Assembly (NCBI GenBank): GCA_949289005.1
Contig: CASEMQ010000067.1
Coordinates: 1-64,000 of the forward strand
Reading direction: 5' to 3'
DNA length: 64,000 nt
Origin: an uncultured Lentisphaeraceae bacterium
Lineage (GTDB): Bacteria; Verrucomicrobiota; Kiritimatiellia; RFP12; DVOR01
Positions 1 to 64,000 of this stretch are shown here, piece after piece. The notes beneath the pieces are model-generated. The model saw only the letters and a program-made list of their open reading frames with translations, searched no databases and was not told where the DNA came from. Every line of letters begins with the position of its first letter. Positions within the stretch are counted from its first letter, which is position 1. Both the position numbers and the translations under genes were made by a program.

Positions 1-2
1 AG

Positions 3-2204
3 GCCGCCCGCGAGGCCGCCGAGACGGCCCGCCAAGCCGCCGAAGATGCCCGCGAAGCGGTCATTGCGCTGGACGAGGACCGCTCGTTCGTGGCCGACGA
101 CCTGGCCTCCGCGAAGGCGCGTCAGGAAGGGCGGCGGCGGCAACGGGCGGCGCTCGAGGCGCAGCGTGAGGTGTTGGCGCGGCCGGCGCCCGGCGAGCGC
201 CCCGACGCGGGGCCGCGGCTGTTGGATCCCGCCGATCCCTTTGGGTTGGGTGAGGGCGCGGTGGTGGGGCCGCTCGCGGAGGCGGTGGAGGCGCCCGAGG
301 AATGCCGCCGTGCCGTAGAGGCCGTGTTGGCGCCATGGGCGCGCGCCTGGGTGGTGCGCACGCCGGAAGCCGCGCGGCACGTGTTGGAGGCGTTGCCCAC
401 GCTGTTCCCGGAGGAATCCATCCAGCTTCTGGTCGCCGAGGACGAGTGGCCGGCGCCGGAGGGGACGTTGGCGGCGCGCGTGCGGGCGAAGCCCGGCTTC
501 GAGAGCGTGCTGGCGCGGCTTTTGGGCGCATGGGCATGGGCGGACGACATGGCCTCCGCCCCGGCGGGGGTGGCCAGCGTGACGGCCGCGGGGGAGTTGC
601 TTTACGCCGAGGGCGGCGGCGCACGTTCGCCGGGCGCCCATTCCGACCCGTTGGCGCGCCGCTTGGCCTGCGAGGCGCTCGATGCGCAAATCGATGCCGT
701 GGCGCGCGACGAGTCGGCCGAAACCGCCGGGATGGAAACCTTGCAGACGCGGCTGGAAGCGCTCACCGCCAAACTGCGCGAGACGCAACGCACGATGGAA
801 AAGGCGCAGCGCGAGGCCAATCAGGCCGAAGGCGCGTTGGCCGTGGCCGAGCGCGACGCCAAGGCAGCCCGTGCCCGGCGCGACGAGCTGTCCGCCCGCG
901 CCACGGAGGCCGAGACGGACGCGGGGCGGGAGGATGCGGATTGCGCCGAGGCTCGGCTGGGGCTCGAAGGGCTCGCCGCCGAGCGTGAGCGGCAGACCGC
1001 GGCGGCGGAAGCCGCGACCGCCGCCATGCCCGAGCGCGAGCGCGCCGTGGACGCCGCCTCCGCGCGGTTGAGCGAGGCGCGGTTCCGCATGGCCGGCTTC
1101 GCGCAGCGGCGGGAGATGGCCTTGGCGCGGCGGCGGGAACGCGAGGCGCGGCTGACCGAGTTGCGGGGCACCATTGCCCAGCGCGATGCCTCCGCACAGG
1201 CGTGTTACGCCAACATCGAGCGATTGGAGCGCGAAAGCGCGCGGATTGTGGACGCGTTGGAGGGGATGGCCTCGGAGACGTTGGGGTTGCAAGGAAAGGT
1301 GGAGAAGGCCCGGGCGGATCGGTTGGAACTGACGGCGTTGCGCGAGCGGCTGGAGGCGGCGTCGGCGGGGGCGCGGCAGACTTTGCAGGCGGCGCAGGAG
1401 GCCAAGGCCAAAGCCGAGGTGGCGATGGCCGAGGCGCGCACGCGGCATCGGGCGTTGGAGGAGCGGTTGGAGCGCGAGTATGGCGTGCGGCCCGGCACGT
1501 TGGCGGGGGAGCCGTGCGCGACCTGGCCGGAGGGCGAGGCGCCCGGGGACGACGATTTGGAGGCGCGGATGGCGGCCATCCGCGAGGAGTTGGCGCGCAT
1601 CGGCCCTGTGAACCTGCTGGCCATCGAGGAACACCGGGCGCTGGAGGAACGCCACGCCTTCCACCAGGCGCAAGCCGACGACCTGACGCGTTCGCGCGAG
1701 ACGCTCCTGAACCTGATCCGCACCATCAACGAGACCTCCGGGCGGATGTTCCGCGAGACTTTTGCGCAGGCCGACGCGAACTTCCGCGCGATGTTCACGC
1801 GCCTCTTCAACGGCGGGGAGGCGCGCCTGGTGCTGTTGGAGAACGCGGAGGACCCGCTGGAGTGCGGCATCGACATCATCGCGCGCCCGCCCGGCAAGCG
1901 CCCGCAGACCATCAGCCTGCTCTCGGGTGGCGAGCGCACCATGACCGCCGTGGCATTGCTTTTCGCCATCTTCCTCATCAAGCCCGCCCCCTTCTGCCTG
2001 CTTGACGAGCTGGACGCGGCGCTGGACGACAGCAACATCGGCCGTTTCGTCGATGCGCTCAAAGACTTCCTGACGCATTCGCAGTTTCTTATCATCACGC
2101 ACAACCAGCACACCATCGCGGGCTCCGACATCGTCTACGGCGTCACAATGCCCGAGAAAGGTGTCTCAAAAACCCTCTCCATGCGCTTTTCGCGCCAAGC
2201 CTAG
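3..2204 (+). CDS. smc: Chromosome segregation protein SMC, C-terminal part (5' truncated by window edge)
   Basis: The frame is open to the window edge, so the N-terminal ATPase half lies upstream; about 733 residues are visible against roughly 1150-1200 for a full SMC. In order there is coiled coil, a hinge-like globular region (about residues 70-210, rich in Gly/Pro and hydrophobics), a long Glu/Arg/Ala coiled coil, then the C-terminal ATPase head. The head carries the ABC signature LLSGGERTMTAVALLFA (about residue 638 on) and a Walker B FCLLDELDAALDD (about 664-676). SMC dimerises at the hinge and, with ScpA/ScpB, compacts and segregates replicated DNA. The HAD-like gene starts 9 bp after the TAG stop behind a GGAG Shine-Dalgarno, so they are probably co-transcribed. 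Confidence 0.95.
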   Translation, partial: AAREAAETARQAAEDAREAVIALDEDRSFVADDLASAKARQEGRRRQRAALEAQREVLARPAPGERPDAGPRLLDPADPFGLGEGAVVGPLAEAVEAPEECRRAVEAVLAPWARAWVVRTPEAARHVLEALPTLFPEESIQLLVAEDEWPAPEGTLAARVRAKPGFESVLARLLGAWAWADDMASAPAGVASVTAAGELLYAEGGGARSPGAHSDPLARRLACEALDAQIDAVARDESAETAGMETLQTRLEALTAKLRETQRTMEKAQREANQAEGALAVAERDAKAARARRDELSARATEAETDAGREDADCAEARLGLEGLAAERERQTAAAEAATAAMPERERAVDAASARLSEARFRMAGFAQRREMALARRREREARLTELRGTIAQRDASAQACYANIERLERESARIVDALEGMASETLGLQGKVEKARADRLELTALRERLEAASAGARQTLQAAQEAKAKAEVAMAEARTRHRALEERLEREYGVRPGTLAGEPCATWPEGEAPGDDDLEARMAAIREELARIGPVNLLAIEEHRALEERHAFHQAQADDLTRSRETLLNLIRTINETSGRMFRETFAQADANFRAMFTRLFNGGEARLVLLENAEDPLECGIDIIARPPGKRPQTISLLSGGERTMTAVALLFAIFLIKPAPFCLLDELDAALDDSNIGRFVDALKDFLTHSQFLIITHNQHTIAGSDIVYGVTMPEKGVSKTLSMRFSRQA

Positions 2205-2213
2205 GAGCCAGAC

Positions 2214-2858
2214 ATGCCCGCATTGATCGTTGAGTTCGACCCGCTTTTCCTGGGAGGCTTCGCCCTCCCCGCCGAGGTTCTCTCCGAACGGCTCATCAAA
2301 TATGGCATCGCCGACAACGACCCCTATCGTTTCGCCCGGCGCGTCTACGACCGGCCCGTCGGCACGGCGTTGGCGGAGCTGCTGCCGGCGAGCGTGGACA
2401 TCGCGCACGTGGAGCGCCGCCTGGCCGCCACCTACACGGCCATGCTCCAGCAGAATGCCCAGCAGAACATCGCGCCCATCCGCGCCTTCTTCCGCCCGTT
2501 GGCCCGCCGGGGCGTTCGCCCGGCGCTCATCACCCGTCTGCGCCAGCCCGTGGTCAACGAATTGCTCGACGGGCTCCCCTGCGAGCCCTTGGCCGTCTTG
2601 GATCCCGCGCCGTTGGCCGTGGGGCTCACCACCGAAACGTTGCAGGCGGCGTTGGTGGGGTTGGGGCTTCCCGTGCGCCAGTGTTTCGGCCTGGTGGCCT
2701 GCGGGGCCAGCATTCGCGCCGCCATCCGCGTGGGGTTGCGCGCCGCCGCCGTGCCCGACCCGATGACGACCTTCGAGGGATGCATCGGGGCGGACTTCGT
2801 GGCAGACGGCCTCTCCCGCCATCTGATCACCGCCTTGCGCGACCGCCTGAAAGCCTGA
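2214..2858 (+). CDS. HAD-like fold protein with degenerate catalytic motifs
   Basis: This 214-residue protein has the layout of a small HAD phosphatase, but the motifs are eroded. The N-terminal strand reads LIVEFDPLFLGGF, so only the first Asp of the usual DxDGT is kept. A motif-II-like segment PALITRLRQ follows near residue 100, and a C-terminal GLVACGASIRAAIRVGL occupies the place of the GDSxxD motif IV with its acidic residues missing. No motif III Lys is apparent. It sits between smc and a CNNM gene with 9- and 19-bp gaps, suggesting one operon. I infer a phosphatase-derived protein that may no longer hydrolyse phosphate; binding or scaffolding is possible. The family assignment rests on motif pattern only. 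Confidence 0.5.
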   Translation: MPALIVEFDPLFLGGFALPAEVLSERLIKYGIADNDPYRFARRVYDRPVGTALAELLPASVDIAHVERRLAATYTAMLQQNAQQNIAPIRAFFRPLARRGVRPALITRLRQPVVNELLDGLPCEPLAVLDPAPLAVGLTTETLQAALVGLGLPVRQCFGLVACGASIRAAIRVGLRAAAVPDPMTTFEGCIGADFVADGLSRHLITALRDRLKA

Positions 2859-2877
2859 CGCCAAGGAGCTTTCACGG

Positions 2878-4176
2878 ATGGGTGCGCTCACCTTCCTCGC
2901 CTTCGCGGTCGCCTTCGTGGCGCTCTTGGCGCTTTCGGCCTTCTTCTCGGGCTGCGAGACGGCGATGCTGTCGCTTTCGCCCCTGCAGATCCAACGCATC
3001 CGCGACCGCAACCCGCGCTTGGGCGACCGGCTCTCCGCCCTGCTTGCGCAGCCGGATCTCCTGCTCTCCACGCTGCTCATCGGCAACACCTTCGTGAACG
3101 CCGCGCTCGCCAGCGTGGGCTTTGCCTTTGTGGTGCGGGGTGGCTGGGTGCCGGAGGGAGCCGCGGAGGCCGTCTCCATCGCGGCCGTCACGCTCCTGGT
3201 GTTGCTCTTCGGCGAGATCAGCCCCAAGCAATTCGCCATCCGCCACGCGGAGGCGTTGGCACCGGCGTTGGTGCGCGCGCTCGACGTCTTCATCCCCCTG
3301 CTCCGGCCGCTCTCGTGGTGCCTGGGCAAACTGCTGCGGCCCTTCCGCCAGACGCTGACGCCCGAGCGCCGCGCCGTCTCCGACCAGGAACTCGTGAGCG
3401 TGGTGAACCTGGGCGAGGAGCACGGTGCCTTCGACCACGCGGAGGGCGACATGGTGCGCGGCATCCTGCGCCTCTCCGGGCTCACGGCCTCGGACATCAT
3501 GACCCCGCGCGTGGACCTCGTGGGGCTCGACCTGGAGGACCCGCCGGAGACCAACCTGCGCCTCCTGCGCGCGGCACCCTTCCCCTGGCTCCCGCTCTGG
3601 AAGGGCGGGCCGGACGCCTTTGTGGACTTCGTGAACGTCTCGGCCTGCCTGCTCGACCCGGCGCACGACATCGAGGCCGCCCGCCTCCGCCGCACCGTGG
3701 CCGTGCCCGAAAACATCGGCCTGGACGACCTGCTCATCCTCCTCTACCGCCGGCGCCTGCCGCTGGTGTTGGTGACCGATGAGTACGGCGGCACCGCGGG
3801 CGTCGTCTCCCGCGGCGACATCCTCGCGCTCATCGCCCTTGACACCGGCGAGGGCGACAGCGGCCACCTCGCCATCCGCGCCAACGGCCCCAACTGCTGG
3901 ATCCTCGCCGGGGACGCCGCGCTCGACACCGTCAACTTCACCCTCGGCACCCACCTGCGCGCCGAGGATGCCGATCGCATCAGCGGCTGGGCCATGTGCC
4001 ACGCCGGCCACATCCCCAAGGTCGGCGAAACCATCGTGGCCGATGGTTACCGCGTGACCGTCCAGAAGATGCGCCAACACCAAATCCTTTCCGTCATGCT
4101 GGAAGATCTTGACCCCGAATCCCGCGAGCGCGACCTGCCCCACGCGGTCACCCCCCACACGGAGGAGCGCCCATGA
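2878..4176 (+). CDS. CNNM/CorC-HlyC family membrane protein, paralogue 1
   Basis: The protein has 432 residues. An N-terminal DUF21/CNNM membrane domain (about residues 1-150) has several hydrophobic helices and the typical small/acidic motif FFSGCETAMLSLS. A CBS pair follows (about 190-330, including IMTPRVD and LVLVTDEYGGTAGVVSRGDIL), then a C-terminal CorC_HlyC domain. The family (YfjD, CorC, eukaryotic CNNM) is linked to Mg/Co efflux or divalent-metal homeostasis, with the CBS domains sensing adenine nucleotides. Its stop overlaps the next gene's start as ATGA, so both are translated from one message. The specific ion cannot be told from sequence. Confidence 0.88.
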   Translation: MGALTFLAFAVAFVALLALSAFFSGCETAMLSLSPLQIQRIRDRNPRLGDRLSALLAQPDLLLSTLLIGNTFVNAALASVGFAFVVRGGWVPEGAAEAVSIAAVTLLVLLFGEISPKQFAIRHAEALAPALVRALDVFIPLLRPLSWCLGKLLRPFRQTLTPERRAVSDQELVSVVNLGEEHGAFDHAEGDMVRGILRLSGLTASDIMTPRVDLVGLDLEDPPETNLRLLRAAPFPWLPLWKGGPDAFVDFVNVSACLLDPAHDIEAARLRRTVAVPENIGLDDLLILLYRRRLPLVLVTDEYGGTAGVVSRGDILALIALDTGEGDSGHLAIRANGPNCWILAGDAALDTVNFTLGTHLRAEDADRISGWAMCHAGHIPKVGETIVADGYRVTVQKMRQHQILSVMLEDLDPESRERDLPHAVTPHTEERP

Positions 4177-5201
4177 GCCTGGCTCTCGAGCTCAAACTCG
4201 CCTTGATCGTCCTCTTCTTCCTGGGCAGTTGGTTCTTCTCGGGATTCGAGAGCGGGATGGTCTCCATCAACCGCCACCGCCTGGTCTACCTGGTCCGCCA
4301 CGGCGATGGGCCCGCCCGCCGCATCGCGGCCGTCCTGCGCGACACGCACCGCATGCTCGCCACCACCTTGGTGGGCAACAACATCTGCAACGTCACCCTC
4401 TCGACCCTCGCCGCCGCGCTCGCCGTCTCCGCCGCGCAAACCGTCGGCCTGGATGGGCCCCTGGCGCAGTCCCTCGCCACGCTGGCGGTGGCCACGCTCC
4501 TGCTCATCATCGGCGAATACCTCCCGAAACTCTGGTTCACGGCCCGCCCCATCGAACGTTGCCGCCCGCTCATCCCCATCTTCCTGGCCATCCGCGCCCT
4601 GCTCTACCCGTTGGCGTCCCTCTGTATGTTTTTGACGCGCATCGTCACCGCGCACGACGGCGCGAAGCGCTCCCCTTTCGTCTCCCGCGAATCCCTCGCC
4701 TTCCTTATGCGCGACTCCGAGGCCCACGGCCAAATCTCCGCCTTCGAGCGCGCCATGGTCGGCCGTGTGTTGGAACTGCAGCTCCGCCGCGCCGCGCAAA
4801 TCATGACCCCGCTCGACCGGCTGGCACGCGTCTACGAGAGCGATGGCCTGCCCACCGTCCTGCGCGTCTTCCGCCAGACCCGCCACCGCATCCTGCCGCT
4901 CTTTTCCGACGACGGCGCCCACTGCCTGGGGCTGATCCATCTCTTCGACCTGCTCCGCGCCCGCGCCAAGACGCCCGTGCCCTTCGACCTCCGCCGCACG
5001 CCCGTCACCGTCCGCGGCGACCTCCCCGCCGACGAACTGCTCCCCTATATGCGTGCCCGCCACACCAAGGCCGTCATCGTCACCGACGGCAAGCGCCCCA
5101 TCGGCCTCGTCACCCAGGAAGACATCCTCTCCGCCATCCTCGACGACTCCGTCCTCAACGCCTCCACCACCCGTGTCCGCAAACGTCGCGCCGCGCATTG
5201 A
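4173..5201 (+). CDS. CNNM/CorC-HlyC family membrane protein, paralogue 2
   Basis: The protein has 342 residues and the same order as its upstream neighbour: DUF21 membrane domain (FFSGFESGMVSINRH near residue 20, then hydrophobic helices to about 150) and a CBS pair (QIMTPLDRLARV at about 210; KAVIVTDGKRPIGLVTQED near the end). It ends after the second CBS domain, so the C-terminal CorC_HlyC domain of paralogue 1 is absent. Translation is coupled by the ATGA overlap. Tandem CNNM pairs suggest a hetero-oligomeric transporter or regulator, which is inference. The tail is basic (VRKRRAAH). Confidence 0.85.
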   Translation: MSLALELKLALIVLFFLGSWFFSGFESGMVSINRHRLVYLVRHGDGPARRIAAVLRDTHRMLATTLVGNNICNVTLSTLAAALAVSAAQTVGLDGPLAQSLATLAVATLLLIIGEYLPKLWFTARPIERCRPLIPIFLAIRALLYPLASLCMFLTRIVTAHDGAKRSPFVSRESLAFLMRDSEAHGQISAFERAMVGRVLELQLRRAAQIMTPLDRLARVYESDGLPTVLRVFRQTRHRILPLFSDDGAHCLGLIHLFDLLRARAKTPVPFDLRRTPVTVRGDLPADELLPYMRARHTKAVIVTDGKRPIGLVTQEDILSAILDDSVLNASTTRVRKRRAAH

Positions 5202-5287
5202 ACGCGCGCCCGCCAGGCGGGAGGGGCGTGTCGTGCGCGAAAGCGCGCGGGCGAGCCGCCTTTTTCGCGGGGTCGCGGAAAAAACAC

Positions 5288-5316
5288 TTGCAAAGCACGG
5301 CGAGAGGTGCTATTGC
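5288..5316 (+). promoter_or_regulatory. Probable topA promoter, extended -10
   Basis: TTGCAA (5288-5293), 17 bp, then TATTGC (5311-5316) preceded by TGC, the extended -10 pattern recurring in this window. The predicted start of transcription is about 5323, giving a roughly 22-base leader that contains GGAAAGG before the ATG. The preceding stretch 5202-5287 holds short GC-rich hairpins (for example GCGC-GAAA-GCGC at 5235-5246) and a T-run at 5261-5265 that may terminate the CNNM operon; no gene was seen in it. Confidence 0.5.
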
Positions 5317-5344
5317 TTATGGGCGTTCCGGAAAGGATTTTGAG

Positions 5345-7801
5345 ATGGCTGGCAAACAGAAGCGTGCGCTTATCATTGTGGAATCGCCGAGCAAGGCGAA
5401 GAAAATCGCGACGTACGTGGGGCCCGGCGCCACCGTGATGGCATCGGTGGGGCATATCCGCGACCTGCCGACCTATCGGCTGGGGGTCGACGTGGCGCAC
5501 GGCTTCGCCCCGCATTACGAAATCCCCAAGGACAAAAACAAAGTGGTGGAGGATTTGCGCAAAGCCACCGCCAAGGCCGAGACGGTCTATCTGGCGAGCG
5601 ACCCCGACCGCGAGGGCGAAAGCATCGCCTGGCACCTGCACGAGGTGCTCAAAGACGTCCCCGGCACGCGCACCTTCCGCCGCGTACGCTACAACGAGGT
5701 GACCAAGGGCGCGGTGCTCAACGCGCTGGCGAACCCCACGGACATCGACCAAAACCTTGTGAACGCGCAGCAGGCGCGGCGCATCGAGGATCGCCTCTCG
5801 GGCTTCAAGATTTCCAAGCTGATTTCCAACGAGGTGCGCGGGGCGCGCAGCGCGGGGCGCGTGCAATCGGTGGCGTTGCGGCTGATCGTCGACCGCGAAC
5901 GCGCCGTCCGCGCCTTCCGCCCCACCCCGTTCTGGCTGTTGGGCGCCAAGATGGAGAAAAACAACATCGCCTTCATCGCGCGCTTGGCGACGGTGGACGG
6001 CGTGGCGCCCAAGTTCACGGCCATCGACAAGGAAATCCAAGGCATCGCCGACGAGGCCACCGCCAAGGCCTATCACGACGACCTCTCCACGCGCAACGCC
6101 ACGGTGGTGGGCGTGGATCGCCGCACGGTGACGCGCCGCCCGCAGCCCCCCTTCATCACCTCCACCCTCCAGCAGGCCGCCGCCACGCGACTGGGCTTCT
6201 CGCCCGACCAGACCATGCGCCTGGCACAAGCCCTCTACGAAGAGGGGCACATCACCTATATGCGCACCGACGGCTACACCGTCAGCGCCTCCATCCGCGG
6301 CGCCGTCGAGGCCGAGATCGCCAAACTCTTCGGCCGCGAGTGCGTCCCCGCCAGCCCCAACTTCTACGGCAACAAGGTCAAGAACGCCCAGGAGGCCCAC
6401 GAGCCCATCCGCCCCACCGACGTCACCAAACCCGAGATTGAGGGGCTGGAGCCCGCCCAGGCGAAACTCTACGACCTGATCTGGCGCCGGTTCGTGGCCA
6501 GCCAGATGGCCTCCGCCAAACTCGAGCGCGTCACCGTCACCTTCGCGCCCACCACTCCGCCGCCCACCAAGCACGAATACCGCCTGACGGCCTCCGCGCA
6601 ACAGGTCGTCTTCAAGGGCTTCCTCAACGTCTGGGACATGGGCAAGGAACTCGCGCAGGAAGGCGACGCCGTGCGCCTCCCCATCTTCGGCGTCGGCGAC
6701 CGCGTGGAGTGCCTGGAGTGGTTCACCGAGGGCAAGGAGACGCAGCCCCCCGCGCGCTACAACGAGGCCTCGCTCGTCAAGGCGATGGAAGAAAACGGCA
6801 TCGGCCGCCCCTCCACCTACGCCGCCACCATCCGCACCCTCTTGGCGCGCGACTACGTCAAGAGCGACCGCCGCCACGTCCTCACCCCCACCGACATGGG
6901 CATCGCCGCCACCGATTATCTCCTCGGCCAAATGCCCGACTTCGTGAACGTCGGCTTCACCGCCCAGATGGAAGACGCCCTCGACAAGGTGGCAGACGGC
7001 TCGTTGGATTGGGAGCGCGAGGTCGCCGACTTCTACGCCAAGCTCACCGAGTGGCTCACCGCCGACCCCGCGCGCGTCAAGGCCATCCTTGACCTCCTCG
7101 GGAAAATCCGCGACTGGCGCGAACCCACGCTCGGCAAAACCGGCAAAGTCTCCTGGGACGACCGCGCCTTCCACGATGAGATGACCGCCGCCGTCGCCAA
7201 GGGCGAGCCCCTCACCAAAGCCCAGCTCGCCACCCTCACGCGCATGGCCATCGCCTACCGCGACCAACTCCCCGGCCTCGAGTCCGTCGTCGGCCCCCTG
7301 CCACAGACCGTCGACAAATCCGAGATCGAAGGCCTCCTCGCCGCGCTCGACGGGCGCGCGCTCAACGCGTGGGAACAAAAGTTCACCACCTCCATCCGCG
7401 AGCAATTCCAACGCAAAGGCGACCTCTCGCCCAAGCAAGTCGCCCTTCTGCGGCGCATCGCCAAGCCCGAGGAAGACGCCGGGCGCCCCGACAACGAAGC
7501 CCCCGCCCGCGAGCTCCTCGCCGCCCTGACCCACGTGCAGGACTGGAACGAGCCCGTCACCCGCGACAAGCGCACCTACGACGACCGCGCCTTCATCGAC
7601 AGCCTGACCAAACAGCTCGACGACCGCCACTTTCTCACCGAGCGGCAGTTCGACGCGCTCAAACGCCTCGTGCGCGGCTACCAGGCGCAAATCCCCGACT
7701 ACGTGGACCTCGCCGCAAAACACGGCATCAAGCCCCCTACCCCGCGCCGCCGCGCCGCCGCCCCCAAGGCCAAGGCTCCCCGTGCCGCCAAGAAAGCGTG
7801 A
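5345..7801 (+). CDS. topA: DNA topoisomerase I with non-standard C-terminus
   Basis: The start is the ATG after GGAAAGGATTTTGAG; the frame is open further upstream but that part has no similarity. The 818 residues carry the Toprim domain (ALIIVESPSKAKKIATYVG; SDPDREGESIAWHL), SAGRVQSVALRLIVDRE, the catalytic-Tyr motif ITYMRTDGYT, QEAHEPIRPTD and ENGIGRPSTYA. It relaxes negative supercoils by cutting one strand through a 5'-phosphotyrosine. After about residue 580 the usual Cys4 zinc ribbons are missing. Instead there are three related helical segments (two with the pattern xxWxEPxxxxxxxYDDRAF) and a Lys/Ala-rich tail (KAKAPRAAKKA) like a histone H1 tail, probably for DNA binding. The thioesterase gene starts 5 bp downstream. 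Confidence 0.95.
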   Translation: MAGKQKRALIIVESPSKAKKIATYVGPGATVMASVGHIRDLPTYRLGVDVAHGFAPHYEIPKDKNKVVEDLRKATAKAETVYLASDPDREGESIAWHLHEVLKDVPGTRTFRRVRYNEVTKGAVLNALANPTDIDQNLVNAQQARRIEDRLSGFKISKLISNEVRGARSAGRVQSVALRLIVDRERAVRAFRPTPFWLLGAKMEKNNIAFIARLATVDGVAPKFTAIDKEIQGIADEATAKAYHDDLSTRNATVVGVDRRTVTRRPQPPFITSTLQQAAATRLGFSPDQTMRLAQALYEEGHITYMRTDGYTVSASIRGAVEAEIAKLFGRECVPASPNFYGNKVKNAQEAHEPIRPTDVTKPEIEGLEPAQAKLYDLIWRRFVASQMASAKLERVTVTFAPTTPPPTKHEYRLTASAQQVVFKGFLNVWDMGKELAQEGDAVRLPIFGVGDRVECLEWFTEGKETQPPARYNEASLVKAMEENGIGRPSTYAATIRTLLARDYVKSDRRHVLTPTDMGIAATDYLLGQMPDFVNVGFTAQMEDALDKVADGSLDWEREVADFYAKLTEWLTADPARVKAILDLLGKIRDWREPTLGKTGKVSWDDRAFHDEMTAAVAKGEPLTKAQLATLTRMAIAYRDQLPGLESVVGPLPQTVDKSEIEGLLAALDGRALNAWEQKFTTSIREQFQRKGDLSPKQVALLRRIAKPEEDAGRPDNEAPARELLAALTHVQDWNEPVTRDKRTYDDRAFIDSLTKQLDDRHFLTERQFDALKRLVRGYQAQIPDYVDLAAKHGIKPPTPRRRAAAPKAKAPRAAKKA

Positions 7802-7806
7802 CCGCC

Positions 7807-8211
7807 ATGCTCCCCTTCACCTACGTCCACCACGTGCGCGTGCGCTACGCCGAGACCGACCAGATGGGCGTCTGCTGGCACGGCAACTACCTGCTCTACC
7901 TCGAGGAAGCGCGCGGCGAGGCCCTCCGCGCCGCCGGTTGCGGTTCCTATGCCGACATCGAGGCCGCCGGCGTGATGTGCCCCATCGTCAACGTCAACCT
8001 CACCTACCACCTCCCCGCCCGCTACGACGAGGACCTGGCCATCCACGTGACCGTCGCCGAGCCCCCGCGCGCCACCATCCGCTTCCACTACCGTATCCTC
8101 AACCCCGCCGGGCAACTGGTGCTCGAGGGCAGCACGGACTTGGCCTTCGTGGACAAGGCCACCCACCGCCCCTGCCGCCCGCCCCAGCCCATGCGCGCCA
8201 TCTTCCGCTGA
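7807..8211 (+). CDS. YbgC-type acyl-CoA thioesterase (4HBT hotdog fold)
   Basis: The protein has 134 residues, a single hotdog domain. Near the N-terminus it has RYAETDQMGVCWHGNY followed by LLYLEEARGEAL, the 4HBT signature with catalytic Asp and the conserved HxNY. Family members hydrolyse short- or medium-chain acyl-CoA thioesters; YbgC in proteobacteria accompanies the Tol-Pal genes, which are not seen here. It begins 5 bp after topA and ends one base before the YggS-type gene, so topA-thioesterase-yggS looks like one operon. Substrate cannot be inferred. Confidence 0.88.
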   Translation: MLPFTYVHHVRVRYAETDQMGVCWHGNYLLYLEEARGEALRAAGCGSYADIEAAGVMCPIVNVNLTYHLPARYDEDLAIHVTVAEPPRATIRFHYRILNPAGQLVLEGSTDLAFVDKATHRPCRPPQPMRAIFR

Positions 8212-8212
8212 C

Positions 8213-8947
8213 ATGAACGATCTCATCCCCCCCTACGAGGCCGTCCTCGCCCGCATCGCCGCCGCCGCCCAACGCGCCGGCCGCCGCCCCGAGGCCATCC
8301 GCCTCGTCGCCGTCTCCAAGACCCACGGCCCCGACGTCGTCCGCGACGCCGTGGACGCCGGCATGACCCTCTTCGGCGAGAACAAGGTGCAAGAAGCCGC
8401 CTGGAAGATTCCCCTCTCCCCCGCCGCCGCCCACTGGCACCTCATCGGCCACCTCCAGAGCAACAAGGCCAAACAGGCCGTCCGCCTCTTCGAGGCCATC
8501 CACTCCGTGGACAGCGCCCACCTGGCCGACACCCTCGAGGCCGCCGCCCGCCAGGCCGGCACCCGCCCCGAAATCTACCTCGAGGTCAACGTCTCTGGCG
8601 AGCCCTCCAAATACGGCCTCACCCCCGAGGCGCTCCCCGGCGTCATCGAACACATCCTCGCCAACACCCACATCCTCACCCTCACCGGTCTCATGACCAT
8701 GGCTCCCTTCGACCCCGAGCCCGAGCACGCCCGCCCCCACTTCGCGCGCCTCCGTGCCCTTCGCGACGACATGGAAGCCCGCTTCGGCATCGGCCTGCCC
8801 CACCTCTCGATGGGAATGACCTGCGACTTCGAGGTCGCCGTCGAGGAAGGCGCCACCGACGTCCGCATCGGCACCGCCCTCTTCGGCGCTCGCCCCAAAA
8901 TCACCCGCCCCGCACCAAGCCCCGACACCACCTCAGGCGCCTTCTGA
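8213..8947 (+). CDS. yggS: YggS/PLPBP family PLP-binding protein
   Basis: The protein has 244 residues, full length for the family. Motifs are [14 protein letters not shown] (PLP-Lys in VSK), [23 protein letters not shown], and [23 protein letters not shown]-type residues near the end, forming the PLP phosphate cup of a single TIM barrel. The family has no known catalysis; it buffers PLP and affects amino-acid and vitamin B6 homeostasis. It starts one base after the thioesterase stop and ends next to the structured element at 8957-9170, convergent with the phosphodiesterase gene. Confidence 0.93.
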
Positions 8948-8956
8948 CGCGTCTTT

Positions 8957-9170
8957 GACCGCAAAGACACAAAACCGGCGTGGGAGGCTGTGCGCTCCAT
9001 CGGTCGCCCCGCGACCTACCGCGCACACCTCCCACGCCCATGTTTTTGCCGGGGAAGACACCCCTTTGGTACGTGAACGCATCGAGGCGCAGGCGGCGGA
9101 CGCGGTAGGTCGGGTTTAGCCCGACCGGTGGAGCGTCCGACCGCCTGCGCACTTTTGTGTCTTCGTGGTC
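8957..9170. repeat. 214-bp structured intergenic element with inverted-repeat ends
   Basis: The outer arms 8957-8974 and 9153-9170 are inverted repeats matching at 16 of 18 positions (core AAGACACAAAA). Inside are two more long inverted repeats: 8977-8995 with 9021-9038 (18 bp, one bulge), whose loop holds its own small hairpin (GGTCG..CGACC, 9002-9016), and 9087-9114 with 9120-9150 (imperfect, capped by GGTCGGG-TTTAG-CCCGACC). As RNA or as a cruciform it folds as a three-way junction. It lies between convergent genes and may serve as a double terminator, but the flanking arms look like a miniature mobile element. No coding potential was seen. Confidence 0.6.
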
Positions 9171-9195
9171 CGAAGCGGCCTGTGGGTCCCGCGGC

Positions 9196-10140
9196 TTAGG
9201 CGAAGACGGCCTCGGGCACCTTGCCGGTCCAGTGGGCAGGGGTCTCCTTGGCGCCGAAGAGGCGCAAGAGGAGCGGCGAGGTGTTCACCGTGTCATTCAG
9301 GGTGAGGTCGTGGCCTTGGCGGATGCCGGGGCCGACGACACCCCACGGCACCACCATCTCCTCGGGGCTCACGCCGCCGTGCCCATGCCCCACGCCGCCG
9401 TGGTCAGTGAGGAAGACGAAGTGCGTGCCCTCGAAGAGGCCCGCCGCCTTCAGGCCGTCAATCACCTCGCCAAAGGCCGCGTCGGATTCCTCGATGGCCT
9501 TGATGTACTGCGGGCTCATCCACTTGTGGGCATGGCCGGCATGGTCGGTGTGCACATCGTAGAGGAAGACGAGCGTGGGGTTGTCGCGATTGGCCTTGAG
9601 GAAGGCGAGCGCCTTGGCGCAGTTGCCCTTGTAGCCATCGTTCTCCTCGAAGGATGCCTCGTCAAAGGATTTGGGGTTGTAGGGGCCAATCAGCGGCTTC
9701 CAGTTCCAGTAGAAAGCCGTCTTCATCCCCGGGATCTGCCGCTTGAGTTCCGTGAAGACGGAGGTGACGTAGCCCTCGCCGTCCCGCGCCACGCTCGTCA
9801 GCCGTGGCTTGGCGCGATTCCAGCCGTTGTCCGTCACGCCGTGTTGCTCGGGGCCGCACCCCGTGAGCAGGCTCGTCCAGTTCGGGAGCGTCACCGAGGG
9901 CATCACGTCGCGCGTGCTGTTCGAGAAGGTGCCTTTGGCGAAGAGCGCGTCCAGGTTCGGCGTCTTCGCCTGCTTGAGCCCGTCCGTGCGGATGCCGTCG
10001 AGCGACAGCAACACCACGCGCTTGGCCAAGCCCGCGCCCTTCGCGCCCGGCGCCGCCGCCCGCGCCGCCGGGGCCGCAAGCCCCGCCGCACCCAACGCCG
10101 CCGCACCCAAAAAACCTCGCCTAGAGGAAACCAATGCCAT
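9196..10140 (-). CDS. Tat-exported type I phosphodiesterase / alkaline phosphatase-superfamily protein, copy 1
   Basis: The start is the ATG behind AAAGGAC; 314 residues. The N-terminus has a twin-arginine signal (SSRRGFLGAAALGAAGL...ARA). The mature part is a type I phosphodiesterase/nucleotide pyrophosphatase (ENPP) core: VVLLSLDGIRTDG (metal Asp), VTLPNWTSLLTG (nucleophile Thr), EQHGV, YDVHTDHAGH and FLTDHGGVGHG (metal Asp/His). It should act outside the cytoplasm on phosphodiesters or phosphate esters with two zinc ions; a sulfatase-like substrate is not excluded. It is a close paralogue of the gene at 15432-16388 and has its own promoter. Confidence 0.85.
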   Translation of the reverse strand: MALVSSRRGFLGAAALGAAGLAAPAARAAAPGAKGAGLAKRVVLLSLDGIRTDGLKQAKTPNLDALFAKGTFSNSTRDVMPSVTLPNWTSLLTGCGPEQHGVTDNGWNRAKPRLTSVARDGEGYVTSVFTELKRQIPGMKTAFYWNWKPLIGPYNPKSFDEASFEENDGYKGNCAKALAFLKANRDNPTLVFLYDVHTDHAGHAHKWMSPQYIKAIEESDAAFGEVIDGLKAAGLFEGTHFVFLTDHGGVGHGHGGVSPEEMVVPWGVVGPGIRQGHDLTLNDTVNTSPLLLRLFGAKETPAHWTGKVPEAVFA

Positions 10141-10208
10141 GACCGAAGTCCTTTCGTTTACCTTCCGCAGGGCCCCGCACCGCGCGGGGAGCCCCATCGT
10201 TTGACTTC

Positions 10209-10237
10209 ACTGTAACACGCGCCCCAAGACGCGTCAA
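10209..10237 (-). promoter_or_regulatory. Promoter of phosphodiesterase copy 1
   Basis: On the minus strand TTGACG (10237-10232) is followed by 17 bp and TACAGT (10214-10209), with TGT directly before the -10. This is the best-matched -35 among the extended -10 promoters in the window. The predicted transcript starts near 10202 and gives a leader of about 60 bases to the ATG at 10140. Confidence 0.6.
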
Positions 10238-10250
10238 TCGTGCGAAAAAG

Positions 10251-10292
10251 AAAAAGCCCCCTGTGGATTGTTGTATCCACGGGGGGCTTTTT
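10251..10292 (-). terminator. Bidirectional intrinsic terminator
   Basis: AAAAAGCCCCC-T-GTGGAT / TTGTTG-type loop / ATCCAC-G-GGGGGC-TTTTT. An 11-12 bp stem is flanked by A-run and T-run, so it works on both strands. It ends the minus-strand LamG-protein operon 9 bp after its stop codon. Confidence 0.85.
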
Positions 10293-10300
10293 CGTGCCGA

Positions 10301-13300
10301 TCACTCACGGTCCGCGCGCGCCCGGAAGAGCGTCGTGCCGGCCGTGCGCGGGAAGCGGATCGTCACGCTGCCCGCGCCGGGGGCGAAGGCAGGGTCGCCG
10401 AGCGCCCCCTCGCCCTCGGCGGGCACCAGGCTCACCCGCGTGCCCTCGGCGAAGGTCGCGCCGTCGTTCAGGCCAACGGTGACGACCACCTCGTCGCCCT
10501 CCACCGCGATGGCGGTGACCGCGAAGGCATAGTCCACCGAGACGCCGCCATCCTTGGCCGAGAGAATACCCTCAAAGAGACCCAACGCGTCCAACGAGGC
10601 CCCCTCGCCCAGCGAGACGGCGACCTCGCCCGAGAGCCCGACCCCTTCCGCGAAGTCCGCGAGGGCGGCCCGCTGCGCGTCCGTCGCCGCGATCCCCTCG
10701 GGGAAGACGAAGGAGAGCGTGCCCGCGGGCACCGTCAGCGTCAGCGGGATGGAGACGCCCGAGAATCCCTTGAGACCATAGGTCAGCTCCACCTGCCCAG
10801 GCTCGCCCGTGAGCGTCAGCACGTTGCCATCCAGGCTCGCCTTCCACCCCGCAGGCGTCTTGATCGACTGGACGGTCAGCCCCTCGGGCACAAGCGTCCA
10901 CGGCCCAGGCCCCGCCTGCTCGCCCATCAGGAACGTCCCCGCCGCGCCGTAATCCGCCGTGACGGTGGATGCCTTGTAGGCAGGGGAGGACTTGCGGGAA
11001 TAAACGGCACCCTCGGGCATAGTCACACCCATGTCCAGCACCGTGACGTTCTCCTCCGTGGCGGACGAGTTGTCGTAACGCCCGCAGACCGCTGCGGTGG
11101 AATCGGCACGGTCTGCGCCCGTCCCCTTGTTGTCGCGATTGACGATTTGTGAGCCGGCCTCCAACACGACGGTCGAATTTCGGATATGCGCGGGCCCGTG
11201 GTAGTTGAGCCCAACGATGCCGCCCGCGCGGCCGTTCGTGGAGTTCCCCTCGGCCTCGATGACGCCGGTGCCCAAGAGGCGCACGTGCGCGTTCTCGATC
11301 GTCACCGTCCCTTTTCCTTGCCACCGGGTCGAACCCAACACGCCGCCGCAGTAGGGATGCGCCACGACATACCCGCCGATGGCGACCGACACGTTGCGAA
11401 TGGTGCCGTTGTCCAATTGGCCGGCAATGACACCGGAATAATCGCGACCGGTTGTGGAACCGCGCCCCTCCATCGTGGCGCCTTCGGGGAGGGTGACGGT
11501 ATGGCCTTGCCCATCGAAGGTGAGGTTGTCGCCGTTGTACCACGCGCGGTAGGTCGTGTCGGACTTGAGCGTGATGTCCTCGAGAAGGCGCACCTTGGAA
11601 TTGCCTTGGCAATACGTGAGATACCACGCGTAGTCCGCCTCCGTCGCGAGGGAGAACCACCCGTCGGCGCCGACCCGGTAGATTTCGCCAACGCTGACGG
11701 GAACGGCGAGCCCCGGCACGCCTGCGAAGCCATAGGTCAGCTCCACCGGGAAGGAGACCGAGCCGGGGATGCCCGTGACGGTGAGCCGCCCGCCCTCCGC
11801 CGCGAAGGACCACCCCTCCGGGCCTGCAATGTCCGCCAGCGCGGCCTCCCCGCCCGCCACGTCAAACGCGAACCCTTCCTCCACGGCAGGCAAATCTCCC
11901 GTCTTGAAGGCGATGGCATCGCCGTAATTCGTCTCCACGCCCTCGGCGCGGTAGACAATGGGTGTTCCATCCGCATCGCGGGAATAAGGCGTGCCTGCGG
12001 GCATTTGCACGCCGAAATCCACAACGACCACTCCGGTGTTGCCGGCCTCGGTAATGCTGCCACCTTTACTTGCATCCCCGTCATCGCCGCAGACAAGCGC
12101 GCTCTGGTTGGCGCGCTCCGGGCCGGAGCCATCATTGTCGTTGTTGAGGAGCGTGGCGCCGGCCTCGGCGACGACGCTGCAATCCGTCAAGGTGACGGTA
12201 TTGGAATAACCACGCCCGATAAGCGCGCCGACGTGTCCATTAGTAGGGTTTCCGACAGCCTCCAAAACGGCCGTCTCGCGCAAGCGCACGTGGACGTTCT
12301 CGAACGTGGTCGTGCCGCCGTTCTGCCACGTGCCGGAACCAAGCACGGCGCCGGCGTAAGGCTCGGCCACCACGCGCCCGCCGACGACGACCGTCACGTT
12401 CTTGATGGAGCCGCTGTTCATCTGCCCGGCAACGACACCGCCATACGACCGGGTTGTGCCTCCGGCACTGCCCTGCCCGACCATCGTCGCACCCGAGGGC
12501 AGGGTAATGGTATGGCCCTGACCATCAAAGTCCAACACCGTCCCATTCGTGGCGGGGAGGTACGCGACATACTCCGCGGCGCGGAGGGTGATGTCGGCGC
12601 CGAGGCGCACCTTGGAGTTGTTGGGGCAAGAGGTGAGATACCAGGCGTAGTCGCGCTCGGAGTCGAGGGTGTACCAGCCGTCCGCGTCGGCCTCGGGCGG
12701 GTCAAGGTTCATGGTGACGGCAAGGTCGATAGGCGTCTCGGGCGCCACCGCGAGGGTATAGGTGAGCGTGCAGGGGCCGGCCTGCGCGAGCGCCTCGGGC
12801 GCGGAGAGGGTGACGGTGTTGCCATCGCGTGCGAGCAACCAACCGGCGGAGGCGGACGTGGCGGAGAGGGTGGCCGACGCGACGGGGAGCGCCTCGGGGG
12901 CGAGCGTGATGGGCGCGCCCAGATCGTAAACCGCCTCGCCGGCCAGGAAAGTCGCCGTCGCGCCGTAATCGGCGGTCTGGGTCGAGGCCGCGTAGGCGAC
13001 GGTGCCCTCGGCGCGGGAATAGACGGCGCCCTCGGGCATGACGAGGCCGAAGTCGTAAACCACCACGCCTTCCTCCGTACGCGTGTCGCCGCTGGTGGCG
13101 GAGGTTTGGTTGGCGCGGTCGGCCCCCTCGCCCTTGTCGTCGCGATTGATGATTTGGGAGCCCTTCCCGGCGATGACCGTGCAATCGCGCATGACGAGGG
13201 CGGAGGTGTACCCGCGGCCGACGAGCGCGCCCACGTGGCCGTTGGTGTTGTTCCCCTCGGCCTCGACGACGCCGGTGGGCAGAAGGCGGACAGTCACGTT

Positions 13301-15415
13301 CTCAAGGAGCACGCCGGAGGGGTTGCCGCTCTCGCCGGAACCGAGGACGCCGCCCGCGTAGGGACGCGCCACGACGCGCCCGCCGATGACGATTGTCACG
13401 TCCTTGATGGTGCCGGCGTCCAATCGCCCGGCGACGAGGCCTGCGTAGTCGCGCCCCGTGGTGCTGCCGTCGCCATCCAATGTCGCGCCCTCGGGGAGGG
13501 TGAGCGTGTGGCCTTGGCCGTCAAAGGTGAGCGTGTCGTTTTGACTCGTCCACCACGAGACGTAGTCCTTGGCCTCGAGGGTGATGTCGGCGCCGAGGCG
13601 GACTTTGGCGCCGTTGGGGCAATTGTCGAGGTACCATTCGTAGTCGGCGGCGGAGTCGAGGGTGAACCAGCCTTCTTCGTCTTGGTGAGAGAGCGTGGCG
13701 GTGACGGTGATGGGGTCGCCTCCGCCGATGGCGATTTGGTAGGTGAGGGTGCCGGTGGCGGCGAGGTCGTTGCCCGTGGGCGCGAGCGTCAGCGCGCCGG
13801 TGGCGGCATCCCAGGAGACGACCTCCCAACCTTCGGAGACGGTGGGCTGTTCCACGACGGCATTGCCGCCGGGGAGCGTGAGGGTGGTCTGCGTACCGGC
13901 GGAGACGGTGCCGGAGAGCAACGTGGCCGCTTCGCCTTCGCCCAAGAGCGGCGAGCCGACGCCCGCGTAGAGGGTTGGCTCGACCGCGCAGTCGCCCGAG
14001 CCGACGAAGGCGGTGGCGCCCGCGAGGGCGGCGTCCACCACCGTCAGCCCCGCGAGGTTCGCGGCCGCGGCGGCCTTGCCAACGACCGCGCCGGCGGCGT
14101 CCGCACCCGCGAGCAGGGCACCCTCGGCGGCGTCCGGGGTGAAGGCCAAGGTCGAGCCCGCGATTGCGAGCGTGCCCTCGGCCTCGCCGACCAACCCGCC
14201 GACGGTCGCGCCATTGAGCGCGGCGGAGGCAAGGGTCGTGCGCACGTCGGTGAGCGTCAGCGTGCCGGAGGCTTGGCCGACGAGCCCGCCCACGGCGGCA
14301 TCGCCCGCGAGCGTACCGGCGACTTCCGCGGAGACGTCCGTGAGCGTCGTGTCGCCCGAGGCGGCGCCGGCGAGCGCGCCGACCGCGCCGGAGGCGAGCA
14401 GGTTGCCTGCCGCGCGCACCTTCAGGTTCCGCACCGTGGCGCCCTCGAGCGTGCCGGCGAGGAGGCCGAGCGTCTCGCCGCGCACGGACGTGTCGGCCGC
14501 GAGGGTCAGCGTGTGGCCTTGACCGTCGAAGGTGCCGGAGAAGACGGGCTTGACGGTGAAGGCGTCCGCGGGGAGCGCGATATCCGCGCCCAGACGCACC
14601 GTGGTGTTCACCGGGCAGGCATCCGAGAGATACCACAGGTAGTCCAAGGTGGAGTCGAGCACGTACGAACCGTCCTCCGCCTCTTCCACGTCGTCGCCCT
14701 GCGAGGCGTAGAGGTAGGCCTCGATGCCCTTCTCGTGGATGGCCGCGACGGTGTCCGCGTCGAGCGCGGAGCGGAAGAGGACGAGGTTACGCACGGCACC
14801 GCCGAAGATGTCATAACCCGTGGAGCCGATGCCGGTCTCGAGGTTGACGTCGCTCATGCGCATGCCAATGCAGAGGGCAGGCAAATCCGTGGCCTTGATG
14901 ATGCCGGGAACGTCGCCCGCGTTCGCGGCATTCAAGGAATCTTTGTTCAGGGTCAGCTCCACCTCCGCGCCATTCACATAGAGGCGGAAGCGCGTGGCGT
15001 CATAGGTTAGGGCAAGGTCATAGGTCTCGCCGGCGCGGAAGGTGCCCGCGGGCAGGTTCCATTCGCCCAAAAGCGCGTTTGTGCCGACGCCGCTTTCCCA
15101 CGAGGAAAGGTAAGCCACGCTACCGCTTTCTTTGTCCAATTCCTTGATCGAGAGTGAGATTTGGGTCTGCTTCGGCGTGCCAAAGCTGATGGCGGCGGCA
15201 GAGTTTACGCTCTGCGGGATGGTTACCGTGAGGACGGTGGAAAAGGCGGCGGACGACGAAAGGCCGAGATTCTGCCAGATTTCGTATTCACCTCGTTGCG
15301 AGGGGCTCCACCCCGCCGCGCCGAGCAAGACTTCGGGGGGAGGCGGCACGGCGGTTTGCGCCGCCGCGATTACGGCGCAACAGGTCGCGCAGAGAGTCGT
15401 CATGATTGTTTTCAT
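10301..15415 (-). CDS. Large secreted protein: LamG domain plus four beta-helix modules
   Basis: The start ATG follows AAGGAGAAACCC; 1704 residues. A short signal peptide (MKTIMTTLCATCCAVIAAAQ) is followed by a LamG/concanavalin-like domain (about 30-240) with RFRLYVNGAEV. Four modules then begin near residues 257, 582, 912 and 1252. Each opens with a DYxWYLxxCP motif, then KVRLGADITL, FDGQGHTxTLP, GGVLGS, TNGHVGALVGRGY and a closing DFGxxMPxGxxYSR. Modules 2-4 are near copies; module 1 is divergent with short G-L-x-G-type repeats. These patterns suggest a right-handed beta-helix stalk. No membrane anchor, sorting signal or beta-barrel was seen, and there is no evident catalytic site. It lies 16 bp behind phosphodiesterase copy 2, so the two are co-expressed. 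Confidence 0.8.
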   Translation of the reverse strand: MKTIMTTLCATCCAVIAAAQTAVPPPPEVLLGAAGWSPSQRGEYEIWQNLGLSSSAAFSTVLTVTIPQSVNSAAAISFGTPKQTQISLSIKELDKESGSVAYLSSWESGVGTNALLGEWNLPAGTFRAGETYDLALTYDATRFRLYVNGAEVELTLNKDSLNAANAGDVPGIIKATDLPALCIGMRMSDVNLETGIGSTGYDIFGGAVRNLVLFRSALDADTVAAIHEKGIEAYLYASQGDDVEEAEDGSYVLDSTLDYLWYLSDACPVNTTVRLGADIALPADAFTVKPVFSGTFDGQGHTLTLAADTSVRGETLGLLAGTLEGATVRNLKVRAAGNLLASGAVGALAGAASGDTTLTDVSAEVAGTLAGDAAVGGLVGQASGTLTLTDVRTTLASAALNGATVGGLVGEAEGTLAIAGSTLAFTPDAAEGALLAGADAAGAVVGKAAAAANLAGLTVVDAALAGATAFVGSGDCAVEPTLYAGVGSPLLGEGEAATLLSGTVSAGTQTTLTLPGGNAVVEQPTVSEGWEVVSWDAATGALTLAPTGNDLAATGTLTYQIAIGGGDPITVTATLSHQDEEGWFTLDSAADYEWYLDNCPNGAKVRLGADITLEAKDYVSWWTSQNDTLTFDGQGHTLTLPEGATLDGDGSTTGRDYAGLVAGRLDAGTIKDVTIVIGGRVVARPYAGGVLGSGESGNPSGVLLENVTVRLLPTGVVEAEGNNTNGHVGALVGRGYTSALVMRDCTVIAGKGSQIINRDDKGEGADRANQTSATSGDTRTEEGVVVYDFGLVMPEGAVYSRAEGTVAYAASTQTADYGATATFLAGEAVYDLGAPITLAPEALPVASATLSATSASAGWLLARDGNTVTLSAPEALAQAGPCTLTYTLAVAPETPIDLAVTMNLDPPEADADGWYTLDSERDYAWYLTSCPNNSKVRLGADITLRAAEYVAYLPATNGTVLDFDGQGHTITLPSGATMVGQGSAGGTTRSYGGVVAGQMNSGSIKNVTVVVGGRVVAEPYAGAVLGSGTWQNGGTTTFENVHVRLRETAVLEAVGNPTNGHVGALIGRGYSNTVTLTDCSVVAEAGATLLNNDNDGSGPERANQSALVCGDDGDASKGGSITEAGNTGVVVVDFGVQMPAGTPYSRDADGTPIVYRAEGVETNYGDAIAFKTGDLPAVEEGFAFDVAGGEAALADIAGPEGWSFAAEGGRLTVTGIPGSVSFPVELTYGFAGVPGLAVPVSVGEIYRVGADGWFSLATEADYAWYLTYCQGNSKVRLLEDITLKSDTTYRAWYNGDNLTFDGQGHTVTLPEGATMEGRGSTTGRDYSGVIAGQLDNGTIRNVSVAIGGYVVAHPYCGGVLGSTRWQGKGTVTIENAHVRLLGTGVIEAEGNSTNGRAGGIVGLNYHGPAHIRNSTVVLEAGSQIVNRDNKGTGADRADSTAAVCGRYDNSSATEENVTVLDMGVTMPEGAVYSRKSSPAYKASTVTADYGAAGTFLMGEQAGPGPWTLVPEGLTVQSIKTPAGWKASLDGNVLTLTGEPGQVELTYGLKGFSGVSIPLTLTVPAGTLSFVFPEGIAATDAQRAALADFAEGVGLSGEVAVSLGEGASLDALGLFEGILSAKDGGVSVDYAFAVTAIAVEGDEVVVTVGLNDGATFAEGTRVSLVPAEGEGALGDPAFAPGAGSVTIRFPRTAGTTLFRARADRE

Positions 15416-15431
15416 GGGTTTCTCCTTCGTG

Positions 15432-16388
15432 TCAAACAAAGAGTTCCTCGCGCACCTTGCCGGTCCACTCCGCGGGCACGTCGGCGGCGCCAAAGAGGTG
15501 CATCAGGACGGGCGAGGTGTCTTCCGTGCCGGCACCCCGCAGGCACAGTCCTTTGCGGATGCCGGGGCCGACAAGCCCCCACGGGACGATGGTGTCCGTC
15601 GGGAGACGCGTACCGTGGCCGCCGCCGTGGCCGCCATGGTCGGAGAGGAGGAGGAAGTGGGTGCCGGCCAAGAGCCCGGCCTCGGCCAACCCGCGCAGGA
15701 GGACGCCGAAGGCGGCGTCCGATTCCTCGATGGCGGTGAGATACGCCCTGCTCATCCAGGAATGGTTGTGGCCGGCGTGGTCGGTGTGGACGTCGTAGAG
15801 AAAGACGAGCGCGGGGTTGTCGCGGTTGGCCTTCAGGAAGGCGAGGGCCTTGGCGCAGTTGCCCGTGTAGCCGTCGTTCGCCTCGAAGGCCGTCTCGTCG
15901 AAGTCCGCGGGGTTGTAGGGATTGATGAGTGCCTGCCAGTTCCAATAGAAGGCCGTCTTCATGCCCGGGATTTGCGCCTTGAGACGGGAGAAGACGGAGG
16001 GGATGTAGCCCTGCGGGTCGCGTTCGATGGTGGCGGCCGCGCCGGAGGTGTGCGTCCAATTGTTGTTCTTGATGCCGTGCTGTTCGGAGGTGTAGCCGGT
16101 GAGGATGGTCGACCAGCTGGGCAAGGTAACGGTGATGCTCTCGACGTCCGTGGTGAGGGAGAGCGTGCCGCGCGCGAAGAGGCGGTCCAGGTTGGGCGTG
16201 CGCGCCGTCCGATAGCCGTCCGCGCGGATGCCGTCCAGCGACAGCAAAACCACGCGCTTGGCCAAGCCAAAGCCCTTGGGCGAGGCGGGCTGCGCGGCGG
16301 CCGCCCGCGCGGCGGGTGCCGCCAACGCGGCGGCCAATCCGAGGGACGCCGTTCCCAGAAACGCGCGTCGCGAGAGTTGTGTGTTCAT
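15432..16388 (-). CDS. Tat-exported type I phosphodiesterase, copy 2
   Basis: The protein has 318 residues, starting at the ATG behind GGAAGG. It has a Tat signal (LSRRAFLGTASLGLAAALA) followed by the same ENPP core as the copy at 9196-10140: VVLLSLDGIRADG, VTLPSWSTILTG, EQHGI, LYDVHTDHAGHNH and LLSDHGGHGGGHG. The two copies share long blocks such as PGMKTAFYWNW and GNCAKALAFLKANRDNP, so they are recent paralogues. The product acts in the periplasm or on the surface; the substrate is unknown. It is first in a two-gene operon with the 1704-residue LamG protein, implying that cleavage and binding serve the same extracellular target. Confidence 0.85.
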   Translation of the reverse strand: MNTQLSRRAFLGTASLGLAAALAAPAARAAAAQPASPKGFGLAKRVVLLSLDGIRADGYRTARTPNLDRLFARGTLSLTTDVESITVTLPSWSTILTGYTSEQHGIKNNNWTHTSGAAATIERDPQGYIPSVFSRLKAQIPGMKTAFYWNWQALINPYNPADFDETAFEANDGYTGNCAKALAFLKANRDNPALVFLYDVHTDHAGHNHSWMSRAYLTAIEESDAAFGVLLRGLAEAGLLAGTHFLLLSDHGGHGGGHGTRLPTDTIVPWGLVGPGIRKGLCLRGAGTEDTSPVLMHLFGAADVPAEWTGKVREELFV

Positions 16389-16460
16389 CCTTCCATGTTC
16401 CTTTCTCCGCCGGGTGGCAGACCACGCACGTGTGGCGCCCCACGCCAAGCTCTGCCAACA

Positions 16461-16492
16461 ACAGTAACACTCCCCCCCCCCGTCCACCACAA
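16461..16492 (-). promoter_or_regulatory. Promoter of phosphodiesterase/LamG operon with 10-base homopolymer
   Basis: On the minus strand an extended -10 TGT-TACTGT (-10 hexamer 16466-16461) is preceded by AG and a run of ten G (C at 16472-16481). Candidate -35 hexamers upstream are TTGTGG (20-bp spacer) and TGGACG, whose last G is part of the run (14-bp spacer). Neither has the ideal 17, but gain or loss of bases in the run would move either towards it. Predicted transcript start is about 16454. Confidence 0.5.
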
Positions 16493-16513
16493 TGACTTAT
16501 TTAGTTATTTTCA

Positions 16514-16531
16514 TGCATACTTCCGTATGCA
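16514..16531 (-). terminator. Hairpin behind the 279-residue gene, weak terminator
   Basis: TGCATAC-TTCC-GTATGCA gives a 7-bp stem; on the minus strand the loop is GGAA (GNRA type). It lies just after the stop of the 16539-17378 gene. The downstream tract is A-rich rather than a clean U-run, so termination is uncertain. Confidence 0.35.
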
Positions 16532-16538
16532 CTCCCGC

Positions 16539-17378
16539 TCAACGTTTTTCGACGGAGGCGCGGAAGAGGCAGGTACCGGGTTGGCAGGGGATGGAGACCT
16601 TGGCGTTGGCACGCCCCTCGACGAGGACGGGGAGGGAAAGCGCCTTGCCGGTCTGCGCGTCGCGGAGGACGATTTGGGTGCCTTTGGCGAAGGCCGCGCG
16701 CTCGGGGCCGGCGCCGCGGTTGTCGAGGTTGGTGATGCGCGAGCCGGCCTCGCAAACGATCAGGCAGTCGTTGAACGAGACATCGTTGGAATAGCCGCGG
16801 CCGACGAGCGCGCCGGCGTGGCCGTTGGTGCCGTTGCCCTCGGCCTCAATCGCGCCGGTCGAAAGAAGGTAGACGCCCACGTTCTCGATGACCACCTCGC
16901 CGCCGCCGCTGTACATGCCCGAGCCCAACACCGCGCCGGCATAAGGCCGCGCCACGACCCGGCCGCCGACGATGACGTTCACGTCGCGGATGGCGCCGCT
17001 TTTGAGCCGCCCGGCGACGATGCCCGCGTAGTCGCGCCCCGTGGTGCTGCCGTCGCCATCCATCGTCGCGCCCTCGGGCAAGGTGATCGTGTGGCCCTGG
17101 CCGTCGAAGGTGAGCGTGTCGCCGGTCGCGTACCACGCCGTGTACCGCTTGGGAAGCAACATGATGTCGCCCGTCAGCCGCACCGTGGCGCCACCCGGGC
17201 ACTCGGCCAAAAACCATGCATAATCCGCCTCGGAGTCCAAGCAATACGCACCGTCCTCCGCGATCTCGACATCCGCCCCGACCGTCCCGGCCAGGGGAAG
17301 CGCGCCCGCCGCACGAGCGCCGCCCTGAAACACCACAGCCGCCAAGGCCATCGTCATCGCCGCCATTGTCGCACGCAT
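16539..17378 (-). CDS. Secreted single-module beta-helix protein
   Basis: The protein has 279 residues with an ATG behind GAAAGG. A signal peptide (MRATMAAMTMALAAVVFQGG..ARA) precedes one copy of the module repeated in the 1704-residue neighbour: DYAWFLAECPG, VRLTGDIML, FDGQGHTITLPEGATM, GRDYAGIVAGRL, VVARPYAGAVLGSG, GTNGHAGALVGRGYSN. The C-terminal 50 residues differ and end in CQPGTCLFRASVEKR; a similar TLFRARADRE closes the large protein, so this may be a shared terminal domain. The DNA also resembles the large gene closely over parts of the module, pointing to duplication or recombination. No catalytic residues were recognised; a surface or binding role is inferred. Confidence 0.75.
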   Translation of the reverse strand: MRATMAAMTMALAAVVFQGGARAAGALPLAGTVGADVEIAEDGAYCLDSEADYAWFLAECPGGATVRLTGDIMLLPKRYTAWYATGDTLTFDGQGHTITLPEGATMDGDGSTTGRDYAGIVAGRLKSGAIRDVNVIVGGRVVARPYAGAVLGSGMYSGGGEVVIENVGVYLLSTGAIEAEGNGTNGHAGALVGRGYSNDVSFNDCLIVCEAGSRITNLDNRGAGPERAAFAKGTQIVLRDAQTGKALSLPVLVEGRANAKVSIPCQPGTCLFRASVEKR

Positions 17379-17497
17379 AAGCACCTTTCTCAAATCGGTT
17401 CTTCCCCGGCCAAACCCGCGCCAATACCCGCGAAACAGCCCGGCCGCCTTTTCTCCGGGCACCGCGAAAACGCACGCGCCCCGAAAAAATCGCCCGC

Positions 17498-17506
17498 ATT
17501 ATAACA
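17498..17506 (-). promoter_or_regulatory. Extended -10 promoter of the 279-residue secreted protein
   Basis: The minus strand reads TGT-TATAAT (-10 hexamer 17503-17498), a perfect extended -10; no good -35 was seen. The predicted start is near 17491, giving a leader of about 113 bases. The -10 and the following GCGGGCGAT closely resemble the murC promoter at 55932. Confidence 0.55.
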
Positions 17507-17726
17507 ATCGATTTCCCGCCCAAAAGCCCCCACCCCACATCACCCGCGAAACTAACGCGCGCTTCACCAACCTTACGCAATTCTCGCCATTGCCTTGCAC
17601 GCCCCACACCGTCCCCAAACATCCCGCAAGCGCCCCGAGCACGGTCGCGCGCTTCCCGCAAGCCGTCCATGAGACCGCCCCCACCCCAAGGGGACCTGTC
17701 GAAAACGTGCGCCGAAACCCATTTTG
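17507..17726. other. Intergenic stretch without recognised feature
   Basis: This is the divergent intergenic region between the minus-strand secreted-protein gene and the repeat element upstream of purD. It is C-rich on the plus strand. I see no gene, no strong hairpin and no tRNA-like segment. Confidence 0.5.
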
Positions 17727-17887
17727 GGACACGGCGTGTCGCACCCCGGGATGCGCCGTGCCTCGCGGGGAGGTACGGCGCATCCCGAAAAACGACCCCG
17801 CGTATAGATTGAAAATGCCGATTTGAGGCCGTCGCGGGGCGGCACGCTTTCAACAGGTTTTCAACAGGTTTCGCAAAGTTGTCGACA
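17727..17887 (+). repeat. Intergenic palindrome/nonamer element, copy A (upstream of purD)
   Basis: The first part is a palindrome block: GACACGGCGTGTC (17729-17741 region), then GGATGCGCCGT and ACGGCGCATCC as an 11-bp inverted repeat around a GC-rich loop. It is followed by CGAAAAACGACCCCGC and GATTGAAAA. The last part holds three nonamers: CTTTCAACA (17847-17855), TTTTCAACA (17858-17866) and TTGTCGACA (17879-17887), with a small palindrome TTTCGCAAA between the second and third. Start-to-start distances are 11 and 21 bp, as in the copies at 33.2 and 50.7 kb. The nonamers resemble DnaA boxes (TTATNCACA) but differ at the sixth position. Confidence 0.75.
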
Positions 17888-17992
17888 AGGCTTTTTGGGG
17901 GGAGGGTGGGGCAATCGCAGAGGGCATGTCCAGGCACTGTTTCCCGGGACGGCAGGGCGTGGGTGAGGCAACCGATGGGGCAAGGCGAAATG

Positions 17993-18001
17993 TGGTATGC
18001 T
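17993..18001 (+). promoter_or_regulatory. Extended -10 promoter of purD (leaderless)
   Basis: TG-G-TATGCT, with the hexamer at 17996-18001. The predicted transcript start (about 18008) falls on or next to the ATG at 18009, so the mRNA would have no leader. No convincing -35 was seen. Confidence 0.55.
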
Positions 18002-18008
18002 ATGGGGC

Positions 18009-19280
18009 ATGAAGATTCTGGTGATTGGCAACGGCGGGCGGGAGCACGCCATCGTTTGGAAATTGTCGCGCGACGCGGGCGGGCATACGCTGTTCTGTGC
18101 GCCCGGGAACGCGGGCACGGCGGCGTTGGCCACAAATCTGCCCATCGGGGCGGAGGATTTGCCGGCAATCGTGGCGTGGGCAAAGGCCAATCGCCCCGAC
18201 CTGACGGTGGTCGGGCCGGAGGCGCCGCTGTGCGCGGGGCTGACGGATTTGTTGGAGGCGGAGGGGTTGAGAGTCTTCGGGCCGTGCCGCGAGGCGGCGC
18301 GCCTGGAGGGAAGCAAGGCGTTTTCGAAGGACGTGATGACGGCGGCGGGCGTGCCGACGGCGCGTTCGGCCACCTTCACGCGTTCGGGGGAAGCCATCGC
18401 GGCTTTGGGGGCCTTCGGGCTGCCCGTGGTGATCAAGGCGGACGGTTTGGCTGCCGGCAAGGGCGTCATCATCGCGCAGACGCGCGCGGAGGCCGAGGCG
18501 GCCATCCACGAGATGCTTGATGCAGGGCGCTTCGGCGCGGCGGGCGCGGAGATTTTGTTGGAGGAGTTTCTGGAGGGGGAGGAGGCGTCCGTCTTCGCGT
18601 TGTGCGATGGCGAGCGCGTGGCGCTTTTGCCGGCGGCGCAGGATCACAAGCGCGTGAACGATGGCGACGAGGGGCCGAACACGGGCGGGATGGGCGCCTA
18701 CACCCCCGCGCCGATCGCCACGCCCGAGGTGATGGAGGCGGTACGCGAACGTGTGGTGTTGCCGACGTTGCGGGAGTTGCGCAAGCGCGGCATCGTCTAC
18801 AAAGGCGTGCTTTTCTGCGGGCTGATGATCGGCCCCAAAGGCGTGAACGTGCTGGAGTTCAACTGTCGCTTCGGCGACCCGGAGACGGAGGTGGTGCTGC
18901 CAAGCCTGGCGAGCGATTTGGCGCCGACGCTCTTGGCATGCGCGGAGGGGCGGCTCGACCCGGCGACGGTCGCGATTGCGCCGGGGGCGGCGGTGACGGT
19001 AGTGATGGCCGCGCCGGGCTATCCGGGCGCCTACCCCAAGCATTTGCCCATCGCAGGCACGGAGGCCGCGGAGGCTCTGGGCTGCACGGTGTTCCACGCC
19101 GGCACGGCGTCGGAAGCGGGGCAGCTTGTCACCAACGGCGGGCGCGTGCTGACGGTGACGGCGCGCGGCGCGGATTTGCGCACGGCGGTGGACGCCGCCT
19201 ACGCGGGCGTCGCGAAGATCCATTTCGAGGGGGCGCACTTCCGGCGCGACATCGCCGCCAAGGCGTTCCGCCACCTTTGA
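18009..19280 (+). CDS. purD: Phosphoribosylamine-glycine ligase
   Basis: The protein has 423 residues. The chosen start gives MKILVIGNGGREHAI, the usual N-terminus; an in-frame ATG 12 bases earlier lies inside the -10 and is unlikely. ATP-grasp features include FGLPVVIKADGLAAGKGV, ILLEEFLEGEEASVFAL, NDGDEGPNTGGMGAY and LEFNCRFGDPE. It joins glycine to phosphoribosylamine with ATP, the second step of purine synthesis, in the cytoplasm. purE follows 28 bp downstream. There is no Shine-Dalgarno, in line with a leaderless message. Confidence 0.97.
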   Translation: MKILVIGNGGREHAIVWKLSRDAGGHTLFCAPGNAGTAALATNLPIGAEDLPAIVAWAKANRPDLTVVGPEAPLCAGLTDLLEAEGLRVFGPCREAARLEGSKAFSKDVMTAAGVPTARSATFTRSGEAIAALGAFGLPVVIKADGLAAGKGVIIAQTRAEAEAAIHEMLDAGRFGAAGAEILLEEFLEGEEASVFALCDGERVALLPAAQDHKRVNDGDEGPNTGGMGAYTPAPIATPEVMEAVRERVVLPTLRELRKRGIVYKGVLFCGLMIGPKGVNVLEFNCRFGDPETEVVLPSLASDLAPTLLACAEGRLDPATVAIAPGAAVTVVMAAPGYPGAYPKHLPIAGTEAAEALGCTVFHAGTASEAGQLVTNGGRVLTVTARGADLRTAVDAAYAGVAKIHFEGAHFRRDIAAKAFRHL

Positions 19281-19308
19281 GCAATCGAGCAAGGAAAGGT
19301 TCACGACT

Positions 19309-19809
19309 ATGGCAACTCCCGTGGTTGGCATCATTATGGGCAGCGATTCCGATTGGGGCACCATGCAGAAATGCGTGGCGGCGCTCAAGCAATTCGGCGT
19401 GCCCTTCGAGGCGCACGTGATGAGCGCGCACCGCACGCCCGAGCGCGCGGCGAAGTATGCCGAGGAGGCGGAAGGGCGTGGGCTGAAGGTGCTCATCTGC
19501 GCGGCCGGCATGGCGGCGCACCTGGCGGGCGTCATCGCCGGGCATACCACGCTCCCGGTGCTGGGCGTGCCCATGAAGGGCGGGGCCTTGGACGGGCTGG
19601 ACGCCTTGTTGGCGACGGTGCAGATGCCCGGCGGCATTCCCGTGGCGACGTTGGCGCTCGGCAACGCGGGCGCGACCAACGCGGGCATCCTGGCGGTGCA
19701 GATTTTGGCGTTGGGCGACCCCGCGTTGCGCGCGGCACTGCACGCGCACAAGGCCGAGATGGCCCGCAAGGTGGCGGCCGCGGACGAAAGGCTGCAGGGC
19801 GAGCTGTGA
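19309..19809 (+). CDS. purE: N5-carboxyaminoimidazole ribonucleotide mutase
   Basis: The protein has 166 residues, typical for class I PurE. Signatures: GIIMGSDSDWGTM, VMSAHRTPERA (catalytic His), AAGMAAHLAGVIA, PVLGVPMKGGALDGLDALL and GNAGATNAGILA. It converts N5-CAIR to CAIR in purine synthesis, normally after PurK, which is not in the window. AAGGAAAGG lies about 12 bases before the ATG. The stop overlaps the next gene's GTG start (GTGA). Confidence 0.97.
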   Translation: MATPVVGIIMGSDSDWGTMQKCVAALKQFGVPFEAHVMSAHRTPERAAKYAEEAEGRGLKVLICAAGMAAHLAGVIAGHTTLPVLGVPMKGGALDGLDALLATVQMPGGIPVATLALGNAGATNAGILAVQILALGDPALRAALHAHKAEMARKVAAADERLQGEL

Positions 19810-21047
19810 GGCGCCTGGCGTTGGCGTTGCTGGTGGCGTTGGCGTGCGGGGGGCTCCACGCGCTCACTTACAGCAACGCCTACGTCAGCCCGCGCAACGG
19901 CGAGCGCGCGCGCCGCGCCGCCACCACGTTTATCATCCTGCACACCACCGAGGGCGAGGCCAAGCCCTCGCTCCGCAAATTGAGCAAGAATGGCGAGGCG
20001 CATTACTGCGTCGACCGCGACGGCACGGTCTACCGCATCGTGGACCGGTCGCGCGTGGCCTATCATTGCGGCGTGAGCATGTGGCGGGGGCGGCGCAACC
20101 TGGACGATGTGTCGGTGGGCATCGAGGTGGTGGGTTATCACGACCGCGCCTTGACGCGCGCGCAATACGCCGCCCTGCGCGAATTGGTGCTGACCTTGCA
20201 GAAGATTTACGGCGTGAAGGACGCCAACGTGATGCCGCACGCCCAAGTGGCCTACGGCACGCCCAACCGTTGGCACCCGCGCAGCCATCGCGGGCGCAAG
20301 CGTTGCGGCATGGGCTATGCCACGCCCGCCGTGCGCAAACTGCTTGGCCTGGACGAGCGCTGGCTCGCGGACCCGGACGTGAAGGCGCGCCGCCTCGTCG
20401 TCGGCGACGCCTACCTCGCGCAGGTGCTCTATGACAAACGCGGCGAGCGCCTCCTGCCCTACAAGTTGCCGGGGGCCGCGGCCGGAAAGGCGAAAACGCC
20501 CGCGCGCGCCGCCGCCGGCGGCCCGCGCGTCTATACCATCGCCAAAGGCCAGACGGCGTGGGACGTGGCGCGCGACGCCTACAACGCCGCCGGCACGCTC
20601 TATGTCTTCCCGGACGGTCGGCGCGTGACGGGCGACCGCGTGCGCGACTGGGAAAGCCTCACCGTCGGCACGCGCGTCATCCTGGGCGACGCGGACGCGG
20701 CCGGCTCGCCCGTGCAGACGCTCGCCAAGGGAATGCACCCGCGCCGCCTGATCGGCGAGGCCGTCTTCGCCCCCGACACTTGGTACATCCGCCCCACGGG
20801 CGGCTACGTGCGCGGAACGGCGCTGAACGAGAAGACGCTGGCCGCCCTGCCGCCCGGCACCAAGATTTTGGTGGGCTACGCCGTGGGTGGGCCCGTGACC
20901 AGCCGCCGGCTGCCCGCGCAGATCTGTCCCACGCAATGGGACGCACCCGACACTTTTTACCTAATGCCCGGCAAGCCGTTGTTGCCGTCGGGCGAGATTG
21001 ACATGCGGCGTGTGCCGGCCGGCACCGTCGTCTTTTACCGAGATTGA
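19806..21047 (+). CDS. Exported N-acetylmuramoyl-L-alanine amidase with LysM-like tail
   Basis: The start is the GTG that overlaps the purE stop; 413 residues. A signal peptide (MRRLALALLVALACGGLHA) is followed by an Amidase_2/PGRP domain (about 25-190) with FIILHTTEG (first zinc His), HYCVDRDGTVYRIV, VSVGIEVVGY and VMPHAQVAYG. A segment reading YTIAKGQTAWDVARDAY (about 240) resembles a LysM. The C-terminus is of unknown type. The enzyme should cleave the amide between MurNAc and the stem peptide in the periplasm. Its place behind purE looks incidental but forces co-translation. Confidence 0.85.
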   Translation: MRRLALALLVALACGGLHALTYSNAYVSPRNGERARRAATTFIILHTTEGEAKPSLRKLSKNGEAHYCVDRDGTVYRIVDRSRVAYHCGVSMWRGRRNLDDVSVGIEVVGYHDRALTRAQYAALRELVLTLQKIYGVKDANVMPHAQVAYGTPNRWHPRSHRGRKRCGMGYATPAVRKLLGLDERWLADPDVKARRLVVGDAYLAQVLYDKRGERLLPYKLPGAAAGKAKTPARAAAGGPRVYTIAKGQTAWDVARDAYNAAGTLYVFPDGRRVTGDRVRDWESLTVGTRVILGDADAAGSPVQTLAKGMHPRRLIGEAVFAPDTWYIRPTGGYVRGTALNEKTLAALPPGTKILVGYAVGGPVTSRRLPAQICPTQWDAPDTFYLMPGKPLLPSGEIDMRRVPAGTVVFYRD

Positions 21048-21056
21048 GGAACCGCC

Positions 21057-21785
21057 ATGCGCGCCATGCTTTCGCTTTTGCTCTGTTTGCCCTTGACCCT
21101 TCTTGCCGCCGACCCGCCGACGCCCATCGGCTGGGGCGTGGTGACGGCCCCGGCCGCCACCGCCTATGGCCGGGACGGCAAGATGGTCGCGCTCGTGACC
21201 GGCGGCGAGCTCTTCGACGTCTTCAAGGAAATCAAGGCCAACGGCAAGCCGGCCTACTACGCGGCGCTGATGCGCCCGAAGAAACCGCAGTGCATCCTCT
21301 TGGGCGAGGATTGCCGCTTCTTCCCCGGGGAGACCGCGACCCCGAAAGGCGACCTGGACGCCTTTGTGAGGCAAGTGGCCAAGCAGGCCACCGCCCGCGA
21401 TTACTATTCCGCCGTGACGCTGCGCGCGAAGTTGCTGGAGCGCGCCCGCGAGCGGCACCTGGCGACGTCGCCGGCCAAAGACCTCGCCACCCGCCGCGCC
21501 GAATTGGCCAAGGTGCCGGAACTCGACCGGAAGTACGAGGCCGCGCAACAGGCCGCCCGCACCAACGGCGAACGCCTCAAATATCAAGACTTGCGCAAGG
21601 AGTTGCGCTACCGCGCCACGGGCCTGCAGGAGGAAATCAAACGCTTGGAGACGACGGCGGCCGAATGGGAGAAGACGCACCCCTTCGACGAAACCGGCGT
21701 GCGGAACGGCGCGGTCTGGAAACGGCTCTCGGCGAATATCGACAAGCTGACGCCCAAGGCGAAAGAGGCCGGCGTGATTCCCTGA
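21057..21785 (+). CDS. Exported coiled-coil protein of unknown function
   Basis: The protein has 242 residues. A signal peptide (MRAMLSLLLCLPLTLLAAD) is followed by a small domain with GKMVALVTGGELFDVFKE and PKKPQCILLGEDC, possibly SH3-like, then a long charged helical region (about 120-220) with coiled-coil character. It starts 9 bp after the amidase, so a cell-envelope role beside that enzyme is plausible. No family was recognised. Confidence 0.7.
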   Translation: MRAMLSLLLCLPLTLLAADPPTPIGWGVVTAPAATAYGRDGKMVALVTGGELFDVFKEIKANGKPAYYAALMRPKKPQCILLGEDCRFFPGETATPKGDLDAFVRQVAKQATARDYYSAVTLRAKLLERARERHLATSPAKDLATRRAELAKVPELDRKYEAAQQAARTNGERLKYQDLRKELRYRATGLQEEIKRLETTAAEWEKTHPFDETGVRNGAVWKRLSANIDKLTPKAKEAGVIP

Positions 21786-21787
21786 CC

Positions 21788-21817
21788 GCGACACCGTGCG
21801 CGACAATGTGGTATCCT
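21788..21817 (+). promoter_or_regulatory. secA promoter, extended -10
   Basis: GCGACA (21788-21793), 18 bp, then TATCCT (21812-21817) with TGG before it. The predicted start near 21824 leaves a leader of about 26 bases that contains AGAGGA ahead of the ATG. Confidence 0.55.
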
Positions 21818-21849
21818 AGTGCTTCCCTTTTTCCCCGTAGAGGACAGAC

Positions 21850-24800
21850 ATGAATCTCCTGAAATTGATTTTCGGAACCAAGAACCAACGCGACGTCAAG
21901 AAACTCCTGCCCATCGTGCGCAAAGTCAACGCGCTTGAGGAACAATACCAACAATTGAGCGAGGAGGAGCTCAAGGCCAAGACCCAGGCGTTCCGCGACC
22001 GGTTGGCGAAGGGCGAGACGCTTGACGATTTGCTCCCCGAGGCCTATGCCGTGGTGAAGAACGCCTGTCGCCGCCTGGTGGGCACCACCGTGGAAGTGTG
22101 CGGGCACACGCTCACCTGGAACATGATTCCCTTCGACGTGCAGATCATCGGCGGCATCGTGCTCCACCAGGGCAAAATCGCGGAGATGCAGACTGGCGAG
22201 GGCAAGACGTTGGTGGCGACCTTCCCGCTCTACCTCAACGCGCTTTCGGGCGGGGCCGCGCACTTGGTGACGGTGAACGACTACCTGGCCCGCCGCGACG
22301 CGCAGTTCATGGGGCACCTCTTCACCTACCTGGGGCTGACGGTGGGCTGCATCCAGAACACGATGGGGCCGGCCGAGCGCCGCGCCCAGTATGCCTGCGA
22401 CATCACCTACGGCACGAACAGCGAGTTCGGGTTCGACTACCTGCGCGACAACGGCATGGCCACCGACCCCGCGCAGGTGGTGCAACGTGGCCACGCCTTC
22501 GCCATCGTCGACGAGGTGGACAGCATCCTGATCGACGAGGCGCGCACGCCGCTCATCATCTCCGGCCCCGCCCAACGCACCGCCTCCGGCGAATACATGG
22601 CGCAAAAGCCGCGCGTGGAGCGCGTCTTCCGCGAACAGACCAAGATTTGCACGCAGCTGCTCACCGAGGCCAAGGCCGCGCTCGCCAAGGGCGACAACGA
22701 CGCCGCCATGCGCAAACTCTTCCAGGTCTACCACGGCACCCCGAAGAACAAACAGTTCCAACACCTCATCGAGGAACCCGCGGTCCGCCGCCTCCACGAA
22801 CAGGTCGAGGCCATGATGATCACGGACATGCGCAAGCACGAGGCTCGCGACCTCAAGGAAGCCTTGCTCTTCACCATCGACGAGAAGACCCGCGAGGTCG
22901 CCCTCACCGACAAGGGCGCGCGTTTCATCTCCCCCGACGACCCGGAGATGTATGTGGTGCCCGACCTACCCGGCCAGCTCGCGGCCCTCGATGGCGACAC
23001 CACCCTCACGCAAGAGGAACGCGCCGCCAAGCGCCGCCGGATCCAGGAAGCCTTCGCCGCCAAGAGCGAGCGACTCCACATCGTCGACCAGCTCCTCCGC
23101 GCCTACGCCCTCTACAACAAAGACGAGGAATATGTGGTGCAGGATGGCAAAGTGATGATTGTGGACGAGTTCACAGGGCGCATCCTGCCCGGGCGCCGCT
23201 GGAGCGAGGGCCTCCACCAGGCCGTCGAGGCCAAGGAAGGCGTGAACATCGAGCGCGAGACCCAGACGCTCGCCACCATCACCATCCAGAACTACTTCCG
23301 CCTCTATGACAAACTCTCCGGCATGACCGGCACCGCCGAGACGGAGGCCACCGAGTTCAACGACATCTACAAGCTGGACGTCGTCGTCATCCCCACCAAC
23401 CGTCCCGTCCGCCGCGTGGACGGCAACGACCTCATCTACAAGACCCAGCGCGAAAAGTTCCGCGCCATCATCGAGGAGGTCAAGGCCGCGCACGACCGTG
23501 GCCAGCCCGTACTCCTCGGCACCGTCACCGTCGACACCTCCGAAATCCTCAGCCGCATGCTCCGCATGGCCGGCATCCCCCATCACGTGCTCAACGCCAA
23601 AAACCACGCGATGGAAGCCGAGATCGTCGCGCAGGCCGGCCAGCCAGGCGCCGTCACCATCGCCACGAACATGGCCGGCCGCGGCACCGACATCAAACTC
23701 GGCCCCGGCGTGGTGTGGATGACGGAAGAGCAAATCAAAGACAAGTCCCTCACCCTCGACACCGTCCCCAAGGGCGAGAAAAAGACCTTGCGCAGACTGC
23801 TCGAGGAGCGCCCCTGCGGCCTCTACGTCATCGCCTCCGAGCGGCACGAATCCCGCCGCATCGACCGCCAGCTCCGCGGGCGTTGCTCCCGCCAGGGCGA
23901 TCCCGGCGCCAGCCGCTTCTACCTCTCGCTCGAGGACAACCTCATGCGCCTCTTCGGCAGCGATCGCCTGGCCGGCATGATGACCAAGCTGGGGCTCAAA
24001 GAGGGCGAGGCCATCGAGCACAGCTGGCTCAACCACACCGTCGAGCGCGCCCAACGCAAGGTGGAGGAGCAAAACTTCTCCATCCGCAAGCGCACGTTGC
24101 AGTACGACGACGTGATGAACAAGCAACGCTCCATCATCTACGGCCTCCGCCAAGAGGTGCTCATGCAGGCCGGCATTGCCCACGAGCGCATCCTCGATGT
24201 CTTCAACGACGTCATCGCCGACCGTTGCGAGGCGCTGCTTTCCAACCCGAAGGACGCCGACCCCGCTGCGCTCCACGCCTGGGCCGCCAACTTCCCCATC
24301 GTCTGCACGGAAGCGGAATGCGCCGACTGGAAGGGCAAGCCGCAAGAGGCCGCGCAGACGCTCTACGCCCGCGTGGAAGAAGCCTACCGGGCCAAGTGCG
24401 CCGGCGAAATCCCCGAGGCGCTCCCCATGCTCGAACGCATGATCTGCCTCACGGCCATTGACGAGGAATGGCAAAAGTTCCTGGCCGCGATGGACGACCT
24501 CCGCCGCAGCGTCAGCCTCCGCGGTTACGGCCAACGCGACCCGTTGGTGGAATACAAACGCGAGGCATTCTCCATGTTCTCCGAGCTCATGGACACCATC
24601 AAGGCCGGCATCGTCCGCGGCGCCTTCACCACCACCACCAACATCGAAGCCTACTTCGCCATGCGCGAGCGCGCCGCCCGCCGCGCCCAGACCGTCCATC
24701 AAGACTTGGGCGACCTCACCGCGAACCTGCCCCCGCCCCCCGCGCAACCGCAACCCGCCGCGCCCACGCCGCCCGACGCCCGCGCCATGCCCACCTCCTT

Positions 24801-25011
24801 CACCGTCACGGCGCCCGGCCTGCCCAAACCCGCGCCCGACCCCGAGCCCGAGGACGATGGCTCGCTCGAGTCGCTGATGCGCGCAATGGGCATGGAGCCC
24901 GCCGCTGCGCCCAAGCCCGCCGCGCCCATCCATGCCCAGCCCAAGGTGGGGCGCAACGACCCTTGCCCCTGCGGCTCCGGGAAAAAGTACAAAAACTGTT
25001 GCGGACGCTAA
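21850..25011 (+). CDS. secA: Protein translocase ATPase SecA
   Basis: The protein has 1053 residues, longer than the usual 850-900. Motifs: AEMQTGEGKTLVATFP (Walker A), VTVNDYLARRDA, DYLRDNGMA, VDEVDSILIDEARTPLIISG (Walker B/DEAD), MTGTAETEATEF, TNMAGRGTDIKLG, RQLRGRCSRQGDPG. The extra length is an insertion around residues 240-430 and a Pro-rich linker before a C-terminal SEC-C zinc motif PCPCGSGKKYKNCC, which binds zinc and SecB/ribosomes in homologues. SecA drives unfolded preproteins through SecYEG with ATP. A vWA gene follows after 6 bp. Confidence 0.97.
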   Translation: MNLLKLIFGTKNQRDVKKLLPIVRKVNALEEQYQQLSEEELKAKTQAFRDRLAKGETLDDLLPEAYAVVKNACRRLVGTTVEVCGHTLTWNMIPFDVQIIGGIVLHQGKIAEMQTGEGKTLVATFPLYLNALSGGAAHLVTVNDYLARRDAQFMGHLFTYLGLTVGCIQNTMGPAERRAQYACDITYGTNSEFGFDYLRDNGMATDPAQVVQRGHAFAIVDEVDSILIDEARTPLIISGPAQRTASGEYMAQKPRVERVFREQTKICTQLLTEAKAALAKGDNDAAMRKLFQVYHGTPKNKQFQHLIEEPAVRRLHEQVEAMMITDMRKHEARDLKEALLFTIDEKTREVALTDKGARFISPDDPEMYVVPDLPGQLAALDGDTTLTQEERAAKRRRIQEAFAAKSERLHIVDQLLRAYALYNKDEEYVVQDGKVMIVDEFTGRILPGRRWSEGLHQAVEAKEGVNIERETQTLATITIQNYFRLYDKLSGMTGTAETEATEFNDIYKLDVVVIPTNRPVRRVDGNDLIYKTQREKFRAIIEEVKAAHDRGQPVLLGTVTVDTSEILSRMLRMAGIPHHVLNAKNHAMEAEIVAQAGQPGAVTIATNMAGRGTDIKLGPGVVWMTEEQIKDKSLTLDTVPKGEKKTLRRLLEERPCGLYVIASERHESRRIDRQLRGRCSRQGDPGASRFYLSLEDNLMRLFGSDRLAGMMTKLGLKEGEAIEHSWLNHTVERAQRKVEEQNFSIRKRTLQYDDVMNKQRSIIYGLRQEVLMQAGIAHERILDVFNDVIADRCEALLSNPKDADPAALHAWAANFPIVCTEAECADWKGKPQEAAQTLYARVEEAYRAKCAGEIPEALPMLERMICLTAIDEEWQKFLAAMDDLRRSVSLRGYGQRDPLVEYKREAFSMFSELMDTIKAGIVRGAFTTTTNIEAYFAMRERAARRAQTVHQDLGDLTANLPPPPAQPQPAAPTPPDARAMPTSFTVTAPGLPKPAPDPEPEDDGSLESLMRAMGMEPAAAPKPAAPIHAQPKVGRNDPCPCGSGKKYKNCCGR

Positions 25012-25017
25012 GCCGAC

Positions 25018-26817
25018 ATGGAGACGCCCGAGCCCGTGCCCGTCCTTACGCCCGTGCCCGACAACGGCCTGGGCCTGGGGCGGCACGCGCTCGTCTGCCT
25101 CCTCTCCATCCTCCTCTCCATCCTTCTCCACTGCGGCGCGATGGTCGCGCTGGAACACGTCTCCATGCACGGCCCGGCCATGGCCGAGACAAACCGCCCC
25201 ACGCAACCAGAACTGCCCCCCATGCGGATCGAGACCTTCGCCCGCGAGGCGGGGCTGAACACGCCGCCGGACATCGCCGAGCCGGACATCGCCGAGGCCA
25301 CGCGACGTTCCGCCCAAACCACGGCCGCCAAGGCCGAGGCACTCCCCGCGCCCACGCCCCTGCCGCCGGGCCTGCCGCCCGAGCCGACACCCCCCACCCC
25401 GCCGCCACCCCCAACGCCGACGGAGTCCCAAGGGTTCACGCTCCCGCGCCAAGCCATCGCCGCCGTGCCCGACCTCCCCTTCCTCCGCAAGCGCGATCCG
25501 GAACCGCGCTGGGAAATCCCGGCTTCCATCCCGCGCATGCCCCAAGCGCCCGACCTGGCGGAATCCGTGCGCGACCTCCCCATCGGCGGCGTGTCCGCCC
25601 TGCCGCGACCCGACGTCTCGGGCGCCACCGACTTGGCTGCCGCCGTCGCGAGCCTTGGCGGGCCGACCGGTGGCAAGGAAGCGCCGTCCGAACCGCCACC
25701 CGCGCTCCCGGACGATGCCGCGCGCGCCGTCGCGGTCTCCGCCCTGGCCCAGGCCGCCGCCGTGACCCCCACCGCCCAAGCGCCGGACTTCCGCCCTATC
25801 GACGACCGCCTCTCCCTCGCGCTCACCGTCTCCGAACCCGCGGACGACCCGAACTTCCGCTACTTCCGCCTCGAAATCGTGCGCCGCCCGGAGAGTTCGC
25901 TCCCCGTCATGCCCAAAGACGTCGTCCTCATCCAAGACGTCTCGGGCTCCATCGGCGCCGAGCGCCTGGCGCAAGGCAAAGCCGCACTCAAGGCCGCGCT
26001 GGCCAACGTATTGCGCTCAGGCGACCGTTTCAACGTCTTCGCCTTCCGCGACGTGACCCTCACCCCCTCGAACGCGTGGCTCACCTATGACCCCACGACC
26101 CGCGCCCGCGCCGAGACCTTCATCGATTCCCTCCGCGCCATCGGCAACACCGACCTCTTCCTCCTGCTCCAAGACCTCCTCACCCTGCCCCGTGCCAAAG
26201 ATCGCCCCATGATCGCCGTGGTCGTCACCGATGGCGAGCCCACCGTCGGCGTCACCGGCACCACCCGCATCATCGGCGAGTTCACCCGCATGAACCAAGG
26301 CCAAATCGCCGTCTACACCTTCGGCACCAAAAAGCGCGACCCCTACTTCCTGGATATGCTCTGCTATGCCAACCGCGGCGAAAACACCTCCACCTCCGGC
26401 ACCGCCGCGTCGCTCGCCACCGAACTCGCTCCCGTCTTCGACTCCATCCGCAACCCCGTGATGAAAGACCTCACCCTCACCTTCGACGCGAAAAGCGGCG
26501 GCGAGATCCACCCCCACGCACTCACCCACCTCTACGCCGACCGCCCCCTCGTCGTCTACGGCCGCGTCCCCAAGGCCACCCGGGGCGTCACCTGCCAACT
26601 CAAAGGCTTCGCCGACGGCGCACCCTACGACGCCGTCTTTGCCTTCGATTTCGCCGAGGCCGCGCGCTCCCCTCACGACCTCCGCCGGGCTTGGGCCACC
26701 CGCGCCATGTTCGACCTCTTGGCCGACTACGCCGCCAACCCCTCCCCCACCATCCTTGGCCAAATCGAAACCTTCTCCCGCACTTACGGCGTGCCCAACC
26801 CCTATCGCCGCGACTGA
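25018..26817 (+). CDS. Membrane-anchored vWA-domain protein with proline-rich linker
   Basis: The protein has 599 residues. One transmembrane helix near the N-terminus (about 28-48, LVCLLSILLSILLHCGAMVA) is followed by a long Pro/Ala/Thr-rich linker (about 60-270), as in TonB-like spacer regions, then a vWA domain. MIDAS residues are present: IQDVSGSIG (about 306-314) and VVVTDGEPT (about 400). A C-terminal domain of about 100 residues follows. The topology suggests a periplasmic vWA domain on a spacer. Such proteins often scaffold complexes through metal-dependent binding. It is 6 bp from secA and probably co-transcribed; no partner is obvious. Confidence 0.75.
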   Translation: METPEPVPVLTPVPDNGLGLGRHALVCLLSILLSILLHCGAMVALEHVSMHGPAMAETNRPTQPELPPMRIETFAREAGLNTPPDIAEPDIAEATRRSAQTTAAKAEALPAPTPLPPGLPPEPTPPTPPPPPTPTESQGFTLPRQAIAAVPDLPFLRKRDPEPRWEIPASIPRMPQAPDLAESVRDLPIGGVSALPRPDVSGATDLAAAVASLGGPTGGKEAPSEPPPALPDDAARAVAVSALAQAAAVTPTAQAPDFRPIDDRLSLALTVSEPADDPNFRYFRLEIVRRPESSLPVMPKDVVLIQDVSGSIGAERLAQGKAALKAALANVLRSGDRFNVFAFRDVTLTPSNAWLTYDPTTRARAETFIDSLRAIGNTDLFLLLQDLLTLPRAKDRPMIAVVVTDGEPTVGVTGTTRIIGEFTRMNQGQIAVYTFGTKKRDPYFLDMLCYANRGENTSTSGTAASLATELAPVFDSIRNPVMKDLTLTFDAKSGGEIHPHALTHLYADRPLVVYGRVPKATRGVTCQLKGFADGAPYDAVFAFDFAEAARSPHDLRRAWATRAMFDLLADYAANPSPTILGQIETFSRTYGVPNPYRRD

Positions 26818-26954
26818 CCGCCCGCCGACATGGAAACGCTTTGGGGCATGAAGACACGCCTCAGACGCGAAAAGGCCGTGCGCGCCGCCAATCGCTTCGT
26901 TCCCCCGCCCAATACCCTCCGGGCAACCTTGCGTGCGCGAGCGCCGGGCATTTG

Positions 26955-26963
26955 TGCTATAGT
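26955..26963 (+). promoter_or_regulatory. Extended -10 promoter of the cinA-ilv operon
   Basis: TG-C-TATAGT, hexamer 26958-26963. The predicted start (about 26970) lies 3 bases before the ATG at 26973, so the message is effectively leaderless. No good -35. The 137 bases upstream show no gene. Confidence 0.55.
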
Positions 26964-26972
26964 AATGGGCTC

Positions 26973-27491
26973 ATGGACGGAAGCATCGTCAGGGAAAACG
27001 AAGCGTTGGCGGGCAGGCTGATTGAGGCTTGCCGGCGGGCGGGGGCGCGCTTGGCGACGGCGGAATCGTGCACGGGGGGGCTGATCGGGGCGACGCTGAC
27101 GGCGGTGCCGGGGGCGAGCGATGTCTTCGAGGGGGGCATCGTGAGCTATCAGAACCGCGTGAAGGAAACGCTCTTGGGGGTGGCGCCGGAGACATTGGCG
27201 CGCGTGGGCGCGGTGAGCGCGGAATGCGCGCGGGAGATGGCGTTGGGTGCGCGTCGCGCGCTTGGGACGGACGTGGCGCTGGCGGTGACGGGCATCGCGG
27301 GGCCTGGGGGCGCGACGCCGGGCAAGCCGGTGGGCCTGGTCTATGTGGCGGTGGCCTGGGGGGAGGGGCGTGTGATGGCGACGGAAAACCATTTCGCGGG
27401 GAATCGTGGCGCGGTGCGCGCGCAGACGGTCCGCCGTGCGTTGGATTTGGCACTGGAGTGCCTTGAAGGAAAGCGAGAGAGCCATGGTTGA
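26973..27491 (+). CDS. CinA C-terminal domain protein (nicotinamide-nucleotide amidase, PncC type)
   Basis: The protein has 172 residues, only the CinA C-terminal domain without the N-terminal molybdopterin-binding-like half. Motifs: ARLATAESCTGGLIGATLT (Ser of SCTGG), GGIVSYQNRVKETLLGV, GAVSAECAREMA, AVTGIAGPGGATPGKPVG. Stand-alone proteins of this type deamidate NMN to nicotinate mononucleotide for NAD salvage. No Shine-Dalgarno precedes the start. It overlaps ilvE by 8 bases. A run of seven G at about 27074 lies inside the SCTGG coding region and could slip. Confidence 0.88.
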   Translation: MDGSIVRENEALAGRLIEACRRAGARLATAESCTGGLIGATLTAVPGASDVFEGGIVSYQNRVKETLLGVAPETLARVGAVSAECAREMALGARRALGTDVALAVTGIAGPGGATPGKPVGLVYVAVAWGEGRVMATENHFAGNRGAVRAQTVRRALDLALECLEGKRESHG

Positions 27492-28500
27492 GATTGATTG
27501 GTCGAAGTTGGGTTTCGCTTACACGCCCACGCGCAGCCATATCCGTTATCATTGGAAGGATGGGAAGTGGGACGCGGGCGCGTTGGTGCAGAAGGACACG
27601 ATTGAAATGTCCATCGCCGCCGGTTGCCTGCATTATGGGCAAGAGGCCTTCGAGGGGCTGAAGGTCTTCCGCCAGAAGGATGGCAAGGTGGTGGCCTTCC
27701 GTCCGGACCGGAACGCGGAGCGGATGCAACGCACGGCGGTGCGCACGGTAATGCCGCCGGTGCCCACGGAGATGTTCCTGGACGCGCTGGACCGCGTGGT
27801 GAGGGACAACATCGACTATGTGCCGCCCTATGGCACGGGGTGCTCGATGTATGTGCGGCCGCTTTTGATTGGCTCGGGCCCGCAGATTGGCGTGGCGCCG
27901 GCGCATGAGTATGACTTCCTGATGATGGTGATGCCGATGGGCGACTATTACAAAGGAGGCATCAAACCGGTGCGGGCCATCATTTTCGACGAGTATGACC
28001 GCGCGGCGCCGAACGGCACGGGCGACATCAAGATCGGCGGCAACTACGCCGCCAGCCTCTACGCGCACGAAAAGGCGCATGGGATGGGCTTCCCGGTGGA
28101 ACTCTACCTCGACAGCGCCACGCACACAAAGGTGGACGAGTTCGCGACCTCGAACTTTGTGGCAATTGCAAAAGACGGCACGTATGTGACGGTGGACTCG
28201 CGCTCGGTGTTGCCCTCGGTGACGAACCTGTCGTTGCAACAGCTGTCGCGCGATTTGGGGCACAAGGTGGAAGTGCGGACGGTGCCTTACGAGGAGTTGG
28301 GCACGTTCGCGGAAATCGGTGCGTGCGGCACGGCGGTGGTGGTGACGCCGGTCTACGAAATCGTGCGCGGCGACACGACAATCCGCGTGGGCTCGCCCGA
28401 TGTCTGCGGCCCGCGTCTGCAAGAGCTGCACGACATGCTGCAGGACATCCAGTTCGGCCGCGCGCCCGATGCGCACGGTTGGTGCCACGAAATCAAGTGA
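27484..28500 (+). CDS. ilvE: Branched-chain amino-acid aminotransferase
   Basis: The protein has 338 residues, class IV PLP fold. The chosen ATG gives MVEIDWSKLGFAY. Motifs: CLHYGQEAFEGLK, FRPDRNAERMQRTA, MYVRPLLIGSG, DIKIGGNYAASL (PLP-Lys in the IKIGGNY context), VDEFATSNFVAIA, TVDSRSVLPSVT. It resembles the longer eukaryote-like branch of BCATs. It makes Leu, Ile and Val from their 2-oxo acids. It overlaps cinA and is followed after 10 bp by the acetolactate synthase genes. Confidence 0.95.
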   Translation: MVEIDWSKLGFAYTPTRSHIRYHWKDGKWDAGALVQKDTIEMSIAAGCLHYGQEAFEGLKVFRQKDGKVVAFRPDRNAERMQRTAVRTVMPPVPTEMFLDALDRVVRDNIDYVPPYGTGCSMYVRPLLIGSGPQIGVAPAHEYDFLMMVMPMGDYYKGGIKPVRAIIFDEYDRAAPNGTGDIKIGGNYAASLYAHEKAHGMGFPVELYLDSATHTKVDEFATSNFVAIAKDGTYVTVDSRSVLPSVTNLSLQQLSRDLGHKVEVRTVPYEELGTFAEIGACGTAVVVTPVYEIVRGDTTIRVGSPDVCGPRLQELHDMLQDIQFGRAPDAHGWCHEIK

Positions 28501-28510
28501 GGATTGGCGC

Positions 28511-30268
28511 ATGACCCCTTATCAACCCCCGCAGGGCCGCACAGGCGCGCAGTGCGTGATCGATGGCCTGCTGAACAATGGCTGCGAGGTCGTCTTCGGC
28601 TACCCGGGCGGCCAGGCGATTGACATTTTCGACAAACTTTACGGTTCGCCGTTGCGCTTGGTGTTGCCGCGCCACGAGCAGGGCGGCATCCACATGGCCG
28701 ATGGTTACGCGCGCGCCACGGGGCGCGTGGGGTGCGCCATCGTCACCTCAGGCCCCGGCGCGACCAACACGGTGACGGGGCTGGCCACGGCAATGATGGA
28801 CGGCGTGCCGTTGGTGGTCATCGCCGGGCAAGTGAGCCTGGGGCTTATCGGCACGGACGCCTTCCAGGAGGCCGACAACACGGGCATCACCCGCAGCGTC
28901 ACCAAACACAACTATCTGGTGCGTTCGGTGGACGAGTTGCCGCGCGTGATCGCGGAGGCATTCTTCATTGCCTCCACCGGCAAGCCAGGCCCCGTGCTCA
29001 TCGACATCCCCAAGAACGTCCAGCAGGCCATCACCTTCCAGCCCGACGTGCAGGATGTGGCAATTCGCGCCTACCATCCCACCATTCAGCCGCCGCCCGC
29101 GCAGGTGGCGCGCCTGGCCGATGCCATCAACAAGGCCCATCGCCCCGTGCTCTACGTGGGCGGCGGCGCGGTCATCTCCGGCTCCTGCCCGCTAATCCGC
29201 CAGCTGGCCGAGGGCTTCGACATCCCTGTCTGCACCACACTGATGGGCTTGGGCGCCTTCCCCGAGACCTCGCCGCTGTCGCTCTGGATGGTGGGCATGC
29301 ATGGCTCGGTGGCCGCCAACAACGCCATTCAGCAGGCCGACCTGGTCATTGCCGCCGGCGCGCGCTTCGACGACCGCGTCACCGGCCGCATCGCCGACTT
29401 CGCCCAGGGCGCCAAAATCGCCCACATCGACGTGGATGCCTCGGCCATCGGCAAAAACGTCCACACGCAAATCCCCGTCTGCGGCGACCTGCGCCTGACG
29501 TTGGAGGCGCTGTTGCCGCAATTGACGAAGGCCGACCGTGCCGACTGGCTGGCGCAGATTGCCAAGTGGCGCGCCCTCAAACCCGCCACCTACCACGCCC
29601 GCAAGGATGGCAAACTCCAGCCTCAGGCCGTGGTGGAGGCCCTCGACCGCGTGTCGCGCAAGACCGCCCGCCCCACCATCCTCACCACCGACGTGGGGCA
29701 AAACCAAATGTGGGCCGCGCAATTCTTCCGCCACACCGAGCCGCGTTGTTTCCTCACTTCCGGCGGCATGGGCACAATGGGCTTCGGCGTGCCCAGCGCC
29801 ATCGGCGCGCAACTGGGCCGTCCGGACGCGCTCGTCATCTCGGTGAACGGCGATGGCGGCTTCCAGATGAACATCCAGGAGCTGGTGGTGGCCGTGGAGC
29901 ACCGCCTGCCCGTCAAGTTCATCGTCCTCAACAACGCCCGCTTGGGCATGGTGCGCCAGTGGCAAGATCTCTTCTACGGCGGGCGCCATTCCGCCACCAT
30001 CCTCTCGCAGGAAGGCCGCCCCGACAACGAGCGCATCGTGGCCGACGCGCCGCGCTATCTGCCCGACTTCGTGGGCGTGGCGCAGGCCTATGGTCTCAAG
30101 GCCAGGCGCGTCACCACCTTGGCCGACACGGAGGCGGCCTTCGCGGAGGCATTCGCCGACGCCGAGCCGTGGGTCATCGAATGCATCGTGGCCGAGGACG
30201 AGAACGTGTTGCCGATGGTCGCCCCCGGCGCCGCGCTCTCGGAGATGATCCTGGATCGCGACAACTAA
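28511..30268 (+). CDS. ilvB: Acetolactate synthase large subunit
   Basis: The protein has 585 residues. TPP-enzyme features: VFGYPGGQAIDIFDKLY, LPRHEQGGIHMADGYARA (catalytic Glu), TSGPGATNTVTGLATAMMD, FQEADNTGITRSVTKHNYL, and a TPP-binding NGDGGFQMNIQELVV followed by NNARLGMVRQWQ. It condenses pyruvate with pyruvate or 2-oxobutyrate, the first committed step of branched-chain synthesis. The regulatory subunit follows 10 bp later. Confidence 0.97.
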   Translation: MTPYQPPQGRTGAQCVIDGLLNNGCEVVFGYPGGQAIDIFDKLYGSPLRLVLPRHEQGGIHMADGYARATGRVGCAIVTSGPGATNTVTGLATAMMDGVPLVVIAGQVSLGLIGTDAFQEADNTGITRSVTKHNYLVRSVDELPRVIAEAFFIASTGKPGPVLIDIPKNVQQAITFQPDVQDVAIRAYHPTIQPPPAQVARLADAINKAHRPVLYVGGGAVISGSCPLIRQLAEGFDIPVCTTLMGLGAFPETSPLSLWMVGMHGSVAANNAIQQADLVIAAGARFDDRVTGRIADFAQGAKIAHIDVDASAIGKNVHTQIPVCGDLRLTLEALLPQLTKADRADWLAQIAKWRALKPATYHARKDGKLQPQAVVEALDRVSRKTARPTILTTDVGQNQMWAAQFFRHTEPRCFLTSGGMGTMGFGVPSAIGAQLGRPDALVISVNGDGGFQMNIQELVVAVEHRLPVKFIVLNNARLGMVRQWQDLFYGGRHSATILSQEGRPDNERIVADAPRYLPDFVGVAQAYGLKARRVTTLADTEAAFAEAFADAEPWVIECIVAEDENVLPMVAPGAALSEMILDRDN

Positions 30269-30278
30269 GGAGCCCGCC

Positions 30279-30755
30279 ATGCAAAAGCACATCCTCACCG
30301 TGCTGGTCGAAAACCGCCCCGGCGTCCTCGCGCGCATCGTTGGCCTCATCACCGGCCGCGGCTACAACATCGAGACGCTCAACGTAGGGCCTTCCAACGA
30401 CCCCACCATCTCCAAGATGACCATCGTCATCCCCGGGGACGAAACCGTCATCGCCCAAGTCGTCGCCCAGCTCGCCAAGCAAATCAACGTCTTCCGCGTG
30501 GACGACGTGACGGCGCGCCCGCACATCGACCGCGAGGCTATCCTCCTCAAGGTCAGCACCCGCGCCACCGGCCGCGCGCCCGTCATCGAGGTGGCCATGC
30601 TCTTCGGCGCCAAGGTCGTCGGCGTCCAGCCGGACGCCCTCACCATCCAGATGATCGGCTCGCAAATGCAGGTGGAGCAATTCCTCACGCTGGTGCGCCC
30701 CTTCGACGTGCTCGACATCGCCCGCTCCGGCTCCGTCGCCATGATTCAGGAGTGA
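30279..30755 (+). CDS. ilvN: Acetolactate synthase small (regulatory) subunit
   Basis: The protein has 158 residues: an ACT domain (ILTVLVENRPGVLARIVGLI, GYNIETLNVG) and a C-terminal ALS_ss_C domain (REAILLKVSTRA, GAKVVGVQPDALTIQMIGS). It binds valine to feedback-inhibit IlvB. AAGGAG precedes the ATG. The aroE start is 2 bp after the stop, or overlaps it if the GTG at 30752 is used. Confidence 0.96.
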   Translation: MQKHILTVLVENRPGVLARIVGLITGRGYNIETLNVGPSNDPTISKMTIVIPGDETVIAQVVAQLAKQINVFRVDDVTARPHIDREAILLKVSTRATGRAPVIEVAMLFGAKVVGVQPDALTIQMIGSQMQVEQFLTLVRPFDVLDIARSGSVAMIQE

Positions 30756-30757
30756 CC

Positions 30758-31588
30758 ATGCAACGCTTCGCCGTCCTCGGACACCCCATCAACCACAGTT
30801 TCTCGCCCGTCATGCACATGGCCAGCTTCCGAAGCATCGGCTTCGACGGCGACTACGTGCGCCTGGACGTGCCCCCCGAAATGCTCGGCGACGCGCTCAA
30901 CGCCTTGGCCGACGAGGGCTTCACGGGCGTGAACCTCACCATCCCCCACAAAATGCTCGCCCTCCCGATGATGGACACCCTCACCCCCGAGGCCGAACGC
31001 CTCGGCGCCGTGAATACCGTCCGCTTCGCCGAGGGCCGCATGGAAGGCCACAACACCGACGGCCCCGGCTTCCTCGCCGCCGCCAAGGCCACCCTCGGCC
31101 TTGCCCCCGCCGGCCGCACCTGCGCCGTCATCGGCTGCGGCGGCGCCGGCCGCGCCATCGCCATCACCCTCGCCCACGCCGGCGCCAAGCGCCTCGGCCT
31201 CCTCGACATCGACCGCGCCCACGCCGAGTCGTTGGCGAAGGAACTGCGCGCGCAAGGCTTCGACGCCGCGGCCATCGACCGTGCCGCCCTGCGCGAGGCG
31301 GACTTCCTGGCGCAGTGTTCCCCCAGCGGGCTGGCCGTCTTCCCCGAGCCCGCCGCCCGCGCCGACGAACTTCGCGCCGGCCAAGCGCTCTACGACATCG
31401 TCATCCCCCCCGGCTCCCCCGAAACCCCCACCATGCGCGAGGCCGCCAAGGCCGGCGCACGCGCCGCCAACGGCGTGCGCATGCTCGTGGAGCAGGGTGC
31501 GCTCTCCTTCACCTTCTGGACGGGGCTGGAGGCCGACCGCGCCGCCATGCTCCGCGCCGTCGAGGAAGGCCTGGCCGCCCATGAATGA
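30758..31588 (+). CDS. aroE: Shikimate dehydrogenase
   Basis: The protein has 276 residues from the ATG (MQRFAVLGHPINHSFSPVMH). An alternative GTG at 30752, overlapping the ilvN stop, would add two residues. Motifs: GVNLTIPHKM (catalytic Lys), GAVNTVRF, HNTDGPGF, CAVIGCGGAGRAIA (NADP-binding). It reduces 3-dehydroshikimate in aromatic amino-acid synthesis. The stop lies within the next gene (8-base overlap). Confidence 0.95.
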   Translation: MQRFAVLGHPINHSFSPVMHMASFRSIGFDGDYVRLDVPPEMLGDALNALADEGFTGVNLTIPHKMLALPMMDTLTPEAERLGAVNTVRFAEGRMEGHNTDGPGFLAAAKATLGLAPAGRTCAVIGCGGAGRAIAITLAHAGAKRLGLLDIDRAHAESLAKELRAQGFDAAAIDRAALREADFLAQCSPSGLAVFPEPAARADELRAGQALYDIVIPPGSPETPTMREAAKAGARAANGVRMLVEQGALSFTFWTGLEADRAAMLRAVEEGLAAHE

Positions 31589-32672
31589 GTGGCTCATCAA
31601 CCTGCCGGAGGACGACGCCACCTTCCTGGCACGCGTCGCCCTCGCCTTCATCCTCTGCCTGGGCGCCATCATCGGCAGTTTCCTCAACGTCTGCATCTAC
31701 CGCATTCCCATCGGCCAATCGGTCAGCCGCCCGCGCAGCCACTGCTTCGGGTGCGGGCGGACGATTCCGTGGTATCTCAACATCCCCATCCTCTCGTGGT
31801 TCATCCTGCGCGGGCGCTGCGCCTACTGCAAAAGCCCCATTTCCGCGCGCTATCCCTTCATCGAGGCGCTCACCGCGCTCCTCTTCCTCCTCGTCTTCCT
31901 CATGTGGGGCAACCCAAGCCTGCTGGCGCTCAACCACCTGCAAACGCCCGAGCTTATCCCCATCCTCTGGCTCTTCGTCGCCTCCACGGTCGTCAATGTG
32001 ATGATTGACCTTGACCACCGCATCCTCCTCGACCGCATCTCCCTCATCGGCACGCCCCTGGCAATCGCCGCCTCCGCCGCATTTCCACTCCTGCAAGGCG
32101 CGATGACCTGGCACCAAGGGCTCTTCGCCTCCCTCGTCGGCGCCGCCGCCGGCTTCGGCATCGGCTTCGCCATCGCCTGGCTCGGCGAACGCATCTTCCT
32201 GCAAGACGCCTTCGGCTTCGGGGACGTCAAGTGGCTCATGCTCTTCGGCGCGCTCTTCGGCTGGAGCGGCATGCTCTACGTCCTCATGCTCGCGGCCTTC
32301 CTCGGCCTGCTCATGGGGCTCGGCGCGCTCGCGGCACAACGCCTCCGCCACGCCCCCGACGACACGGCTGCCGAACACCCCGACGCCGAAACCGCACCCC
32401 TCGCCATCCCCTTCGGCCCCGCGCTCGGTGCGGGTGCGCTCCTCTGGCTCTTCTGGGGGCGTTGGGTCCACCGCGGCATCCTCGCCGCGCACGCCTGGGC
32501 GCTCGACCACCGACAAGCCGTCCTCCTCACCCTCGTCCCCATCCTCCTCCTCACCACAGCCTGGCTCCTCTGGCGCATCCGTGCCATCCGCCGCGCCATC
32601 CGCGAGGAAGAGTCCGCCGAGCCCCCCATGCAGGAACTCCCCGATGCCGACAAGCCAGACGCCACCCCCTGA
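31581..32672 (+). CDS. Prepilin peptidase / N-methyltransferase (GspO/PilD type)
   Basis: The protein has 363 residues with about eight hydrophobic segments. The N-terminal methylase part has IIGSFLNVCIYRIP and two CxxC pairs (CFGCGRTIPWYLNIP; CAYCKSPIS). The peptidase Asp pair is in VMIDLDHRILLD and FGFGDVKWLMLFGA. It cleaves and methylates type IV prepilins or type II secretion pseudopilins in the inner membrane. The C-terminal part has an extra soluble loop and two more helices. No pilus genes are near, so it probably serves several systems. Confidence 0.92.
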   Translation: MNEWLINLPEDDATFLARVALAFILCLGAIIGSFLNVCIYRIPIGQSVSRPRSHCFGCGRTIPWYLNIPILSWFILRGRCAYCKSPISARYPFIEALTALLFLLVFLMWGNPSLLALNHLQTPELIPILWLFVASTVVNVMIDLDHRILLDRISLIGTPLAIAASAAFPLLQGAMTWHQGLFASLVGAAAGFGIGFAIAWLGERIFLQDAFGFGDVKWLMLFGALFGWSGMLYVLMLAAFLGLLMGLGALAAQRLRHAPDDTAAEHPDAETAPLAIPFGPALGAGALLWLFWGRWVHRGILAAHAWALDHRQAVLLTLVPILLLTTAWLLWRIRAIRRAIREEESAEPPMQELPDADKPDATP

Positions 32673-33024
32673 CGCCATCCTCCTCGAAGGACTCCGCGTG
32701 GAATGCATTGTGGGCGACCTGCCCCACGAACGCACCTTCCCCCAAGAACTCTTCCTCGACCTGGAGCTGGGCTGCGACCTCGCGGCCGCAGCCCAAAGCG
32801 ACGCCCTCGCCGACACCATCGACTACGTCCGCGTCGCCCACGCCGTCCGCGAGGCCCTCATCGCCGCCCGTTGCCGCATGATCGAGCGCGCCGCACAAAT
32901 CGCCATCGATGCCGCCTTCGCAGCCGACCCCCGCATTCGCGCCGTCCGCGTCACCCTGCGCAAGCCCCATGCCCTGCCCGGCGTCGTCGCCGCCGTCCGC
33001 CTCGCCCGCACCCGCGCACATTAA
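32644..33024 (+). CDS. folB: Dihydroneopterin aldolase
   Basis: The protein has 126 residues. The start lies 29 bases inside the prepilin-peptidase gene. Motifs: DAILLEGLRVECIVGDLPHERTF with the family's Glu/His region, DTIDYVRVAHAVREAL, and RMIERAAQIAIDAAFA (conserved ER), ending in VTLRKPHAL. It converts dihydroneopterin to 6-hydroxymethyl-dihydropterin for folate. It is the last gene of the cinA-ilv operon; a terminator follows 20 bp later. Confidence 0.92.
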   Translation: MPTSQTPPPDAILLEGLRVECIVGDLPHERTFPQELFLDLELGCDLAAAAQSDALADTIDYVRVAHAVREALIAARCRMIERAAQIAIDAAFAADPRIRAVRVTLRKPHALPGVVAAVRLARTRAH

Positions 33025-33044
33025 AGCGCCCCATTCCATTTCCC

Positions 33045-33080
33045 AAGGCACTCGCCGCTCCTGCGGCGGGTGCCTTTTTT
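33045..33080 (+). terminator. Intrinsic terminator of the cinA-ilv-folB operon
   Basis: AAGGCACTCGCCGC-TCCT-GCGGCGGGTGCCTT followed by TTTT; a 14-bp stem with one G-T pair, ending in a U-run. Confidence 0.88.
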
Positions 33081-33138
33081 GTGCCCACGAACAAAAAGTC
33101 AGCCGCGACGCTCGTCGATAGCGTCCCGGCCCACCTCC

Positions 33139-33282
33139 GTCGGGGAGACGGCGTGTCTCGCCCCGCGATACGGCGTGTCTCGAGGAACGGCCCCGCTCCC
33201 TGATTGAAAAAGGGGGGCCAAGTCGCCTTCGGCCCCGTTCGCTGCCAACAGCTTTTCAACAACTTTCGCAAAGTTATCGACA
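33139..33282 (+). repeat. Intergenic palindrome/nonamer element, copy B
   Basis: The palindrome block contains GAGACGGCGTGTCTC (perfect 5-bp arms) and a second GATACGGCGTGTCTC. CCCCGCTCCCTGATTGAAAAA follows in part, then the nonamers CTGCCAACA (33242-33250), TTTTCAACA (33253-33261) and TTATCGACA (33274-33282). The palindrome CTTTCGCAAAG lies between the second and third. Spacing is again 11 and 21 bp. An extended -10 follows 123 bp downstream. Confidence 0.75.
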
Positions 33283-33401
33283 GACCCGTCCCGCCCAACC
33301 CTGCCGCCTTCGCGCGCGTCCCGCCCCCGCCCCATTATTTTTCCGGTGGGTCATCCGCATACGTGCCCGCGTATTCTGTGCGCGCGGGCCGTCGGGGTTT
33401 T

Positions 33402-33410
33402 TGGTATCAT
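33402..33410 (+). promoter_or_regulatory. Extended -10 promoter ahead of a candidate small RNA
   Basis: TG-G-TATCAT, hexamer 33405-33410; no clear -35. The predicted start is near 33417. The nearest start codon is about 190 bases away, unusually far for this window. Confidence 0.45.
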
Positions 33411-33416
33411 GTGGGC

Positions 33417-33543
33417 ACGCGAGGGGGGAGCCCTCGCACTTTGCGCTTTGCGCAAACATGATTGCTCTGTACGAAACCTGAGAAATTTCACAAATCCGGG
33501 CAATGTGTTTTGCAGGGTGCGCCGTATCGGCGCGCTTTCTTTG
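33417..33543 (+). ncRNA. Candidate small RNA or terminated leader of the glycosylation genes
   Basis: Between the promoter above and an intrinsic terminator lie two hairpins: CGAGGG/CCCTCG (33420-33436) and the perfect TTTGCGC-TTT-GCGCAAA (33440-33456). The terminator is GCGCCG-TAT-CGGCGC (33519-33533, extendable by two pairs) followed by GCTTTCTTTG. No open reading frame of note is present. It could be a stand-alone RNA of about 127 bases or an attenuator for the glycosyltransferase genes that begin at 33608. It matches no RNA family I recognise. Confidence 0.4.
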
Positions 33544-33607
33544 CACGTAGTCGGATTGGGCATTCTCAGGGCCTCGTATAGGGTACGTGAAAGGAAGCGT
33601 GCTTTTT

Positions 33608-34543
33608 ATGGCCGAAGGGAAAATCGAGTTGTCGTTGGTGGTGCCTTGTTTCAACGAGGCGCCGTGCGTGGAGGCGTTTGTCGGCGCGGTGGACGCGGCG
33701 GGGTTGGAGTGTGGCGGGCGGCTGGAGTTCGTCTTTGTGGACGACGGCTCCACGGATGGGACGTTGGAGATTGTGCGGGCGTTGGCGGCGAGGGATCCGC
33801 GGGTGCGTTATGTGTCGTTCTCGCGCAACTTCGGCAAGGAGGCGGCGCTCTTGGCGGGGCTGCGCAAGGCTGGCGGGGAAATCGTGGCGACGCTGGACGC
33901 GGATTTGCAGGACCCGCCCGCGCTGTTGCCCGAGATGCTCCGTGCCATCCGCGTGGAGGGGTACGATTGCGTGGCCACGCGGCGGACGTCGCGCGCGGGC
34001 GAGCCGCCGGTGCGATCGTGGTTCGCGCGACGTTTCTATTGGCTGATGCGCCATTTCTCGGATGTGGCCTTGGTGGATGGCGCGCGAGATTATCGCATGA
34101 TGACGCGCCAGGTGGTGGGGGCCATCCTTGCGCTCCCGGAGGTCAATCGCTTCACCAAGGGCATCTACCAGTGGGTGGGGTTCCGGACGAAATGGCTGGC
34201 CTTCCCGAACGTCGCGCGGGCGGCGGGGCAGACCAAATGGTCCTTCCGCAAACTCTTCCTCTACAGTCTCGAGGGCATCATGGCCTTTTCGACCGCGCCG
34301 TTGCAGCTGGCGTCGCTGATTGGCGTGCTCTGTTGCGCGGGGGCGTTCGTGGCGTTGCTGTTTGTCTTTATCCGGGCGCTCTGCTTTGGCGACCCGGTGG
34401 GCGGCTGGCCGTCGCTCGTGTGTATCGTCATCTTCTTCGGCGGGCTACAGCTCTTCTTCGTGGGTATCCTTGGGGCCTACCTTGCCAAGACCTATCTGGA
34501 GACCAAACGCCGCCCGCTCTATTTCATCAAGGAGGAAAAGTAA
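33608..34543 (+). CDS. Polyprenyl-phosphate glycosyltransferase, GtrB/DPM1-like
   Basis: The protein has 311 residues from the ATG (MAEGKIELSLVVPCFNEAP); a GTG 21 bases earlier is an alternative start. The GT2 domain has FVFVDDGSTDGTLEIV, ATLDADLQDPP (metal-binding DxD) and KWSFRKLFLYSLEGI. Two C-terminal transmembrane helices follow (about 230-255 and 265-290), as in GtrB. The family moves a sugar from UDP-sugar to undecaprenyl-phosphate on the inner face of the membrane. The next gene starts at the base after its stop and probably uses this lipid-linked sugar. Confidence 0.88.
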   Translation: MAEGKIELSLVVPCFNEAPCVEAFVGAVDAAGLECGGRLEFVFVDDGSTDGTLEIVRALAARDPRVRYVSFSRNFGKEAALLAGLRKAGGEIVATLDADLQDPPALLPEMLRAIRVEGYDCVATRRTSRAGEPPVRSWFARRFYWLMRHFSDVALVDGARDYRMMTRQVVGAILALPEVNRFTKGIYQWVGFRTKWLAFPNVARAAGQTKWSFRKLFLYSLEGIMAFSTAPLQLASLIGVLCCAGAFVALLFVFIRALCFGDPVGGWPSLVCIVIFFGGLQLFFVGILGAYLAKTYLETKRRPLYFIKEEK

Positions 34544-36211
34544 ATGTTCGCCCGCATTTTCTCTGCACGGTTAGCTCGTTTCGCACCTTGGATGTTGCTT
34601 GGTGCATTTCTGGCGTTGATTTTCGCGCTCAATGTTTCTTTCTCTTTCTGTTCGGATGATTGCGTCTATGGTTTGACATGGGAGGTGCCGCCCAATGACA
34701 CGTTTCATTGGTCTCCGGGCGCCTCGTTGCTCGAGGCAAAGGCCGCAGGAACGACGTTTTCCCGTGCAGACAATTTGAGAAGCGTATGGGAAGCCAACGT
34801 GGCAGATGGGTACCGTCCTGTGGTTCATTTCTTTGCGCGTGCATTCACGGGATGGTTGGGAAAAGGCGCTTTCAACGTGGCCAATACAGCAATCATGGGG
34901 GTGTTGTTACTTTTTTTATGGCGGCTGTCTTGCGGGCGATGGTCGCCGCGCTGGGAAGTGGTGGCTTTTTCAATCGGGTTGGTTTTTCTTATTCTTTGCA
35001 AAGGCGAAAGCTATCTATGGTGTGCAGGAAGCGTAAATTATTTGTGGGCAGGCACCTTGACGTTGGGGTTTTGTCTAATGCGAGAACAAATCGAGCGTGA
35101 CGGCGCGTTGCATTGGTGGCTTATCCCAATGATGTGTGCGGCGTTCATTTGCGGGTGGGCACAGGAGGGATTTTCATTGCCTGTCTGCTTCGCTCTTGGG
35201 TTTTGGTCTTTGGCGCATTTACGGGCCTTGCGTGCCTCCAAAGTGCTGCTGTTCGGTGCGTACGGGCTTGGGACATTGGCACTGTGTTGGATTTCTGTGC
35301 GTCGGTTTGACCCTGACGCGACGGCACATTCCTTGTCTCTTATGTCGATTGCACTGACACAGCTCAAGATAGCCGTTGCCGTAAAGGGCGTCTGGTGTGT
35401 GTTGCTTTGCTTACTTTTCATGCGAGACCGGATGGGCATCCTGCGCCGAAACGCCTTTGAGCTCCTCGTCATCCTCGGTAGCGTTCTGATGATTTCCGTG
35501 GTAGGTTTCAATGGGGAGCGGAGCCTGTGGTGTGCCAATCTCTTTGCCATTCTTATCGTGCTTCGCGAGTTCAATCCACCTCGTTGGCTAGCTCTGGGTG
35601 TAACAAGCGCATTCCTCCCATTGGCGTGCGTGCTCTTGTTCTTAGGCTCCCGGATTCGATCAAACTTCGATACCATGCTCAATCTCTTCCTGCAAAGCAA
35701 AGACAATGTTACATGCCATGAACGCGTCAAATGCGGCCCCTTCGCCCGCTTCTTCCATCAGGCGATTTACACTTGGCAATCCCTTGATGGCCACGGACAA
35801 GGCTTCGGTGTTTATCATGGAAAAAACATGGCCCCCATCGCGCTCAGTAACGAGTTGTACACGAACCTTTATCAAAAAGATGCTTTCTGTATTCCGGAAA
35901 ACCGGCTCGCGAAAGTCAAAGGCAACTTCTATACGTCCCCGACGGCAAACGCCATCGTCATGCCGCTTCCCGAAACGGACACGACGAATTGGGCAACACA
36001 AGCTGTCACGGTAGTCTACGACCGTCCGACAGATTTCCTGTCACGCGTGAACCACGAAATAGCCATTCGGCGTTCACCGCCTGTTCCGCATATCAATCAC
36101 CCGCAAATCTTGACCACTCCGCATGGGCGTTACGTCCTGATTGTCAAAATGCCGGGAAGCGATGCTTTCATTCGCTCGATAACATTCACAAACCAAGAGG
36201 AGAAACAGTAA
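34544..36211 (+). CDS. Polytopic membrane protein, probable GT-C glycosyltransferase
   Basis: The protein has 555 residues with about ten hydrophobic helices up to residue 370, then a soluble C-terminal domain of about 180. An acidic pair in the first periplasmic loop (FCSDDCVYGL) recalls the catalytic acidic residue in loop 1 of GT-C enzymes. It also resembles the membrane proteins that partner GtrB in serotype-converting gtr operons (DUF6056-like). GGAGGAAAAG lies right before the start. Base composition is clearly more AT-rich than the flanking genes, suggesting transfer. A role in transferring a sugar from the lipid carrier to a surface polymer is inferred. Confidence 0.6.
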   Translation: MFARIFSARLARFAPWMLLGAFLALIFALNVSFSFCSDDCVYGLTWEVPPNDTFHWSPGASLLEAKAAGTTFSRADNLRSVWEANVADGYRPVVHFFARAFTGWLGKGAFNVANTAIMGVLLLFLWRLSCGRWSPRWEVVAFSIGLVFLILCKGESYLWCAGSVNYLWAGTLTLGFCLMREQIERDGALHWWLIPMMCAAFICGWAQEGFSLPVCFALGFWSLAHLRALRASKVLLFGAYGLGTLALCWISVRRFDPDATAHSLSLMSIALTQLKIAVAVKGVWCVLLCLLFMRDRMGILRRNAFELLVILGSVLMISVVGFNGERSLWCANLFAILIVLREFNPPRWLALGVTSAFLPLACVLLFLGSRIRSNFDTMLNLFLQSKDNVTCHERVKCGPFARFFHQAIYTWQSLDGHGQGFGVYHGKNMAPIALSNELYTNLYQKDAFCIPENRLAKVKGNFYTSPTANAIVMPLPETDTTNWATQAVTVVYDRPTDFLSRVNHEIAIRRSPPVPHINHPQILTTPHGRYVLIVKMPGSDAFIRSITFTNQEEKQ

Positions 36212-36434
36212 GCAAAGGCCAACCAGCGAGGATTGCCAACTCTTGGTGCAACACTACGATTTCCCATACGCCTTCTTTCCGCTTGCCTTCCCGTGATATG
36301 ACAATTGGAAATGGCACCAGTCCCATTTTGTTAGATTGCGCATTTTGGATTGTTCGTGGGGAACGTCGCTTTGGAAATGGAATGTACAGGTGTTATGACC
36401 TACTGTGCGAAACGATTGAAGCGAGCGGGCTTGG
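36212..36434. other. Intergenic stretch without recognised gene
   Basis: This stretch is AT-richer, in keeping with the preceding gene. It holds a weak extra extended -10 (TGT-TATGAC, 36391-36399). No plausible gene, hairpin or RNA was seen; it may be decayed DNA of the gtr acquisition. Confidence 0.4.
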
Positions 36435-36464
36435 TTGCAGGCGAGGGGCGTTTTTTGGTATGTT
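36435..36464 (+). promoter_or_regulatory. Promoter of the greA-like gene, extended -10
   Basis: TTGCAG (36435-36440), 18 bp, TATGTT (36459-36464) preceded by TGG. The predicted start near 36471 gives a leader of about 80 bases that ends in GGAAAGGATTGATAA before the ATG. Confidence 0.5.
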
Positions 36465-36551
36465 TATCGACGTGCGCGCAAAAGGCGACCTTCGTGAGAC
36501 GATGGGCGCGGATAGGTTTTTGCCACCGAATGTTCAGGAAAGGATTGATAA

Positions 36552-38702
36552 ATGGACAAGGCTGAAATCGAGGCTCGGGTACAGGCGATGCTCTCGGATG
36601 TGCCCGCCGGACTCAAGCAAATCGGCGATCTGTTGCAAACGGAAGCGAAAGCCGCGTGCAACCTGTTCGTGGCCTTGACGGAAGCGGTGGTGAAAGCGAA
36701 GGACTTGCGCGCGGCCGTTGCGTGCGTGGCTTTTTACGATGCGCATGCTGCGGTGTTGCGCGAGAACAAGAACATCGATTTGGCGCAGATGCGCGAGGTG
36801 GTGCGCCGAAGCGCGGGGACGACCGACGAGAAACTGTTTGTGGACTCGATCGGCCTGAATACGGCCATCGCGAAGGCCATCGTTGCGCGGCTCTCGGTAT
36901 TGCAGGCGCTGAAGCCCGGGGTGTACGTAAGCAGCCAGTCGTGGGGCTTTGGCCAAGTAAAGAGCCTGGACACCTTCTATGGCAAGGTGATTATCGACTT
37001 CGAGGGGAAGAAGGGGCACGCGATGAGCCTGGCGGTGGCCGGCCAAAACCTGGAGGTGGCCAACGACGAGCACCTCATGACACGCTACCTGAAGAACCGC
37101 GACGAAATCCTGGACATGGCCAAGCACCACCCCGCCGAGTTGGTGCGCCTGACGCTCCAGAGCTACGGCCCAATGTCGGTACAACGTCTCTCCGAACGCC
37201 TCGTTTCGGCCGGCTTGGTCAAGGCACAGGACTGGAAGGCCTTCTGGGACACCGCCCGCCGCAACCTCAAGGCCGACAAGACGCACCCCGTGGACATTCC
37301 CGCCAAACGCACCGAGCCCATCCGCCTATTGGACGAGGAAGAGGATTTCGGCGACAAGTGGCTGAAGAAGTTCGCCAAGGAGCGCGACATCAAAAAGATT
37401 TACGATGGCACACTCGCCCTGTTGGCGGAGAAGAATGGCGAGTTGCCCGATAGTTACCGCGACACCATCACGGCACGCTTGAATTTTGCACTCAAGGGCG
37501 CGGACAGGACGGACTTCGCGCGCTATGCGCAGGTGGCCGTGTTGTTGCGCCGCCTCAACCTCTCCTCCCCCGAGGAGCAGGCCCGCCAGGCCGAAACATT
37601 GATGGAGAAGGACGAGCAGGATAACTTCCTGGCCTCGCTGAAGGGGCTCTCGGCGCGCGATGTCTCGGCGTTGGCGAGTTTCCTCTTGGCGGTGAAGCCC
37701 GACCTAAAGGGGCTCATTCTGGAACATCTGCCGCAGTTGTCCAGCGTGGCCTTGGGCGCGACCCTCGCCACGTTGAAGGGCGACGAAGCGACCGGTGCGG
37801 CCGTGCGCGCCCTTCTGGCGCGGCAAACGAGCCCCTTGCCGACGCTCGTGGTGTGGGCACTGCGCAACCGCGAGGCCGCCGAGGAATGGAAGGCTCCTTC
37901 GCTGAACGATTTGCTCACCCAGGCCATCCATATCGTGGAGCAACGTTGGGCAGGCGAAAACCTGAAGATGCGTAACGCCCTCCAAGCCTTTTTCGACAGC
38001 GCGAAGTGGTTGGAGGCGGTGTGCAAGGAATTGGAGCCCTTTGAGCGCACGGTAATGTTCGAGCGCATCCAAGCCTCGCGATCGTGGGACGCGGCCTCGC
38101 AAAAGAACTTGCTCACGCGCATGATGCGCTTCGACCCCACACTGACGAAACTCCGCCGCACGGTGCGTACGCAGCAGGAGCGCCAGCATCTCACCTCCCT
38201 CCGCTCGCTCACCGCCTACAAGCTGGCCTACGACCACCTGATCAACGTGGAGATTCCCAACAACACCAAGGACATCGCCACCGCGCGAAGCTACGGCGAC
38301 TTGCGCGAGAACGCGGAATATCAATTCGCCAAGGATCACCAACGCGTCCTCCTCGGCCGACAGGACGAGATGGATCGCAACCTGCGCGTCCTCAAGGCCA
38401 CCGACTTTGCCAACTGCCCCACGGACACCGCCGACTTGGGCACGCGTGTCACCGTCGCGACAAACCGCGGCACGCAAACCTTCACCATATTGGGCGAGTT
38501 GGATCGCGACGAAGCGCTGAACATCATCTCCTGCCGCTCGCGTCTAGCCGCCGCCGTGACGGGGCACAAGGTGGGCGATGCCGTGACGCTGCCCTCGGAG
38601 CGCGGCACGGTGCCGGCCGTCATCAAGGCTATCGAGCCGTTGGACGATGCGGTTCGCGCTTGGCTGGCCGCCATCCCCACCGCCTACGAGCCCCACGCCT
38701 AA
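36552..38702 (+). CDS. greA: GreA-type transcription elongation factor with long N-terminal extension
   Basis: The protein has 716 residues against about 158 for ordinary GreA. The last 160 or so residues are the Gre part: a coiled coil with the tip sequence SYGDLRENAEYQFAKDHQ (acidic tip that enters the RNA polymerase channel) and an FKBP-like C-terminal domain ending GTVPAVIKAIEPLDD. The N-terminal 540 residues are helical and include a small beta domain around 120-170 (SWGFGQVKSLDTFYGKVIIDF). The same enlarged architecture is known in Chlamydiae and relatives. It rescues backtracked polymerase by stimulating transcript cleavage; the function of the extension is unknown. Confidence 0.9.
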   Translation: MDKAEIEARVQAMLSDVPAGLKQIGDLLQTEAKAACNLFVALTEAVVKAKDLRAAVACVAFYDAHAAVLRENKNIDLAQMREVVRRSAGTTDEKLFVDSIGLNTAIAKAIVARLSVLQALKPGVYVSSQSWGFGQVKSLDTFYGKVIIDFEGKKGHAMSLAVAGQNLEVANDEHLMTRYLKNRDEILDMAKHHPAELVRLTLQSYGPMSVQRLSERLVSAGLVKAQDWKAFWDTARRNLKADKTHPVDIPAKRTEPIRLLDEEEDFGDKWLKKFAKERDIKKIYDGTLALLAEKNGELPDSYRDTITARLNFALKGADRTDFARYAQVAVLLRRLNLSSPEEQARQAETLMEKDEQDNFLASLKGLSARDVSALASFLLAVKPDLKGLILEHLPQLSSVALGATLATLKGDEATGAAVRALLARQTSPLPTLVVWALRNREAAEEWKAPSLNDLLTQAIHIVEQRWAGENLKMRNALQAFFDSAKWLEAVCKELEPFERTVMFERIQASRSWDAASQKNLLTRMMRFDPTLTKLRRTVRTQQERQHLTSLRSLTAYKLAYDHLINVEIPNNTKDIATARSYGDLRENAEYQFAKDHQRVLLGRQDEMDRNLRVLKATDFANCPTDTADLGTRVTVATNRGTQTFTILGELDRDEALNIISCRSRLAAAVTGHKVGDAVTLPSERGTVPAVIKAIEPLDDAVRAWLAAIPTAYEPHA

Positions 38703-38706
38703 ACCT

Positions 38707-39735
38707 ATGTCGCCAAATCTGACGACCCATCGCGCACATGGTAGCATCCGGGCCGTGGTTCATGCGTTGCGGCAATTTCGACGCGTCCTGATCACGGCGC
38801 ACATCCGCCCCGACGGCGACGCGGTGGGCAGTTGCGTGGCGATGGCACGCCTGCTCAAGGCACAGGGCTGGGAGCCTCGCGTGGCGCTCTCGCCGCTCGG
38901 CATGGGCCCACCCAAGTTCCTGCTCGATTACGCAGACTGCGTGGCGCCCACCAACGTGCGCGCACGCGATTTCGATTGCGTGCTTCTCTTGGATTGCTCA
39001 GGCCCCGAGCGCCTGCCCGAAGGCCCCCTGCGCGACGCCGCCGCCAAACTGCCGCAACTCGTCATCGACCACCACGTGACGGGCGACCGCCGCCGCGGGC
39101 TCGCCCGTTGGGTTATCCCCGATGCCAGCAGCACCGGCGAGCTCATCCACCGTTTCGCCAAGCACATGAAGTGGCCGCTCGACCGCGAATCCGCCGAGGC
39201 TCTCTGGGTGGCGTTGGTCACGGACACGGGGCGTTTCGCCTACTCCTGCACGCACCCTTCCACCCTGCGCGCCGCCGCGGAGATTTTGGCCTGCGGGGTC
39301 GACTCCTCGGCCATTAACGACCGTCTCTACCTCTACGCCAGCGAAGGCGCCGTGCTCCTCAAGCGCAAGGCCTACGACTCGCTGACCACTTGGTTCCGCG
39401 GGCGCGTGGCGCTCATCTGCCTCACCGCGCGCGACTTCCGCCGCGCCGGCGTGGCCAAAAGCGAGATTGAAGACGCCATCGACATTCCCCGCTCCATCCC
39501 TACCGCCCAAATCTCCCTCTTCTTTTACGAGACCAAAGACAAGCCCGGCATCACACGCCTGAGCGTGCGTACGCGCACAGACGACCAAGGCTTCACCGCC
39601 GCCTCCATTGCCGCGCATTTCGGCGGGGGCGGGCACCTCCGTGCCGCCGGCTGTGACATCCACGCCAAGCCCAAGGCTGCCATCGAGACCGTCAAGGCCT
39701 ACCTCGCCACTCTCTTTGCGGACATCGCGCCCTGA
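38707..39735 (+). CDS. nrnA: DHH-family phosphoesterase, NrnA-like oligoribonuclease / pAp phosphatase
   Basis: The protein has 342 residues from the ATG. The DHH domain shows VLITAHIRPDGDAVGS, FDCVLLLDCSG, LVIDHHVTG (DHH motif) and VALVTDTGRFAYS. The C-terminal DHHA1 domain has HFGGGGHLRAAGCDI. The family degrades nano-RNA and dephosphorylates pAp. The ATG has no Shine-Dalgarno. An in-frame GTG at 38755 lies 8 bases after TG-G-TAGCAT, so a leaderless shorter form is possible. A strong bidirectional terminator follows. Confidence 0.9.
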   Translation: MSPNLTTHRAHGSIRAVVHALRQFRRVLITAHIRPDGDAVGSCVAMARLLKAQGWEPRVALSPLGMGPPKFLLDYADCVAPTNVRARDFDCVLLLDCSGPERLPEGPLRDAAAKLPQLVIDHHVTGDRRRGLARWVIPDASSTGELIHRFAKHMKWPLDRESAEALWVALVTDTGRFAYSCTHPSTLRAAAEILACGVDSSAINDRLYLYASEGAVLLKRKAYDSLTTWFRGRVALICLTARDFRRAGVAKSEIEDAIDIPRSIPTAQISLFFYETKDKPGITRLSVRTRTDDQGFTAASIAAHFGGGGHLRAAGCDIHAKPKAAIETVKAYLATLFADIAP

Positions 39736-39751
39736 CCCGCACGCGCAGCTT

Positions 39752-39803
39752 GCGACAAAAAGCCGCCCCCGACCGATTTGGTCGGGGGCGGCTTTTTTGT
39801 CGC
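39752..39803. terminator. Bidirectional intrinsic terminator
   Basis: GCCGCCCCCGACC-GATTT-GGTCGGGGGCGGC (13-bp perfect stem, 39762-39792) flanked by AAAAA and TTTTTT, with outer GCGAC/GTCGC pairing. It serves the convergent nrnA-like and ubiA-like operons. Confidence 0.95.
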
Positions 39804-39809
39804 ATGGCC

Positions 39810-40841
39810 TTATGCGGCGGCCATGCCGGGACAGGCAAGGATTGCCGCGCACGCAATCACCCAGAGCGCCAGGATGGCCAGCATGGGCCAATCGCGCAGA
39901 AGAGCGACGTCGGGAGCGCCGGTGGCACGTTCGCCGTAGGTCAGGCGCAGGAGGCGAAAGAGCCCCAAGAGCACCAGTGGCACCGTCCAGACGAGGCGCG
40001 CCGTACCGAAGTTGGCAATCGTCTCCGTGGCCAAGGTGTAGAGCGCGTAGCACGTGAGCGTGGCGGCGGCCGAGGCGCCAATGCCCAAATCCAGGATGCG
40101 CATCTCCGCCGCGCTTGGCTGGGGCGTGCCCTTCACGAAGTTCGCGCCACGCCGCTTGCAAAGCGCCACGAGGAAGGTCAGCAGAAAGACGCACACCAAG
40201 AGCCACGGCGAGAGGCGCACGCCCACGGCCACCGCGCCACCGGCCGCGCGCAAGGCAAAGCCCACGGCCACGAAAGTCGCCCCCCACTCCGCCACCTTGC
40301 GCGCAAGGAAGGTGTAGAGCGGCTGGAGCGCCACGTAGGCCACGCAAACCCAGAGAAAGCCCAGCCCGCCCGCGCGGGCGCACAGCGTCCAGGCCGCGCC
40401 CAAACCCAGCGCCAGGCAAAGCGTGCCCAACGTACCGGCGGCCCCGGCCGAAACCCGGCGCGCGGCAATGGGCCGGCACTGCTTCAGTGGGTTGGCTGCG
40501 TCGGCCCGTGCATCCACAAGGTCGTTGAAAACGTAAGCCGCACCCGAGAGGAGAACGAAGGCCACGAGAGCCAACCCCAAGCGTTCCTGAAGCCCCACGG
40601 CATCCGGCAAGGTCTGATGTCTGTCGAAGAAGGCAAAAAAGGGAGCCGCCAAGAGGATGAGGTTCTTGGCCCACTGACCGGGGCGCAGGCACCGCAGCAA
40701 ATCCAGCGGGCGGTTACCGTAGAGTCCCTCACACCCTTGGTGATCGGACCAATCGGCGCTTTCGCCGAAGGTGCGGCTGGCATACTTGCGGGGCTTGGCC
40801 GCGCGGTGGTAGACGCGGCCCTGTCGCTTTTGCTCGGGCAT
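39810..40841 (-). CDS. UbiA-family prenyltransferase, decaprenyl-phosphate phosphoribosyltransferase-like
   Basis: The protein has 343 residues. After a basic N-terminal tail comes RPGQWAKNLILLAAPFFAF, then NDLVDARADAANP (the Mg/diphosphate-binding NDxxDxxxD) and KQCRPIAARRVS, with about nine helices to the end. The WAKN motif and the short spacing to NDxxD match enzymes that move 5-phosphoribose from PRPP to a polyprenyl phosphate (Rv3806c type) better than quinone UbiA proteins. It starts 3 bp after the rho stop. The epimerase partners known from mycobacteria are not in the window. Confidence 0.72.
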   Translation of the reverse strand: MPEQKRQGRVYHRAAKPRKYASRTFGESADWSDHQGCEGLYGNRPLDLLRCLRPGQWAKNLILLAAPFFAFFDRHQTLPDAVGLQERLGLALVAFVLLSGAAYVFNDLVDARADAANPLKQCRPIAARRVSAGAAGTLGTLCLALGLGAAWTLCARAGGLGFLWVCVAYVALQPLYTFLARKVAEWGATFVAVGFALRAAGGAVAVGVRLSPWLLVCVFLLTFLVALCKRRGANFVKGTPQPSAAEMRILDLGIGASAAATLTCYALYTLATETIANFGTARLVWTVPLVLLGLFRLLRLTYGERATGAPDVALLRDWPMLAILALWVIACAAILACPGMAAA

Positions 40842-40844
40842 GGT

Positions 40845-42578
40845 TCAGCCCTCCTTGATGGACATCAGGAACTCGGCGTTCGAGCCGGTCAGGCGCAGGC
40901 GCTTGAGCAAGGCATCCATCGCCTCGTTGGCGCCCACGGGGGTAAGTGCCTTGCGCAAAGCCCAGACGCGCGTCAGCTCGTCGGGGTGCAACAGCAAATC
41001 CTCGCGCCGCGTGCCCGATTGCTCGATATTGATGGCCGGGAAGATGCGCCGATCCGAGAGACCGCGGTCAAGGCGCAGCTCCATGTTGCCCGTGCCCTTG
41101 AACTCCTCGAAAATCACGTCGTCCATCTTGCTGCCTGTCTCGATAAGCGCCGTGGCCAAGATGGTAAGCGAGCCGCCGTGCTCAATGTTGCGCGCCGCGC
41201 CGAAGAAGCGTTTTGGCTTGTGCATCGCGTTCGCGTCCAAGCCCCCGGAGAGGATTTTGCCCGAATGCGGGGCGGCAGTGTTATAGGCACGCGCCAGTCG
41301 CGTGATGGAATCCAGCAGGATGACCACATCCTTGCCACTCTCCACCTTGCGCTTGGCCACCTCGATGACCATCTCCGAGACGGCGCAATGGCGCTGGGGC
41401 TCCTCGTCGAAGGTAGAGGAGAAGACCTGCGCCTTGGTGTTGCGTTGCATATCCGTCACTTCCTCGGGGCGCTCGTCGATGAGCAACACCATCAACTCCA
41501 CATCCGGGTAATTCGCGCTGATGGCGTTGGCGATCTTCTGGAGCAGCACCGTCTTGCCCGTGCGCGGCGGCGCCACGATAAGCCCACGCTGGCCAAAGCC
41601 AACAGGCGTGAAGAGATCCATCACCCGCATGGAATATTCCGCCTGCGTCGTCTCCAACAAGATGCGCCGATCCGGGAAGATGGGCGTGAGATACTCAAAG
41701 TGGGCCACGCGCTTGGCCTGCTCCACCGGCAACCCATTCACCAGCGACACGCTCGCCAACGCGAAGAAGCGGTCGCGGTCGCGCGGCTCGCGCAACGGCC
41801 CCTCCACCAAATCGCCCGTACGCAGACCGTGGCGACGCATCTGCTGCTGGCTCACGAAGACATCCTCCGGGCACTGCAAGTAATTGTTCGCCGCCGAACG
41901 CAAGAAGCCGAAGCCCTCGCCCAACGCCTCCACCGTGCCCGTCGCGATTACCGTGCCCTTGCGCCGCAGCCAAATCCGCGTCAGCTCCATGATCACCTCG
42001 TGGCGACGCAAGTTGATGGCATCCTCCGCGCGATCCGCCGGCAACATCCCCACCAACTTCTCGAAAGGCACCCCCTCCAACTCCTTCAGATAAAGCGGCG
42101 GCGTCTCCGGCGGCAATGGCTCATAACCCGGCGCCTGCGCCTGCTGCTGTTGCGGCTGTCCGCCTCGGCCCCCTTTGCGGCGCTCCCAACGATTGTTCCC
42201 CCGCCGGTCCCAACGCCGCTCCTGTTGCGAGCGCTCACCCCCCTGCGGGCGCGGCGCCTCCGCCTGTGGCGGCGGCACGGGCGCGGGTTGCTGCTCCTCG
42301 CGCGCCTCCCCCAGCCCCAAATCCGGCGCGGGCGTCATCGACGGCACCTGCTCCAACAAAGCATCCGCCGCACGCACCACCTCCGCGGGCACCGGCCCGG
42401 GCATCGGCTCTGGCAGCGGCTCAGACAACGGCGGCATCTCCGGTTGTTGCGGCTTGGCCACCGTGCGCGAACGGGCCGCACGCCCACGCGCCGCCCCACC
42501 CTCCGCCGAACGCGGCCGCGCCACGCGACGCGCCCGGATGGTCGGCTTCAACTCTTCCTTTGGGATCTCTTCATCCAT
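40845..42578 (-). CDS. rho: Transcription termination factor Rho with Arg/Pro/Gln-rich N-terminus
   Basis: The start is the ATG behind AAAGGAAA; 577 residues. The first 170 are low-complexity: RG/RS-rich, Pro/Glu-rich, then [17 protein letters not shown] and QPQQQQAQ. The helical Rho_N ([17 protein letters not shown]), the cold-shock RNA-binding domain ([15 protein letters not shown]) and the RecA-like motor follow: [19 protein letters not shown] (Walker A), [31 protein letters not shown]. Rho hexamers unwind RNA behind the polymerase. The disordered N-terminus is like that of Bacteroidota and Actinobacteria. coaE lies 43 bp upstream, ubiA-like 3 bp downstream. Confidence 0.96.
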
Positions 42579-42621
42579 GCTTTCGATTTCCTTTACGAAT
42601 GGCAAAACAACAAAAGGTTCC

Positions 42622-43227
42622 TCACTGCCCCGCCCCGCCGCGCCGCCACTGCCCCACCAGCGCCGACACCTGCCCCGCCAACGCCTCCGGGTCATCCACA
42701 TCGTTGCGCAGCACCCAATCCGCGCGCCGCGCCTTCTCTCCCGCATCCATCTGCGCCGCCAGCCGCGCCCGCGCCGCAGCCTCGTCCATCCCCCGCGCCG
42801 CCATCATGCGCCGCACCTGCGTCCCAACCGACGCCCACACGCACACCACCCCATCCCAACCACGCTCCCACCCTTGCTCGAACAACGTCGCCGCCGAAAA
42901 GACCGAAATCTCCCCCGCCCGTGCCCCCGCCAGCCACGCACGCACCCGCTCCCGCACCAACGGCAACACAATCGCCTCCAAATCCCTCCGCGCCCCCGCG
43001 TCCGCAAAGACCAACGCCCCCAGCCGCGCCCGGTCAATCCCCCCATCCGCCGCGCGTACCCCCGCGCCAAACCGCGCCACAATCCCCTCCACGGCCGCGC
43101 CCCCGGGCCCTTCCAGCTCACGCGTCACCGCGTCCGCATCCAACACACGGCACCCCAATCGCGCAAACGCGCGCTCCGCCATACTCTTGCCGCACGCAAT
43201 GCCACCCGTCAATGCCACCTTCACCAT
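42622..43227 (-). CDS. coaE: Dephospho-CoA kinase
   Basis: The protein has 201 residues from [18 protein letters not shown] (P-loop GGIACGKS); the ATG at 43230 is equally possible. Further motifs: [24 protein letters not shown] and [13 protein letters not shown] near the end. It phosphorylates dephospho-CoA in the last step of CoA synthesis. No Shine-Dalgarno was seen. TG-G-TATGAT overlaps the start codon region itself, which may be a second promoter or chance. It heads a minus-strand operon coaE-rho-ubiA. Confidence 0.92.
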
Positions 43228-43326
43228 CATACCATGCACGTAAAACCAAAGCGAGCCAAACAAAGGGAAAAAACGAAACAACGGTGCCACCCACCGCCCG
43301 GCCACACCCGCCGATAAAACGCGCAA

Positions 43327-43335
43327 ATGATACCA
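43327..43335 (-). promoter_or_regulatory. Extended -10 promoter of coaE-rho operon
   Basis: The minus strand reads TGG-TATCAT, hexamer 43332-43327. The predicted start near 43320 gives a leader of about 93 bases. The core is identical to the -10 at 33405. Confidence 0.5.
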
Positions 43336-43641
43336 AAAGCCATCCCACCCTGCAAATCCCGCCCGGCCACGCGTGTCCAGGATTTTCAAGAAGGGATTTC
43401 ACAATGAACGGACAAGCGAATGCTTGTCAGTGAAATGAAAGACGGGAAGGGACTCCTTCAAGCTCCTACCTGGCCAAGCGGATGGACTCCAAAACCAAAA
43501 AAAGAAACCGGGACGAACAGGCGTATCACGCAACAACACCTGAACGCGCAAATCGGAAACCTCGTGCGCGAAGCCTTCCCGGCCCCGGCGAAGGCATATG
43601 GCAAAGCGGCGAGTCGCCTCACGAACGGCTATGCAGGAAGG
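43336..43641. other. Intergenic stretch without recognised gene
   Basis: This stretch lies between the coaE promoter and the terminator of the 2195-residue gene. An AT-richer part runs from 43385 to 43530. The frames are open on the plus strand, but they show no start context, no codon pattern like the neighbours and no recognisable motif. No tRNA or strong hairpin was seen. Confidence 0.4.
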
Positions 43642-43671
43642 GGCGCCCCCGGTCTTGCGACCGGAGGCGCC
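43642..43671 (-). terminator. Hairpin terminator of the 2195-residue surface protein
   Basis: A 13-bp stem with one mismatch (GGCGCCTCCGGTC / GACCGGGGGCGCC on the minus strand) closed by a GCAA tetraloop, 9 bp after the stop codon. The following tract CCTTCC is a poor U-run. Confidence 0.55.
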
Positions 43672-43680
43672 TCGCGCGTC

Positions 43681-46600
43681 TCACTCCCGGGACGATTGCA
43701 ACGCGGCATGCGCACGCAATTGCCTCAACGCCCCCTCGGGGAAATGCTCCTCGTCATACGGCACCCGGAAGTAACGCGTGTCGGCGGCCGAGGCGGTGCC
43801 CGGCGTCGCGCCGGTGAGGTCCGTCACCTCCACCGCATCCGTCACCTCCGCCTCCGCGTCCACGTTCTCCTCGTCCGTGTCGGCCCAGGTGAGATAGACG
43901 CGCGTGCTCTCGCGGAAGATCGCGGGCAACCGCGCCTCCGCCGTGTCGGCCAAGATGCCCTCGAAGGCGTTCGCGAGGTCGTTGCGCACCTTCACCTCCA
44001 CCACCACGTAGGTCTTCTCGGCCCCGTCCTCATCGGGCAGGGTGGCGAAGGCCATCGCGGAGATGCCGAACTCATAGGCCACGTAGAGGTTGCGGGCGTC
44101 CACGTATTCCTCGCCCTCGGCCTGGGTGGCGGCACCGCCGGGCGCCTTTTCGCTGAAGGCCAGGATGTTGCCGAAGCAGGTGATGGCCTCGCCAATCTCG
44201 CTCGCGTTCAGGTGCTGGGTCGAAGCCTTGGTCCGCCCCTGCGAGGTGCCGATGTAGGCCATGCCCTCGCCACGGTAGTGGTCAATCAACGCGTTCTCCA
44301 GAGTGTTCGCGTACTCGGGCTCCGCAGCCCCCTCGGCGAGATCCGTAGGCTCGGGGATGGAGGCCGGCTGCGCGTAGTACTCCGTCCCGCCGTTCACGAT
44401 GTGCGCGACGGTGTCCCACCGCGTCTTGCTGTTCGTGAATTGCGAAAGGATACGGCGGCGGACGTTCGGCGCGCTCGGACTCTCGTTCGGCTCGCGGCGA
44501 CCCGACTTCAGGAAGACCGTGTGTGCCGTGTAACCCTCCAGCAGGGCGGCGATGATGTTCGCCACGGCCACGTTGTCGCCGGGCAGGAAGCCCGCGACGG
44601 AGGTCAACGCCTCGCCCGTTACCACAGTGTACGTGGCGCCCGAGTCCAACCGCACCAAGCCGCCATCCACCGTGCCGCCGCCCGAAAGCGTCGCGCCCGA
44701 GGGAATGTGCGCCAAGAGATAGCCCGCGCCCGTCACCTTGCGCGCGCTGGCCGCCAAGGTCGCACCCACCGCCACGTGGAGGTCGTTCGCGCCGATGGGC
44801 GTGGTCGTCGTGCCGTTCGCCTGGGGTGCCACGCGAAGCGTGCCGGCCTCCACGCGCACCGGGCCCGAGACCGTCGGCGCCGTGGTGGCATAGAAGTCCA
44901 CCGTGCCCGCGCCCGTCTTCGTCAGGCCGAAGCCCTCGCCTGTCAACGCGACGGTGTGGCTGTGCCAGCTGTCGCCCTCGCCGGGCGCGGCGACCGTCAG
45001 CGTCGTGCCCTCCTGCGTGGCGACAATGCCGCCCTGCGCGGTGAAGTGCGGCAACGCCGTGGCCCCCTCGGTCCGCGAGCCACTCAACGTCGCCGTCTTG
45101 CCCAACAGCGTCAGCGCGCCACTCAGCACCACGCCGTCGTCCACGGCCGCATCGCCCGAGACGGCGGACTCCGCCTGGAAGGCAAAGGTCGCCCCCTCGC
45201 CGAGTTCCACGTCCGTGCCACGCAAAGGTCTCGTGCCTGTCTGGGCAATCGTCGCGCCGTCCTGGGCCACAAGCGTGTTGCCGTGCGTACGGAAGTCCTG
45301 CGCGCCGGAGAGCGTCAGCGTGCAGTCCTTCGCCACCTCCAGCCGCGGCACGGAGCTGATCGCGCCGAAGTCCCAATCGATGGTCGCGTCGCCGACGATG
45401 AGGGCGCCGTGCGCGCTCTCGCCCTTGTGGACGGGGATGGGCGTGCCCTCGGGCTTCAGGTTCAGCGCCATCTCGCCGCCGCCGTTGGAGACGTCGAACC
45501 GCGCCTCGGCCACCACGGAGCGATGGATGGTGAGCGGGGCCGCTCCCGTGAGGAAGAGCGTGGGCAGGTCGGCCGCGCCGTCCGCCGCGTCGTCCTCCAC
45601 GAAGAAGGTGTCGATCTCCGAGTCGGGGAGTTTGTCCAGGTTCAGCGTCACGTCGCTCTGGGCGGTGGCGAGGCGGATCTGGAAGGCCACGGCGTTGTCG
45701 AAGTCGGTGGCGGAGATGGGCGTGGGCGCCATGCCGCTGCGCGTCGCCGTCGCGGGCGTGCCCTCGTAGCCATAGCGATACCACGCCTGGGCGGAGAAGG
45801 CACCACCCTTCGCCTCATACCAGCCCGCGCCGTTCTCCTGGGTGAAGTCGAGGTAGAGGCGGCCGGGGGTCTGGACGGCGCGGGCGAAAAGGCCCGTGCC
45901 GTGGCCGTTCGCGTTGTCCGCCATCTTCACGCGCGTGATGTCGTAGAACTTCCAGTCCGCGTCCGCGCCGAACTTCGGTACCCAGACATCCAGCGAGGCC
46001 TGCGTCTTGTCCGCGTCCACGTCGTTGCCCGAGACGTTGGGCAGGTTCTCGGCCTCCATGTCCGCCCCCTCGACGACCACGGGCCCGGTGAGCTGCCAAT
46101 CCACCACCTCGTCGCGCTCCCCACGCGTCAGCGCCAACCCCGCCACCAAGCGAAGCGTGTTGGATTGCCCTCCCGGCGTCAGCGTCCCCACGAGCGTCCC
46201 CTCGTCTGTCCGCTCTTGGGAAATCCAAGAGTAGTCGTTCTCGCTACTTTCATAACCTATCCGCTTCCACGTTTCCGTGCGCGTCTGCGTGCCGGTCTGC
46301 GAAGCGGCCAAGACGATTTTGGCATACTTGGAGAAGACGCACACGCCGGCGTCGTAAACCCCGGCAAGCCCACTCTGCGCATTCGCCGTGTAGGTGTACG
46401 TGATGGTCTTGTGCCCCGTCTGTGTGACCGAGTACGACCCCGAAGACTCGACCTCCCCATCCCAGTCCACGTCGGACTCGCTCACGGTCATCTGCGTGTT
46501 ACCGCCCAAAAGATAGCTGGAGCCGTGGAAGTCGGGGATGGCGGGGTCGGCGTTGATGGGGTCGTCGGCGCCGCCGGTGAAGCGGAGGCGGCCATACGTG

Positions 46601-49600
46601 AAGCCTGTGCGGTTGCCTTCCGAGATGGGCTCGGTCGTTTTGTACCAGTCCCCGGCGACGACCTGGCTCTCCCACGCCGCGTTGGTCTCATCTTCCTCGG
46701 TCACTTCCTTCGCGGTCACGCCGAGGGGCGTGAGGCGGACGGTGCCGGCCTCGGATTGACCATCCTGCGGGGCGACGACGAGCGTGGCGTAGTTGCGGTT
46801 GGGGGAGTAGAAGTACCCACTCTCATTACGCGCGACGTTCACCTGGATGAGGTACTCGCCCGAAGCGACAAGGAGGCGGCACTCCGCGCCCTCGGCCGGC
46901 TCGGCCGTGCGCGTCCCGGTGGCCGTCCACGCGCCATTCTCATAGCGTTGCTCCACCCACGCCTGGGGCTGTACCCACGTCTCCCCACCCTCAGGGACGG
47001 CCAGCTGAGTGTTAGGTTCCGAGGTGATGGGGACGTAGCGGACGTAACGAAGGTTCTCGCGGACGTAGGGCGTGCGGTCGGCGATTTCCTGCATGGCCGT
47101 GTCGGTCAGCGCGCCCTTGTAGAAGCGGATGAAGTCGATGACGCCGCCCTCGGCCTCGCTCGGCGGATAGGCAAGTTGCCAGAAAGCCTCCGGGACGACG
47201 CCATGGCCACCCAACTGCGCGCCCACCTGCAGGCCACGGCCCAACCGGAAGCCCTCCAGATCGCCGGCCTCGGTGGAAGCAACGTAGGCGCCATCGAGAT
47301 AGAAGGTCATCGTGTCGCCGTCATACACCACCGAAACGGTGTGCGCGGAGGAGGTGGCATCGGCCAATTGCTTACGGAAAAGCTCCTCAGGCGGCTGCGC
47401 CGTGGCGTCTTGAGCGGGTCGCCCTGTGTTCCCATCGTATTCCGTCGCGTTGCGCCCGGTGAAGCGATAGAGCACGATTTCGTTGTCCGTGTTGCCGGTG
47501 GCGAGGACGAGCGCGTTACAGTTGTCCCACTCGGGGTTGTTCCCGGTGTTGTCGTTGTTGCCAAAGGCAACGAGACAACGATGACCGGCCGCCGGCAACC
47601 ACTCGCCCTGATTATTTCCATAATCCTCGTAGCGACGTTGGGCAACAGGCGCGGTGAACCGCACGGAGACGCTCCACGTCTCGGGATAGACAAGCGGGGT
47701 CTTCATGGCCACGTAGGGACGATAGTAGAGCGCAAGGCCGCCCTTGTCGTTGCGCGGATGACGCACCGCAGTGAAATAATCCTCCGCGGCCATGCCTTGG
47801 ATCGTATCAAACATCACTTTGTTGCCAAAGGGATTTTGACCGGGAGTCAAACCGCACAGCAAGCCATTGTTTGTGCGACCGTCCGTTTCCGCGGAACCAT
47901 CCTGACCGGTGAGCGTGAACCAGCCGGAGTTGCGGGTGTCGCCGTTGAACTCGACGTCGATCCAGGCGCCCTTGCCGGTGAAGACGGGATCATCCCAGGT
48001 GAGGGTGTCGGTGACGCCGCTCTCGTCGGCCTCCAAGCGGAAGTCCTCCGGAGGGCGGGAGGCGACCGCGCCGCTCTCGTCGAAGGAGGCGAAGTCCAGC
48101 GTAACGCCCGTGCCGACGGCGGGGATGTGGGGGAGGGTGAGGGCGCCGCCGTAGGCGCCGGACTCGATGAGGGTGAGCTTGATACCCTCGGGGTTGGCGG
48201 GCCAGCGGATGACGGCGTCGGCGTACTGGTCCAGGCGCATGGTGATGTGCTGGTTGTTGTTGATGCGGAAGGCGCCGGGGAGCTCCGTGAAGCCCTCCAC
48301 CGCCGAAAAGTCGATGTCCTTATGGTTCGTCGCGCTTGTGCCGGCGGTGAAACCGAGGGTGCCGTGATAGTCGGCGGCGATGGTGTTGGCGAGGTCGGCG
48401 AGCGTCTTGCCCTCCGCCGTGCCCCACGGGTCGTCGAGCGTAACCTCGCCGGGGGAGCCCAGAATGCTCACCACCCTGCCCTCGCCATAGAGCGTGCCGG
48501 TGAAGTCGCGCACGCGGTTGACCGCGACGCTTGCGTCCAAGGCCAACGTGCCACCATTGAGGCCACGAATTTCGTCGACCCCCAGATTGCCGGTGAGCGC
48601 ACACTGCCCGGCGCCGACGGTCATGAAGTTGTCCTCGCCGGTGCCGTTCGCGTCAACCGTAACGATCTTGACGGCATTGCCCGTGCCATTGATGGTGCCG
48701 GCGTTCAGGGTGAGCGAACGCCGCGCGGCGGGAACCATGTTCAGATCGTCGCCCAAATCCAACGTGCCGCCGTTCACCGTCAGCAGGAAGGCGCCCGAGT
48801 TGTCCGCGCCCGCCGCGAGGCCATTCCTCATCGCCAGCGTGCCGCCCGTAACGTTCACGCGCGTGGCCGTGTCGGCGTTCATGCCCGAGAGTCCACCCAC
48901 CGAGAAGGTGCCGCCCGCGACCGTGATGTCGGCGGAGCTGGCAAGCAACTGAAGCGCCCTCGTCGTTCCGGTGAGCGTCAATGCGCCGGCCTCCTGAATC
49001 ACGGCGGCAGAATTGCCCATTACCATCAACGCGGGGAACTCCCACGTATGGTCTCCCCGGAAAATCACCGTGCCGGGATAGCCCGTGTCACCCACGCGCA
49101 GATTGGCCCCCGCAACGTTTTGGTTCAGCACAAGGATGCCGGAGGCGCCGAGGTCGGAACGGTACTTGGCGGGGATGTCCGTGAGCCCCGTGGCCAACTC
49201 CAACGTGGAATCCTCCGCGGCGAAGGCCAGGTTGGGGAGGCGGCCCTCGGCGGTGTTCGCGGGCAACTCCAGGCGCACGGTGCGACCGGCGGGGATGGGG
49301 ACGATGTTCTTCTCGAACCAGTTTTTGTTCTCATCTTGCGTCCCCTCCGGCGAGGCGGGGAGCGGCGCGGCGAGCGTCAGGTCGCAGAGCAGGAGGAAGT
49401 CGGCGGGGTTCCAGATGTTCATGCCACCGCCGCTCGCGGGCGCTTGGAGCGTGATGCCGCCGGCGGTCGTGCCGTCGCGCAACGTGAAGGGCCCCGTGAG
49501 GGAAACGCCATCCGCGAATTGGAGGACGGCCTCCGCCGCGCTCTTGGACACGGAGGAGCCGGCCACGAAGGGCGAGTTCGTCAACGTTTTGTCCAACGTC

Positions 49601-50268
49601 AGCGTGCCACCGTTCCCGGAGAACTCGACGACCACGACGGTGTCCTGCCCATCCGCGAAGTCCCCGCCCAGCTCGTCCTCCAGACTGTGAGTTCCGCCAT
49701 CCGCGATTTCAATCACGTGGCGCGTCAGACGCGCCGTGCCCGTTACGATGGCATGGATGGCTTCATCCACCGTCCGCAAGGACGCCTCCGTGCCGACGCC
49801 CGTGGCACCCAGACCCGAGAGCGTGTACGCGCCGCCCGTAGCCAGCGTGGCCGACCCCTCGTAGGTTACAAAGACCACTGCGTGCCCCATACCATCCGCG
49901 TCCGTCACCGTCGTCTCGGCGCCAACCGAAGTCTGCGTGAAGGTTTCCTCGCCCACCGTGAAGGACTGAGGATAGGTGTTGTCCGTGCGCGGCACAAAGC
50001 CCAGCGCGATGGACGAGACGGTCAGCGACGAGGGATTGAAGTTGATGGGGCGGGCGCTCCCGTCGTCCAACGTGATGGTGCGGTCGAAGACCGCGTGGGT
50101 CAACGTCAGCGTCAGCGAGGCGCTGTTCGCCTCCACCGTGTCAAGCTCCCCTCGGCTCCCGGCCGTGGAATAGATCAACGTTCGGGCGCTCACATCGACC
50201 GTCGTCGCCGCGAAGGCGGCGGTGGCCAACCCAAGAGCAACAGCAGCAAGGGCCATCCTGCGTTTCAT
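43681..50268 (-). CDS. Giant secreted surface protein with autotransporter-type repeats and a LamG domain
   Basis: The protein has 2195 residues; the ATG is behind GAGGGA. A signal peptide (MKRRMALAAVALGLATAAFA) is followed by beta-strand-rich passenger sequence. Short repeats such as GTFSVGGLSG and VNGGTLDLGDD (about 400-600) fall in it. A LamG/concanavalin-like domain (about 830-1060) has VSVVYDGDTMTFYLDGAYV. Further beta-rich sequence contains a PATR-like repeat GFGLTKTGAGTVDFY with VRVEAGTLRV near 1780-1815. The C-terminus is acidic (EENVDAEAEVTDAVEV) and lacks a recognisable beta-barrel or anchor. It is probably an adhesin or glycan-binding surface protein. Its promoter carries a nine-base homopolymer, suggesting phase-variable expression. 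Confidence 0.82.
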   Translation of the reverse strand: MKRRMALAAVALGLATAAFAATTVDVSARTLIYSTAGSRGELDTVEANSASLTLTLTHAVFDRTITLDDGSARPINFNPSSLTVSSIALGFVPRTDNTYPQSFTVGEETFTQTSVGAETTVTDADGMGHAVVFVTYEGSATLATGGAYTLSGLGATGVGTEASLRTVDEAIHAIVTGTARLTRHVIEIADGGTHSLEDELGGDFADGQDTVVVVEFSGNGGTLTLDKTLTNSPFVAGSSVSKSAAEAVLQFADGVSLTGPFTLRDGTTAGGITLQAPASGGGMNIWNPADFLLLCDLTLAAPLPASPEGTQDENKNWFEKNIVPIPAGRTVRLELPANTAEGRLPNLAFAAEDSTLELATGLTDIPAKYRSDLGASGILVLNQNVAGANLRVGDTGYPGTVIFRGDHTWEFPALMVMGNSAAVIQEAGALTLTGTTRALQLLASSADITVAGGTFSVGGLSGMNADTATRVNVTGGTLAMRNGLAAGADNSGAFLLTVNGGTLDLGDDLNMVPAARRSLTLNAGTINGTGNAVKIVTVDANGTGEDNFMTVGAGQCALTGNLGVDEIRGLNGGTLALDASVAVNRVRDFTGTLYGEGRVVSILGSPGEVTLDDPWGTAEGKTLADLANTIAADYHGTLGFTAGTSATNHKDIDFSAVEGFTELPGAFRINNNQHITMRLDQYADAVIRWPANPEGIKLTLIESGAYGGALTLPHIPAVGTGVTLDFASFDESGAVASRPPEDFRLEADESGVTDTLTWDDPVFTGKGAWIDVEFNGDTRNSGWFTLTGQDGSAETDGRTNNGLLCGLTPGQNPFGNKVMFDTIQGMAAEDYFTAVRHPRNDKGGLALYYRPYVAMKTPLVYPETWSVSVRFTAPVAQRRYEDYGNNQGEWLPAAGHRCLVAFGNNDNTGNNPEWDNCNALVLATGNTDNEIVLYRFTGRNATEYDGNTGRPAQDATAQPPEELFRKQLADATSSAHTVSVVYDGDTMTFYLDGAYVASTEAGDLEGFRLGRGLQVGAQLGGHGVVPEAFWQLAYPPSEAEGGVIDFIRFYKGALTDTAMQEIADRTPYVRENLRYVRYVPITSEPNTQLAVPEGGETWVQPQAWVEQRYENGAWTATGTRTAEPAEGAECRLLVASGEYLIQVNVARNESGYFYSPNRNYATLVVAPQDGQSEAGTVRLTPLGVTAKEVTEEDETNAAWESQVVAGDWYKTTEPISEGNRTGFTYGRLRFTGGADDPINADPAIPDFHGSSYLLGGNTQMTVSESDVDWDGEVESSGSYSVTQTGHKTITYTYTANAQSGLAGVYDAGVCVFSKYAKIVLAASQTGTQTRTETWKRIGYESSENDYSWISQERTDEGTLVGTLTPGGQSNTLRLVAGLALTRGERDEVVDWQLTGPVVVEGADMEAENLPNVSGNDVDADKTQASLDVWVPKFGADADWKFYDITRVKMADNANGHGTGLFARAVQTPGRLYLDFTQENGAGWYEAKGGAFSAQAWYRYGYEGTPATATRSGMAPTPISATDFDNAVAFQIRLATAQSDVTLNLDKLPDSEIDTFFVEDDAADGAADLPTLFLTGAAPLTIHRSVVAEARFDVSNGGGEMALNLKPEGTPIPVHKGESAHGALIVGDATIDWDFGAISSVPRLEVAKDCTLTLSGAQDFRTHGNTLVAQDGATIAQTGTRPLRGTDVELGEGATFAFQAESAVSGDAAVDDGVVLSGALTLLGKTATLSGSRTEGATALPHFTAQGGIVATQEGTTLTVAAPGEGDSWHSHTVALTGEGFGLTKTGAGTVDFYATTAPTVSGPVRVEAGTLRVAPQANGTTTTPIGANDLHVAVGATLAASARKVTGAGYLLAHIPSGATLSGGGTVDGGLVRLDSGATYTVVTGEALTSVAGFLPGDNVAVANIIAALLEGYTAHTVFLKSGRREPNESPSAPNVRRRILSQFTNSKTRWDTVAHIVNGGTEYYAQPASIPEPTDLAEGAAEPEYANTLENALIDHYRGEGMAYIGTSQGRTKASTQHLNASEIGEAITCFGNILAFSEKAPGGAATQAEGEEYVDARNLYVAYEFGISAMAFATLPDEDGAEKTYVVVEVKVRNDLANAFEGILADTAEARLPAIFRESTRVYLTWADTDEENVDAEAEVTDAVEVTDLTGATPGTASAADTRYFRVPYDEEHFPEGALRQLRAHAALQSSRE

Positions 50269-50367
50269 AATCAGTCCCTCTTTTTGTCAAAGGGTTGCCG
50301 CCCCCGTTTTATACCCCCAATTACACACACGGGGACAAAAACATGAGGGCCGAAAAAAGAGGAGGAT

Positions 50368-50397
50368 ATTATAATCTCCCAAGGGGGGGGGTGTCAA
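50368..50397 (-). promoter_or_regulatory. Consensus promoter with homopolymer spacer (candidate phase switch)
   Basis: On the minus strand TTGACA (50397-50392) and TATAAT (50373-50368) are both perfect and lie 18 bp apart. The first nine spacer bases are C (G at 50383-50391). Upstream is A/T-rich (AAATAAAGTAAGATAAAAG), like an UP element. The predicted start near 50361 gives a leader of about 93 bases to the giant surface-protein gene. It lacks the TG extension found at the other promoters. Confidence 0.85.
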
Positions 50398-50633
50398 GTG
50401 CTTTTATCTTACTTTATTTCAACAACTTACGACAAACAATCAGGCTTATGCGCGGCAGCCTGCGCCGGGATGTCTCCGCGGAGTCGCGGACGAAAGTTCG
50501 TGCCCCGTACCCGACAGGCAACGACGCCACCGGATTGGAAAAGACCGGACTGCCGAGGGAAAAGCAAAGAAGACCCAAGCGGCTTACCCGCGTGGCGCCC
50601 GGGGTGGCCGCGGGACGCCCGACCCCTGTGAGC
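50398..50633. other. Intergenic stretch without recognised gene
   Basis: An A/T-rich start (part of the UP-like region) is followed by GC-rich sequence with a small hairpin CCGCGG-AGT-CGCGG-like near 50477. No gene or RNA was recognised. Confidence 0.4.
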
Positions 50634-50793
50634 GATGCGCCGTCTCTCAGGGTGAGATACGGCGTGTCTCGGGGTGAGATACGGCGCATCCCGAAAAACG
50701 ACCCCGCTCCCTGATTGAAAAAAGGGATTTGGGCCCCTGGCGGCCCCGTCCAGTTTCAACAGGTTTTCAACAGGTTTGCGAAAGTTATCAACA
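50634..50793 (+). repeat. Intergenic palindrome/nonamer element, copy C (upstream of folD)
   Basis: GATGCGCCGTCTCTC, GAGATACGGCGTGTCTC and GAGATACGGCGCATCCCG form nested inverted repeats (outer GATGCGCCGT/ACGGCGCATC). CGAAAAACGACCCCGC and TCCCTGATTGAAAAAA follow. Then come the nonamers GTTTCAACA (50753-50761), TTTTCAACA (50764-50772) and TTATCAACA (50785-50793), with GTTTGCGAAAG between the second and third. The spacing of 11 and 21 bp equals that of copies A and B. An extended -10 follows 53 bp after the last nonamer. Confidence 0.78.
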
Positions 50794-50822
50794 GTGCATC
50801 CCGCGAGGCGCGGGGCTTCGGT

Positions 50823-50851
50823 TTGCGGAAGTGTGCCGCTTGTGGTATGGT
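50823..50851 (+). promoter_or_regulatory. folD promoter, extended -10
   Basis: TTGCGG (50823-50828), 17 bp, TATGGT (50846-50851) preceded by TGG. The predicted start near 50858 gives a leader of about 25 bases with GGAG (50871-50874) well placed before the ATG. Confidence 0.55.
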
Positions 50852-50882
50852 GAGGGCAAGTCTAGAGATTGGAGTTTAGATC

Positions 50883-51776
50883 ATGAGAGCGGAAGTGATC
50901 GATGGCAAGGCGTTGGCCGCGGAGACGCGCGAGCGGGTTCGGGCGCGGGCGGCGGCGTTGCGGGAGCGCACGGGTGTGACGCCGGCGCTGGGCGTGATTT
51001 TGGTGGGCGACGACCCGGCCTCGCGCAGTTACGTGACGGCAAAGGAACGCGCGCTGGCGGAGGCGGGGATGCGCTCGGTGGACATCCGCCTGCCGGCGGA
51101 GACGACACAGGCGGAGCTGCTGGCGCGCATCGCGCAACTGAACGCGGACGACTCGGTGCATGGCATTTTGGTGCAGCTGCCGTTGCCGCGGGGGTTGGAC
51201 GCGGAGGCCGTGATCCGCGCGATCGACCCGCGCAAGGACGTGGACGGCTTCACGCCGATCAACGTGGGAAAGATGCTTTTGGGACAGGACTGTTTCCTGC
51301 CGTGCACGCCGCATGGGGTGCTGCGGCTGCTGGAAAAGGCGGGCACGCCCACGCGCGGGGCGCACGCGGTGGTGGTGGGGCGCAGCGCCATCGTGGGGCG
51401 GCCGCTCGCCAACCTGCTCGCGCGCAAGGCGCCGAACGGCGACGCGACGGTGACGCTCTGCCACGCCGCGACGCCCGACCTGGCCGCGCACACGCGCCGG
51501 GCGGACATCCTCGTGGCGGCGGTCGGCCGGGCCGGCGTCATCACGGGCGACATGGTGAAGCCCGGCGCCACGGTGATCGACGTGGGGGTGAACCGCGTGG
51601 CCGACCCGGAGGCGCCGAAGGGTTACCGCCTGCGCGGCGATTGCGACTTCGCGAGCGTGGCGGAGGTGGCGGGGAAAATCACGCCGGTGCCGGGCGGCGT
51701 GGGGCCCATGACCATCGCCATGCTCCTGGAAAACACCGTCATCGCGGCGGAACGCGCGGCGGGGGCACCGGCATGA
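50883..51776 (+). CDS. folD: Bifunctional methylene-THF dehydrogenase / methenyl-THF cyclohydrolase
   Basis: The protein has 297 residues, full length. Motifs: [19 protein letters not shown] (catalytic Lys), [55 protein letters not shown] (NADP-binding) and [21 protein letters not shown]. It interconverts methylene-, methenyl- and formyl-THF, linking to the folB and pur genes elsewhere in the window. The stop overlaps the next start (ATGA). Confidence 0.97.
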
Positions 51777-53734
51777 ACGCACCCACCGACATCATCCGCC
51801 TGGGGCCGGAGATTTTCGCGCGGGACGCGAAGGGCGCGCTGGAGACGCGCATCGGCACCATCTTCCTGCGCACGCCGGGACTGATCACCACGCGCGGCAT
51901 CCACGCCATGCAGCGCCTGGCCTTCATCGACGCGCTCAACGCGCGCCGCCGCAAAAACGGCTTGCCGCCGCTCACGCAAAAGGAGGAAGACGCCGAGATC
52001 GCCGAGAGCGTGGATTTGCTCTTCGACGAGCACTACGCGCTCATCCGCCCCGACCCGCAGAACATGGCCCTGGCCATCCGCGGGGACGAGTTCCTGCAAC
52101 AATTCGTCTCCAAACGGCGTATTCGCTACCTCAACATCCAGAACGGGCAGGTGCGCAACGCCCTGCGGCGGCGCGGCGAGGCTTGGCGCATGGCGCCCGT
52201 GCCGCGCTTCGAGGAGGAGATCCGCACGCTCATCGAGAACGCGCGCGTGGGTATCGGCGGGCGCGCCATCTACTACTACAACCACCTGACGGGCACGCGC
52301 TTCCTGACGTTGGCGGGTTTTCGCGCGCTGGGGACGCTCCCGGCGGAGGAATTGCGCACGCTGCTCATCGAAATCCAGCAAAACGTCCAGCGGCGCAACC
52401 GCTTCGCCAACCCCGAGATTGACTTCCTGCCGCATGGCGCCATCCCGGGAACGGTTCTGGCGGGGCAGGACTTCGCGAACCTGGACGAGGCGGGCCTGCG
52501 GGCCGCGCACGCGCGCCTCGTCGCCGTCTTCCAGACGGCGGTGACCGACCCCTCGCTGCGCGACGACGACATCAACGACCCGGGCTGGCGCAAAGCGCTC
52601 TCGGCGGCGCTAATCCAGCAATCCAACGAGACGGGCGTCTCGGCCATCATCGAGGGGCTCTCGCCGGAGTTCTTCATGCAAATCGAGTGGCTCCCCGGCG
52701 GGCGCGTGGAGGAGGGCGAACTCTTCTTCGACCCCATCTTCGCGGAGGCCGAGACCCACCCCGACGACGAACAGCTCCAGCGGCTCTGCGACCACCGCGC
52801 ACGCGCCATCCTCTTCAACTACGTCCGCGAATACTCGCAAATCGAGTACGTGAACATCGGGCGCACGCGCCGCTCGCTCTCCAACCGCACCGGCCAGGGC
52901 CCCCGCGCCTTTGTCTACATCGTGGAGCTGAAAGAACGCCACCGTCCCTCCCCGCAGGTGAAAATCATCCGCATCCAGCGTTGGACCGTGGCCTCGCACC
53001 TGGCCGAGGGGCGGCCGCTCCTGCAGGCCATCATCGAGGCCGAGGACTACACCGACTACGTGATGGACCGCCGCCTGGGCGCGCGCCAGCTGGGCATGCA
53101 CCTGCCCCCGCTCATGGTGCCGCGCACCTTCCGCGAGACCGTCCGCGACCGTGAGGGCACCACCCACAACGTCTGGACCGGCTACTTCGAGCGCGATTAC
53201 ATCTCGGGCTATGCCACCGACAAGATCCCCGAGCACCTCTTCGCCTCGCCCGCCTTCCGCCAGGCCTTCTGCCGCCTGCTCGGTCAGGCCGCCGCGCCCA
53301 ACATCATCATCGGGCGCGCCACCGTGGAGGGCGGCAAGACCATCTTCGACGACGGCGACGAGGTCATCCAGCTCAACGAGGTGCAGCTCCCCGCCAGCCT
53401 CATCCTCTCCGAGCCCACCGGCTCCTTCGTCAACTACCAGCGCCCCTACGCCGACACCATCGGCGATTACGCCGCCGCGATGAACCGCCGCAAACACCTC
53501 TTCCCCGACTTCGAGGAGGCTGTCCGTATCTTCGCCGAAAGTTTCGAGGACGAGCTGGCGCGCATCCAGCGCCTCTACCGCGAACGCCGCGTGGGCTTCG
53601 ACGGACTCTTCCGCGACCGGCCGATGGACGTGAACGGCTCGATGGCCTACCGCTGGCAGTGCGTCTTGCGCCGCCTGGACGCCGTGAACGCCCACGCGCT
53701 CGCCCACCAATTGCTTGACCATATCGACCTCTGA
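51773..53734 (+). CDS. Conserved-looking cytoplasmic protein of unknown function
   Basis: The protein has 653 residues. No signal peptide or transmembrane segment is visible; it is charged, with mixed helix and strand. Distinctive segments: [45 protein letters not shown]-type acidic stretch near 265, [21 protein letters not shown], and [24 protein letters not shown] followed by [20 protein letters not shown]. The NxxIG..FDDGDEV pattern faintly recalls the Asn/Asp metal-binding loops of atypical kinases, but this is weak. Translation is coupled to folD, and murG starts 7 bp later. I do not recognise the family. Confidence 0.8.
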
Positions 53735-53741
53735 TCGCGCC

Positions 53742-54824
53742 ATGCCCACCGACACCCCAAAACGCCGCATTGTCCTGGCCTGTGGCGGCACCGGCGGCCA
53801 CATCCACCCCGCGCTGGCCGTCGCCGAAGTCCTACGCGCCCAAGGCCACGACCTCGCCCTCATCCTCTCGGGCACGCGCCCGGCCGAACGCCGCGCCGCC
53901 GAAACCTGGCAAGGGCCCCTGCTCCGCTCCGGCGCGCGCCCCATCACCGACCCGCGCAACCTGCCGGCCATCGTGCGCTGCCTCCGCTTTTTGCGGCGCT
54001 TCCGCCCCGACGCGCTCTTGGCCACGGGCGGCTACACCAGCTTCGCGCCCGTTGTCGCCGCGCGCCTGCTGCACATCCCCGTGACGCTCCACGAGGCCAA
54101 CGCGCTCCCGGGCCGCGCCGTCCGCTTCCTCGCCAAACACCTCGCCATCGCCGCCGTGGCCGTCACCTACGAGGAGACCGCCGACCGCCTCCCCAAGGGC
54201 GTCCGCGTCGTGCGCACCGGCCTGCCGCTGCGCGGCGCCGTGGTCGCGGCCCTGGACAAGGCGCGCGCCGCGCACCGCCCCGACGCGGGAGGTTTCCACG
54301 TGCTCGTCACCGGCGGCAGCCAAGGCGCCCACGGCCTCAACACCCTCATCGCGCCCATCCTCGCCTCCCTCGCCGTCAGCGACCCCCACGTCCGCATCAC
54401 CCACCAGACCGGCCAAGCCGACCTGGAAGCCATCCGCGCCGTCTACGCCAAAACGCCCAAGCAGGCGGAGGTGGTGCCCTTCATCGAGGACATCGGCTCG
54501 GCCTACGCCCGGGCGGACCTGGCCATCGCCCGCGCCGGCGCGGCCACCTGCGCCGAACTCGCCCGCGCCGCGCTCCCCGCCATCCTCGTGCCCCTCCCCA
54601 ACGCCGCGGACGACCACCAACGCCTCAACGCGCGGGCGCTCGTGCAGTGCGGCGGCGCGCTCTGCATCGCCCAGTCCTCCCCACCCCTCCAGTTCGCCGA
54701 GGCCATCCGCCAACTCTACTCCGACCCGCTCCTCCGCCAAATCATGCGCGACGCGCTCGCCGACCAGCCCCGCCCCGACGCCGCAAAGGCCCTTGCCGAC
54801 CTGATTCTCGAAGTCGCCGGATGA
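53742..54824 (+). CDS. murG: UDP-GlcNAc:MurNAc-pentapeptide-undecaprenol transferase
   Basis: The protein has 360 residues. GT-B motifs: LACGGTGGHIHPALAVAE (acceptor-side Gly-rich loop), ATGGYTSFAPVVAA, HEANALPGRAVRFL, VLVTGGSQGAHGLN and IARAGAATCAELARAALP, then PLPNAADDHQRLNA (UDP-GlcNAc site). It makes lipid II from lipid I at the inner membrane face. The stop overlaps the acyltransferase-like gene's start (ATGA). murC follows in the same block. Confidence 0.95.
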   Translation: MPTDTPKRRIVLACGGTGGHIHPALAVAEVLRAQGHDLALILSGTRPAERRAAETWQGPLLRSGARPITDPRNLPAIVRCLRFLRRFRPDALLATGGYTSFAPVVAARLLHIPVTLHEANALPGRAVRFLAKHLAIAAVAVTYEETADRLPKGVRVVRTGLPLRGAVVAALDKARAAHRPDAGGFHVLVTGGSQGAHGLNTLIAPILASLAVSDPHVRITHQTGQADLEAIRAVYAKTPKQAEVVPFIEDIGSAYARADLAIARAGAATCAELARAALPAILVPLPNAADDHQRLNARALVQCGGALCIAQSSPPLQFAEAIRQLYSDPLLRQIMRDALADQPRPDAAKALADLILEVAG

Positions 54825-55939
54825 ACGCCGCCATGGAGCCCCCCGCCAACACGCCCTTACCCGCGCCGGCGCGTCGCGAGCCGGTGTTGGACTGGGTGCG
54901 CGGGTTCGCCATGTTCTTCATCTGTGGCGGCGGGACGGTCGTCCTGACGCTCGCGGCCTGTTTTCCGGGGCCTATCGCCGAGACCGTCCGCACGCAACTG
55001 ACGCACGTGTCGTGGGAGGGCTTCCGCTTCGAGGATCTCATCTTCCCGACCTTCCTGCTCGTCTCGGGCGCGGCCTTCACCTTCGCCTGGCGGCGGCAAC
55101 GCGAACGCGGCCTCCCGGCGGCGTGCCGCTGGGGCCGTCTGTTCGTGCGCACCGCGGCGCTCATCCTGCTGGGCATCGTCTACAATGGCGGGCTGGAGCA
55201 GACCTCCCTCGCGGCGGTGCGCTTCCCGAGCGTCTTGGCGCGCATCGGCTTGGGCGTCCTGCTCGCGGCCATTCCTTACGTCGCCCTACCCCAACGCTTC
55301 CGCTGGCTCTTTTTCCCTATCGGCCTGGCGCTCTACGGCACGCTCTTCCACCTCTGCGGCGGCGCGTCGCCCTACGCCAACCCGAACTGGTCCGTGCGCG
55401 TCGACAATGCCCTCCTCCCCGGCAAACTGTGGGGCAGTCCTGACCCCGAGGGCGTCGTCTCCACCTTCGGCGCACTCTTCACGGCCTATCTTGGCATGCT
55501 CTTGGGCGACTTCCTGCACGGCGGCACCCGCCGCAAAGCACTCTGGATGGCGGCCGCGGGCGTAATGTTCATCGAGGCCGCCTACACGCTGTCGCCCTGG
55601 GTGCCGGTGGTGAAAAAGCTGTGGACCGCGAGTTACGTCTGCCTGGCGGGCGGGTGGACGCTCTTGGTTTGCGCGGCCTTTCAGGCTTTCTCCGCTTTGC
55701 CCGGGCGCGTGACGCGGTGGCTCGGCGGGCTGGCCTTCATCGGCACGCACGCGCTCTGGTTCTATCTGCTCCCGAGGTTCTTCGACTTCGGGCACGCGGC
55801 CAACCTCGTCGTGGGCGGGCCCATCCGCGCCCACCTCGGCCAATCCCCTTGGTGCGGCTTCTTGCTGGCGCTCGCGGCCTTCCTCGCGCTCTGGCTCACC
55901 GTCCGCCTCCTCCGCCCCCGCCCGCGGGGTGTGTTATAA
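54821..55939 (+). CDS. DUF5009/HGSNAT-like polytopic acyltransferase
   Basis: The protein has 372 residues with about ten helices. The start region reads RREPVLDWVRGFAMFFICGGG, and FEDLIFPTFLLVSGAAFTFA follows, the typical (D)xxRGxxM...LxFPxFLFxxG pattern of heparan-alpha-glucosaminide N-acetyltransferase-like (DUF5009/YeiB-related) proteins. The family moves acetyl groups across the membrane to amino sugars; the conserved His near residue 61 (LTHVSWEGF) would be the acetyl-relay candidate. It lies between murG and murC and is co-translated with murG. Modification of peptidoglycan or lipid II sugars is therefore a reasonable inference. Confidence 0.75.
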   Translation: MNAAMEPPANTPLPAPARREPVLDWVRGFAMFFICGGGTVVLTLAACFPGPIAETVRTQLTHVSWEGFRFEDLIFPTFLLVSGAAFTFAWRRQRERGLPAACRWGRLFVRTAALILLGIVYNGGLEQTSLAAVRFPSVLARIGLGVLLAAIPYVALPQRFRWLFFPIGLALYGTLFHLCGGASPYANPNWSVRVDNALLPGKLWGSPDPEGVVSTFGALFTAYLGMLLGDFLHGGTRRKALWMAAAGVMFIEAAYTLSPWVPVVKKLWTASYVCLAGGWTLLVCAAFQAFSALPGRVTRWLGGLAFIGTHALWFYLLPRFFDFGHAANLVVGGPIRAHLGQSPWCGFLLALAAFLALWLTVRLLRPRPRGVL

Positions 55940-55940
55940 T
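55932..55940 (+). promoter_or_regulatory. Extended -10 promoter of murC (leaderless)
   Basis: TG-T-TATAAT with the hexamer at 55935-55940, overlapping the stop codon of the preceding gene. The predicted start (about 55947) is 2 bases before the ATG at 55949. No -35 was seen. Confidence 0.55.
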
Positions 55941-55948
55941 TGCGGGCG

Positions 55949-57253
55949 ATGAAAGCGGTTCATTTGATTGGAATCGGGGGCGTGGGCATGAGCGCCCTTG
56001 CGCAGGCTTGCTTGGACAAAGGATGGCGCGTGAGCGGCTCCGATCGCCTGCTCGGCGCGGGGCAGGAAACGCCGACGCTCGCGACGTTGCGGCGGCAGGG
56101 CGTGCGCCTCGCCCCGCAAGACGGCTCCGGCGTGGAGGCAGGGCAAACGGTAGTCTACTCCACGGCCATCGAGGCAGACAACCCGGACCTGTCGCGCGCC
56201 CGGGCGTTGGGGCTGCGCACGCTCCACCGGAGCGCGGCCCTGGCGGCATTGGCCGAGGGACACACGCTCATCGCGGTCACGGGCACCTGCGGCAAGTCGT
56301 CCGTCACGGCGCTGCTGGGCCATCTGCTCGCGGCGTGCGGGCGCGATCCCTTTGTGGTGAACGGCGCGGAAGCGCCCGAATGGGACGCGGGCGGCGCGCG
56401 CGTGGGTTCCGTGCGCCCCTCGGCGGACGCGCACGGCCTGATGGTGGCGGAGGCGGACGAATCGGACAAGTCGCTCCTGGCGCTCGCGCCAACGCACGTC
56501 ATCGTCACGAACGCCTCCGGCGATCACTTCCCCAAGGCCGAGGCCGAGGCCCTCTTCCGCGCCTTCAAGGCCAAGGCAACAGGCGTGGTCATCGACACCT
56601 CCGGCGAGCCGCCCGAACCGCCGCCCGCGGGCACAGGCTGGGAAGCGCGCTTTGCTTGGCGCGGCCTGGATTGGACGCTCCCCATGCCCGGCGCGCACAA
56701 CGTGGCCAACGCCAAGGCCGCGCTCGCCATGGCGCTCGCCCTCGGGTGCGACGCGGAAAACCTGCGACGCGCGCTCGCCGGCTTCCGGGGCATCCGGCGA
56801 CGTTTGGAGCGCGTGGGCACGCGCGACGGCGCCTGCGTGGTGGACGACTACGCGCACAATCCCGAGAAACTCGCCGCCGCCTGGCGCACGCTCGCCGCCG
56901 CCTTCCCCGAGGGCGTCCTCGGTGTCTGGCGGCCGCATGGCTACGCGCCGTTGCGCAAGATGTTGGCGGATTTGGCCGCGACCTTCAATGCCGTCGTCCG
57001 CCCCTGCGACCGTCTGCTGCTCCTGCCCGTCTACGACGCCGGCGGCACGGCGGACCGCGCCATCAACAGCGCTGACCTGCTCGCGCGCCTGACCTGCCCC
57101 GCCGAGGCGGTGGGTGATCTGGACGCGGCCTTCGCGCGGCTCGCCACGGCGGCGCGCCCGGGCGTGGCGTTGGCGACCCTCGGCGCGCGCGATCCGGGTC
57201 TGCCCGCGTTGGCGCGGCGCTTGGCGGGACTTCCGTGGGGAGCGCAGGCATGA
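55949..57253 (+). CDS. murC: UDP-N-acetylmuramate-L-alanine ligase
   Basis: The protein has 434 residues from MKAVHLIGIGGVGMSALA. A UDP-binding Rossmann start is followed by VVYSTAIEADNPDL, the ATP loop VTGTCGKSSVTALLGHLL (GTHGKTTT in most MurC, so here substituted at His and both Thr), EADESDKSLL, PGAHNVANAKAALA, RRLERVGTRDG and VVDDYAHNPEKL. It adds L-Ala to UDP-MurNAc. It is a little shorter than the usual 450-490. The role could also be a Mpl-like recycling ligase; the murG neighbourhood favours MurC. The stop overlaps the permease start (ATGA). Confidence 0.85.
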   Translation: MKAVHLIGIGGVGMSALAQACLDKGWRVSGSDRLLGAGQETPTLATLRRQGVRLAPQDGSGVEAGQTVVYSTAIEADNPDLSRARALGLRTLHRSAALAALAEGHTLIAVTGTCGKSSVTALLGHLLAACGRDPFVVNGAEAPEWDAGGARVGSVRPSADAHGLMVAEADESDKSLLALAPTHVIVTNASGDHFPKAEAEALFRAFKAKATGVVIDTSGEPPEPPPAGTGWEARFAWRGLDWTLPMPGAHNVANAKAALAMALALGCDAENLRRALAGFRGIRRRLERVGTRDGACVVDDYAHNPEKLAAAWRTLAAAFPEGVLGVWRPHGYAPLRKMLADLAATFNAVVRPCDRLLLLPVYDAGGTADRAINSADLLARLTCPAEAVGDLDAAFARLATAARPGVALATLGARDPGLPALARRLAGLPWGAQA

Positions 57254-58326
57254 TTCACGGCTTTCTTCACCGTTTCCTGGACATCTGGCTGGACATGGCG
57301 CCGTGGCTTCTGCTCGGCTTCGCGTTGGCCTTTCTCTGCTCGGTCTTCCTCAACGAACGTTGGATGCGCCGCCACCTGGGCGGACCGGGGTGGTTGCCCA
57401 TCCTCAAGGCCACGTTGGTGGGTCTGCCGCTGCCGATCTGTTCGTGCGGGGTGTTGGTGGTGGGGCTGGCGTTGCGCAAGAGTGGCGCGCGCAAGGCTCC
57501 CGTCTGCGCCTTCCTGGCCTCCACGCCGCAGGCCGGCACCGACGCGCTCGTCATGAGCTGGCCGCTCTTGGGGCCGGCACTGACCTTGGCGCGGTTCGTG
57601 GGGGCCGTGGCCGCGGGGCTCCTCGCGGGCGCCTTCGTCCGTTGGTTCGGCGTGGCCCAGCCGCCCCCGCACGAGACGCCCGACTTGGCGGGCGACTGCG
57701 CCGGCCTCTGCGCCTGCCACCATCACGACCCCGGGCATCCCCACCACGCCGGCGAGGCGCACCGCCACGAGTTCGTCTCGTGGCGCGCGCGGTTGGGCGA
57801 TGCCGCCCGCTACGCCTTTGTCCACCTGCCGGGCGAACTGGCGCTTCTGCTCGTGGCGGGCGTGGCCGTGGCCGCGCTCATCGGCATGGCCATCCCGGAG
57901 AACGCGCTCGCGGGGCTCGCCCTGCCCGTGGCCTACGTGCTGGCCGTGCTCATCGGCATCCCCACCTACGCCTGTTCGCTGGCCATCATCCCCGTGGCCG
58001 CCGGGCTCATCGCGGGCGGGCTCTCCCCGGGCGCGACCTTCGTCTTCATGGCCTGCGCCCCCACCACCCACATCGCCGCGCTCTTGGTGTTGGGGCGGGA
58101 ACTGGGCTGGCGCACCACCGCGGCCTTCGTGGCCGGCGTGGCCGTCGCCGCGGTCGGCATGGGGCTCCTCATCGACTTCCCGCTCGCCGCGTGGGTCCAC
58201 GTGCCGCCCTTCGCACGGACCGCCCATGCGCACGGCCACGCGCTCGGCCTCCTCTTCCTCGTCCCGCTCGCCCTCCTCTTCCTCAACGGCGTCATCCAAA
58301 ACCATCGCCACGCCCACGCGGAGTGA
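57250..58326 (+). CDS. Permease of the SO_0444/ArsP type with His-rich loop
   Basis: The protein has 358 residues in two sets of about four helices separated by a soluble loop. The first half contains GLPLPICSCGVLVVGLALRK and FLASTPQAGTDALVMSW, the Cys-X-Cys permease signature. The second half repeats the pattern (PTYACSLAIIPVAAGL; ACAPTTHIAALLVLG). The central loop is CxxxCxCHHHDPGHPHHAGEAHRH, a likely Cu/Zn-binding site. Relatives export copper/zinc or organo-arsenic compounds. It is co-translated with murC, although no metal regulator is near. Confidence 0.8.
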   Translation: MIHGFLHRFLDIWLDMAPWLLLGFALAFLCSVFLNERWMRRHLGGPGWLPILKATLVGLPLPICSCGVLVVGLALRKSGARKAPVCAFLASTPQAGTDALVMSWPLLGPALTLARFVGAVAAGLLAGAFVRWFGVAQPPPHETPDLAGDCAGLCACHHHDPGHPHHAGEAHRHEFVSWRARLGDAARYAFVHLPGELALLLVAGVAVAALIGMAIPENALAGLALPVAYVLAVLIGIPTYACSLAIIPVAAGLIAGGLSPGATFVFMACAPTTHIAALLVLGRELGWRTTAAFVAGVAVAAVGMGLLIDFPLAAWVHVPPFARTAHAHGHALGLLFLVPLALLFLNGVIQNHRHAHAE

Positions 58327-58329
58327 ATC

Positions 58330-59478
58330 ATGGACAAACCCCACCTCAACGTCGCCGCCGCCCTCATCGTGAATGACGCCGGAGCCGTGCTCTGCGTGCG
58401 CCGCGGCGCCTCGCGTTACGCCTCCACCGCCCACAAATGGGAGTTCCCGGGCGGCAAGATTGAGCCCGGCGAGACCGCCGCCCAAGCCGCCGTGCGCGAA
58501 GTGCGCGAGGAACTCGGCCTCGACATCGCCGCCCTCGCCGAGCCCGCCTGCGTCCACCACGACTACCCCGAGTTCTCCATCGACCTCCACGGCGTCCTCT
58601 GCACCCCCGCGGACGGCGGCACCTCCATCCCGACCCTCCGCGAACACACCGCCTTCGACTGGTGCCCGCCCGATCGCCTCTGGCGCCACACCTTCGCCGA
58701 CGCCGACGCACCGCTCCTCGCCACCCTCCGCGAACGCTTCTTCGGCGCCCGCCTGCGCACCCGAACCTTCGGTCGAGACGCCCACTTCCTGGAAGAAACC
58801 GCCAGCACCAACACCACCCTCCTCCATCTCGCCGAGGCAGGTGCCCCCGAAGGCGCCCTCGTCGTCGCCGAGCGCCAAACCGCCGGCCGCGGCCGCCTCG
58901 GCCGCACCTGGGAAGCCGCCCCCGGACAATGCCTCACCTGCTCCCTCCTGGCCCGCCCCAAAGCCCCGCCCGAAATCGCCGCCACGCTCCCCCTCGTCGC
59001 CGGCCTCGCCGTCGCCCAAGCCCTCCGGGACCGCGGCTTCGACGCCGGCCTCAAATGGCCCAACGACGTCCTCATCGACGACCGCAAAGTCTGCGGCATC
59101 CTCTGCGAGGCCCAAACCTCCGCCCGCGGCATCGAAGGCATCGTCGTCGGCATCGGCCTCAACACCGGCACCGTCCCCGATGCCCTCGCCCACCGCGCCA
59201 TCGGCCTCGGCGGCCTCGACCGCCTCGCCCTCCTGGCCGACCTCTGCGCAGCCTTCGAGCCCCTCTACGTCCGCTGGTCCGCCGGAGGCCTCCCCGCCCT
59301 GCGCCCCGAACTCGACACATTCGACCGCAAGCGCGGCCGCCCCATCGCCGTCCGCCCCGCACGCGGCACCCTCCAAGGCATCGCCCGCGGCATCCGCGAC
59401 GACGGCGCACTCCTTCTCGAACACCCCGATGGCACCACCGAGGCCATCCTCTGCGGAGAAATCGCCCAATGGGACTGA
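58330..59478 (+). CDS. Fusion protein: Nudix (MutT-like) hydrolase + biotin-protein ligase BirA
   Basis: The protein has 382 residues. Residues 1-130 form a MutT-like Nudix domain: HKWEFPGGKIEPGE plus REVREELGL complete the box GX5EX7REUXEEXGU. Residues 150-382 form a biotin ligase without a DNA-binding domain: ETASTNTTLLH, VVAERQTAGRGRLGRTWE (biotinyl-AMP loop), GLKWPNDVLIDDRKVCGILCE (biotin/ATP Lys) and a C-terminal SH3-like domain (GIARGIRDDGALLLE). One half would clean oxidised nucleotides, the other biotinylates carboxylases. The single frame is intact across the junction, with no internal restart site evident. It overlaps the LRR gene by 10 bases. Confidence 0.9.
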   Translation: MDKPHLNVAAALIVNDAGAVLCVRRGASRYASTAHKWEFPGGKIEPGETAAQAAVREVREELGLDIAALAEPACVHHDYPEFSIDLHGVLCTPADGGTSIPTLREHTAFDWCPPDRLWRHTFADADAPLLATLRERFFGARLRTRTFGRDAHFLEETASTNTTLLHLAEAGAPEGALVVAERQTAGRGRLGRTWEAAPGQCLTCSLLARPKAPPEIAATLPLVAGLAVAQALRDRGFDAGLKWPNDVLIDDRKVCGILCEAQTSARGIEGIVVGIGLNTGTVPDALAHRAIGLGGLDRLALLADLCAAFEPLYVRWSAGGLPALRPELDTFDRKRGRPIAVRPARGTLQGIARGIRDDGALLLEHPDGTTEAILCGEIAQWD

Positions 59479-60191
59479 AGCACACCCTCCTCGCGGCCCT
59501 CGCCGCCGCCCCCCTTGCCGCCAAAGACATCTACGTCCACGGCCCCACCAACGCCATCCCCCCCCTCACCCAAGACGTCCGCGCCCTCCACCTGCGCGAC
59601 GTCGGCGCCGACCGCGTCTACACCCTCCACCCCCCCGCCGCCCTCCGCGAGCTCAACCTCTCCGCAAACGCCCTCATCGCGCTCCCCGATGACCTCGTCC
59701 CCTCCGGCATCGCCCGCCTCTGGCTCGCCGACAACCGCCTCACCACCCTCCCCAAAGCCGCCTCCGCCTGGACCAACCTCGAATACCTCAATCTCGACCG
59801 CAACCTCCTCGCCTCCCTCCCCGACCTCTCCCGCACCCGCCTCCGCTGGCTCCGCCTCAACGCCAACCGCCTCAGCGCCCTCCCCCCGCTCCCCAATACC
59901 CTCGAGCGCCTCTACCTCGCCGACAACCGCCTCGCCGCCGCCCCCGCCAAACCCACCGCGCTCCGCCACCTCACCCTCGCCGGCAACCCCATCGCCACCA
60001 TCCCCGACGACCTCGGCGCCGGCCTCGAATGGCTCGACCTCTCCCGCACCAAACTCACCGCCCTCCCCGCCGACCTCACCCCTTGGCGCACCCTCAAAGT
60101 CCTCAACCTCGCCCGCTGCCCCCTCCCCCCCGCCGAGAAAGACCGCATCGCCGCCGCCTTCGACCCCGACCGCACCACCGTCCTCTTCTAA
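59469..60191 (+). CDS. Exported leucine-rich-repeat protein
   Basis: The protein has 240 residues. A signal peptide (MGLKHTLLAALAAAPLAAKD) is followed by about seven LRRs of 20-23 residues: LRELNLSANALIALPDDL, IARLWLADNRLTTLP, LEYLNLDRNLLASLPD, LRWLRLNANRLSALPPL, LERLYLADNRLAAAP, LRHLTLAGNPIATIPDD, LEWLDLSRTKLTALP. This is the bacterial type with LxxLxLxxNxLxxLP. It is a binding domain on its own, with no enzymatic part. It overlaps the end of the Nudix-BirA gene. The target is unknown. Confidence 0.85.
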   Translation: MGLKHTLLAALAAAPLAAKDIYVHGPTNAIPPLTQDVRALHLRDVGADRVYTLHPPAALRELNLSANALIALPDDLVPSGIARLWLADNRLTTLPKAASAWTNLEYLNLDRNLLASLPDLSRTRLRWLRLNANRLSALPPLPNTLERLYLADNRLAAAPAKPTALRHLTLAGNPIATIPDDLGAGLEWLDLSRTKLTALPADLTPWRTLKVLNLARCPLPPAEKDRIAAAFDPDRTTVLF

Positions 60192-60207
60192 CGAAAGCCC
60201 CCAGCCC

Positions 60208-62745
60208 ATGAACGGCTCCGCCACCCAACTTACCGAATTCCTCAAAAACACCTCGACACGCTTCTTCGTGCCGGTCTACCAACGTCCTTACAGTTGGAAG
60301 GAGCAACAATGCCAACAATTGTTCAATGATCTCGAAAGCCTCTTGCGTGAAAATCGCGCAACGCACTTCTTCGGGAGCATCGTCTTGAAAGGTGAAGCAT
60401 GCGCCCCAAACACGAACTATCAAGTCATTGATGGCCAACAGCGCCTCACAACGGTGCTCTTGTTGCTCCTGACCATTCGAAACCTCTTGCTCAACACTAC
60501 AACCTCCTCAGATGATGGCCAACTTTCGAACCAATCCATTACCAACGACTATCTAATCAACAACCAAGCCCACCATCAAGAGGACCGTGCTCGCCTTCAC
60601 CTTTGTGGGAAGGATGCTCAAACATGGAAGTTCCTGCTTGGGTTCTCTGGCTCACCCGCAAAAGATTCGCAGTTGATACGCAATCAGCGCTTTTTCGAGG
60701 ACTGCTTGCGTCGCTCCGTCTATCCACTCGCGCGCATTTATGAGGCCATCCAGAAGCTGGTGGTCATCTGCATAACAATAGGCCCAGAAGACGACCCACA
60801 ACTCATCTTCGAAAGTATCAACGCCACCGGCCTCGCGCTCACCGAAGGCGACAAAGTCCGCAACTTTCTCCTCATGGACTTCTCACCTACCGAACAGGAA
60901 CACCTCCACGCCTGTTACTGGACAGAGATTGAGCACCATACCAAAGGCGAAGTCAGTGAGTTGTTGCGCGACTTCCTGAGCGTCAAACGCCAAAGCACAC
61001 CACGCATCGACGCTATCTACACCACCTTCAAGCAATACACCGGCGGATGTGGACTCGAGCGCGAGACGATACTCCAAGAGTTAAAACGCTACGCCGAGTG
61101 GTTCGGTCTGCTCCGCGATGGTGGTGCAAACGACTGGCTCCCAGCCTTACAAGGCTCTCTCCGGCGCTTAAAACACTTGGATGTCGCCGCGCTCCGCCCC
61201 TTCGCACTGGAGGTGCTCCGCCACCACGCAGAAGGCGACCTCTCGCAAAACGACCTTCTTGCCATCTTCACGATTGTGGAATGTTTCCTGATTCGCCGCG
61301 CCATCTGCGAAGTACCAACCGCCGCGCTTAACAAAATCTTTCCCACCCTTGACAACGACATCGCCCGCATCACCCACGGTAACGCACGCTACGTCGATGT
61401 CCTCACGTACATCCTTCTCGCCAAATCCGGAAGTCATCGCTTCCCCAATGATGCGGAGTTCCGTGCCGATCTCGCCTCCAGACAAGTCTACAAAATGAGC
61501 AAACCCTATAAGAATTATCTTTTCGAGCGACTTGAAAACGGCGGCTATAAGGGAACCGACTCACTTGATCAAATACCCAATCAAGCGAATTACACCATTG
61601 AACACATCCTCCCCCAAAAACCCTCTCAGGCTTGGCATGATGCACTCGGGCCTCAATACGAAAAGATTTACGACTCATGGCTCCACCGCCTCGCTAATCT
61701 CACGCTCACCGATTACAACTCCGAACTCAGCAACGCCACCTTCATCGAAAAGCGCGATGCTTTCCCAAAAGGATTTCGTCGTAGCCAACTTCGGCTCAAC
61801 CATTATCTCGCACAGTTCGAGTGCTGGGACGAAACAACCCTTCAAGAACGCGAAAAGGCGCTCTGCGACCGCGCCCTCGCTCTCTGGCCCTTCCCCAAGA
61901 CCGACTTCCGTCCCCTCGAACGGCAGTGGGACACCTTCTCCCTGGCCGACGAAGACGCCTCTCCCACCAATCGTAAACCCGCCCGTTACCGCTTCCACGG
62001 CGACCCCATCCCCGCGAAAGATTGGGCGACCGTCTTCCTCGGCGTCATGCGCACCCTCCTCGACAAACACCGCGCCACCCTTCACGCCCTGGCCGACGCC
62101 AACGGCAACAACGGCTTCGCTTGGTTGGCGAGCACGCCGGACGGCTTCCGCACACCCGAAAAACTGGACGAAAAACTCTTCCTCGAACAGCACGGCAGTG
62201 CCGACCAGCGCCTCCGCAACCTCCGCAACCTCTTCTCCCGCCTCGGCGAAGACCCCGAAGATCTCGTCTTCTACCTCCAAAAAAACGTTCACACTAAAGA
62301 AGACACAAACGCCTTCGAGCAAGACTGTTACGCCTACTGGACTTTTGCCCTCCCCACCCTCAAGACCCAATGTTCCTGGCTCAACAAACGTAATCCGACC
62401 TTTAATTCACATCTAATGACCCGTCGCCCCGGTTTTCGTGGCCATGAACTCCACTATATCGTTACCGCTTCAAGTGCAAGAATCTCGATGAATCTTTGGT
62501 TTGCGACCGCCGAAGAGAACAAAATCGCATTTGACCGTCTCGTCGCCCATCGCCAAGCCATCGAAACAGCTTTCGGCGCACCAATCGTGTGGGACCGCAA
62601 TAATAAAGGACGCGGCAGTTGGTTTAGTTATTCATTGCCCGGTGTCAACGTCCATCGGCAAGAAGATTGGCCCACCATCCTGGCCTTCCACGAAAAGTGG
62701 GGACTGCGCCTCTGGAAAGCCGTGGAGCCCTTTTTACAGTCCTGA
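60208..62745 (+). CDS. GmrSD-type DUF262/DUF1524 restriction protein with DUF4268-like C-terminus
   Basis: The protein has 845 residues. The N-terminal DUF262 (GmrS-like) domain starts FFVPVYQRPYSWKEQQ and has YQVIDGQQRLTTVLLLL (about residue 75; nucleotide-binding DGQQR). The middle DUF1524 (GmrD-like) domain has YTIEHILPQKPSQAW (His-Ile-Leu-Pro of the HNH-like nuclease, about 464) and RLANLTLTDYNSELSN. The last 60 residues resemble DUF4268 (RGSWFSYSLPG, WPTILAFHEKWGLRLWKAV). GmrSD proteins are type IV restriction enzymes against modified, often glucosylated, phage DNA. No methylase or other defence gene is adjacent. The first two thirds are AT-richer than the neighbours, indicating acquisition. 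Confidence 0.85.
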   Translation: MNGSATQLTEFLKNTSTRFFVPVYQRPYSWKEQQCQQLFNDLESLLRENRATHFFGSIVLKGEACAPNTNYQVIDGQQRLTTVLLLLLTIRNLLLNTTTSSDDGQLSNQSITNDYLINNQAHHQEDRARLHLCGKDAQTWKFLLGFSGSPAKDSQLIRNQRFFEDCLRRSVYPLARIYEAIQKLVVICITIGPEDDPQLIFESINATGLALTEGDKVRNFLLMDFSPTEQEHLHACYWTEIEHHTKGEVSELLRDFLSVKRQSTPRIDAIYTTFKQYTGGCGLERETILQELKRYAEWFGLLRDGGANDWLPALQGSLRRLKHLDVAALRPFALEVLRHHAEGDLSQNDLLAIFTIVECFLIRRAICEVPTAALNKIFPTLDNDIARITHGNARYVDVLTYILLAKSGSHRFPNDAEFRADLASRQVYKMSKPYKNYLFERLENGGYKGTDSLDQIPNQANYTIEHILPQKPSQAWHDALGPQYEKIYDSWLHRLANLTLTDYNSELSNATFIEKRDAFPKGFRRSQLRLNHYLAQFECWDETTLQEREKALCDRALALWPFPKTDFRPLERQWDTFSLADEDASPTNRKPARYRFHGDPIPAKDWATVFLGVMRTLLDKHRATLHALADANGNNGFAWLASTPDGFRTPEKLDEKLFLEQHGSADQRLRNLRNLFSRLGEDPEDLVFYLQKNVHTKEDTNAFEQDCYAYWTFALPTLKTQCSWLNKRNPTFNSHLMTRRPGFRGHELHYIVTASSARISMNLWFATAEENKIAFDRLVAHRQAIETAFGAPIVWDRNNKGRGSWFSYSLPGVNVHRQEDWPTILAFHEKWGLRLWKAVEPFLQS

Positions 62746-62782
62746 CACGCGACAAACACGCAAGACCGAAAGCGAACTGTAC

Positions 62783-62820
62783 AAAAAAAGCGCCCATGCG
62801 ATCAGGCATGGGCGCTTTTT
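62783..62820. terminator. Bidirectional intrinsic terminator overlapping the tilS stop
   Basis: AGCGCCCATGC-GATCAG-GCATGGGCGCT (11-bp perfect stem, 62789-62816) with AAAAAA before and TTTT after. It ends both the restriction gene and tilS. The TGA of tilS lies in the loop and its last codons form one arm of the stem. Confidence 0.9.
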
Positions 62821-63716
62821 GTTTGGCGGGCGGGAGGCGTTTGGGAAAAGGCGGCGGGGGAAAGGCGGCGAACGGTGACGTGGCCTTCGGTTTGGATGAC
62901 GGCACCGACGGGGAGCGCAAGGAGGCGCTCGACTTGGCGGCGCGTGGGGGCGACGAGAAGCCAAGCGCGAAGGGCTCGGCGCGCCAAGACGGGCGGCGTG
63001 CCTTCGGCCAGGCAAAGGACGCCGGGCGTACGCTCGACGATGGCGCGTTCGGCGAGCGTGGCGAGGAAGGCGTTTTCCTCAGCCAAGAGGTCGGCAGAGG
63101 CGTTCATGCCGGCAACCATGTGCGGGAGCAGGGGGGTAAGGACGCGGCGGATGGCGTTGCGCGGAATGGTGAGGTCGGCATTGGAGACGTCTTCCACCCA
63201 GGCAAGCCCGCGCGTTTGGAGCCAGGTGACCTGCGCGGCGTGGGTCTCGTCGATCAGCGGGCGGCAGATGCGCCGCTCGGGGGCGGTGGGGAGCATGCCG
63301 CACCACCCGAAGCTGGCAAGGCCGTCCGCGCCGCACCCGCGCGCCATGCGCAGAATCAGGTTCTCGGCGCGGTCGTCCGCTTGGTGCGCCAGGAGGATGC
63401 CCGTGGCGTCAGCCTCGCGCAGGGCCATGGCGAAAAAAGCCAGGCGGGCGCGGCGGGCGCGGGCTTCTTTGGAGCCTGGCCCGGCCTCGGGCGCGGCGCA
63501 CCGCCCCACGCGCAAAGAAACGCCCAGGCGAGCGCAGAGGTCTCGGCAAAAGCGTTCGGCCTCGTCGCCATTCTCATCCGCGAAGCCGTGGTTGAAATGC
63601 AACGCCAACGGGCGGCAACCGGCCTCGACGCAACGATGCAGAAGCGCCACGGAGTCCGCGCCTCCGCTCAGCCCGAGCGCCCAGCGCGCCCCAAACAAAT
63701 CCTCCGGCCAACGCAT
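62802..63716 (-). CDS. tilS: tRNA(Ile)-lysidine synthase, short form
   Basis: The protein has 304 residues. The PP-loop is WALGLSGGADSVALLHR; further motifs are LALHFNHGF, SKEARARRARLAFF, ILLAHQADDRAENLILR, and GLAWVEDVSNADLTIPRNAIRRVLTPLL. It attaches lysine to C34 of tRNA-Ile2 so that it reads AUA. E. coli TilS is about 430 residues; the C-terminal substrate-binding domain is missing here, as in short forms such as that of Aquifex. The partial cystatin-like gene lies 22 bp upstream on the same strand. Confidence 0.92.
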   Translation of the reverse strand: MRWPEDLFGARWALGLSGGADSVALLHRCVEAGCRPLALHFNHGFADENGDEAERFCRDLCARLGVSLRVGRCAAPEAGPGSKEARARRARLAFFAMALREADATGILLAHQADDRAENLILRMARGCGADGLASFGWCGMLPTAPERRICRPLIDETHAAQVTWLQTRGLAWVEDVSNADLTIPRNAIRRVLTPLLPHMVAGMNASADLLAEENAFLATLAERAIVERTPGVLCLAEGTPPVLARRALRAWLLVAPTRRQVERLLALPVGAVIQTEGHVTVRRLSPAAFSQTPPARQTKSAHA

Positions 63717-63738
63717 CGGCGCGTGTCGTTCGCCACGG

Positions 63739-63999
63739 TCAATCGGTCGCGGAAAGTTCGCGGATGGAAACCACGCGCGGTGTCTCGCCGGTCTGCGGAA
63801 GCGGGCGGTGGATCACCACGGAGTAACGCCGGAGGCCATCGGCGCTGACACAGCGAAAATCGTAATTGAGGCCGGCCACCACTTGCGTGGCCACCGTGAG
63901 CGGACGCAAGGCACGCGCCTCGGACTCCTTGGTGGCCTCCACAAAGACGTCGCGTTGCTCGGGGTCAATCGCGATTTGCTCGGAATAGGCTCCCACCTT
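63739..63999 (-). CDS. Cystatin-like secreted protein, C-terminal part (cut by window edge)
   Basis: The frame is open to the window edge, so the N-terminus is missing. The 86 visible residues read VGAYSEQ, then a helix-like DVFVEATKESEARAL, then VATQVVAGLNYDFRC and a closing YSVVIHRPLPQTGE. The order Gly-containing N-terminal strand, helix, QxVxG loop and P-L-P strand is that of the cystatin fold; QVVAG matches the cystatin inhibitory loop. Bacterial relatives are small exported proteins of uncertain role, possibly protease inhibitors. The assignment rests on this motif order. Confidence 0.6.
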   Translation of the reverse strand, partial: KVGAYSEQIAIDPEQRDVFVEATKESEARALRPLTVATQVVAGLNYDFRCVSADGLRRYSVVIHRPLPQTGETPRVVSIRELSATD

Positions 64000-64000
64000 G

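Follow-up and report, generated by a model that had tools for sequence, protein, structure and literature searches.

A probable slippage-controlled promoter of a giant surface-protein gene belongs to a genus-wide set of homopolymer-tract promoters in uncultured Kiritimatiellota

The run of nine C in the promoter of a giant surface-protein gene of the window (the whole 64-kb stretch of DNA analyzed here) is most probably a slipped-strand contingency element placed between the -35 and -10 hexamers, and one of a genus-wide set of such elements. The set is best read as a multi-locus slippage system of the porA/fetA type, which, going by our literature search, is new for the phylum, with cassette exchange of the exposed domains in addition.

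Results

The window promoter and the protein behind it

Read from 50397 to 50368 on the minus strand, the promoter is TTGACA-C9-TTGGGAGAT-TATAAT, with two perfect hexamers and an 18-bp spacer that opens with nine C, just as an earlier note on this DNA had described it. About 100 nt downstream, a gene of 2195 codons begins with an ATG at 50268, and the Sec-type N-terminus of its product agrees with the 2195-residue signal-peptide protein named in the same note. Transcription is predicted to start near 50361, which would give a 5' leader of ~93 nt. The features are as follows.

50392-50397, minus strand: -35 hexamer TTGACA (sequence, pattern count and promoter scan)
50383-50391, minus strand: C9 homopolymer CCCCCCCCC within the promoter spacer, proposed to be the slippage element (homologs carry poly-G in the same place)
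50374-50382, minus strand: remaining spacer TTGGGAGAT (sequence)
50368-50373, minus strand: -10 hexamer TATAAT (sequence and promoter scan)
50276-50280, minus strand: GAGGG, probable ribosome-binding site (by eye)
43681-50268, minus strand: gene of the giant secreted protein, 2195 aa, signal peptide-like N-terminus (ORF and homolog search)

The pattern TTGACA-N15..20-TATAAT matches the 64-kb window once, at this promoter, where shuffled sequences lead one to expect 0.00 matches, and the same promoter is the sole sigma-70-type match in 50200-50900, agreeing at 12/12 hexamer positions. Runs of nine C, on the other hand, occur in the window at chance frequency (3 overlapping matches vs 3.15 expected from shuffles). 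As the C9 run taken alone is therefore unremarkable, the case has to be judged by comparison with relatives. The window locus itself is known from a single assembly of one species, with the one tract length C9.

The locus does have the makeup of a porA/fetA-type switch. A pure homopolymer of the requisite length (at least about 8) lies between -35 and -10, i.e., the C9 at 50383-50391; the promoter is recognizable, with perfect hexamers and a spacer of 18 bp where such switches have a spacing near 17, also the mode in the genus; and the gene that it drives encodes a secreted or surface-exposed protein, with the signal-peptide N-terminus judged by eye. The window spacer is thus one base off the 17-bp genus mode, bearing in mind that homopolymer lengths in a MAG consensus may err by one base. 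Upstream of the promoter, at 50634-50793 (minus strand), there is an intergenic repeat of ~160 bp with palindromic GATGCGCCGTATCTC-type segments, present in >30 copies in its own genome at 76-84% identity and in two congeners as short matches only.

The domain labels that the earlier note had given the protein, LamG and autotransporter-type repeats, found weak backing. Laminin_G_3 scores 17.0 bits (residues 972-1057) against a Pfam cut-off of 27.6, PATR 17.7 bits against 27, and TIGR02601 18.6 bits against 19.85. With PATR below threshold and the Pfam and NCBIfam profiles finding no beta-barrel domain at the C-terminus or elsewhere in the protein, we rejected its identity as an autotransporter. 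We likewise rejected its identity as a PEP-CTERM protein, as neither PF07589 nor TIGR02595 matches it and its C-terminus reads HAALQSSRE. The giant-family profile retrieved no solved relative apart from a weak match to laminarinase (E 0.89, at profile positions 948-985), and no relative of the protein was found in the viral contigs searched.

Spacer tracts upstream of giant-protein homologs

Homologs of 2-2.5 kaa occur in 13 of the 17 genomes of the genus; in an alignment of 17 members, they are 29-60% identical to the window protein. A tract lies in the promoter spacer of nine family members from six species, the window's included, with lengths of 9-11 and one tract interrupted. The G007 homolog has TTGACC-G10-TAAGTAT-TATAAT and a second G007 copy TTGACA-G10, the homologs in G015, G006, and G005 have TTGAC-G10, TTGAC-G9, and TTGAC-G9, respectively, and a giant paralog in the window's own genome has TTGAT-G11. 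In a more distant G015 paralog, G9 sits immediately 5' of TATAAT.

The family tree places the window protein (C9) with those of G007 (G10) and G015 (G10) in one fully supported clade. The run has therefore kept its spacer position through a change in the strand that bears C or G, and selection for a homopolymer as such would fit this change better than a base-specific binding site does. Taken with a second poly-C promoter in the window's own genome, described below, this points to the length of the run mattering and not its base or strand.

Not all family members keep a pure tract. The run of one homolog (L089, in G003) is interrupted, GGGAGGGGGGG, and members that have no tract, e.g., L087 and L092, have ordinary promoters with a 17-bp spacer. 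Such interrupted and lost tracts raise the possibility that the window promoter is a former switch, now locked, whose C9 rarely slips. We regard this as unlikely, since the window run is pure and has the modal length for the genus of 9-10; a run that still slips remains the preferred reading.

A third giant paralog in the window's own genome (L084, G000:C70:58000-67000, 2085-2202) has no spacer run and instead carries a C9 located 109 nt past its likely ATG. The signal-peptide frame stops after 43 codons, and the long frame beyond the C9 is a different one. The arrangement is as in a translational switch that would be out of frame in the assembly, or it may reflect an assembly error.

A genus-wide set of tract promoters

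We scanned the 17 genomes of the genus, namely the window's own 2.36-Mb assembly and 16 congeners, with the pattern TTGA-N0..6-G8-N1..13-TANNNT and took the reversed pattern as control. The scan gave 97 poly-G matches, some of them overlapping, in 13 genomes vs 3 for the reversed control, and the richest genome (G015) had 19. The poly-C version is rare, with the window promoter and one other site vs 2 control matches. Outside the scan pattern, the window's own genome has a second poly-C promoter (-35 TTGCCC) upstream of a PEP-CTERM gene and several poly-G promoters whose -35 is of the TTGC type, likewise with PEP-CTERM genes downstream.

Among the 86 sites that we catalogued, tracts are 8-14 long (mode 9-10). 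Spacers range over 13-21 and most often measure 17 (29 sites), followed by 16 (20 sites) and 18 (15 sites). Two layouts recur. In one the run adjoins the -35 (TTGACGGGG...), and in the other, which is well conserved, it adjoins the -10: TTGACNNNN[A/T]-G9-10-TGG-TATNNT. The spacers have a variance of 2.13, compared with 3.52 after random reassignment of tract lengths to sites (0 of 5000 shuffles as low), although the search pattern (spacer range, TTGA, TANNNT) conditions these statistics and accounts for part of the reduction. Such a low variance indicates that spacing is constrained, i.e., that runs and flanks compensate for one another and keep the promoter geometry.

A simple rule assigns 68 of the 86 sites to surface or secreted targets, namely 45 genes with a PEP-CTERM tail, 13 for giant secreted proteins, and 10 for other signal peptide-like proteins; 14 sites are other or unclear, and 4 fall at contig ends. 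All five small target proteins that we checked score above the Pfam cut-off for PF07589; four of these were also searched against NCBIfam, and all four exceed the cut-off for TIGR02595. In the window's own genome, about 32 genes score above cut-off as PEP-CTERM genes, and among the upstream regions read, about eight of these have a run of at least 9 in a promoter-like spacer.

That genome has 43 runs of at least 9, the majority of which fall within open frames or at the ends of contigs. Its contigs C14, C56, C68, and C69 have long C/G runs, of up to 16, at their ends or very close to them, so assembly breaks may have removed some tract loci. We considered loss of mismatch repair as the origin of the runs and rejected it because mutS is present (14 of 17 genomes, the window's included).

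Sister species: tract lengths and mature domains

At orthologous loci of sister species, tract length differs in several otherwise conserved promoters. L166 has G10 and L191 G12 in two species with a promoter region 99% identical, L141 has G11 and L178 G10, L137 has G11 and L164 G10, and L146 has G9 and L177 G8 plus one adjacent substitution; the pairs L144/L172 and L164/L193 have no tract-length difference. Differences of this kind are the expected trace that slippage would leave, here read between species rather than within a clone.

Syntenic PEP-CTERM loci of sister species differ in a second way. In six pairs (L146/L177, L166/L191, L137/L141, L144/L172, L164/L193, and L141/L178), the promoter and signal-peptide region is 84-97% identical by blastn. 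In five of the six, similarity ends ~57-66 nt into the gene, returns 71-125 nt before the stop codon, and then runs on for kilobases; the middle part is unrelated by blastn, and the proteins are 34-39% identical over their length. The sixth, L141/L178, has a left block that covers more of the gene and a right block that begins earlier, and its proteins share 53% identity. In contrast, the pair L137/L164 is alignable throughout. The mature domain of L166 (G005) recurs in G001 behind a different promoter (L189) with 75% protein identity. With the ends constant and the middle replaced, the exposed domains appear to be exchanged as cassettes, and recombination would have taken place inside the shared signal-peptide and tail sequences.

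Distribution beyond the genus

A tighter pattern run over the window's order found tract promoters in one third of the genomes (54 of 162), spread over 15 of 33 genera, with two reversed-control matches among the tabulated results. Two genomes of another genus (G114 and G116) are rich in them, upstream of large secreted proteins. In the rest of the phylum, the same class gave 17 matches vs 6 control and other classes 6 vs 8. With matches outside the order being few and fading toward control level, it is this order to which the dense set is confined.

In other genera, most of the secreted proteins encoded downstream of poly-G promoters (L362-L369, L373, L375-L377, L380, and L381; genomes G116, G114, G018, G053, and G107) close with a few hydrophobic residues and a final R, e.g., ..FALMVR, ..FSLSIR, ..LTILVR, and ..ISIILR. 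This ending may be a short sorting tail of a kind not yet described.

The matches listed in a wider genome collection include rabbit-gut Bacilli assemblies with several such promoters each. In the Bacilli MAGs CANQIE and CANQPR, TTGACNTG9TAGTTTTATAAT or TTGACG10TATTATATAAT is repeated upstream of single-TM, membrane-anchored surface-type proteins (L234, L240, L258, L267, L279, L286, L287, and L292; L225, L229, L244, and L291). The sequences suggest convergence.

Discussion

The proposed switch and its alternatives

In the switch that we propose, a replication slip would add or remove one C and so set the spacer at 17, 18, or 19 bp, and the change in spacing would alter how strongly RNA polymerase binds. 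The level of the giant protein would then differ from cell to cell in a heritable yet reversible manner. Slippage would occur within a clone, expression could be graded or on/off, and the benefit might lie, for example, in evading phage or host or in changed adhesion. The window promoter would be one member of a genus-wide set, mostly poly-G, that drives giant secreted and PEP-CTERM-anchored proteins. The earlier note had inferred a phase-variable switch at this one promoter, which the recurrence in the genus (97 vs 3), the tract-length differences, and the use of either G or C make very likely; it overlooked the genus-wide scale, the fact that most tracts are poly-G, the PEP-CTERM proteins among the targets, and the swapping of mature domains.

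A fixed function of the run is a rival reading. The run could act as a binding site or as a stiff or G-quadruplex-forming part of the spacer, fixing promoter strength or being recognized by a regulator, with no switching through its length. The conserved layout next to the -10 could suggest such a fixed regulatory box, but tracts and spacers vary over the ranges given above, the tract adjoins the -35 in one layout and the -10 in the other, C stands in place of G in two promoters, and orthologous promoters that are otherwise conserved vary in tract length. We hold a fixed function to be quite improbable, and slippage remains our reading of the run. That a GC-rich genome with many C/G runs simply had one land in a promoter would suit the 43 runs and the window count of C9 at the shuffle mean, but it is barely credible for the window promoter and is refuted for the whole set by the 97 vs 3 matches, the recurrence among homologs of the window gene, and the concentration on surface-protein genes.

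Taking promoters and domains together, we lean toward two layers of variation in these uncultured Kiritimatiellota. Many slippage promoters would determine the repertoire of PEP-CTERM and giant proteins produced, and mature domains encoded by the same PEP-CTERM genes would be swapped as cassettes between a constant module of promoter and signal peptide and a constant sorting tail, with a similar design having apparently arisen independently in rabbit-gut Bacilli. If this is true, stochastic control by slippage, which has been studied mostly in a few pathogens, acts genome-wide in an uncultured lineage, and PEP-CTERM sorting is linked to phase variation and domain exchange. Slippage promoters may be a common and overlooked means by which uncultured gut bacteria diversify their surfaces, and TTGAC-poly-G-TATNNT offers a simple signature for finding such sets in metagenomes.

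Comparison with known systems

A search on Kiritimatiellae phase variation retrieved no literature, in line with the earlier note, which knew of no such switch in this group of bacteria; searches on PEP-CTERM in Kiritimatiellota and on homopolymer promoters in gut metagenomes likewise found none, in a literature that excluded most subscription journals. Of the four papers found that mention both phase variation and PEP-CTERM, none, judged by its title, concerns phase-variable control of this protein class.

In Neisseria porA, fetA, and opc, a homopolymer between -10 and -35 alters expression through spacing (PMC5320596, PMC2791445), so the precedent that the earlier note drew from porA and fetA is an established one (PMC2791445, PMC5320596). 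The Kiritimatiellota promoters share with these three genes a homopolymer of similar length in a sigma-70 spacer, a surface-protein target, and a length that differs between strains or related genomes, and the poly-C tract of the window promoter is like that of fetA. Unlike Neisseria, for which three transcriptional cases are listed in the gonococcus (PMC2791445, PMC5320596), Kiritimatiellota yield as many as 19 matches to the scan pattern in one genome, poly-G for the most part, and their targets are PEP-CTERM and giant secreted proteins. Intragenic mononucleotide runs of Akkermansia muciniphila, termed Verrucomicrobia there, have been suggested to be phase-variable (PMC3048395). Those runs lie in coding regions whereas the Kiritimatiellota tracts lie in promoter spacers, and the accessible part of that report describes no promoter-spacer set (PMC3048395).

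About half of the tract-promoter genes bear the tail of PEP-CTERM/exosortase proteins (PF07589, TIGR02595), unlike the window protein, which is without it. Gene conversion of pilin or vlsE is an example of cassette-type antigenic variation. The PEP-CTERM loci resemble these cassettes in keeping their ends and replacing the exposed part, and differ from them in that the swaps are seen, by sequence comparison, solely between species at orthologous loci.
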